NCBI GenBank assembly: GCA_016936495.1
Contig: JAFGXT010000390.1
Span: 1-34,722, forward strand
Direction: 5' to 3'
Source of the DNA: Victivallales bacterium
Lineage (GTDB): Bacteria > Verrucomicrobiota > Lentisphaeria > Victivallales > SZUA-371
Length of the DNA: 34,722 nucleotides
The notes under the pieces were generated by a model, which had not been told where the DNA came from, ran no database searches, and worked only from the letters and a program-made list of their open reading frames with translations. Shown one piece after another: positions 1-34,722 of this stretch; the first letter of the stretch is position 1; every line of letters starts with the position of its first letter. The translations under genes and the position numbers were made by a program.

Positions 1-143
1 AAGAATTAAATATAAAATTTAATGATAGAAACATTGAAAATAAGGTGGAAAGTTTTTTCAAAGAAGCCTTGCAGGAAAACAATGACTTCCCAAAAGAGCC
101 GATCAAGATATTACCTCGACATAGAAGTAATGTGCAATTTTGA
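1..143 (+). CDS. C-terminal end of an unrecognised protein (cut by window edge)
   Basis: The frame that starts at base 3 is open from the left edge to a TGA at 141-143. It gives about 46 residues, rich in Asn, Lys and Glu, with a hydrophilic tail ending ILPRHRSNVQF. I do not recognise the family. The region is visibly A+T-rich, unlike the genes from priA onward. It could be the tail of a real gene or a chance open frame; the piece is too short to decide. Confidence 0.3.
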   Translation, partial: ELNIKFNDRNIENKVESFFKEALQENNDFPKEPIKILPRHRSNVQF

Positions 144-463
144 ATCGGAGTCAATCACCAGAATAAAATATTTGTAATGGCTATTACTCTTTTTTGTGGT
201 GGCGGGTTGCGCTGGTGCGCTTGGACAACCAACTCCCTATCCGATAAGTCCGACAAGTCTGGCTGCTCCGATGAACACGCCAGAGTCTCGCCGGAAAAGT
301 GAGACATTACCAAAACTTTTCGGGAGATGTTTTTTATTTGGATTGCCTGTTTGATTTTCTTTCTTTTTCATTAGAGTTGAGGGGAAATGTAACAATGTGT
401 AGATTTGACCCCGTCATTTCACTGCGGAATTTAGATTACAAACAAGAAATCAAACTGCGAATA
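144..463. other. A+T-rich intergenic stretch with short repeats, no convincing gene
   Basis: No credible gene is seen in these 320 bases. A 41-codon frame from the ATG at 177 has no good ribosome binding site and no recognisable sequence. Around 239-280 there is a degenerate 9-base periodicity built on TCCGATAAG / TCCGACAAG. A GCGC-TGGT-GCGC hairpin sits near 209-220. The first copy of the 36-bp direct repeat occupies 385-420. Confidence 0.5.
385..420 (+). repeat. 36-bp direct repeat, copy 1
   Basis: These 36 bases match 2016-2051 at 35 of 36 positions in the same orientation; the only difference is A at 403 against G at 2034. The shared core includes TGTAACAATGTGTAG followed by TTTGACCCCGTCATTTC. 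The two copies bracket about 1.6 kb holding a small unknown gene and a DJ-1/PfpI gene. This could be the end of a small mobile element or a genome-wide interspersed repeat; the window cannot tell which. Confidence 0.85.
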
Positions 464-1063
464 CTACTCTTTAGCAATAAAATAATAATAACAAATGAAA
501 TTCTCTAAACCATGGAATTTTTTTATAACATCTTGTTCGCGATCAATACAGTTATTTTTTATGTTATCTAACTTTGTTTCATATATACTGGATTCATCCA
601 TAGATGCCGGTTTCACCAGAAAAAAGACTTCTTCTTCTACATCAGCTCCGATAACGTAAAAAGTTTCATCTTTACATTTGACAACATGTAATAACTTTTT
701 ATTCATTATCACAATTTCATTCTTAGCGTTTTGTCCTAACGTCAAATAATCATATTTGCTAAAAAATCCTCTTATTTTACGTGGCAGTATTGATATATCG
801 CAAGTGCTCACATGAAAATCATAAACTTTTGCATAGTTCTTTATGATTTTATTTGCCTTTGCTTTTAATTTATTTGGAGAAGAAATCAGAATATCATCCG
901 CCTCCTCAAAATACATCTTTTCTTTTTTTGAAAGAAAAAGATTGCTAATTAAGCTATACACTTTAGGCGTGATAATTATATCTACTATAATTTTTCCTAT
1001 CTTATCATGCATCAGTATGCATAATGCAGACAAAGTTATAAGCACTATAACAAGGTTATCCAT
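464..1063 (-). CDS. Hypothetical protein with N-terminal membrane anchor
   Basis: This 199-residue protein is not recognised. It opens with one hydrophobic segment (about residues 3-20, VIVLITLSALCILM), so it is probably anchored in the inner membrane with the rest, Lys/Glu-rich, facing one side. The middle carries short beta-like stretches (ILPRKIRGFFSKYDYLTLG, EIVIMNKKLLHVVKC) and no catalytic motif I can name. The upstream sequence offers only a weak ribosome binding site (GGCGG). It lies 58 bp downstream of the DJ-1/PfpI gene on the same strand. Its base composition is much more A+T-rich than that neighbour, and it sits between two direct repeats, both suggesting acquisition. Coding status is likely; function is unknown. 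Confidence 0.6.
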   Translation of the reverse strand: MDNLVIVLITLSALCILMHDKIGKIIVDIIITPKVYSLISNLFLSKKEKMYFEEADDILISSPNKLKAKANKIIKNYAKVYDFHVSTCDISILPRKIRGFFSKYDYLTLGQNAKNEIVIMNKKLLHVVKCKDETFYVIGADVEEEVFFLVKPASMDESSIYETKLDNIKNNCIDREQDVIKKFHGLENFICYYYFIAKE

Positions 1064-1121
1064 ATTGCCGCCAATAATATATTATTTCAGCCACGCCAAC
1101 GCTTTGCCCGAGCAAATATAT

Positions 1122-1748
1122 CTATTGAGAACTTAATTTTTCAATCAGCCAGAACGCTTCGGCTTGCGCTTCATAAAAACCTAATTTCTCCAGACGATAC
1201 CAACGTGCCGCATCCTGTTCCGACATCAGGTCAAGAGCAATAATCATTTCTCTGGAAAAGTCTATTGCTGCAAATCCGTTCGCGGTTACAATACCGCCAT
1301 CACGGACAGCCTGTTCGTCCCGATAACGGGCTTCGCCTGAATAATGCTCCACGCCAATTGTCTTTAAATCGGACAGCGTATTCCCGGTATGAGAAACGGC
1401 ATTCAAAATACCAAGTTTTGCTATATATGTGGTCGCATCACAAATCGCGCCAATGGGAATATGCTTCTCCAGCGCGGAACGAACTAACGGCTCCACCGCA
1501 TTTGCTTCAGGTAAACGCCATGACATACCACCAACCAGTACAACACCGGCACAGTCTTCAGACATGGCTTGCGTAATATCCATATCGGAAATCACAGTGA
1601 ATCCGCCAATAGAATGGATAGGAACTTTGTGCGGCGAAACAGTTTTCACACGCCATCCAGACATTGAATTGATGATCGAAGCCAATGGAGCGGCCTCCCA
1701 ATCGGCATACTTATTAAGAAGTATAAAAAACACAGTTTTTTCAGACAT
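1122..1748 (-). CDS. DJ-1/PfpI family glutamine-amidotransferase-like protein
   Basis: This 208-residue protein has the DJ-1/PfpI fold from end to end. The nucleophile-elbow cysteine is Cys103 in IGAICDATTYIA. It is preceded by the strand-loop LVGGMSWRLP, and an acidic residue sits near the N-terminus (DWE, 16-18), as in this superfamily. The nearest well-known relatives by pattern are the Bacillus YdeA/YoaZ-type proteins, annotated as putative amidases or proteases. Family members include glyoxalases, chaperones and peptidases, so the substrate cannot be assigned. The start is well supported: GGAGG lies 5 bases before the ATG. It is intact and of normal length, and lies within the 36-bp direct-repeat bracket, possibly co-transcribed with the small membrane protein downstream. 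Confidence 0.88.
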   Translation of the reverse strand: MSEKTVFFILLNKYADWEAAPLASIINSMSGWRVKTVSPHKVPIHSIGGFTVISDMDITQAMSEDCAGVVLVGGMSWRLPEANAVEPLVRSALEKHIPIGAICDATTYIAKLGILNAVSHTGNTLSDLKTIGVEHYSGEARYRDEQAVRDGGIVTANGFAAIDFSREMIIALDLMSEQDAARWYRLEKLGFYEAQAEAFWLIEKLSSQ

Positions 1749-2116
1749 ATCGCCTCCGTTTTAATTTACAATCAGGAAAAATATTTGCTTTTAGATCTTT
1801 TGATTTTCTGTAATTTAATAGCGTACATCATGACATATTTCCCCATACTTAAAATATAGTAGAAATTCACTGTATTTCAAGTTGAAGCTCCTATCAAGAC
1901 TAGAGTATTGAAAATATTGATTAGTTGACATATTGCTTTTCAGCCTGAATCTGGCAATTGAGCATAAGATCATGAAATTAATTTTTCCTTGATTCAAGAT
2001 AAGGAAAGAAGGTAAAAATGTAACAATGTGTAGGTTTGACCCCGTCATTTCTTATTGAAAAGGACGGCAGAGATGATATATTCAGGCTAAACATATGGAG
2101 AAGAGTTTTCGGGGTA
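1749..2116. other. A+T-rich intergenic region upstream of priA, contains repeat copy 2
   Basis: No gene is supported in these 368 bases. Short open frames overlap both strands but have no ribosome binding sites or recognisable sequence. The region separates the divergent DJ-1/PfpI and priA genes, so promoters for both should lie here. A TTGACA hexamer occurs at 1925-1930 on the plus strand, but no good -10 sits at the right distance. The second 36-bp repeat is at 2016-2051. Confidence 0.5.
2016..2051 (+). repeat. 36-bp direct repeat, copy 2
   Basis: This is the second copy of the 385-420 repeat, same orientation, one mismatch. It ends 65 bp before the chosen priA start. The longer open frame of priA, from 2036, would be encoded partly by this repeat, which argues against the longer start. 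Confidence 0.85.
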
Positions 2117-4348
2117 ATGCAGCATATAGCAAAAATAATTATCGATCTGTCACTGGACAAGGCATTCGATTACAATATTCCGGCGGTGCTGTCGGGCAAG
2201 GTGAAAATCGGTTCGCGCGTAAATGTGCCTTTCGGGCGCGGTAAGCGGCAGGGTTACGTGCTTGGCATCGGCACGCATACGGATTTCCCCCGCGAACTCA
2301 AAGATATTTTATCTATGTGCGAAGGACATTCGCGTATACCGCAGAAACTGGTCAAGCTCGGGGAATGGATGGCGGATTATTATTGTTGCAGTCGCGAACA
2401 GGCTATCCGTACTTTGCTGCCGCGCGCCGTGCGTTCGGGGAAAATAAAGCACAAGACCATGCCGTTTTATGCCGTGGCGGATCCCGCCGAAGCCGAGATA
2501 TTCGTAGCTGAAAACCATGAACGCAAAGTTTTACACTCTCAATTGGAAATGCTTAAACTGTTATTGAATCATCAGGATATGAGCCGTGAACAACTGCTGA
2601 ATGAACACAATGTTAGTGTGTCCACCATAAATACCCTGAAGAAAAAGGGGCTTGTCATTGAGGAAAAGCGTCATATCGCCCGCGATCCCTTTCATGACGT
2701 ACAGATAATCGCCGATAAAGATCAGAAACCTACTCCGGAACAAGGCGTCGCGCTGGAAAAACTCGCTGAAATGATTAACCAGCCTGAGGGCAGACGTACC
2801 GCCTTGCTGTTCGGCATCACCGGCAGTGGCAAGACCGAAGTATATTTGCAATGTATAAGCAGGGTACTGGACAAAGGTCAGGATGCTATCGTACTCGTCC
2901 CGGAAATATCGCTCACCCCGCAAACGGTCAGACGTTTCCGGGCGCGTTTCGGGGACATGGTCAGCGTCATGCACAGTCGGCTTACCGAGGGCGAGCGTTT
3001 TGATGAATGGAATAAGATCAGCGATGGAAAAGTCAGGATAGTGGTCGGGGCGAGATCAGCGTTGTTCGCGCCATTCCGTAATCTTGGTCTTATCATTGTT
3101 GACGAGGAGCACGAGAACTCTTACAAGCAGGGGGAAGCTCCACGTTATCACGCCCGCGACGTGGCGGTCATGCGCGGGCATATGGAAAACGCCGTGGTGA
3201 TACTCGGCAGCGCCACGCCGTCATTTGAATCCTATCACAATGCGTTGTCGGGTAAATATGAACTCATTCGCCTGACCAGGCGCGTGGATAAATGCGTGTT
3301 GCCGATTATGAAAGTTATTGACATACGTCTGGATAAGTCATCGGGGGATGATAAGAAAAGCAGTTTTTTTACCAAAATGCTTTATGAAGCGGTTAATGAC
3401 CGACTCTGGCGCGGGGAACAAAGCATTTTGTTTCTGAACCGTCGTGGTTACGCGCGGCAGATGATGTGTGATAATTGCGGCTATGTGGCGGAGTGCAGTG
3501 AATGTTCGGTGGCGTATACTTATCATCAGCACAATGAGACTTTGACCTGTCATATGTGCGGGGATTCAATAAAAGCTCATACCCGGTGCCCGGATTGTCA
3601 GTCTGAGGAGATAAAATATTCCGGTATCGGTACTGAAAAAGTGGAAACTGTGGCTAAGAAAATATTCAAACATGCCCGTATCGCCCGTATGGATTCCGAC
3701 ACTATGAAGACCGCCGCCGCATATGAACACGTATTGAACGAATTTAAACGCGGCAATATCGACATCCTTATCGGCACCCAGATGATAGCCAAAGGTTTGC
3801 ATTTTCCCAACGTTACCCTGGTGGGAATAATCAATGCGGATCAGAGTTTGCACATACCTGACTTCCGAGCTCCGGAACGAACCTTTCAACTTATCACTCA
3901 GGTGGCAGGGCGCGCCGGACGCGGCGACGTAAAAGGCGAAGTGTTGATTCAGACGTTCACGCCGTTTAACGAGACCATTCAGTCGGCAATCAAGCATGAT
4001 TTTAATGGTTTTTACGAGAACGATATGGAAGTACGCAAAATGCTTATGTATCCACCCGCCGGACATCTTATAACCGTGCATTTCCAGGGGGAAGAACTCA
4101 ATGAAGTGAGTACCTATGCGACACAATTCATGGAATACCTGCGTCCGGCGTGTCATGAAAAAATTATCATATCCGAACCCGCGCCGGCGCCGGTGGAACG
4201 GGTGAAATCAAAGTACCGTTATATCATCATCCTCCGCGGCGAAAAAACTACACAACTGAGGCGATATATACGTCATTATGCTCTCAACGCCAAACACCCC
4301 AAAGGCGTACACGTTTATGCCGATGTCGATGCTCAAAGTCTGATGTAA
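2117..4348 (+). CDS. priA: Primosomal protein N' (replication restart helicase PriA)
   Basis: PriA reloads the replicative helicase at stalled forks. The 743-residue protein shows the family layout. An N-terminal 3'-DNA-end-binding domain opens with IIIDLSLDKAFDYNIP. Then come Walker A GITGSGKTEVY (about 232-242), DEEH box VDEEHENSYKQ (about 328), motif III LGSATPSFESY, a zinc-binding insertion with four C-x2-C pairs (CDNC, CSEC, CHMC, CPDC), and the C-terminal helicase motifs IGTQMIAKGLHFPNV and QVAGRAGRG. The start is placed at the ATG at 2117 because PriA proteins begin immediately before the VxLDxxFDY-like strand; the frame is open further upstream to 2036 but there overlaps a repeat. Its stop lies 4 bp from the stop of the convergent hydrolase gene. 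Confidence 0.97.
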   Translation: MQHIAKIIIDLSLDKAFDYNIPAVLSGKVKIGSRVNVPFGRGKRQGYVLGIGTHTDFPRELKDILSMCEGHSRIPQKLVKLGEWMADYYCCSREQAIRTLLPRAVRSGKIKHKTMPFYAVADPAEAEIFVAENHERKVLHSQLEMLKLLLNHQDMSREQLLNEHNVSVSTINTLKKKGLVIEEKRHIARDPFHDVQIIADKDQKPTPEQGVALEKLAEMINQPEGRRTALLFGITGSGKTEVYLQCISRVLDKGQDAIVLVPEISLTPQTVRRFRARFGDMVSVMHSRLTEGERFDEWNKISDGKVRIVVGARSALFAPFRNLGLIIVDEEHENSYKQGEAPRYHARDVAVMRGHMENAVVILGSATPSFESYHNALSGKYELIRLTRRVDKCVLPIMKVIDIRLDKSSGDDKKSSFFTKMLYEAVNDRLWRGEQSILFLNRRGYARQMMCDNCGYVAECSECSVAYTYHQHNETLTCHMCGDSIKAHTRCPDCQSEEIKYSGIGTEKVETVAKKIFKHARIARMDSDTMKTAAAYEHVLNEFKRGNIDILIGTQMIAKGLHFPNVTLVGIINADQSLHIPDFRAPERTFQLITQVAGRAGRGDVKGEVLIQTFTPFNETIQSAIKHDFNGFYENDMEVRKMLMYPPAGHLITVHFQGEELNEVSTYATQFMEYLRPACHEKIIISEPAPAPVERVKSKYRYIIILRGEKTTQLRRYIRHYALNAKHPKGVHVYADVDAQSLM

Positions 4349-4352
4349 AAAC

Positions 4353-5225
4353 TCACTTACCTTTTGAAAGTCCCTCGGTAAATTTCCGCAACGCGTTCCA
4401 GTACAGTTCGCCCGCCTGAAGCATCAGATCATTGTGTCCGGCGCCATCAACAGGCACAAAAGTTTTTGGTTCCCGTGCCGCTTCGTATAAGCGTTTCCCA
4501 TGTTTGAACGGTATGATTTTATCCATTTTTCCGTGATAGATCAGCAACGGTATGTTTATATTTTTCAGACGTTTTAGGTTCATAAACTTATCAAAAGGCA
4601 GGGGAATCGGGGACAAGACCCGGAACGCGCTGGTGAAAGTGCTTTCGAGGACAAGCCCAGCCGCCACGGATTTCTCCGCTAGATAACAGGAGGGTCCGCC
4701 GCCGACGGAACGTCCGTAAATAATTATCGTTTCAGGAGCGATGCTCAAAGTCCCGATCATATACTGGTAAATGGCGTCGATATCGCGATAGCAGGCGGCT
4801 TCAGAAGGATTTCCGTTGCTCGCGCCGTAGCCTTCATAGTCGTAACAGATAATGGAATAACCGCGCGACTGATATTCTTGCAACATGGGTTTCAGGTCAA
4901 AAAGGTCTTCGGCATTGCCATGGCTGTACAGCAGAGTATAAACGGATCCTGGCGCGCGGAGATACATCAGCGTGATGTTTACCCCGGGAGCCACTTCCAG
5001 CATGGTCATATCCGCATCCGGCGTCATGCCGCTGCGTTGCGGTTGAAAAATAATCTTTTCGGAAAAACATCCGCCCATAATTAATACTCCCGCAATCAAC
5101 ACAGAAAAGTACACTGCGGCTCTTAGCAGAATAGTCTTTAAGAGCCGCCGTCTACTGTTTTCCTTTTTTGAAATATCTATCAATCCAACATTTCCAACAT
5201 AAAACGATAAGTCCTGTCGTTGCAT
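4353..5225 (-). CDS. Membrane-anchored alpha/beta hydrolase, BEM46/ABHD13-like
   Basis: This is a serine hydrolase of 290 residues. One hydrophobic segment (about 37-52, ending LIMGGC) gives an inner-membrane anchor or possibly a lipoprotein signal with Cys53. The hydrolase fold follows: oxyanion strand LLYSHGNAED (98-107), nucleophile GRSVGGG with Ser173, acid Asp235 in HGKMDKIIP and His264 in GAGHND. The pattern is that of BEM46-like enzymes, whose substrates are unknown; esterase or peptidase activity is possible. The ATG start at 5225 overlaps the end of the CE7 esterase gene by 46 bp. A TTG codon at 5183-5181, directly after that gene's stop, is an alternative start that keeps the whole anchor. 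The overlap implies co-transcription with the esterase gene. Confidence 0.85.
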   Translation of the reverse strand: MQRQDLSFYVGNVGLIDISKKENSRRRLLKTILLRAAVYFSVLIAGVLIMGGCFSEKIIFQPQRSGMTPDADMTMLEVAPGVNITLMYLRAPGSVYTLLYSHGNAEDLFDLKPMLQEYQSRGYSIICYDYEGYGASNGNPSEAACYRDIDAIYQYMIGTLSIAPETIIIYGRSVGGGPSCYLAEKSVAAGLVLESTFTSAFRVLSPIPLPFDKFMNLKRLKNINIPLLIYHGKMDKIIPFKHGKRLYEAAREPKTFVPVDGAGHNDLMLQAGELYWNALRKFTEGLSKGK

Positions 5226-6148
5226 CCCGGGAGTGCTTCATGTCCGAAATCCGGATAGAAAATATGTTGTTTCTCAGAACTTATCTTATTATACACCGCG
5301 AACTGAGTCGAAGGCGGGCATATCTGATCTATAAGTCCGGTCGCCATCCGTATATTACAGCGTATACGCTTTGCCAGGTTTTGAATGTCAATATAGCCCA
5401 GCCGCCTGAATACTTCATCTTCACGCTCATGAGTAGGGTCGAAGTGTCTGAAGTAAGTGCGCAGTTCTTCATAGGCATGCACATCTAAATCCATGTCCCA
5501 TACTCGTTTGTAATCGCTGAGGAAAGGGAACGCTGAAAACGCGCGATTAACTTCAGGAACCAGCGCCGCGCAGGCAAGCGTGAGCGCGCCGCCCTGAGAG
5601 CCTCCCATCAGTCCGACACGGGTCTCATCGACTTCCTCCATATCCATCACCAGGCGGGTAAGTTGCGCGCAGTCCAGGAAAACACTGCGGAAATAAAGTT
5701 TTTCCGGACCGCTGTCCAAGCCCCGGATGATATGTCCCTTGAGCGTATTGCCGATCACCCCGCCAACATCCTCTGATAAACCGCCTTGACCGCGGCAGTC
5801 GAGCGCGGCGACGGTAAACCCGGCGGCTACATACTGGAGTTTATCATTCCACTCCCCGGAATGCCCGGAATATCCATGGAACATCACCAGTGCCGGATGC
5901 GGAGTTTTCACCGGAGCAACCGGACGCAGGAGCTTTGCATAAATTCTGGCACGACCAACTCCTGTGAAATCCATATCATAACATTTTGCGAAAGGCGTCT
6001 GAAATTCAGCGGGCAGCAATTCAAGATCTGGATCAACGAAGTTCATTTCTTCAAGCGCGTCATCCCAAAACTGATCAATATCTTCCGGGCAAGGGCTGCT
6101 ACCCTTGTATTCGCGCAATTTTTCCATAGGCATATCTACAACCGGCAT
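5180..6148 (-). CDS. Acetyl xylan esterase / cephalosporin-C deacetylase, carbohydrate esterase family 7
   Basis: Removes acetyl groups from acetylated xylo-oligosaccharides and similar small acetyl esters in family CE7. All three family signatures are present in 322 residues: RGQGG (119-123), GGSQGG with nucleophile Ser184, and the HE dipeptide His303-Glu304 in DFGHEALPG. The acid Asp274 is in GLIDQICPPS. There is no signal peptide, so a cytoplasmic enzyme acting on imported oligosaccharides is expected, as for most CE7 members. The start at 6148 is chosen over a longer open frame (to 6238) because AAGGAG sits 8 bases before this ATG and the sequence then begins MPVVDMPMEKLREYKG, matching CE7 N-termini. 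It leads a two-gene unit with the BEM46-like hydrolase. Confidence 0.93.
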   Translation of the reverse strand: MPVVDMPMEKLREYKGSSPCPEDIDQFWDDALEEMNFVDPDLELLPAEFQTPFAKCYDMDFTGVGRARIYAKLLRPVAPVKTPHPALVMFHGYSGHSGEWNDKLQYVAAGFTVAALDCRGQGGLSEDVGGVIGNTLKGHIIRGLDSGPEKLYFRSVFLDCAQLTRLVMDMEEVDETRVGLMGGSQGGALTLACAALVPEVNRAFSAFPFLSDYKRVWDMDLDVHAYEELRTYFRHFDPTHEREDEVFRRLGYIDIQNLAKRIRCNIRMATGLIDQICPPSTQFAVYNKISSEKQHIFYPDFGHEALPGCNDRTYRFMLEMLD

Positions 6149-6194
6149 AATAAAATTCTCCTTAAAACTTAATTTTTTATGGAAACGTCCGACA

Positions 6195-6222
6195 AATATA
6201 AATTGATACCGGATAATAACAA
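6195..6222 (-). promoter_or_regulatory. Candidate promoter of the CE7 esterase gene
   Basis: On the minus strand TTGTTA (6222-6217) is followed after 16 bp by TATATT (6200-6195), ending about 47 bp before the esterase ATG. Position and orientation fit, but the -35 is imperfect and the region is A+T-rich, so chance matches are possible. Confidence 0.35.
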
Positions 6223-6319
6223 AGCATAAAAAAGGCAAAGTCTGAAAAAAAGCATGAAAAAGTCTTGATCCAGTTATTTTACTTACCCCGGAAACGTGCT
6301 AGATTAAAGGTTTGATTTT

Positions 6320-9300
6320 ATGGAACAATCTGAAAAGCAGGGAATACAACAGCGCATGGCGGAAAGTTTTGAAAGCAAAATAGTAAAGATTGCCGGGGAA
6401 GATAATTTCAAACAAGGAAAGCAGTTACTGAAAAACAACTGTCTGATATGCGCATACCGTAGCGCCAAAGGCAGACTCAATGCCGCGTTCAGAGATAAAA
6501 AAGACAGGATCGACCACGTTGAAGTGGCAAATAAGACCAATAGCGCCTCCTGCTCCTGCTCAAAATGCTCCGACACACAAATATGCGAGCACGCGGTGGC
6601 AACTATTCTATATTTCTCCCGTTTTCCGGCAAATGCCGTACGACCGGACGCACAAGATGAACCAGGCAAATATCGCGGACTTAAATATGAAGGTTTCACC
6701 GAATTGGCGCGCCAGTCACTCAATGCTCCCGAAGCCGAACTTTTGCTGACCGCTGAATCCGCATTTCCCCATGTGCCCAGCAAATTCGAACACGCGTTGA
6801 TTGGCGCGAAACTCCGGGTAGGTACCAGGGAATACATCGGCAATCTTAACAACATAAGACAATTGCACTTCGGTAAATCACTGGCGGCAAGCCTCAAAAT
6901 AGAACAGTTTTCGCAACAGGATCGCCAGATAATTCGCTTTCTGGCGATAAATGCAGAACCTGACAGCTCAAAACTTACCCTCGACGCTGAACAGACCGCT
7001 GAACTCTTTCATTGCCTGTCCGGATTCGATAACTTTACCCAGGGCGGTCGCAAAGTCATCATCCACCGCAACACTGCCGAACCGGTGATGCTGTACACCC
7101 CAACCCCCAAAGGTTGCCTGTTACGCTCCGCGCTGATAATCGACGGCGCCATTCTGCCGCTGAAATCAGCCAAAGTCATCACCGGCCGCGCTGGTTGCTG
7201 GACGGGCATGAGCGGTGAATACTGGTGGGTTCCCGCCACTGTGGACGTGTCATGGCTGAGAAGCTTTTTGCGTACTTCCGAGCAGGATTGTAACACCGAC
7301 GCCAGTAAACTGTTGCTGAATGAAAAAGACAATCTGCCGGTAAAACTTATCCGGCTTGAAAACGGCACACTCGAAAACAAGGAGTGTTTTACTTTGTATA
7401 ACGCGGTTCTGACGCAGGATAAAGCTTTGGAACTACAGCTCTCTTTTGACTATGACGGTGCTTATTATCCTCCCGATGAATCGGCTTTCGGTTGCTCAAA
7501 AGGTTCATTCTGGAAACGCAATCAGGAAGAGGAAAAAGCCGTTGTGGACGAGTTAATACGCTTCGGTTTCAGACAAGTCAAACCGTTAACCGGTAAGACC
7601 GTATTTGTCCTTGACGACCCCGAAGCTGTAGGCGTTTTCGCTGACAAACTTATACCGGAATGGCAGAAAAGCCTCCGGCTGCATTATTTATCCGGACAAC
7701 TGGCGGCGCTAAGCGCCGGCGGACGCGGCGTACCGCAGATAAATCTCCAGTGCCAGGTGGTTAAGACCAACCCCAAAAGCTATCAATTGGAATATTTCCT
7801 CAAATACGACCGGGCGAGATTCCTGTGGAAAGACATCTATCAGGTGGCGAAAAATAATCATCATTATCACATGTTCGCCGGGAGAATATTCAAGATCAGT
7901 AAAGAATTGCGCAAATTCATGCTCGCCGCCGCCAACATCATCCATCCGGTCAATGGCGAAAAATTCCTGTTCCAGATTCCGCGCAGCTCTGTACCCTTCT
8001 GGGTCTCCGCCGGAAAAAATATTCCCGGCGCGGTCCCACCCGAATTTTACGCTTTCAGTGAACTGCTCAACCACCCGGAAATTATCGAAGCACCCAAACC
8101 AGACAATAAATCGTTCAAAATCAACGCCACTCTCCGGGATTATCAGTTACACGGTGTGGAGTGGATGAAAAGCCTCAGCGATCGTGGTTTCAACTTTATC
8201 CTTGCCGATGAGATGGGACTTGGCAAAACCCTGCAAACCCTTACCTTACTGGCTGAAAGACTTAATAAGAAAAGCTCTCCGGCGCTGGTCATCTGCCCCA
8301 CCAGTCTGGTGGAGAACTGGCTCAGGGAAGCAACAAAATTTACTCCCTCTTTTAAGACCATGGCGATACGTGGCGCCAAACGCGGAGAGCTCTGGGGGCA
8401 GGCTATGAGCCAGAATCTGGTGATAACCTCGTATTCCATCATCAAACGCGACATTCACCTGCTGGAAAAAATGGATTTCTCATACGTCATCCTGGACGAA
8501 GCCCAGCATATCAAAAATCCATCCACCGCCAACGCCAAGACCTGCAAAGCCATCACCGCCGGACATAAAATAGTTTTGACCGGTACGCCGCTGGAGAACA
8601 GTCCTGAAGATCTATGGAGCATCTTTGACTTTCTGCATCCCGACATGCTCGGCTCACACAACAGCTTTAAAAACTATTACGGCGATCTGAGCGGCGACCG
8701 TGAGAAACAAAACAATCTCGCCGCCCGCGTGGCGCCCTTCATCCTGCGCCGCAAAAAACTTGACGTATGCACCGAACTGCCCCCTAAACAGGAACAAATA
8801 CTGTACTGCGAAATGGACAGCGCTCAACGTAAACTTTACGAACAAATAGCGGACATGGGACGTAAAGAGTTCCGGCGACTGGCGGCGCTCAATGGTAAAT
8901 CCGCCACCAATATGGAAATACTGACCATCCTGATGCGTATGCGACAGATCTGCTGCCATCCCCTGCTGCTCCCAAAAGAATTAAATACCAGCGTCAGCGA
9001 TTCGAGCAAAATGGATTTAATGAAAGAACTGGTGCTGGAAAATATTGACAGTGGACACAAAATGTTGCTGTTCAGTCAGTTTACATCGTTACTAAGCTTG
9101 ATAAAAAACTGGCTCAAGGAAGAAAATATCTCTTTTGAATATCTTGACGGCAGCACCAAAGACCGTTTAGATCGGGTGGATAACTTTAATAATTCGCCGG
9201 ACATCCCACTCTTTTTGTTGAGTTTAAAAGCTGGCGGCACGGGGCTTAATCTGACCTCCGCCGACACGGTGATAATCTTTGATCCCTGGTGGAATCCGGC

Positions 9301-9508
9301 GGCTGAAGCTCAGGCGACTGACCGAACCCACCGTATCGGACAGCTCAACCCTGTTACCAGCGTCAAACTGGTGGTGAAAGATACGGTGGAGGAAAAAATT
9401 CTGGCGCTTCAGGATAAAAAAGCCGCGATCTTCCAAAGTCTGCTCGAAAACCCCGAAGCCTCCACCGGAAAACTATCCGTCGAAGACCTCGAATTCCTGT
9501 TTGAATAG
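6320..9508 (+). CDS. SWI2/SNF2-family ATPase with N-terminal SWIM zinc finger
   Basis: A 1062-residue DNA translocase of the bacterial SNF2 type. A SWIM zinc-binding motif lies near residues 78-92 (CSC...CEH). A long middle region of about 500 residues with no motif I recognise follows. Then comes the two-lobed ATPase: DYQLHGVEWM, Walker A DEMGLGKT (about 628-635), DEAQ box LDEAQHIKNP (about 726), motif III LTGTPLENS, and the C-lobe motifs LLSLKAGGTGLNL and TDRTHRIGQ (about 1000). SWIM-SNF2 proteins are common bacterial relatives of RapA; most have no established role, with remodelling of protein-DNA or polymerase-DNA complexes inferred. An AAAGG ribosome binding site precedes the ATG. It stands alone, convergent with the PBP2 operon. 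No neighbouring defence genes are seen. Confidence 0.95.
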   Translation: MEQSEKQGIQQRMAESFESKIVKIAGEDNFKQGKQLLKNNCLICAYRSAKGRLNAAFRDKKDRIDHVEVANKTNSASCSCSKCSDTQICEHAVATILYFSRFPANAVRPDAQDEPGKYRGLKYEGFTELARQSLNAPEAELLLTAESAFPHVPSKFEHALIGAKLRVGTREYIGNLNNIRQLHFGKSLAASLKIEQFSQQDRQIIRFLAINAEPDSSKLTLDAEQTAELFHCLSGFDNFTQGGRKVIIHRNTAEPVMLYTPTPKGCLLRSALIIDGAILPLKSAKVITGRAGCWTGMSGEYWWVPATVDVSWLRSFLRTSEQDCNTDASKLLLNEKDNLPVKLIRLENGTLENKECFTLYNAVLTQDKALELQLSFDYDGAYYPPDESAFGCSKGSFWKRNQEEEKAVVDELIRFGFRQVKPLTGKTVFVLDDPEAVGVFADKLIPEWQKSLRLHYLSGQLAALSAGGRGVPQINLQCQVVKTNPKSYQLEYFLKYDRARFLWKDIYQVAKNNHHYHMFAGRIFKISKELRKFMLAAANIIHPVNGEKFLFQIPRSSVPFWVSAGKNIPGAVPPEFYAFSELLNHPEIIEAPKPDNKSFKINATLRDYQLHGVEWMKSLSDRGFNFILADEMGLGKTLQTLTLLAERLNKKSSPALVICPTSLVENWLREATKFTPSFKTMAIRGAKRGELWGQAMSQNLVITSYSIIKRDIHLLEKMDFSYVILDEAQHIKNPSTANAKTCKAITAGHKIVLTGTPLENSPEDLWSIFDFLHPDMLGSHNSFKNYYGDLSGDREKQNNLAARVAPFILRRKKLDVCTELPPKQEQILYCEMDSAQRKLYEQIADMGRKEFRRLAALNGKSATNMEILTILMRMRQICCHPLLLPKELNTSVSDSSKMDLMKELVLENIDSGHKMLLFSQFTSLLSLIKNWLKEENISFEYLDGSTKDRLDRVDNFNNSPDIPLFLLSLKAGGTGLNLTSADTVIIFDPWWNPAAEAQATDRTHRIGQLNPVTSVKLVVKDTVEEKILALQDKKAAIFQSLLENPEASTGKLSVEDLEFLFE

Positions 9509-9524
9509 CAAGTAGCTTTTTCCT

Positions 9525-9593
9525 CATTCCCGAGCGGTAATAAATTGCGGAAATGAATAAATAAAGACTATTTCCATTCCCGAGCGGGAATAA
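9525..9593. repeat. Two 19-base repeats 50 bp apart, one forming a perfect hairpin
   Basis: CATTCCCGAGCGGTAATAA at 9525-9543 recurs at 9575-9593 with a single change (T to G at the fourteenth base). The second copy contains a perfect 7-bp stem (ATTCCCG-AG-CGGGAAT, 9576-9591); the first copy has one mismatch in it. They fill the gap between the convergent SNF2 and PBP2 genes. They may act as a bidirectional transcription stop or be REP-like elements. Neither copy is followed by a proper T-run. Confidence 0.7.
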
Positions 9594-9622
9594 CTGCAAA
9601 TTTTATATGACTGAACAATTTG

Positions 9623-11446
9623 TTATTTACCGGTGAGCCATTGGGTGAAGAAGTCTTTGACGATGGGGGCGCAGGTGCCGCCGCCGCTGTCGCCGTATTC
9701 GACCAGTACGACCATGGCGTAAGTTTTGTCTTTATAAGTGCCATAGCTTATGAACCAGGTGTTTTTATGACGGTTCTCGCGGGAGCCGACTTCACCGGTG
9801 CCGCTTTTGCCTGAGAGAGTGATGACGTCATTACGGGCGCGCTTGCCCGATCCTTCGCTGGTATTGACCACATTATACATTCCCTGCCGGACTATATCGA
9901 GATGCGCTGCCGAGACCGGCAGACGCCCGGTTTCCTGTGCTTTATTAACATACAGTAAATTACCATGAGCGTCCATTATACGGTTCAGTAAGTAGGGTTT
10001 ATACAGTACTCCGCCATTAGCGATGGCGGCGGTATAAACTACCGCCTGAAGTGGGGTTATAACGATTATCCCTTGTCCCATGGACAGCAAGCCGGTATCA
10101 TAGGCGTTCCAACGCGTCCCGAAGATGCGTCGTTTATCTTCACGTGTTGGCACCAGCCCGGGTCTTTCCGCAAGAACAAAGCCCGCACGGCGTCCAAGTC
10201 CGGCGGAACGGAAGAAATCACACATGGGATCAAGCCCCAGCAGGAGACCTTTTTCAATAAAATAGTCGTTGCACGAGACCGCCAGAGCTCTGACTAGATC
10301 GACCTCGCCGTGTCCGCCCCGGCGCCAGCTGGCGCAACGTATTTTAGCATCGCCGATTTGAGTGGCACCGTCGCATACGATTGAGGAAGCATCTATGTTA
10401 TTTTCGAGCAACCCCATAGCTACCAGCGGTTTAACAATAGAACCAGGGGTATATTCACCATTGCAGGCGCGGTTAAGCATAGGTTTGTCTTTGTCCTTGA
10501 TAAGCTGGTTCCATTCTGCGCTGGAAATGCCGCCGGAAAAGGCATTGGGGTCAAATGAGGGGGTGGAGACCATTGCGATCACGGCTCCGGAATCAGCGTC
10601 GAGCACGATACCAGCTCCGATTTTATCCGCCATAAGTCTATACAGAATAGATTGAGCGCGCCAGTCAATAGTCAACTCTATGTCATTGCCATTGGCGACT
10701 TCTTCAGTACCTATTTCTTCAAAGATATAGCCGCGGTGGTCAACTCTGACCATACTGCCGCCGGGTTTGCCTTTGAGTCCGCGCAGTTCCACCGGGGTGT
10801 CGTCGATATTGTCGAATTCCCGTTCCACGCCTTGTTTGCCGACCAGATCGGGGATATAATAGAAAAATTCCTCTTTATCTTCCGCCCTGACCGGATCTTC
10901 TGAGCCGGTATAGCCCAGTACGTGAGCAAAGGTGTTGTTATCCGGATAAAAGCGTTCGGCTTTGACCTCCACTTCCATACCCCTGACGGGTTCCCGAAGC
11001 TCGGAGATGGCGGCAAGTTCGGCTTCACTAAGGTTTTCAAAAACGGTGAACGGCAGTCCGGGGCGGAAATTCATATGTGTGCGTATATCGTTTTCCCCGT
11101 AAGTCATCGGACGACCGATCCGTCGGGAAATACGGTCTATCTGTTCAAGGATAAACTTTATAGTCTTATTGGCTCTGCCGGGTTGACGCATTTCGCCCAA
11201 GTGGAGGATGATATTAAAAGCGGGTCTGTTATCGGCAATGACTTGCCCGTCCGAAGAGAGTATACGACCGCGAATGGAGGGAATTCTTATACGTCGGATG
11301 GACTGTCTGGAAATCGCGTCACGATGTTCCTCACCCTTGCGTATTTGCACACTCCAGAGGCTTAGCAGCAACAGGGCGTATCCCGCGATCAGAATCAAAC
11401 CCAGAATAACTATACGTGTAAACGATGATGGAAATCTGACGCCCAC
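9623..11446 (-). CDS. mrdA: Penicillin-binding protein 2, peptidoglycan D,D-transpeptidase
   Basis: Cross-links peptidoglycan during cell elongation. The 607-residue class B PBP has one N-terminal membrane helix (about 10-31), a pedestal/dimerisation domain (about 50-235, including RGRILSSDGQVIADNRP) and a transpeptidase domain. All three catalytic motifs are present: SxxK as Ser336-Ile-Val-Lys339, SxN as Ser391-Cys-Asn393, and KTG-type Lys547-Ser-Gly-Thr in LSGKSGTGEVG. Length and the motif context EYTPGSIVKPLVA fit PBP2 rather than PBP3/FtsI. It lies 11 bp downstream of mreD in the order fabK-like, mreC, mreD, pbp2, the usual elongasome arrangement. No rodA or mreB is adjacent; pbp2 is the last gene, so rodA must be elsewhere. 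Confidence 0.95.
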   Translation of the reverse strand: MGVRFPSSFTRIVILGLILIAGYALLLLSLWSVQIRKGEEHRDAISRQSIRRIRIPSIRGRILSSDGQVIADNRPAFNIILHLGEMRQPGRANKTIKFILEQIDRISRRIGRPMTYGENDIRTHMNFRPGLPFTVFENLSEAELAAISELREPVRGMEVEVKAERFYPDNNTFAHVLGYTGSEDPVRAEDKEEFFYYIPDLVGKQGVEREFDNIDDTPVELRGLKGKPGGSMVRVDHRGYIFEEIGTEEVANGNDIELTIDWRAQSILYRLMADKIGAGIVLDADSGAVIAMVSTPSFDPNAFSGGISSAEWNQLIKDKDKPMLNRACNGEYTPGSIVKPLVAMGLLENNIDASSIVCDGATQIGDAKIRCASWRRGGHGEVDLVRALAVSCNDYFIEKGLLLGLDPMCDFFRSAGLGRRAGFVLAERPGLVPTREDKRRIFGTRWNAYDTGLLSMGQGIIVITPLQAVVYTAAIANGGVLYKPYLLNRIMDAHGNLLYVNKAQETGRLPVSAAHLDIVRQGMYNVVNTSEGSGKRARNDVITLSGKSGTGEVGSRENRHKNTWFISYGTYKDKTYAMVVLVEYGDSGGGTCAPIVKDFFTQWLTGK

Positions 11447-11457
11447 TTATACCTCCC

Positions 11458-11991
11458 TCATCTGCCGTGTATGATTTGTTCACGCGCCTTGTCAAACCTG
11501 GCTATCCCCAGCCGTTCGGACATGGAGTCGACCCAGGCGATATAAACAGGTAACAGCGCACCTGAAAAAATAATGGCGAATACGGAAGTCATGGCATTGC
11601 GGAAAAGCAGATCATGACCGGGCGTCCAGCCGAGATGAAAACTATTATATAACGCCTGCGGCACAACCCATGCGCCTCCGAGAAATATCCCGAAGACCAC
11701 GCGCATCCACCATGCCTTGTCATCGGCCTTCACCAACCATACCACGGCGGCGGGGACGGCGATCAGCAGCAGCGTCGCCGAATACATATTTTCTCTAAAA
11801 TACAGCATATCCATGCAAGCACCAAGCGTAAGGGCGACGGCTATGCCCGTCTGTCTGCTCCAGGTTACCGAAACATAAAAGACCAGATATGAGCACAAAG
11901 GTATCCAGAAGCCGTACGCTCCGAGCATGACTTCCAGCCACAGCGTAAAAAACATCAACACCATTATGAAGATAAACGCAAACACGGTCAA
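11458..11991 (-). CDS. mreD: Rod shape-determining protein MreD-like
   Basis: A 177-residue integral membrane protein with about five hydrophobic helices and short charged loops, ending in a basic, soluble tail (RLGIARFDKAREQIIHGR). MreD is poorly conserved in sequence; the call rests on size, topology and position between mreC and pbp2. Its start overlaps the mreC stop by 4 bp (ATGA), implying translational coupling. In the family MreD links MreC to the elongation complex in the inner membrane. Confidence 0.85.
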   Translation of the reverse strand: MTVFAFIFIMVLMFFTLWLEVMLGAYGFWIPLCSYLVFYVSVTWSRQTGIAVALTLGACMDMLYFRENMYSATLLLIAVPAAVVWLVKADDKAWWMRVVFGIFLGGAWVVPQALYNSFHLGWTPGHDLLFRNAMTSVFAIIFSGALLPVYIAWVDSMSERLGIARFDKAREQIIHGR

Positions 11992-12836
11992 TCCCCCGAT
12001 ATTACCATGACGAAACGTATCTGATTGAGATCGGCACCAAGCTCGATATCCACTTCTTTATAAAGATTTTTATAATTGCGTATGCTGCCGCTGCGCTCAG
12101 CGATCTTCCCGACATACAGTCCCGCCGGAGTAGTACGACTCAGTCCTGAAGTAAGCACACGCATGCCCGGGCGGTAATCAAAATCACGGGGCAGATATAT
12201 GCCGCGCACAAAGAAATCGCCATCACTGCCGAACCCGCCATTAAGTATACCGCGTCCGTTGTTGTCAGGTATGGAAATACTTACACGGCAACTGGAATTC
12301 ATCAATGTGTTAACTTCGGCGGTATGTCTGGTTACAGCGGAAATACGTCCGACCACGGCAAGTTCGACTATATCCTCGTGAACTATTCCGCTAACGACGA
12401 CGTCGCCAGAGCGGATTCCTGCGTCGCCGCCCTTGTCAATAGTGAAACGCTCTTTCCATGCGGTGGGGTCGCGAAGGATAATTTCCGCGAAATGGAATTC
12501 AAATTCGACGCGTTTTTTCAACTGGAGCAAGCGGCGCAGTTCGGCATTTTCCTCCCCCAGGGAGCTGTAAGCCGACAATTCGGCAGCGAGGCGCAGGTTC
12601 AACTTCTCAGTTTGTTCCAACGCTCCCGCAAGGGATTTTCTGCTTTCCAGCAGCAACGCCTTATTGCTCAGCTCACGCTGTCCCTTTACCGGATAATGCA
12701 AAAAAGGAAAAAAGAAATCCCCTGTAATCCTCTGAACCGCTCGCCTGGCGGACTGAATAAAAGTTACGCCAAGAAACAATATAAGGACTAACGCGCAAAG
12801 AACATTCAGGATATTCCTTTTTCCCGGACTTACCAT
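11988..12836 (-). CDS. mreC: Rod shape-determining protein MreC
   Basis: A 282-residue elongasome scaffold. It has a cytoplasmic tip, one membrane helix (about 9-28, ILNVLCALVLILFLGVTF) and a periplasmic coiled coil (about 60-110, with EQTEKLNLRLAAELS and EENAELRRLLQLKK). The MreC beta domain follows, with the recognisable stretches RDPTAWKERFTIDKG, GDVVVSGIV and MRVLTSGLS. Its ATG overlaps the stop codon of the fabK-like gene by one base (TGATG), and mreD follows with a 4-bp overlap, so translation of the unit is probably coupled. Length is within the normal range for MreC. Confidence 0.94.
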   Translation of the reverse strand: MVSPGKRNILNVLCALVLILFLGVTFIQSARRAVQRITGDFFFPFLHYPVKGQRELSNKALLLESRKSLAGALEQTEKLNLRLAAELSAYSSLGEENAELRRLLQLKKRVEFEFHFAEIILRDPTAWKERFTIDKGGDAGIRSGDVVVSGIVHEDIVELAVVGRISAVTRHTAEVNTLMNSSCRVSISIPDNNGRGILNGGFGSDGDFFVRGIYLPRDFDYRPGMRVLTSGLSRTTPAGLYVGKIAERSGSIRNYKNLYKEVDIELGADLNQIRFVMVISGD

Positions 12837-13867
12837 CAGAGACAGTTGATTTTTTCCTTGATAAGTTTTATTTCCTCACCGGCGTCTTCCATAAGCTCTT
12901 GGAGCAACGCGGATACCGGCACTATCTGATCCACCAGTCCGACTGACTGACCAGCCATGAGAGAACCGCGTTCGACGTCGCCATCGACGGCCGCCTGACG
13001 CAAGGCTCCGATCCAGAAAGTCTCGACTTCATTCTGAGCTTCTTCGCGGGAAATCTCATCAGTTTCAAGCTGTTTGAGCAGTTTGAGCTGGAGTTTGCCG
13101 AAAGCGTCCGTGCCCTTATTACGCAGGGCGCGAACAGCGACCACCGGCAGTTTTGAATCATACTGGGGAGTTGAGACCGCATCGCGTGCATTGGCACGTT
13201 TGAATACGTTTTTGAAATTTTCATGAACACGGCTTTCTTCAGTCATGACGAAGCGGGTACCGAGCTGAACGCCAGCGGCTCCCATCAACATGACATGAGC
13301 AAGCATTTTACCGGTGGCGATACCTCCGGCGACGAACACCGGTATCTGGTCGCGCACTTCAAAAAGCACCTGCTGGAGAAGAACGCTCAACGCTACATGT
13401 CCGATATGACCTCCGGCTTCGCTACCTTCGAGAATAATGGCGTCGGAACCGAAACGTATCATACGTTTGGCAATGGACAAAGTGGAGGCGAAGCACATGA
13501 CTTTAGCGCCGCTGGCTTTGGCTATTTCTATCTCTTCTTTTTTGGGGAAACTCCCGGCAAAAATGATATAAGGTATTTTGAGTTCTCCGAGCAGTTCCAG
13601 ATGTGAACGGTAGTTAGGTGCGATAGTGATAAGATTGACACCAAAGGGTTTATCAGTCATTTCACGTATCGCGGCTACCTGTTGTTTGAGAATATCCGCA
13701 GGAGCGTTACCACCCGCAAGCGAGGCGAAGCCACCGGCGTTACATACTGCCGAGACCAGATTCGGTTCGCTTACCCAAGTCATAGCGCCACAGATAATCG
13801 GGTATTCACAGCCGAGAAAATCACGGCCTTTCTGCATCATTTTATCCAATTCAGGACTTACTTTCAT
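12836..13867 (-). CDS. fabK: FabK-type enoyl-ACP reductase II / nitronate monooxygenase family flavoprotein
   Basis: An FMN-dependent TIM-barrel protein of 343 residues. The N-terminal block YPIICGAMTWVSEPNLVSAV, then GGNAP, DKPFGVN, the flavin-site EGSEAGGHIG with His154, the phosphate-binding VAGGIATG and GVQLGTRF, and the C-terminal GDVERGSLMAGQ all follow the FabK pattern rather than the shorter nitronate monooxygenase pattern. FabK reduces enoyl-ACP in the last step of the fatty acid elongation cycle. It is first in the mreC-mreD-pbp2 operon (stop and mreC start share a base), so membrane lipid and wall synthesis may be co-expressed. A nitronate monooxygenase role remains possible because the families share the fold and motifs. 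An AAAGG sits 9 bases before the ATG. Confidence 0.82.
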   Translation of the reverse strand: MKVSPELDKMMQKGRDFLGCEYPIICGAMTWVSEPNLVSAVCNAGGFASLAGGNAPADILKQQVAAIREMTDKPFGVNLITIAPNYRSHLELLGELKIPYIIFAGSFPKKEEIEIAKASGAKVMCFASTLSIAKRMIRFGSDAIILEGSEAGGHIGHVALSVLLQQVLFEVRDQIPVFVAGGIATGKMLAHVMLMGAAGVQLGTRFVMTEESRVHENFKNVFKRANARDAVSTPQYDSKLPVVAVRALRNKGTDAFGKLQLKLLKQLETDEISREEAQNEVETFWIGALRQAAVDGDVERGSLMAGQSVGLVDQIVPVSALLQELMEDAGEEIKLIKEKINCL

Positions 13868-13916
13868 CTTTTAAAACCTTTCATAATGTCTAAATTTATT
13901 TCACAATAACTCTATA

Positions 13917-13943
13917 TTACCACCGGAAATCAGTTCCGGGTAA
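13917..13943 (-). terminator. Hairpin between the two envelope operons, possible transcription stop
   Basis: The sequence folds into CCGGAA-ATCAG-TTCCGG (13923-13939), extended by TTAC/GTAA flanks with a small bulge. It lies about 30 bp after the stop of the last gene of the murJ unit and before fabK. There is no T-run on either strand, so termination is uncertain; it may instead protect the mRNA end. Confidence 0.35.
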
Positions 13944-13972
13944 TGTGCCCCAACTCAAAGCAGTCCTATAAT

Positions 13973-15382
13973 CTACTCCACTTTCAAGGCTTTTTCCAGT
14001 TGATCAAGATAATTATTTAATTCTGGCCATGCTCTACGCGATTCTTCATCGACAATATCCATGATCTGAAATTCACACTGATACCTTTCCCACGGCGAAG
14101 AATGTTGCTGCGCAATGGCTTCCAAATAATCCTCCATATCCCTCTGCCGTTTATAAACCTGCTCTATACCTTCAAGCGCGATTTTAAGCGAATCGGATTC
14201 GGGCGGCGGCGCTTCGACTCCCGCTGGAATATTCGTTGCCGTATCGCCGACAGCATCCGATTCCGGCAATGAGTTTACCGCCTTATACAGTTTGGCAAAA
14301 GCCGGAGAAAACAAAGCGGGACTTTCACGTTCCAAAGCGGAAAAGCGTTCAATCAAAGCAATCTTAAGCATTTTTTTATCATACACGCCGTCCCACTTTT
14401 CGTCCAGCTCGTTCAACTTACAGCTGACACTGACAGTTGTCGTAGCGTCTCGATCTTGCAAAGTCAAATACTCCACGGACAGCAATCGTTCATAATGTTC
14501 TTTCCATATATGGATCGGTAGCGGCATGAAATTATTTATAACCTGACCGCGTAAATAATCTCTAAACCAGCGGCGGACAAGTTCATTTTCCGATACATTG
14601 TCCTTATTCTGCAAGCGACGTTTGTGTCTGGATGAGCTAAGGATAATTCTCCCGGCGGTCATATAAAACGCCTCACCAGGAGCTATACCCTTATTGGCGG
14701 CAAGCACGATCATCTCGTAAAAAAGGTTATTTCTGGCTGAGCTTTCACTATGACAGCGCGAAGTAAGCATATCGCACAATTCCATATACAGCTCAAACAT
14801 CACTCCGCGATCAGGGGTTATTTTATCCGACAAGACATCATCAAGTCCGATTTGAATCCCAGCGAGTTCGGCATTTCTGACGCGCGGATATAATCTGACC
14901 TGATTCTGCCCTCCGCCCCCGCGGATGCGCCAGATAAATTCCAGCGTACCCATCTGAAGCCAGTACGGAACAATGTCCAGCCGCTCCATATCTGGCACCT
15001 GAATGCCGGAACGGATCAGATAAAAACAGCATACCAATTTGCGTTGAACCTCAAAATCATCTTTCCACAAAGAGTAATCAGCGGGCAGATAAATAAGCAG
15101 AGTACTACGGGTCTGAACCAGCCTTAAGTTACCTTCCGGTCGGTCATCGACCATAAAAACGGTACATGCGACGCCCGGTTCTGAACGCGCACCGAGCCTC
15201 AGCATCCGGGTCACGCCATTTTCTATATCACGAATATGGTTTCTTACGGTAAATAAATCCTTGCAGGACTGGCTGAAAATAATTCTGGTGCCATGGTCGG
15301 TAACCACGCGCGGAGCTGAAGCCGGTACAAGTGCCGGGTAGCACAACATCCAGAAAAATATCAAAAGTCCGTAATATTTCAT
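13973..15382 (-). CDS. Exported hypothetical protein, last gene of the murJ unit
   Basis: I do not recognise this 469-residue protein. It has a signal peptide (about 1-23, hydrophobic LLIFFWMLCYPALV, likely cleavage after ASA), so a periplasmic or outer-membrane-facing location is likely. One stretch (about 120-160, QRKLVCCFYLIRSG then PYWLQMGTLEFIWR) resembles the spacing of the helix pair in MA-type metallopeptidases, but the HExxH zinc motif is absent. That is a weak resemblance only. A Pro/Glu-rich linker (about 380-400) separates a charged C-terminal helical part (SLKIALEGIEQVYKRQRDME). It starts 5 bp after the stop of the preceding unknown gene, so the two are very likely translated from one mRNA with murJ and the nitroreductase. 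Confidence 0.8.
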   Translation of the reverse strand: MKYYGLLIFFWMLCYPALVPASAPRVVTDHGTRIIFSQSCKDLFTVRNHIRDIENGVTRMLRLGARSEPGVACTVFMVDDRPEGNLRLVQTRSTLLIYLPADYSLWKDDFEVQRKLVCCFYLIRSGIQVPDMERLDIVPYWLQMGTLEFIWRIRGGGGQNQVRLYPRVRNAELAGIQIGLDDVLSDKITPDRGVMFELYMELCDMLTSRCHSESSARNNLFYEMIVLAANKGIAPGEAFYMTAGRIILSSSRHKRRLQNKDNVSENELVRRWFRDYLRGQVINNFMPLPIHIWKEHYERLLSVEYLTLQDRDATTTVSVSCKLNELDEKWDGVYDKKMLKIALIERFSALERESPALFSPAFAKLYKAVNSLPESDAVGDTATNIPAGVEAPPPESDSLKIALEGIEQVYKRQRDMEDYLEAIAQQHSSPWERYQCEFQIMDIVDEESRRAWPELNNYLDQLEKALKVE

Positions 15383-15387
15383 TCACA

Positions 15388-16521
15388 TCATTCCGAGTCT
15401 TCCTGTTCAAATACATTTTTCATGCCGTATATGGATGGAAGTGACTGAATATCCTTACCGGTGGCGTAAAATCTCAAATTGGAACCGGACTTGAGCAGCA
15501 GACGATTAGCCCACAGCCACTGATCCATGATGTTCAGGATGTCCCAGTGCAAGAGCAAACGCTTTTTGCCCCGGTCGAGATGTGCCGCCGCGAGACATAT
15601 ATGCGGCTCAACGTTCACCATTGTGAATCCAGCGCTTTCAGTAGCGCCTCCGGCAAGCGAGCGTATCATGGAGCGAAAACGTTTTCTGAGCGCGTTGGCT
15701 TCAAAGCATGGCGCGGCGCTGAATTTGTCTTCATCAAGCATGACTTTGCCTTCCTCCGGCATTTCCATATCCATAAGATCAAGATATGAGCCGGAACCTG
15801 GTTGAGCATCCGGGGCGTTATCCTTGACCGACCAGGCAAAATACCATTTAAAGCGCAAGCCGCGCTGCGGTGGTAGCGACTCTTCTTTTTTGACGTAGAC
15901 ATTGCGGATTATCTTTATGCCTTTGGCATCGCCGAATATTTTAAACTCTGTTCCGGCATTGTATTTGCTGCCGCAGTTCCAACGCCAGAGGTCATCACCG
16001 GCGCCGACTTCCCAGATACCCCCATCAACCATCTCGACCAGGCATATCAGAAACGGGTCGGCATCATGATAAAACACCTGTTCCCCGGTTCCCGCGTCGT
16101 GCCACTCCACTTGAGGGAGGCTTTCCAAACCAGTATTCACCGGGATTATACCTACACGTTTGACCTCGCCATCAATTTTGATATCATCAAGCGCAATATT
16201 TTTTACCGGCATACCGCCTTTCATGGATATATCGGTAATGACTTTGGCATGGTTTGCCGCGAATTCGATATTGCGTCTGATTTCCGGCTCTATGCCGAAG
16301 GGTATGACCGCCATCGTCTCGACGCTGGAACTCAGACCGTCAACTGAGGCGTGTCTGCGAAATTTCTTCATCATAGCTTCCGCTTCGCTGAAACCACCCA
16401 GGCTGACAGGACGCAAAGTCAACACCGACGCACCGGAGCGGAATTCAAAGGACAATCCACGCTCCAGACTTACAACACCTTCAAGTTCAGGACGTTTAAT
16501 ACTTATATTTTCAGGATTCAT
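15388..16521 (-). CDS. Hypothetical protein, third gene of the murJ unit
   Basis: A 377-residue protein without signal peptide or membrane segment. I do not recognise it. The sequence looks mostly beta: alternating hydrophobic stretches such as GLSFEFRSGASVLTLRPVSLGG, VKRVGIIPVNTG, FLICLVEMVDGGIWEVGAGDDLWRWNCG and LRFKWYFAWSV. A C-terminal helical piece reads KKRLLLHWDILNIMDQWLWANRLLL. No catalytic motif stands out. It is packed between the nitroreductase (5-bp gap) and the exported unknown (5-bp gap). That packing suggests a shared role, possibly in the envelope given murJ at the head of the unit; this is inference from position only. Confidence 0.78.
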   Translation of the reverse strand: MNPENISIKRPELEGVVSLERGLSFEFRSGASVLTLRPVSLGGFSEAEAMMKKFRRHASVDGLSSSVETMAVIPFGIEPEIRRNIEFAANHAKVITDISMKGGMPVKNIALDDIKIDGEVKRVGIIPVNTGLESLPQVEWHDAGTGEQVFYHDADPFLICLVEMVDGGIWEVGAGDDLWRWNCGSKYNAGTEFKIFGDAKGIKIIRNVYVKKEESLPPQRGLRFKWYFAWSVKDNAPDAQPGSGSYLDLMDMEMPEEGKVMLDEDKFSAAPCFEANALRKRFRSMIRSLAGGATESAGFTMVNVEPHICLAAAHLDRGKKRLLLHWDILNIMDQWLWANRLLLKSGSNLRFYATGKDIQSLPSIYGMKNVFEQEDSE

Positions 16522-16526
16522 ATTAT

Positions 16527-17036
16527 TTATTTTACCACCACTACAGTTTCCGATACATCTTTACGTTCTATATCACGCGCGGGAACGGCAGGATAACCCA
16601 ACGGGCTTATCGCCAACACGCTCCACGGCGGCTTGATACCCAGCGCCTTATCCATTCTCGCCCGGTCATAGGCGCAGATCCAGCAGGTGCCCAGCCCCTC
16701 AGACGCCGCCGCCAGCACCAAATGCTCCATCGCAATTGCCAGATCAATATCGACAATTGGCGTTCCTTCCTGCGGGCGCTTCCAGCAATTTTCAGAGTCT
16801 CCCAACGCCACCACTATCGCAGGAGCCTCCTTCAACCAGGGCTGGGAATAGTTGGCACATATTTTCGTGCGTAATTCCTCATTGAAGATTATCCTGAACT
16901 GCCAGGGCTGCATGTTGCATGCCGAGGGCGCCAGATTAACCGCTTCAGAAATACGTTCTATTACTTCATCTGGTATCGACGCGTCTTTATAACCGCGTAT
17001 ACTTCTCCTGCTTCTTACTACATCATAAAAATCCAT
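16527..17036 (-). CDS. Nitroreductase-family FMN oxidoreductase
   Basis: A 169-residue protein of the short nitroreductase group. N-terminal FMN-phosphate-binding RSRRSIRGY (8-16), the APSACNMQPWQF stretch (36-47) that packs on the flavin, and the C-terminal GLGTCWICAYDRARM and VLAISPLGYPA segments are characteristic. Such enzymes are FMN-bound, usually homodimeric, and reduce nitro groups, quinones or other acceptors with NAD(P)H; the natural substrate cannot be told. AAGGAG lies 7 bases before the ATG, inside the last codons of the murJ unit spacer (4-bp gap), so it is translationally linked to murJ. Confidence 0.93.
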   Translation of the reverse strand: MDFYDVVRSRRSIRGYKDASIPDEVIERISEAVNLAPSACNMQPWQFRIIFNEELRTKICANYSQPWLKEAPAIVVALGDSENCWKRPQEGTPIVDIDLAIAMEHLVLAAASEGLGTCWICAYDRARMDKALGIKPPWSVLAISPLGYPAVPARDIERKDVSETVVVVK

Positions 17037-17040
17037 ATTA

Positions 17041-18657
17041 TCAATCTCCTTTATTAATTTTGCGCCGCGTTACCAGTTCCATGATCCCCGCAGCCTCTTC
17101 GCTCCCCGAAAGCTTCGATACAACAAAATATACCATCACAAACGCCGTTCCGCAAATCGCCAGTGGCACCAAATCCACCGGAAACCGCGACGGCAGCTCA
17201 ATAATACCATAAAAATAAGGATACCACAGTACCGCACCACTTCCCAGCACCACCGATAACGCCAGATATTTAAACGCCGTCACAAGCAATCCGCCCAGTG
17301 GCAGGGATTGCGTCAAAGTACGACGCAAGATCAACAATAACAACAGATTGTTGAGAATCGACGAGATTACTGTAGCTAGCACGATGCCCCCCTGTCTCAG
17401 CGGATACATAAGGATGATATTCAAGATAATGTTCACGGCGATACATAACAACGACACTTTCATAGGTGTTTTCATATCCTTGCGCGACTGAAATCCCGCC
17501 ACCACTATCTTTATTGATGAAAAAAACGGTATGCCCATAGAATAGAACAGCATTGACCACGCGCATTCTTGCAACGCCTGTTCATCAAAACGCCCGCGCA
17601 TATATATAACTTTCAATAACTCCACCCTGAACAACAGCATAAACACTGCCACCGGAATACACAAAAATAAAAGATTGCGTAAACCGAAAAACATCGTTTC
17701 CACCAATTTTTCCATATTCCCCCGGGCGGCTTCGCGCGACATATCCGGTAACACCACCATTCCCAGCGACAAAGCGAAGACGCTTATTGGTAGAAAAATC
17801 AATCTGTCAGGATAATTCAGCGCCGGTACCGCATACGCACCAAGCGAAAACGCCAGCAGACGGTCAACAATAAAACTCACCTGCAAAGCCGCCGCGCCGA
17901 TCAATCCCGGCAAAGTCAATACCCACAATTCCTTTAGAACATCGTAACGGCGGAACAAACTTCGGCTCAGTTCAATACCCATGCCGTTAAAATAAAGTAA
18001 TCCCAAGGTCAACATAAATTGCAATACCCCGGACAATAACACCGCATAGCCCAGAAAAGCGAGCATGCGAAAATCCCCTTCTCCATTGGCGGCGTCGCTA
18101 AGACTTTTGCCCCACGGAACCGAAGCCAAATATAACAACGCCGCGATCAGCACCACATTAAATGACAAAGCCCCCAGCGCGGGTAGAAAAAAAACTTTCA
18201 GACTGTTCAACGCCGAGGACATCACCCCCACCAGACATATAAACAAAGCATAAGGTATTATCAAAGGTATAAGCCTCAGCATAAGTTGCGTGTCTTGACG
18301 TTCCACAAAATTAATCGCCAGCAGCGACGCTCCCGCCACCAATATGCACAATACCGCCAGCACCAATCCAGAAACTATCATTACCACCGTAAGCATCTGT
18401 CGTGCTTGCTCTTTGCCATCCCTGACCAGCGAGTGCGATACCATAGGTACCATAGCTGCCCCCAACGCCCCTTCTCCGAGCAGACGACGGAATAGATTTG
18501 GCACCATAAACGCCATCTGCCAGGCTCCGGCAAGCGCTCCACCGCCAAGGATTCCAGCTTCCAGCACCACTCTGAACAAACCAAGAACACGGCTTAGCAT
18601 AGTGGCGATCATCAGTCCCGAAGAACTCTTAAGTATACTTTTTCCGAAAGCAGCCAA
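17041..18657 (-). CDS. murJ: Lipid II flippase MurJ (MviN)
   Basis: Flips undecaprenyl-linked peptidoglycan precursor across the inner membrane. The 538-residue protein is hydrophobic throughout, consistent with 14 helices, and starts with the MurJ signature: SSGLMIATMLSRVLGLFRVV, then PNLFRRLLGEGALGAAMVP. Start codon is TTG at 18657-18655; no ATG is available at the right place, and the resulting N-terminus matches the family. AAGGTAG lies about 11 bases upstream. A good promoter is at 18799-18771, leaving an untranslated leader of about 105 bases. It heads a unit with nitroreductase and two unknown genes, spacing 4-5 bp. Confidence 0.96.
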   Translation of the reverse strand: MAAFGKSILKSSSGLMIATMLSRVLGLFRVVLEAGILGGGALAGAWQMAFMVPNLFRRLLGEGALGAAMVPMVSHSLVRDGKEQARQMLTVVMIVSGLVLAVLCILVAGASLLAINFVERQDTQLMLRLIPLIIPYALFICLVGVMSSALNSLKVFFLPALGALSFNVVLIAALLYLASVPWGKSLSDAANGEGDFRMLAFLGYAVLLSGVLQFMLTLGLLYFNGMGIELSRSLFRRYDVLKELWVLTLPGLIGAAALQVSFIVDRLLAFSLGAYAVPALNYPDRLIFLPISVFALSLGMVVLPDMSREAARGNMEKLVETMFFGLRNLLFLCIPVAVFMLLFRVELLKVIYMRGRFDEQALQECAWSMLFYSMGIPFFSSIKIVVAGFQSRKDMKTPMKVSLLCIAVNIILNIILMYPLRQGGIVLATVISSILNNLLLLLILRRTLTQSLPLGGLLVTAFKYLALSVVLGSGAVLWYPYFYGIIELPSRFPVDLVPLAICGTAFVMVYFVVSKLSGSEEAAGIMELVTRRKINKGD

Positions 18658-18770
18658 GATTATAACTACCTTATTATTTAGGATTGATTTTATCTCCGCC
18701 GCCGATGTTCATGTTCGTATAACGCCCTCTGAATCCGCTGCCGGAATAAGTCCGATTAAATGTTTTCGTA

Positions 18771-18799
18771 TATATACCCCCGATTTCTTCCGAAGTCAA
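18771..18799 (-). promoter_or_regulatory. Promoter of the murJ unit
   Basis: On the minus strand TTGACT (18799-18794) is followed by a 17-bp spacer and TATATA (18776-18771), a near-consensus sigma-70 promoter. It lies 114 bp upstream of the murJ TTG start and just past the prepilin-like gene's stop. A 60-codon open frame that crosses it (18856-18674) has no recognisable content and is probably not a gene. Confidence 0.65.
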
Positions 18800-18849
18800 C
18801 TGCAAAACATGATTATAAACAAAAGGAATAGAGGTTGAAAGGAAGGATG

Positions 18850-19551
18850 TTACCACAGTCCCAAAGAGCCCCAGGCGTAAGTGCGATATATGAATGTAAT
18901 GGGCTCTTTCAGTGGTGTTTCTCTAGTTGCATGTCCGTCTGCATAAAGAATATTGTTTCCTGAGTTATGACGAAAATCCAGATCAAGTATTGCTTCTTCT
19001 CTTGTCCCTATGGCGTAGTAATTTTTGCTTCTGGATTTATTTTTGCCTTCTGTGACTACAGAAAAGATGGAAGGTTGTTTGCATTGGCTTATTTTTCTCG
19101 CGCGATATGCGGTGTGTGGAGGATCAGTAGTACTGGAATAATTTCCCAAGTGACTGTTATACATGTAGTTTGAGACTTTGAATCCGTATGAGGAAACAAA
19201 TATTTCATTCGGATTAGATGCGCATGAAAGCAGTGCAGGGGCATCTGTTTTTCCTTGCCAGTTGCTGTTGATATAAGGACATATGCCGTTGTATATCCAG
19301 GTGTAACCCCAAATCCTGAACAGATCAGTGGCGCCGTAAGGCGCATATCTGCTCAAAGGCATATAACTTGAGTTGTCAACAGTATACATAATAAACGATG
19401 ATCCAATGTTTTTAAGGTTATTTTTGCACGAAATCTCATAAGCTTTTTCTCTTGCCTTGGTCAGCGCGGGTAAGAGCATTGCCGCAAGAATGGCGATGAT
19501 GGCTATCACAACGAGGAGTTCGATGAGTGTGAAGTGTGTATCCTTTTTCAT
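18850..19551 (-). CDS. Prepilin-like protein with H-x9-DG C-terminal motif
   Basis: A 233-residue pseudopilin of the kind abundant in Lentisphaerae and Planctomycetes. The N-terminus is a short basic leader followed by [24 protein letters not shown] (8-31), the type IV/type II secretion pilin helix with the conserved Glu at position 5 of the mature form. The residue before Phe is His7, not the Gly normally needed by prepilin peptidase. The body is rich in Asn, Ser and Tyr. Near the C-terminus, [13 protein letters not shown] gives the H-x9-DG motif of these proteins. Function of the group is unproven; surface display or secretion of polysaccharide-active proteins is a common guess. It starts 34 bp after lacI on the same strand and is probably co-transcribed and co-regulated with it. 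Confidence 0.92.
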
Positions 19552-19585
19552 GCTGTATTTCCTTGGTTAAAGTTTTGCACGTTTA

Positions 19586-20605
19586 CTAAACCGTTATCTG
19601 TCTTGGCGGCGCGGTGGATTCGCGCACTATCAATTCCGTTGGGAAAATTTCTCTTGGAGGGTTCCATATTCCGGGGTTCTTAAGAAATTCATCAATACTC
19701 TTTGCCGCGGTGAATCCCATTTCTCTTATTGGTTGATTGATGGTAGTCAGTGAAGGATGAATGAATTTTACTTGTCGATAATTATCGAAGCCAATGATGG
19801 ACATGTCTTCCGGGATTTTCATACCGCAATCCCAGATTCCTTTTGTGGCGCCGATGGCAACGCTGTCATTTACAGTGATGATTGCAGTGATTTCCGGGAA
19901 TTTTCTTATCAGCTCCTGCACGGTGTCATAGCTACTTTGATAAATATCTTTATTGCAATCCACTTGAATTATCCAGTCCGGATTATAGTTCGGATTCAAG
20001 TTTTTCATTGAGTTTTCGAAAGCTTTCACTCTGTTTACGTGATTTATCGTAATATAGCTTGCGTCCATATAGCCGATATTTTTGTGACCCAGTTTCGCCA
20101 GGTACTCCACTGCGGTTTTTGTTCCCGAGTATGCGTCATGGTCAATAAAGCCGATGTTGTCTTTGTATATTGCCCCCATGAGAATTACCGGTAATTCAAG
20201 ACTGGCAAGTTCTTCTATTTCCGCACTGAATTCTTCCGGCAGTACTACGATCACTCCGGAACATTGCTGTTCCCGTATTTGCTGCAACAGGTTTCCGCCA
20301 TCTTTCTGTTTGAAGATCATACTGGCGCTTAGAGCATTTTTAGCACAGTAGTCATATACTCCGGAAAACATTTCTCCGATATACAACTCAATAAACGGAG
20401 TTCCTGAAATCAGAACAATTTTTTTTGCTCTTGGTCGGGCTGGGGTTGGAACAAAATTATATTTAGACATCAGGGCGCTGATTTTTTTCCGGGTTTCTTC
20501 ACTGACATTTGCCCGATTGTTTAGTGCCCGGGATACTGTTGCCTCGGACACTCCAGCTTCTATTGCAAGTTTTGCTATACTTATCTTTTTTGTTTTCCTG
20601 CCCAT
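19586..20605 (-). CDS. LacI-family transcriptional regulator
   Basis: A 339-residue sugar-responsive repressor. The N-terminal DNA-binding domain shows SIAKLAIEAGVSEATVSRAL (9-28) and hinge-helix region SEETRKKISALMSKYNFVP. The rest is the periplasmic-binding-protein-like effector domain with VLISGTPF, VILMGAIYKDNIGFIDHDAY, LGHKNIGYMDAS, ITVNDSVAIGATKG, SIIGFDNY and HPSLTTINQP. The effector sugar is not predictable. It is transcribed divergently from the giant secreted protein gene and is followed by the prepilin-like gene. The shared upstream region carries two identical TTACGTAA palindromes, each just downstream of a promoter, so it probably represses both itself and the target gene. Confidence 0.96.
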   Translation of the reverse strand: MGRKTKKISIAKLAIEAGVSEATVSRALNNRANVSEETRKKISALMSKYNFVPTPARPRAKKIVLISGTPFIELYIGEMFSGVYDYCAKNALSASMIFKQKDGGNLLQQIREQQCSGVIVVLPEEFSAEIEELASLELPVILMGAIYKDNIGFIDHDAYSGTKTAVEYLAKLGHKNIGYMDASYITINHVNRVKAFENSMKNLNPNYNPDWIIQVDCNKDIYQSSYDTVQELIRKFPEITAIITVNDSVAIGATKGIWDCGMKIPEDMSIIGFDNYRQVKFIHPSLTTINQPIREMGFTAAKSIDEFLKNPGIWNPPREIFPTELIVRESTAPPRQITV

Positions 20606-20640
20606 TGCAGTTATAGCCTCTTAAATCATTTATTTTTGTT

Positions 20641-20648
20641 TTACGTAA
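20641..20648 (-). promoter_or_regulatory. Candidate LacI-type operator O1 (lacI side)
   Basis: TTACGTAA is a perfect 8-bp palindrome with a central CG, as in many LacI-family operators. It starts 3 bases past the minus-strand -10 (20657-20652), so it covers the predicted lacI transcription start. The 13 bases TTACGTAATTAAA at 20641-20653 recur at 20720-20732. Confidence 0.65.
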
Positions 20649-20651
20649 TTA

Positions 20652-20680
20652 AATATAACTTCAGAAATATTTTTTGTCAA
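20652..20680 (-). promoter_or_regulatory. Promoter of lacI and the prepilin-like gene
   Basis: On the minus strand TTGACA (20680-20675), 17-bp spacer, TATATT (20657-20652). It ends 46 bp before the lacI ATG. The -35 lies 7 bp from the -35 of the divergent promoter at 20688-20716. Confidence 0.75.
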
Positions 20681-20687
20681 GCAGGTA

Positions 20688-20716
20688 TTGACAAATTATT
20701 ATTAACGACATATATT
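20688..20716 (+). promoter_or_regulatory. Promoter of the giant modular protein gene
   Basis: TTGACA (20688-20693), 17-bp spacer, TATATT (20711-20716). Both hexamers are the same as in the divergent lacI promoter. The predicted start is near 20723, giving a leader of about 140 bases before the ATG at 20864. Confidence 0.75.
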
Positions 20717-20719
20717 TAC

Positions 20720-20727
20720 TTACGTAA
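20720..20727 (+). promoter_or_regulatory. Candidate LacI-type operator O2 (target gene side)
   Basis: A second TTACGTAA palindrome, 3 bases past the -10 of the plus-strand promoter, covering the predicted transcription start. It lies 79 bp from O1. Bound repressor would block initiation, and two sites 79 bp apart could also be bridged by a tetramer. Confidence 0.65.
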
Positions 20728-20863
20728 TTAAAAAAAAATAATAATTTCAACAATGAGTTTCAAGTTTTATAACAAATATTGTGAACCGCATTTTTCAGGT
20801 AAAATCATTAAAAAATTAATAGTTTTCAGCATTTATAAAACAATAAAAAAGGAAAAAGCAAGT

Positions 20864-21919
20864 ATGATCAAGACGAAGTTGTTGTTTGCCGCGGCTTTAT
20901 TTTCTGTATTTGGAACCGAACTGTGCGCGGAAGAGAAAAATATGCTGCCTGGAGATGGTTTTGCTGTATCTAAAGACGAAAATATGCTTCCACGTGACTG
21001 GAAAAGGCAGGGAAAAAATCAGGATGCTGCCTATAAACTGAATGATGAACAGAATTCAGGGGAAAAACTTACGGTTTTGAGCGTAAATAATCCTTCAAAA
21101 GAAGCGAGTGCGATTTGCTCAATAAATATGAAGTTGCCATCTTCCTGTAAAGGTCTGTATTTTTCATTTATGGGAAAAGGTAAAGGAAATATTGAAGCAC
21201 GTATTCTTTCAAGTGACTGGAAAGGAGGGGGGCTAGGTAAATTTTTCCTGGATGATAACTGGCGGCGTTATTCGATGATTATTCCTGAATCAAAACTTGA
21301 GGGCAAAAAAAATATTTTCGCCATGTTTCATTTTCAGCAAGGGGATTTCTCTATAGCCAAGCCATTTCTTTGTAAACTCCCGCAGAAGTATATAAATAAG
21401 AAGGACGGCGGCGAATTGCTTGAGAATCCGGGATTCATTCTTGATGCTCCAGAGGAACTGTTCCCCACGGTCGGGTGGACTTATAATTATAACGATAAGG
21501 TTAGCGGTAAGTTTATTGCGGACAAGTCATTTGAAGGACAACAGCCGGTTCTTGAACTCAATAATCCGATTGAAGATAAGGCTATAACCATAAAAAGTTC
21601 GGATTTTGCGCTTGACAAAGCCGGGAAATATGTGGCGACGGTATGGATGAAAGCCGGAGAAAACGCAGAAGGAAAGAAATTCTCGATTACGATGCGGGCA
21701 ATCAGAAGTGATTGGAAGAAAAGTTTTGCCGGCAAGGCGGAATTATTGCAGAATGGATGGCTCAAATACGAAACGGTTTTTCATATTCCGCAAAACCAGC
21801 TTTCCAATTATTTTTTCAGAATAGACATTAAAGGAAATGGAAAATTTTATGTTGCAGACCCTTCTTTCAAGCATATGGAAAATGAAGACGGGCTAGAAAA
21901 AAAATTAGAAAAGAACTGA
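20864..21919 (+). CDS. Secreted protein with tandem carbohydrate-binding-like domains (5' part of a frame-broken giant gene)
   Basis: In the zero frame this is a 351-residue secreted protein. The start at 20864 gives MIKTKLLFAAALFSVFGTEL as signal peptide, with AAAGG about 10 bases upstream; a longer open frame to 20753 is not supported. Two similar beta domains follow, each about 150 residues. They share the pattern SDWK...GK...L..NW..Y....IP...L..F.F...G.F.(I/V)A.P(F/S)F and resemble CBM4/9-type galactose-binding folds, probably for sugar binding. The frame stops at 21917 right after an A8 tract (21897-21904). The following -1 frame continues without a start codon into a LamG-like domain. 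The gene is therefore probably the first part of a 2048-residue protein, joined by slippage, or split by a one-base loss or sequencing error. Confidence 0.85.
   Translation: MIKTKLLFAAALFSVFGTELCAEEKNMLPGDGFAVSKDENMLPRDWKRQGKNQDAAYKLNDEQNSGEKLTVLSVNNPSKEASAICSINMKLPSSCKGLYFSFMGKGKGNIEARILSSDWKGGGLGKFFLDDNWRRYSMIIPESKLEGKKNIFAMFHFQQGDFSIAKPFLCKLPQKYINKKDGGELLENPGFILDAPEELFPTVGWTYNYNDKVSGKFIADKSFEGQQPVLELNNPIEDKAITIKSSDFALDKAGKYVATVWMKAGENAEGKKFSITMRAIRSDWKKSFAGKAELLQNGWLKYETVFHIPQNQLSNYFFRIDIKGNGKFYVADPSFKHMENEDGLEKKLEKN
21898..21904 (+). other. A AAA AAA slippery heptamer at the frame junction
   Basis: In the zero frame the bases read gaA AAA AAA tta, the exact codon phase needed for -1 slippage. 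The zero-frame stop TGA follows 12 bases later at 21917-21919. A -1 move here gives EKK followed by IRKELKETAYLSF and joins the two open frames. No strong downstream hairpin or pseudoknot is visible, which weakens the ribosomal model; transcriptional slippage on A8 or a one-base sequence error is equally possible. Confidence 0.6.
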
Positions 21920-24900
21920 AAGAGACTGCATATTTAAGTTTCGATAACGATATATCTACGGATAAAGTATTAAGTCCTGAATCTTTTTTCAAGGTGAAAG
22001 AGGTTCCGGGATTCAAAGGGCATGGCGTCAGCATCGAGGATGGTGGCGGCTTGTCCTTTCACATAGACAAGGTGTTGGACAACAAAAGAGGCGCCATTTC
22101 TCTATGGATATGCACCGAAAAAGATCCCGTGCCTGTTTTTGCTCCTTGCGATATGATCGGATTCAGCATTACGGGTAAAAATGAACTTGACCGGAATGGT
22201 GGAATACTGAAAGGTCGTATAAACGGTCCCGGAATCTTATTCAGCTTTTCCAGTGCTTATGGCATTGAATCTCCTCAGGGATGCCGCGCTTCCAAGTTCT
22301 ATTTTGGTAATGAATGGCGACATTACATTTATTCCTGGGAGCAGGAATCTGGATTGAGAATTTATATTGACGGTCGCCTGTTTCTTGCTTCAAGTTCGGA
22401 TCAGATATTAAAAAACCTTTCCCGGGTAAAATTGAACACGCTCAACCTTTATACTGGTAACGGTAGCAATCCGGATGATTCAGCCTGTTTTGATGAGTTG
22501 CGTCTGTTTAATCGGGAACTGAGTGAGGATGAGGCGCTTGCTCTTTATGAACAATATGTGCCGGCGTATCCGGTATTGCTGGACTACGCGACCATTGCCG
22601 GAAGTAAAAAACCTTTTCGCGTTAAGATGCTCCTTAAGGCAAATTCAAATCCGGTGGACATGACGATTCTGGCGGAAAATACCGAAGGGAAAAAGCTGTT
22701 TGAGAAAACCTTGAGAGTCCCAGAAAATGGTAATTATGAAATCCCGTTTTATCCCGCGGATCCAGGAGTATATCGACTGGTATTTTTATCGGGCGAGAAG
22801 CGGATACGCACTTTTGAGGTTTGCGCGGTGCCTGCGGAAAGTATTACTGAAAAAATGCCCGTTTCCGTCAGCGGCAATCCCAGACTTCTACTTGTAGACG
22901 AGGTGGATTGCAGCAAAGACTATCCAGCTTCACGTTATCTTGATGACGGTGAAGTCGCGGTTGTGGATTCTGCCATAGGCAGATACCGTGAATCGACACG
23001 TGATACTTTTGAAGAAGCCAGGCACTATGGTTTTGTATATAATTTCACCATAAGAAATCCAGGCAAACCGCATTGGCTGGAAATCGAATATCCGGATGAC
23101 AAGCCGCGCGTGTTTTATGTGGTCGTAGATCAAAGACTTGATAACATGGGATGGGGTACGAATAAATTCTCCCATAGTTATTCTTTGGACACAATTGGTG
23201 TTGCCAACGGAATTAATAATCCTGTTACTGGTCGGATGTCGAGGAAAAAGTTGTTGTTCTGGCCGGATTCAAAAGATATTCTGGTCGGATGTTTTGGCTA
23301 TAATACATTTAAAGGCTGTGCGGGACCGGCAATGAAAAACATCCGTATTTATGAGAACGCGGAACCTTTGTCAAAGCTCGCGGTAAACCAGCCGGCAGGC
23401 ATGCCGCAACGCCTTGTCGGCAACTGGAATGAAGACCCGTATATGCCGCTGGGCTGCTGGTTCAATACGTATATGAACAATCAGGGACCTTCATTTGAAT
23501 TCATTGAGGAGAAAATGAGGCGTAGGATCAAATATATACGGTTTATGGGGCAGAGTCATACGGTTTTTCAGTTATTCGATTATAATGGAGACAATAATGG
23601 AGCATATGGCATGCTGCCAAAGCCGGCGCCACTGGCATATATGCCCGGCTGGGCTTGTCTTGCCGCCACGATGTTTGAGCGCGAGAATATCCCTTTTTAT
23701 ATTCAGTTCAATGACCGGGTAGGATTGCACCAGCTGATCGGGCTGGATAAATTATCCGTCGATGAGTTCGAAGCCTCGGCAAAAGGAATGGAGTCATTGG
23801 AATTCATGTCGGCGGATGGGACTTTGGATAAAAATCCCGGAAAACGTTCAAAAGACGCCACTTTGAATTTTCTGCATCCGCAGGTCAGGGAGGCACATCT
23901 CAGACGTATACGTTTTTACCGTGAACAATTTGATATTTATAATTCCTTTAAAGGAATTATGTACTACTACAGCCATATCCTTACTTTTAAAACTGAAAAA
24001 CTGGGGTATGGCGATTATACCATTTCTCTGTTTGAAAAAGAAAGCGGGATAAAGATTCCGGTTGACGACAAAGGAATGGGACGTTTTAATAAACGCTATA
24101 ACTGGTTAAAAAATAGTAATGTATGGGAAAAATGGATCAATTGGCGCTGTGAAAAGGTCAAAGATTTTCTACTGACTCTTGCCAAAGAATTGAACGGCGG
24201 TTCACATAAGAACCTGACCTTGAATATTCCGGTTCATACGGATTTCCTTATTTCCACATCATTCAAAGACAAACTTGATGATTATTCGGTGGAAATCAAT
24301 ATTCAGGAGTGTCTAAAACTGACAGGTATAGACCTTGTGTCTCTGAGAAATGAACCGTCATTGCGACTGGAAATAGTTGATCGGCCTAATTACGGATTGA
24401 CTCATATGAACAATATAAGCCGGAACTACGATTCTTTCCAGTATTCCGTCTCCTTTGCAGAACTTTTTGAGAATAACCGTCATCCTGGTATGCTGCTCAG
24501 TCGTCATGCAAATATGGAAATATACCGGACAAGTCCAGTTATAAAAAACTACTGGTGGCCGCGTGGTTATTGGGGACGCAACGGCGGTTTTCATTGTTTC
24601 AGTTCGGTTATGCCCGACAATAAATATCTGCCGCAGACTCTTGCCTGGGGACTGGCGATGGGCGATGTTCAACACGTTGATCACGGTTGGTGGGGGAATC
24701 CCGAAAACGGCGCTCATAGCGAATTTCAGAAATTCTATCAGGCATATCGTTCAATTCCGGCACTGCGTTTTGAGAAGGCGCCAAGTGTGAACGATCCGGT
24801 CATGGTGCGTCAGTACAATAGTCCGGCTAATTCGTCAGGATGGTTTTATCTGGTAAACATGCAATACTATAAAACAAAGGTAAAAATGACGCTTGATTCA

Positions 24901-27009
24901 GAATGTAAACTTACCGACACGGTGTTTAATCGTCCGTGGAAGCTGGACGGAAAAATACTGGAACTTGAACTTGATCCCTATCAGGTGATGAGCTTCAGAT
25001 CGGATAGACCGGTCAAAATCATAAGTACGGAACAGATTGTCCCGGAAAACATAGTCATGGGAATGACAAATCTTGTTAAAACGTTGAAGACTGGTGCGGA
25101 AATGACACCTTCTCCTCAGAATAAAAATCTGGCACGGACGGCGGAAGATATGTTGAAAAAGAAGAGCTATTCGGCTCTGTACTATCTTTCTCGAAGCTAT
25201 TCTGCTATGCGGCTGCTTCTTGACGCAAAAAATCCGTTGAGATTTACAGCCACGCTTGATCCTGATCGCGGGACATTGGATATCCAAGTCGAGAATAAAA
25301 CCTCAATGAATATCCATGCGGAAGTTTCGCTTAAATCTCTGCCGTCTGGAATAAATTGTCCTGATAAGTCTCTCACATCGGATTTGAAAGCAAAAGAAAA
25401 TATCTGTCTGAATTTTCCGCTTTCCAATTTTGATTGGAATAATGACGATTGCCGCAAAGAATTGAACTTCATCATTGAATATAAGGTAAATGATGGAAAT
25501 GCAAAAGTTTTGGAATATACCTTCCGTCCGCTAGTAAGCCGGGTTGTGGACACGCTCAATGTCGATGGCGACGTTTCAGATTGGGAGGGCTCCGTATGGT
25601 ATAAGCTTCATAAAAGTGATTTTCATATGAAATTTAAGGGTGATCTGGCATTGGGGCTGCCTCCGTTTGATGCGTCTTTTGCCTCAAGATGGAGTAAAAA
25701 AGGACTTTATCTGGCATTACGGGTAAATGAAAAAGATCTGATACCTGCTCCTGAAAAAAAAACGGCATGGCAATACGATTTCATTGAATTAATGTTCAAT
25801 CAGGACATCAATGCCGAAAACAATAAGGATGTATGTACCTTTTTTATAGCTAACCATGCTGGAGGAGCCTCACCAGTTATTACTCTGGCTCCGGCAAAAA
25901 ATCAAACCCCGGCAATGGCTTCCGAGTGCCTGATTGCCAGACAGCGGAAAGATAACACAACCACCTATGAATTATTTATCCCTGCAAAAGTCCTGAATAA
26001 GGTCAAGTTTGAAAAAGCCGCCAATTTCGGCATGGCGGTGAAACTCCATAATCGCGAACACAAAACCTCAAATCTTGATCTGTGGGATATCGCAATCAGC
26101 ACTTATGAATATCCTTGTGGACATCAGGAACGTTGGAACACAGTCCTGCTTTCCGGCAGTAACATCAACAAATTGAACTCTTGGCGGATGCTGTACGACC
26201 TGCCTATGGACAACCCCGCCCGTTTCGCATTGAACGAGATTGCTTCCCGGGCGTCATGGCGTGCGCTTAATATAACGCGGGGTAATTGGATTGGGACTGA
26301 CAAAGATCGCGACGAAGCCGCTAAAACTCTTAACCAACTGAAGAAACGTATAGAGTCCGGAATGGAATGGCCGCATAAAACTCCTCCGTCATATTGTATT
26401 CCTTACACATCCGTGTCTCCCGTTATCGATGGAAATATTACGGATGCCTGCTGGGATAAAGCGTTGACATTTAAAGGTTCATATTCTCTCAATTCTACTG
26501 TCAGGAATGATGACGGCAGTGTATGGAAAATCATGTGGGATCAGAAATTTATCTATGTGGGTACATCTTTTCCTGATAAAGATATTATTGCTTCGGAAAA
26601 ACCGGGGTATCCCTATCTGGGGGATTCACTGGAAATATTCCTGATGCCTTCGAAGCGTATGAAGAAGTATTGGGAGATCATAGTCGGATGTGATGAAAGT
26701 ATTTTTGAGGGATTTCACTGTAATAATAAATACGGTGGTTTTGTTTCAGATTCCAACGCTTCTGTAAATGGACTGCAATTTAAAAGCCTGCGCAAGAAAG
26801 ATGAATATGTTACTGAAGTTGCCATACCTTTTTCTGAATTACCCAATTATATGCTTGGGAATGCCCCCAAATCTGGGGAGAGTATTTACTTTGCCCTCGT
26901 TCGTACCGACAAGAAGAAGGGAGAAAATGTAAAATTCTACAGCTCTTTTCCTTTGCTTTATGGCGGACATAATGTTTATGGTCATGCAAAAGCAATATTA
27001 TACTTTTAA
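21904..27009 (+). CDS. Giant modular secreted protein, 3' part: LamG-like, unknown central region, two CBM9-like domains
   Basis: Read in the -1 frame relative to the 5' part, 1701 residues. No ATG or ribosome binding site precedes it; the first in-frame GTG (21994) cuts into a domain. Order by base position: LamG/concanavalin-like domain (about 21925-22560, WRHYIYSWEQESGLRIYIDGR and CFDELRLFNRELSEDEALALY); Ig-like strands (to 22850); a beta domain (about 22890-23400); an Asp/Trp/Tyr-rich central region that could be a TIM-barrel hydrolase (about 23400-25000, with KYIRFMG, IPFYIQFNDR, GIMYYYSH, DHGWWGNPENG); a beta linker; CBM9-like domain one (25540-26170, NVDGDVSDWEG); a helical linker; and CBM9-like domain two (26390-27006, VIDGNITDACWDKA, GDSLEIFLMP). 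No known glycosidase signature was identified. Likely polysaccharide binding or cleavage outside the cell, under the divergent LacI regulator. Confidence 0.85.
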   Translation: MRKELKETAYLSFDNDISTDKVLSPESFFKVKEVPGFKGHGVSIEDGGGLSFHIDKVLDNKRGAISLWICTEKDPVPVFAPCDMIGFSITGKNELDRNGGILKGRINGPGILFSFSSAYGIESPQGCRASKFYFGNEWRHYIYSWEQESGLRIYIDGRLFLASSSDQILKNLSRVKLNTLNLYTGNGSNPDDSACFDELRLFNRELSEDEALALYEQYVPAYPVLLDYATIAGSKKPFRVKMLLKANSNPVDMTILAENTEGKKLFEKTLRVPENGNYEIPFYPADPGVYRLVFLSGEKRIRTFEVCAVPAESITEKMPVSVSGNPRLLLVDEVDCSKDYPASRYLDDGEVAVVDSAIGRYRESTRDTFEEARHYGFVYNFTIRNPGKPHWLEIEYPDDKPRVFYVVVDQRLDNMGWGTNKFSHSYSLDTIGVANGINNPVTGRMSRKKLLFWPDSKDILVGCFGYNTFKGCAGPAMKNIRIYENAEPLSKLAVNQPAGMPQRLVGNWNEDPYMPLGCWFNTYMNNQGPSFEFIEEKMRRRIKYIRFMGQSHTVFQLFDYNGDNNGAYGMLPKPAPLAYMPGWACLAATMFERENIPFYIQFNDRVGLHQLIGLDKLSVDEFEASAKGMESLEFMSADGTLDKNPGKRSKDATLNFLHPQVREAHLRRIRFYREQFDIYNSFKGIMYYYSHILTFKTEKLGYGDYTISLFEKESGIKIPVDDKGMGRFNKRYNWLKNSNVWEKWINWRCEKVKDFLLTLAKELNGGSHKNLTLNIPVHTDFLISTSFKDKLDDYSVEINIQECLKLTGIDLVSLRNEPSLRLEIVDRPNYGLTHMNNISRNYDSFQYSVSFAELFENNRHPGMLLSRHANMEIYRTSPVIKNYWWPRGYWGRNGGFHCFSSVMPDNKYLPQTLAWGLAMGDVQHVDHGWWGNPENGAHSEFQKFYQAYRSIPALRFEKAPSVNDPVMVRQYNSPANSSGWFYLVNMQYYKTKVKMTLDSECKLTDTVFNRPWKLDGKILELELDPYQVMSFRSDRPVKIISTEQIVPENIVMGMTNLVKTLKTGAEMTPSPQNKNLARTAEDMLKKKSYSALYYLSRSYSAMRLLLDAKNPLRFTATLDPDRGTLDIQVENKTSMNIHAEVSLKSLPSGINCPDKSLTSDLKAKENICLNFPLSNFDWNNDDCRKELNFIIEYKVNDGNAKVLEYTFRPLVSRVVDTLNVDGDVSDWEGSVWYKLHKSDFHMKFKGDLALGLPPFDASFASRWSKKGLYLALRVNEKDLIPAPEKKTAWQYDFIELMFNQDINAENNKDVCTFFIANHAGGASPVITLAPAKNQTPAMASECLIARQRKDNTTTYELFIPAKVLNKVKFEKAANFGMAVKLHNREHKTSNLDLWDIAISTYEYPCGHQERWNTVLLSGSNINKLNSWRMLYDLPMDNPARFALNEIASRASWRALNITRGNWIGTDKDRDEAAKTLNQLKKRIESGMEWPHKTPPSYCIPYTSVSPVIDGNITDACWDKALTFKGSYSLNSTVRNDDGSVWKIMWDQKFIYVGTSFPDKDIIASEKPGYPYLGDSLEIFLMPSKRMKKYWEIIVGCDESIFEGFHCNNKYGGFVSDSNASVNGLQFKSLRKKDEYVTEVAIPFSELPNYMLGNAPKSGESIYFALVRTDKKKGENVKFYSSFPLLYGGHNVYGHAKAILYF

Positions 27010-27061
27010 CGCTTGAAATATTAACTTTTTATTGTGCCCTACACCCGGCGCTGGCAGGTAA

Positions 27062-27253
27062 AAAAAAACCATTGCCGAACAGATTTACTTTTTCCATTTA
27101 AATCGAGTGTCATCATCCATCATGGTCAAAGTTGATTTTGATCTGACCATGTCGATACTAGCACACAACATGTATCGATTACTGACGCAGGAATTAACTG
27201 AGTTTGAAGCGAATTCGGCGAAAACTCTTTTCAAATTGAAAAAACAGAAATAG
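27062..27253 (+). pseudogene. Transposase C-terminal remnant
   Basis: A frame open from 27062 to a TAG at 27251 encodes IAEQIYFFHLN, then VKVDFDLTMSILAHNMYRLL and a basic tail. This matches the conserved C-terminal end of DDE transposases of the type that end IA(E/D)xxxFFHLxxLSS...VDFDxxxxxxAxxLYR. Only about 64 residues remain and there is no start or catalytic domain, so it is a decayed insertion sequence. The exact IS family is not determined. It sits at the downstream edge of the lacI/giant-protein module and supports past mobile-element activity there. Confidence 0.75.
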
Positions 27254-27255
27254 TT

Positions 27256-29097
27256 TCAACCTGCATTTTCCACGGCCTGATGATTTATTTTGAAGCGTCC
27301 GCTGAGCCCGGGCAGGTCAATGGCGTTGACGCCGATACTGAACAGCGTGTTCAGTTCTGTCTTCGAGCCCAGGCGCGATTTAAATTCATATGCCAGCTCA
27401 GGAATCAACAGCGTCACCCGGTCATCCTGCTTGTCAACCGCCACCGCCGTACCTTTCCAATCCGGATTCTGCATGAAAAACACCAGTTTCCAGAACTCAT
27501 TGGCGATACGCTCAGTCTTGCGCAACAACAATGAAGCCCGGTCAGCCACTGCTATTTTGCCGCTCAAGTCCTCGTGGCTCATAAGTTCCGCACCGCTAAG
27601 ATGCGCCCTGAACTGCTGGTGTGCAAGCAGATCTGAATAACGTCGCAATGGACTGGTTATACGAATATACATATCCACTCCCAACCCCGAATGCGCGCCA
27701 GGCTCAAGCTGCGTTACCGCCGCCGACATGGTTCTTCTGAGAGCAAACATTCCGGCAAGTGTATCGCCGACTGACACGCTTTCCTCCGGCGCGGGCTGTA
27801 CCGCGTAAGGCACGGGAATATCATGTTCATATGCATAAGCGCCAGCTGCCGCACCGGCGGCGACCATTGCGTCAGCCACCAGTTCGCGACTGTTCAGACG
27901 CGGTAAAGATTTAATCACCACTTTGCCGTCGTGCAAAGATATCTTCACTTCGGGCAGATCAATATTTATTGACCCGGACTGAATACGTTTGCGCCTGAAA
28001 CGCTCCAGCATATTGTTTATTTCCGCCAAAGCACCGGAATTCAGCATGTTTTCCGCTTCGGCATATGATACGCGAGTAACCTTTATACGGGAGGGGACAA
28101 TGTGTTTGAGAACCGGCGTCCCGTCATCGTTTATCTCAATACCAAATGACAACGCCACCGCCTCACCGTCGGCGTCAAGCCCCAGCGCCAGTTTAGCGGT
28201 CAAGGCTTCGGGCAGCATATGCACCACTTTTTCAGGGACATATAAATTAGCGCCGCGCGTCTCCGCTTCTTTATCAATATCACTGCCGGGAGTTACCAGC
28301 GCCGCTACGTCCGCCACATGCACCCACAACAAACCATCGGCACAGGCGATGGCATCATCAGGGTCATTGCTGTTTTCGTCATCAATGGCAAAACTCTGCT
28401 GGTGGCGAAGGTCTTCGCGCTCCTCCTCCGGCAGTTCCGGCACCGGAAACTCGGGATTATCCAACGGTATCCCCGCACGCGAAGGGTACGGATCTACCAG
28501 ACAATCCCATACGCCAGTTTTGAGTAACAACTGATGAGCTTTTTCAGGAGATTGCTCCATAGACAAATCACGGAGCACGCCGCTGCCGGCAGATTTGCCC
28601 AGGGCAAGATTTTCCACATCACGCATATGCACCATATCTTCGGAAAGCAAAGTGCCGTTTCGCACCCGCTCGATAAATTCCGCGCGTTGCTGTTTTGCCG
28701 CCTCTTTCTCGCGTTCCGCAGTAAGTTCGGCTTCTATCTCCGCCATATCTCTAGCGGTAATACTTTGCATATCTCCGGTGAAATATCTGCCTTCATCAAG
28801 CATCTGCCATGCCGACCATGCGGCTTCGGGAGTAAATTCGCCATACAACAGCGCGGCAAAATCTTCAAAAGTCACACTGTCTTCGGCAAGCATTTCCAAG
28901 GTTTCATCTATTTCCGGGGCGTCAAGAGTTTTCAGGTCAGGAGCTTTCACGGGACCGGGATGAAGAAACAACACGTCTTTTTCACGGACGCTTTTGTTGC
29001 CGCCATCAGCAATTTCCAGCTCTATTTTATCTGAACACGCGAGCACTTTCGCGGGTTTCTTTTTGAATACCACCAGAGAATCTTTCTGCAATGTCAT
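27256..29097 (-). CDS. RNB-domain exoribonuclease (RNase II/R family)
   Basis: A 613-residue 3'-to-5' exoribonuclease. The N-terminal half (1-220) is charged and helical, and differs from E. coli RNase II. The RNB catalytic domain starts with SFAIDDENSNDPDDAI (about 235-250), which carries the four metal-binding Asp residues. It continues through VHVADVAALVTPGSDID, RGANLYVPEKVVHMLPE and the RNA-binding RITSPLRRYSDLLAHQQ. A C-terminal S1 domain is not obvious; the tail is a short beta segment. In size and layout it resembles the shorter RNB proteins of cyanobacteria and chloroplasts more than the 800-residue RNase R. It follows hrpB with a 9-bp gap and ends the murU-amgK unit. Confidence 0.9.
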   Translation of the reverse strand: MTLQKDSLVVFKKKPAKVLACSDKIELEIADGGNKSVREKDVLFLHPGPVKAPDLKTLDAPEIDETLEMLAEDSVTFEDFAALLYGEFTPEAAWSAWQMLDEGRYFTGDMQSITARDMAEIEAELTAEREKEAAKQQRAEFIERVRNGTLLSEDMVHMRDVENLALGKSAGSGVLRDLSMEQSPEKAHQLLLKTGVWDCLVDPYPSRAGIPLDNPEFPVPELPEEEREDLRHQQSFAIDDENSNDPDDAIACADGLLWVHVADVAALVTPGSDIDKEAETRGANLYVPEKVVHMLPEALTAKLALGLDADGEAVALSFGIEINDDGTPVLKHIVPSRIKVTRVSYAEAENMLNSGALAEINNMLERFRRKRIQSGSINIDLPEVKISLHDGKVVIKSLPRLNSRELVADAMVAAGAAAGAYAYEHDIPVPYAVQPAPEESVSVGDTLAGMFALRRTMSAAVTQLEPGAHSGLGVDMYIRITSPLRRYSDLLAHQQFRAHLSGAELMSHEDLSGKIAVADRASLLLRKTERIANEFWKLVFFMQNPDWKGTAVAVDKQDDRVTLLIPELAYEFKSRLGSKTELNTLFSIGVNAIDLPGLSGRFKINHQAVENAG

Positions 29098-29106
29098 AAT
29101 ATCTTA

Positions 29107-31569
29107 TTATCCTTTACGGGGTTTTATCCGCGACGCGGCCTCGGCTTCCAACGGATTGTCGGGCCAGTGATGCTTGGGATAACGCCCTTTCATTTCACTT
29201 TTTACATATTTATAGGATTCGTTCCAGAAACTTTTCAGATCATCAGTTATCTGCACCGGACGCCGCGCCGGAGACAGCAGATGCACCAGCAGTTTCACCT
29301 TGCCATTGAGAACGGCGGGCGTTTCCGCGCAACCGAACATCTCCTGTATCCTCACTGCCAGCACCGGACGTTTGCCGGAATAATCCACCTTTAATCTGGA
29401 ACCTGACGGCACTTCCACCAGTTCCGGCGCGAGCGAATCCGCCAGCTTCAATATATCCCAGGGTATCAGGCTCTTCAATGCGTTTTTTAAATCAATGTTC
29501 TTTATAAAATCTCGTTTGGCTTCGGCGACGACAAAAGGAGCCAGCCATTTTTCCAGATTATCGAGCAAAGCGGCGTCGCTCATATCCGGCCAGTCATGAT
29601 CGGGATCGGCTTCGTGCAGAAAAGCAATACGGTTTCTGAATGCTTCCAGTTCCGGCGTCCATTCCAGCACCGTCAATCCCTGTCTATGGATAAATTCAAG
29701 TATGGCGGCAAGTACCTTATCCGGCTCCGGTTTAGTCAACAAACGGCTTTCGAGCATCATGGAGCCCAGAAACACCCGTTCCTCAAACCGTAATATACGA
29801 CGGTCTATGTCCATCGCAGTCTCTGAACGGTAACGATTTCCGAAAAAACGGTCTATGTCTTTGCGTTCCAGCGGCGCCGCCAGATATATAAGCGCGTCTC
29901 TATCGCCGGAATCGACTTCCGCCGCCACGATGAACTCATGTTTCATGAGTAATTCACCGGTACGGAAGCGCGCGCCTCTGCCGCAGGTCATGACATAAGT
30001 CATGCCGCCGTTCTCGCGTCGTCGGGCGATACGGTCAGGCCAGGCGAAAGCCAACAGTAAACCAGTTTTATCAATATCATCCGCATCCCCCTCCCGGGAT
30101 GAATGATTAACAGACATGCGGCGACACAGGTCGGAACAAAATCTTCCGGCGCGTTCGTAACCGCGACAAGCGCGACGCAATTCCATTACCGCCTCGCTCA
30201 AGTCTGGCGAATGCAGTTTGCGTATATCATATTCGCTGATGATTGCGGCTATCTCGCAAGCAAGTCTGCCGTAACCCAGCTCCACCGCCTTGACTATCAT
30301 ATGTCCCAGACGCGGATGTAATCCGGTACGCGCCAATGCCTTGCCATGAGCGTTAATCCGTCCTGAATCATCAAGAGCTTCCAGATCACGGAGCAACTCA
30401 CAAGAACGCGCCCAGGCGGATTTGTCAGGCATATCCAGCCACTTCAATTCTTCCGGAGAGCTCACGCCCCATACGGCAAGCTCCAGCGCCACCGGAGCCA
30501 GATCACAGTTAAGTATTTCCGCCGCGGTATAATCAGCCAGCACCTCATGCTCCTGCTCAGTCCACAGGCGGTAACATACGCCCGGTTCAAGCCTCCCGGC
30601 TCTACCCCGACGCTGATTTGCGGAGGCTTTGGAAATCTTCACCGTCTCCAAACGGCTCATATCCGTAACCGGATCATAGTCAAGTTTACGGGTCAGACCG
30701 GCGTCCACCACTATTCTGACACCGTCAATTGTCAGACTGCTCTCCGCTATAGACGTTGCCAGCACAATTTTTCTTATCCCCTCGGGAGCTGGAGCGACGG
30801 CGGCGCGTTGTTGTTCATTCGACAACCTGCCATATAAAGGATGTATGCATATATCTTCAGTCGTACATTTTTTTAATTCGCTTTCCAGCGTACGTATATT
30901 GCCTTCGCCGGGAAGAAACACCAGTATGCCGCCGGATTCATGTTCCAGCGCGTGCATGACCGTGTCGCGCACCAGCGCGTGCATATCGCGTCCGGTATTA
31001 CGCTGGCGATACAAGGTCGTTACCGGATATGACCGTCCAAGGCTTTCCACTACCGGACAGGAGTCAAGCAATTCCGCGGCGGCAGCGCAATCCACCGTTG
31101 CCGACATCAACAAAATACGCATATCCGGACGTAACGCCTCCTGTATGTCAAGTGTCAATGCCAGTCCGAGATCGGAATCCACACTACGCTCATGAAACTC
31201 GTCAAAAACAATACAGCCGTAATCCCGCAATTCAGGGTCATGCTGTATCATTCGGGTAAGTACTCCGCCAGTAACTATTTCCACTCGTGATCCCGGCTTG
31301 CTTTCCAGACGCATACGGTAACCGATACGCTTTCCGGGTGCTTCTCCCAGGTTTTCCGCCAGGCGACAGGCGGCGGCATAAGCCGCCAGACGACGTGGCT
31401 CCAAAACAAGTATTTTTTTATCCTTCAGCCATTCTTCATCCATAAGTGCCAGCGGCAACACCGTGGTCTTGCCCGCTCCCGGCGGAGCCGACAAAACACA
31501 GCGATTACCTTCCGACAAAACACTTTTCAGCCGGGGTACTATCTCATTAACCGGATAATTTTGCATCAT
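29107..31569 (-). CDS. hrpB: ATP-dependent helicase HrpB
   Basis: A DEAH-type helicase of 820 residues, normal for HrpB. Motifs in order: Walker A APPGAGKTTVLPLAL (about 29-43), LEPRRLAA, motif II DEFHERS, motif III LMSATVD, motif V TSIAESSLTIDGVRIVVDAG and motif VI QRRGRAGR. The C-terminal part has the HrpB-specific end with PARRPVQITDDLKSFW and RYPKHHWPDNP. The cellular role is poorly defined; RNA or DNA unwinding is inferred from the family. It sits between the MurU-AmgK fusion (19-bp gap) and the RNB nuclease (9-bp gap), all minus strand. Confidence 0.96.
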   Translation of the reverse strand: MMQNYPVNEIVPRLKSVLSEGNRCVLSAPPGAGKTTVLPLALMDEEWLKDKKILVLEPRRLAAYAAACRLAENLGEAPGKRIGYRMRLESKPGSRVEIVTGGVLTRMIQHDPELRDYGCIVFDEFHERSVDSDLGLALTLDIQEALRPDMRILLMSATVDCAAAAELLDSCPVVESLGRSYPVTTLYRQRNTGRDMHALVRDTVMHALEHESGGILVFLPGEGNIRTLESELKKCTTEDICIHPLYGRLSNEQQRAAVAPAPEGIRKIVLATSIAESSLTIDGVRIVVDAGLTRKLDYDPVTDMSRLETVKISKASANQRRGRAGRLEPGVCYRLWTEQEHEVLADYTAAEILNCDLAPVALELAVWGVSSPEELKWLDMPDKSAWARSCELLRDLEALDDSGRINAHGKALARTGLHPRLGHMIVKAVELGYGRLACEIAAIISEYDIRKLHSPDLSEAVMELRRACRGYERAGRFCSDLCRRMSVNHSSREGDADDIDKTGLLLAFAWPDRIARRRENGGMTYVMTCGRGARFRTGELLMKHEFIVAAEVDSGDRDALIYLAAPLERKDIDRFFGNRYRSETAMDIDRRILRFEERVFLGSMMLESRLLTKPEPDKVLAAILEFIHRQGLTVLEWTPELEAFRNRIAFLHEADPDHDWPDMSDAALLDNLEKWLAPFVVAEAKRDFIKNIDLKNALKSLIPWDILKLADSLAPELVEVPSGSRLKVDYSGKRPVLAVRIQEMFGCAETPAVLNGKVKLLVHLLSPARRPVQITDDLKSFWNESYKYVKSEMKGRYPKHHWPDNPLEAEAASRIKPRKG

Positions 31570-31588
31570 AGTACGACTTGCATGAACC

Positions 31589-33550
31589 TTATCTTAAGTT
31601 GATCAGAGAATCAAGGGCGTTAAGCTTTATCCCGCAAGTTCCATTGCGTAGTTCATCAAGTCCCTCACGCAGATATATCAGAGCCTGAGGAATATATTTT
31701 TGATACTGCATCTTGCCTTTTTCATGCGACAAAAAGGCATATGCGCCAAGAGCCTGCATATTGCGTTGCATTCCAGCCAGAGCTGTGTAGACTTTGAAAT
31801 CCTCTACTGAATGAACATATACATTCAGGGGCGATGCTATAAACTTATGGAAATAATAATCCAGCAATTTATGCCTTAGTCCGGCGGAAATATCCACATA
31901 TGGGTCACGCAAGAGCGACATTATATCATATCCAACAGGTCCGATTCTAGCTCCCTGGAAGTCAACAAATCGCACGCCTCCAGCGTGCAGCATGATGTTC
32001 TGGGACTGGAAATCACGGTGCATAAATACTTTCGGATGAGCGAATACCGCGTCAGCCAACGCCTCCAGTTCCGCATCAAGATCACGGCACAGACTTTCAG
32101 GCAAACGGCAATGGCGCATCAAAAATTGTTTCTGAAAGTACTCCGTTTCCCAGCGCAGATATTCACGAGAAAACATCCTGACCTCCATCTCTGGATTAGC
32201 TTTCAGAGCGGCGGAACCGCGCAATTGAAATTCAATTAAAGCATCGATCACCTCGCAATATTTATCGTACATCACAGCCTCATTTTCACCGTGTTCCAGA
32301 AAGAAATCGTACAATAACGTATTGCCCAGATCTTCCATCAGCACCGAATATTCCGCCAGGTCATACTTATATATTTCAGGAGTGAACAGACGGTGTTCGG
32401 CAAGAAATGAGCCAATGGATACAAAACGTCCAAAATCCTCGTCGGAAGCATCGGACAGCAACAGCACCTGGCAATCTCCAGCTGGTGACGTGATACGATA
32501 AAAACCGCGCGACGAACCGAATTCCAGCAACGAACTAACCTCGCATGAATTCAGGTCTATATCTTTAAGTATGTTCAAGTCCCGTAGACGGGCAATGTCG
32601 CGATGAACAGAAAAGCCCGTGCCGATTATTTCTCCTATGTGAAATTCCCCGGCTTGAATGCGTGCTCCTTCCAACAGGATACAGTTTTCCACATGCGCGT
32701 CAGGAGCGACAAAGCTGTTATTATCGGCACAGACAAAACCATACAGAGAATCCGGCGCAATCTCAGCTCCGGCGTCCAGCAACAATGTTCCGGTTTCACC
32801 GTCGACATGCGGCAGAGTGCACTTTTTCAGCGCGATAATATCTTTATGCGCCTGAAAATATCTCTCAATAGTCCCCAGATCATTCCAGTAAAAACCCTGT
32901 GGTCTGAACGCCTTCACTTTGCCCGGGAGCTGACGTATCATCTCGATTACCGGGGGAATGATGGAGCAATTGCAAGCTTCGGACGGCAGGTACTCGAATA
33001 TCCGCCGTGACAGAATCATCACACCGCCATATGTAAGCATTTTCCCGCCGGAACGTTCGTCCCCGATTCGCCCCAGGATATCGACGATGCTGCCGTCGTC
33101 CATGACTTTGAGCTTATTTTCCGGACCGTCCAAAGTTAGCATAGTAACAAGACACGCGTTATCAGTATGAAAACGCAACATATCTTCAAGCTCTATATCG
33201 CAAAGAATATCGCCGTTATGCAACAGAAAAAACTCATTTTCCGCCAACAGTTCACGAGCATTCACCGCAGGACCGCCGGTACCGAGAATTTTTGGTTCAT
33301 GGAAAAGTTTAACTTTTCCGGCAAATTCTGAACCCGCGATATATTCATCGACTTTTTCCGGCAGATAATGGGTGTTGATGGCGATGCGTTCGGCTCCAGC
33401 TTCGCTTATTCGGGACAGGATGTTTCCAATCAGCGGACGGTTGCATATTTTTATCAGTGGCTTAGGAATGCCTGCGGTCAGCGGGCGCATTCTGACGCCG
33501 AGTCCCGCCGCCAGCACCAGTGCGTTGAATTTTAGGGAATTTGAATTCAT
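31589..33550 (-). CDS. Fused nucleotidyltransferase-sugar kinase, MurU-AmgK-like
   Basis: One 653-residue polypeptide with two enzymes. The N-terminal part (about 8-235) is a sugar-1-phosphate nucleotidyltransferase: LVLAAGLGVRMRPLT...PKPL, GTGGPAVN (89-96) and metal-binding NGD (111-113). A short hexapeptide-like segment (about 250-310) follows. The C-terminal part (about 335-645) is a choline-kinase/APH-fold phosphotransferase with MHRDFQSQNIML (about 508-519), VDFQGARIGPVGYDIMSLLRD and conserved tail. The latter is the pattern of AmgK, anomeric MurNAc/GlcNAc kinase, whose product is the substrate of MurU. Together they would turn recycled MurNAc into UDP-MurNAc, bypassing MurA/MurB. In Pseudomonas the two are separate adjacent genes. 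A choline-phosphate (LicC/LicA) role is the alternative. AAGGAG lies 5 bases before the ATG. First gene of a unit with hrpB and the RNB nuclease. Confidence 0.82.
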   Translation of the reverse strand: MNSNSLKFNALVLAAGLGVRMRPLTAGIPKPLIKICNRPLIGNILSRISEAGAERIAINTHYLPEKVDEYIAGSEFAGKVKLFHEPKILGTGGPAVNARELLAENEFFLLHNGDILCDIELEDMLRFHTDNACLVTMLTLDGPENKLKVMDDGSIVDILGRIGDERSGGKMLTYGGVMILSRRIFEYLPSEACNCSIIPPVIEMIRQLPGKVKAFRPQGFYWNDLGTIERYFQAHKDIIALKKCTLPHVDGETGTLLLDAGAEIAPDSLYGFVCADNNSFVAPDAHVENCILLEGARIQAGEFHIGEIIGTGFSVHRDIARLRDLNILKDIDLNSCEVSSLLEFGSSRGFYRITSPAGDCQVLLLSDASDEDFGRFVSIGSFLAEHRLFTPEIYKYDLAEYSVLMEDLGNTLLYDFFLEHGENEAVMYDKYCEVIDALIEFQLRGSAALKANPEMEVRMFSREYLRWETEYFQKQFLMRHCRLPESLCRDLDAELEALADAVFAHPKVFMHRDFQSQNIMLHAGGVRFVDFQGARIGPVGYDIMSLLRDPYVDISAGLRHKLLDYYFHKFIASPLNVYVHSVEDFKVYTALAGMQRNMQALGAYAFLSHEKGKMQYQKYIPQALIYLREGLDELRNGTCGIKLNALDSLINLR

Positions 33551-33581
33551 CCTTACTCCTTCATGTATTATTCTACATCAA

Positions 33582-33609
33582 AATATATTGCCGTCCGGCG
33601 ATAATACAA
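33582..33609 (-). promoter_or_regulatory. Candidate promoter of the murU-amgK/hrpB/RNB unit
   Basis: On the minus strand TTGTAT (33609-33604), 16-bp spacer, TATATT (33587-33582), ending 31 bp before the ATG. The spacer contains GCCGGACGGC. Position fits; the -35 is only partly consensus. Confidence 0.4.
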
Positions 33610-33816
33610 TTTACAGATTACATTTACACCATGAAATATGACGGGGCATACTATTAAATTTTAACTTCATACCCATAAAAAACGCCACATTATTTAGCGG
33701 CGGTATCGTCCGGCAGGATGCAACATGAAAACATTTTTGAAAAACATTTTCACAAAAAAGTTGCTTTACAGTGTTGTATAATAGTAATAATGGCGTTATA
33801 ATTTTGTTAGCATTGT

Positions 33817-33848
33817 CTGATATGAGCTCAAAAATATCAGTTCATATC
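33817..33848 (+). promoter_or_regulatory. Leader with two mutually exclusive hairpins before the lipoprotein gene
   Basis: CTGATAT (33817-33823) can pair with ATATCAG (33834-33840), or the overlapping GATATGA (33819-33825) can pair with TCATATC (33842-33848). Both stems are 7 bp and share bases on the 5' side, so only one can form. The loop holds a TGAGCTCA palindrome. It lies about 45 bases before the ATG of the lipoprotein gene. A TATAAT at 33777-33782 upstream is the likely -10, without a clear -35. Could be an RNA switch, an mRNA stabiliser or a protein-binding site. Confidence 0.4.
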
Positions 33849-33891
33849 GGGGAAGAACAAAAACAAAAAAACAAAAAGGGGAATTAGGACA

Positions 33892-34368
33892 ATGAAAAAA
33901 GGATTACTCTTTGCCGGAATGATCGCAATCGCAGGAATCGTAATGACAGGTTGCTCAAGCCTCAACACCAATGACGCCGCCGCAGGCACAAAAGTGGCAA
34001 TGATTCCAGCAGTGTACGAGCCGGTGATCAAACACACCAACGTAAAAGTTGAAGGTAGCGCAAAACTCAACGTACTGTTCGGTATCTTCACTTGGGGCGT
34101 AAGCTCATTTGCGGATCGCACCAACATTGAGCCGACTTCATTCATGTTTTTCATGGACACCAAAAACATGGTCAAACAGGGCGCGGTTTACAATGCATGC
34201 AAAGCAGCAAAGTGCGACATGCTCCTGAACTCAAAGTATGAGATCACCACGGTTGACTACTTTGTATTCAAAACCATTGACTGCAAAGTTTCAGGATTCC
34301 CGGCCGTAGAAGTTGACATCGTCAAGAAAGACGCGCCAAAAGATATGAAACCAATTCCCTTGTTCTAA
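33892..34368 (+). CDS. Small lipoprotein of unknown function
   Basis: A 158-residue protein with a clear lipoprotein signal: basic MKKG, hydrophobic LLFAGMIAIAGIVM and lipobox MTGC with lipidated Cys21. The mature part has two short beta-rich segments (KVAMIPAVYEPVIKHTNVKVEG and SKYEITTVDYFVFKTIDCKVSGFPAVEVDI) around a helix (YNACKAAKCDMLL). The Cys residues of KAAKCD and KTIDCKV might pair. AAGGGGA lies 9 bases before the ATG. It is a single-gene unit with a long, structured leader and a strong terminator. Codon choice looks biased (frequent AAC, AAA, ATC), which would fit high expression. Family not recognised; an abundant outer-membrane lipoprotein is a guess. Confidence 0.88.
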   Translation: MKKGLLFAGMIAIAGIVMTGCSSLNTNDAAAGTKVAMIPAVYEPVIKHTNVKVEGSAKLNVLFGIFTWGVSSFADRTNIEPTSFMFFMDTKNMVKQGAVYNACKAAKCDMLLNSKYEITTVDYFVFKTIDCKVSGFPAVEVDIVKKDAPKDMKPIPLF

Positions 34369-34400
34369 GTAATAAAACTTATTAATTAAGACAAGTGTAA

Positions 34401-34431
34401 AAGACGGATTTGAAAAAATCCGTCTTTTTTT
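34401..34431 (+). terminator. Rho-independent terminator of the lipoprotein gene
   Basis: Stem AAGACGGATTT (34401-34411) and AAATCCGTCTT (34416-34426), GAAA tetraloop, followed by a run of T to 34431. The stem is 11 bp with no mismatch. It starts 33 bp after the stop codon. Confidence 0.92.
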
Positions 34432-34455
34432 GTATCTGCACGCCGTGTTAGATTA

Positions 34456-34483
34456 TTGAAATTTATGTGCCGCCATGTATAAT
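34456..34483 (+). promoter_or_regulatory. Promoter of the PAS-domain gene
   Basis: TTGAAA (34456-34461), 16-bp spacer and a perfect TATAAT (34478-34483), ending 48 bp before the ATG at 34532. It lies directly after the terminator, so the gene has its own start of transcription. Confidence 0.6.
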
Positions 34484-34531
34484 CATTCTATAAGCATACA
34501 CCATATACCTTATATTCCAAGGGGGGAAGCA

Positions 34532-34722
34532 ATGAACGGACTGTTTAAAATCTTAAGGCAATCGAGTTTTGCTACGGCGGAAAGAAAAAATGATATAGAA
34601 ATAATGCTTCAATATGACAGCATAAACAATCAACCAATGGATTGGTCTCTGTTAAACATGATTCCGGAACTGTCTATGATTTTAAATTCAGATAGACAGA
34701 TAGTTTTTGCCAATAAGGCAGT
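34532..34722 (+). CDS. PAS-domain signalling protein, N-terminal part (cut by window edge)
   Basis: The frame from the ATG at 34532 is open to the window end, giving 63 residues. AAGGGGGGAAG lies 3-13 bases before the start, a strong ribosome binding site. There is no signal peptide. The stretch around residues 44-63, IPELSMILNSDRQIVFANKA, is the beginning of a PAS domain as found in sensor histidine kinases and diguanylate cyclases. The output domain lies outside the window, so only a cytoplasmic sensor of some kind can be proposed. Confidence 0.7.
   Translation, partial: MNGLFKILRQSSFATAERKNDIEIMLQYDSINNQPMDWSLLNMIPELSMILNSDRQIVFANKA

Follow-up and report, generated by a model that had tools for sequence, protein, structure and literature searches.

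The window analysed here is a single stretch of 34,722 nucleotides that makes up an entire contig (C237), one of 401 contigs of a draft genome with a completeness of 88.8%. On its forward strand, two long reading frames meet at a run of eight adenines (Table 1). The first, ORF1, opens with an ATG at 20864 and encodes 351 amino acids before its zero-frame stop, a TGA at 21917-21919. Within the run, the heptamer A AAA AAA (21898-21904) lies in the -1 slippery phase, with the zero-frame codons GAA AAA AAA TTA, 12 nt ahead of the ORF1 stop. At the tract, the coding bias moves out of the zero frame and into the -1 frame, and the joined product of ORF1 and ORF2 is 2048 amino acids long. Reading the tract as A9 yields the same product, with EKKIRKE at the junction, and one added A restores the frame. 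The preliminary description of this locus had given the start and stop of ORF1, the heptamer, its phase and distance from the stop, and a -1 frame running to 27009, all of which were reproduced from the sequence. The MAG contains a single assembled copy of the gene, and no second copy with another tract length was found in it. ORF2 also contains a second long tract, an A9 at 25754-25762 (EKKTAW), where the frame is intact and agrees with the alignment to a paralogue.

Table 1 Features of the split gene and its upstream region in the window
Feature	Position	Strand	Description	Basis
Divergent LacI-family regulator gene	19586-20605	-		LacI HTH, E 2.1e-14; Peripla_BP_3, E 1.6e-25
Intergenic region	20606-20863		Back-to-back sigma-70-like promoters and near-palindromic arms with TTACGTAA, shared by the LacI and enzyme genes	
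ORF1	20864-21919	+	Signal peptide and two tandem CBM_4_9-like, sugar-binding-like modules	Translation
A8 tract	21897-21904	+	Frame-change point	Sequence, coding switch, joined product aligned with C394 at the junction without a gap
ORF2	21904-27009	+	-1 frame, 1701 codons, startless; lectin-type LamG-like domain, core resembling a (beta/alpha)8 glycoside hydrolase, CBM9-like domain at the C-terminus	Laminin_G_3 and CBM9_1 profile matches; AlphaFold2 model and Foldseek matches of the core

The region upstream of ORF1 is shared with a divergently transcribed gene for a LacI-family regulator. Both strands carry TTGACA-17-TATATT with 11/12 matches, at 20688-20716 on the forward strand and at 20680-20652 on the reverse strand. 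An imperfect inverted repeat of 51 nt (20630-20680/20688-20738) holds the TTACGTAA boxes, and these near-palindromic arms may serve as an operator. The enzyme gene is thus probably under LacI control, with the neighbouring LacI-family gene as the local regulator. Directly 3' of ORF2, on the same strand, lies a 61-amino-acid relic of the C-terminus of an open reading frame (27062-27253), which is 89% identical to part of a 360-amino-acid open frame elsewhere (G000:C170:2788-2955). The relic had no Pfam match, and it looks like a transposase remnant.

The two modules encoded by ORF1 are duplicates of one another (compared directly, E 2e-8 at 27% identity). The second has a weak match to PF02018 CBM_4_9 (E 0.0065, failing the curated cutoff). 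In C394, a paralogue encoded by this draft genome, the N-terminal module is 43% identical to it. ORF2 matches the profiles Laminin_G_3 (E 3.5e-6) and CBM9_1 (E 1.1e-14). An AlphaFold2 model of the core (residues 300-1110; mean pLDDT 73, pTM 0.77) shows a (beta/alpha)8 barrel and, after it, a beta-sandwich. The top Foldseek matches of this core were TIM-barrel glycosidases of GH13 and GH36, with TM-scores low enough that the core is best described as glycosidase-like, with no GH family assignable. No GH family profile in Pfam or NCBIfam matched P0002, and the sole GH-type profile signal was a sub-threshold match to GHL10 in C394 (E 0.0056). Across nine relatives, eleven Asp/Glu positions do not vary. 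The product is presumably a polysaccharide-acting enzyme. A weak sequence match between the LamG-like region and the tetanus toxin lectin subdomain was set aside as a reflection of their common jelly-roll fold.

ORF2 begins as coding sequence before it offers any place to start. Its earliest start-like codon is a GTG at 21994 (residue 31) and its earliest ATG is at 22153 (residue 84); both fall well inside the LamG homology, which opens at AYLSFD, in line with the earlier observation that the coding character of the -1 frame begins upstream of the first GTG. No promoter, usable start or signal peptide of its own was found for ORF2. These features, together with the in-frame fusion of the two parts in relatives, make it exceedingly improbable that the locus holds two genuine adjacent genes, one for a free binding protein and one for a separate enzyme, even though both frames are long and have coding character.

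Comparison with relatives indicates what the gene looked like before the break. In C394, which is 55% identical, the signal peptide, one binding module, the LamG domain and the core are encoded in one frame. An orthologue in the Victivallales MAG SZUA-436, which is 51% identical, has the same arrangement in one frame of 1619 amino acids, and in a further locus (L153) LamG again shares its frame with a binding-like module at the N-terminus. The joined product of the window gene aligns to C394 without a gap at the junction, KHMENEDGLEKKIRKELKETAYLSFD against KRIAESAVVINKTRNPLKEVAYFSFD, and the A tract is absent at this point from both close relatives, C394 and SZUA-436. Single-frame relatives and a gap-free junction imply that the split is derived and that the net change was one base. 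The proposal in the preliminary description that both frames belong to a single gene broken at the A tract is thereby borne out, as it also is by the switch in coding at the tract. The comparison of orthologues had been set beforehand as a test of functional frameshifting, and it went against that idea; the result is not absolute, since both comparators are only 50-55% identical relatives and not same-species strains.

An alignment scan identified six named loci, from Lentisphaerota/Victivallales and neighbouring Verrucomicrobia-type MAGs, and a single-protein scan of genome contigs returned no close relatives. The origin of the named relatives makes it very likely that the host belongs to Lentisphaeria. 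Giant proteins that combine LamG with a TIM-barrel, glycosidase-like core form an unclassified family with at least five members here (the window gene, C394, C81, C8 and C253) and relatives across the class. A distant member from a different genome within the order (L199, G013:C15) is broken by a frameshift at about 2430-2460 on the reverse strand. No homopolymer of 6 or more was present at that break, which indicates that ordinary indel damage happens in this family.

Apart from the A8 site, the window gene shows no decay. Unique changes in the window copy and in C394 numbered 94 vs 91 with one outgroup and 87 vs 79 with another, so the window copy evolves no faster than its paralogue. At otherwise invariant sites the window copy deviates at 7/95, compared with 3/91 and 2/90 in its sisters, a small difference in raw counts. 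The 1701 codons of ORF2 without a stop limit neutral divergence to under about 1.5% if the frame has been unselected. With the rate, the open frame, the promoter and the divergent LacI gene all healthy, the break is either young, tolerated (through slippage) or an artefact.

The position of the tract points to it as the cause. By chance, an A8 run would fall within the 31-nt overlap with a probability of about 0.0025, and an A_AAA_AAA in the correct phase with one of about 0.005; the tract therefore most likely produced the break through a change in length. This argument fits mutation, a sequencing or assembly slip and programmed slippage equally well and selects none of them. The motif by itself is no signal, as it is common in intact genes: an unbiased 0.68-Mb sample of intact coding sequence from the same genome holds 98 correctly phased copies of A_AAA_AAA. 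In this sample A8 is slightly below expectation (37 vs 47). Runs of 9 or more adenines show about a threefold depletion in coding sequence against synonymous shuffles (9 seen vs 31 expected), and T runs are depleted likewise (1 seen vs 7 expected in the 0.68 Mb sample). Folding of positions 21905-22000 was no better than that of shuffled sequences (MFE z -0.03), in agreement with the earlier statement that no stimulatory structure is visible, and no Shine-Dalgarno-like stimulator was evident by eye.

The preliminary description had suggested that a functional -1 slip yields both a free binding protein and a full-length enzyme. Such slippage, whether transcriptional at A8 or ribosomal at A_AAA_AAA, would make the 2048-amino-acid enzyme as a minority product. 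The phased heptamer just ahead of the stop, the long and intact downstream frame, the low probability of a tract at the break by chance and the absence of rate acceleration in the window copy would all suit this explanation, and the depletion of A9 and longer runs suggests that long A runs are slippery. There are also precedents in fucA of Sulfolobus solfataricus (PMC8037382) and in slippage at A8-A9 in IS elements (PMC1088944). We nonetheless consider functional slippage unlikely, because the relatives found (C394 and SZUA-436) are unsplit, the site has neither a downstream structure nor an evident stimulator and the motif is frequent in intact genes. A more specific possibility, that A8 is a lineage-specific slippage switch by which a LacI-controlled mRNA gives mostly a free, secreted sugar-binding protein and, as the minor product, the 2048-amino-acid enzyme with those same binding modules, we hold to be quite unlikely.

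The need to consider an assembly error, along with transcriptional slippage, had been rightly raised, and it depends on how prone this assembly is to indels. Frame breaks were scanned in 1.19 Mb of the 4.5 Mb draft genome, using as the criterion a tract located in the overlap of the two frames, which recovers 45/51 simulated one-base losses at long tracts. This replaced an alternative criterion, the lack of a start codon near the stop, which had a low sensitivity (13/60 simulated deletions). Within the 1.19 Mb, which included 51 long coding tracts, no further gene was broken at a homopolymer at least 7 bases long, and the other junctions that were inspected proved to be ordinary ORFs that neighbour, overlap or run antisense to each other. 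The scan rules out a generally indel-rich assembly. Homopolymer errors therefore appear to be rare in this assembly, although a handful in 4.5 Mb is conceivable.

An error in the assembly or consensus, in which the true tract is in frame and the gene is intact, is a real possibility that falls clearly short of even. It would agree with a gene that is otherwise whole, complete with regulator and promoter, with single-frame relatives and with a draft as fragmented as this one. In a survey of frame transitions, homology-validated singleton breaks were expected to be mostly sequencing errors and otherwise indels (PMC3711429), and the break in the window fits this class, being validated by homology and having no conserved frameshift site in its homologues. 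Against an error, the absence of a second homopolymer break in the scan means that the per-tract error rate is low, and the pattern of contigs resembles a short-read assembly, in which miscalls of A8 would be uncommon. That the sampled population carries a genuine indel, be it a reversible length variant or not, comes close to an even chance. The weights that we give to an indel, an assembly error and functional slippage are judgements and were not computed.

Taken as a whole, the locus is very probably one gene whose frame was broken by a one-base change in the length of the A tract, with the break being recent or artefactual rather than the design of a gene with two products; the assembly error and the genuine indel are both forms of this explanation. 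The gene would encode a secreted, multi-module protein of glycoside-hydrolase-like type, in which a signal peptide precedes two sugar-binding-like modules, a LamG-like domain, the TIM-barrel core and, last, a CBM9-like domain, and a slip of one base in the A run would have broken the reading frame. As assembled, the gene would be translated only to the end of its sugar-binding modules and no enzyme part would be made, save for what a small amount of unprogrammed slippage at A8 might supply. A special form of the genuine indel is phase variation, in which a reversible change in tract length would turn the secreted enzyme on and off and the off state was assembled. Although wbeL (A8) and manA (A9) of Vibrio cholerae O1 switch in this way (PMC3441752), we think phase variation improbable at this locus, as the relatives do not have the tract and A8 is short for a contingency locus.

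As it stands, a one-gene locus broken at its A tract illustrates how large carbohydrate-degrading genes come to be split at A runs in draft genomes, and it draws attention to a family of giant glycosidase-like proteins, so far unclassified, in Lentisphaeria and relatives. If the tract were functional, this would be a rare case in which bacteria use slippage to express a polysaccharide-degrading enzyme, much as archaea do for fucA. The literature searched contained no report of frameshifting in an enzyme of this type from Lentisphaerota.

Among known systems, the tract recalls wbeL and manA of V. cholerae in that a one-base change in the length of an A8 or A9 tract breaks the frame, while the functions differ; the wbeL off allele retains residual function through nonstandard, tract-dependent decoding (PMC3441752). 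In poly-A pseudo-pseudogenes and IS genes, as here, one A added in the mRNA would restore the frame, but transcriptional slippage in those genes occurs mostly at A9, whereas the window tract is A8, a length judged productive in some organisms only (PMC1088944). In S. solfataricus fucA, programmed -1 frameshifting takes place at A-AAA-AAT, with reported rare codons, a putative stem-loop and a demonstrated full-length enzyme (PMC8037382). Both are two-frame genes of glycosidase type, and the A-AAA-AAT of fucA is close to the A-AAA-AAA seen here; the rare codons, putative stem-loop and full-length product of fucA have no counterpart seen in the window gene. In the chitinase gene PF1234/PF1233 of Pyrococcus furiosus, a one-base change was accompanied by no growth on chitin, and the indel was verified in the cultured strain (PMC3575233). 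There too a multi-module secreted polysaccharide hydrolase is halved by one base with the remainder intact, the downstream part has no signal peptide and a relative, in that case Thermococcus kodakarensis, has a single frame; for the chitinase, however, loss of function was tested and the indel verified, whereas the window gene comes from a draft assembly. As a precedent, the P. furiosus chitinase comes closest among modular hydrolases that are broken, and fucA among those that are programmed.
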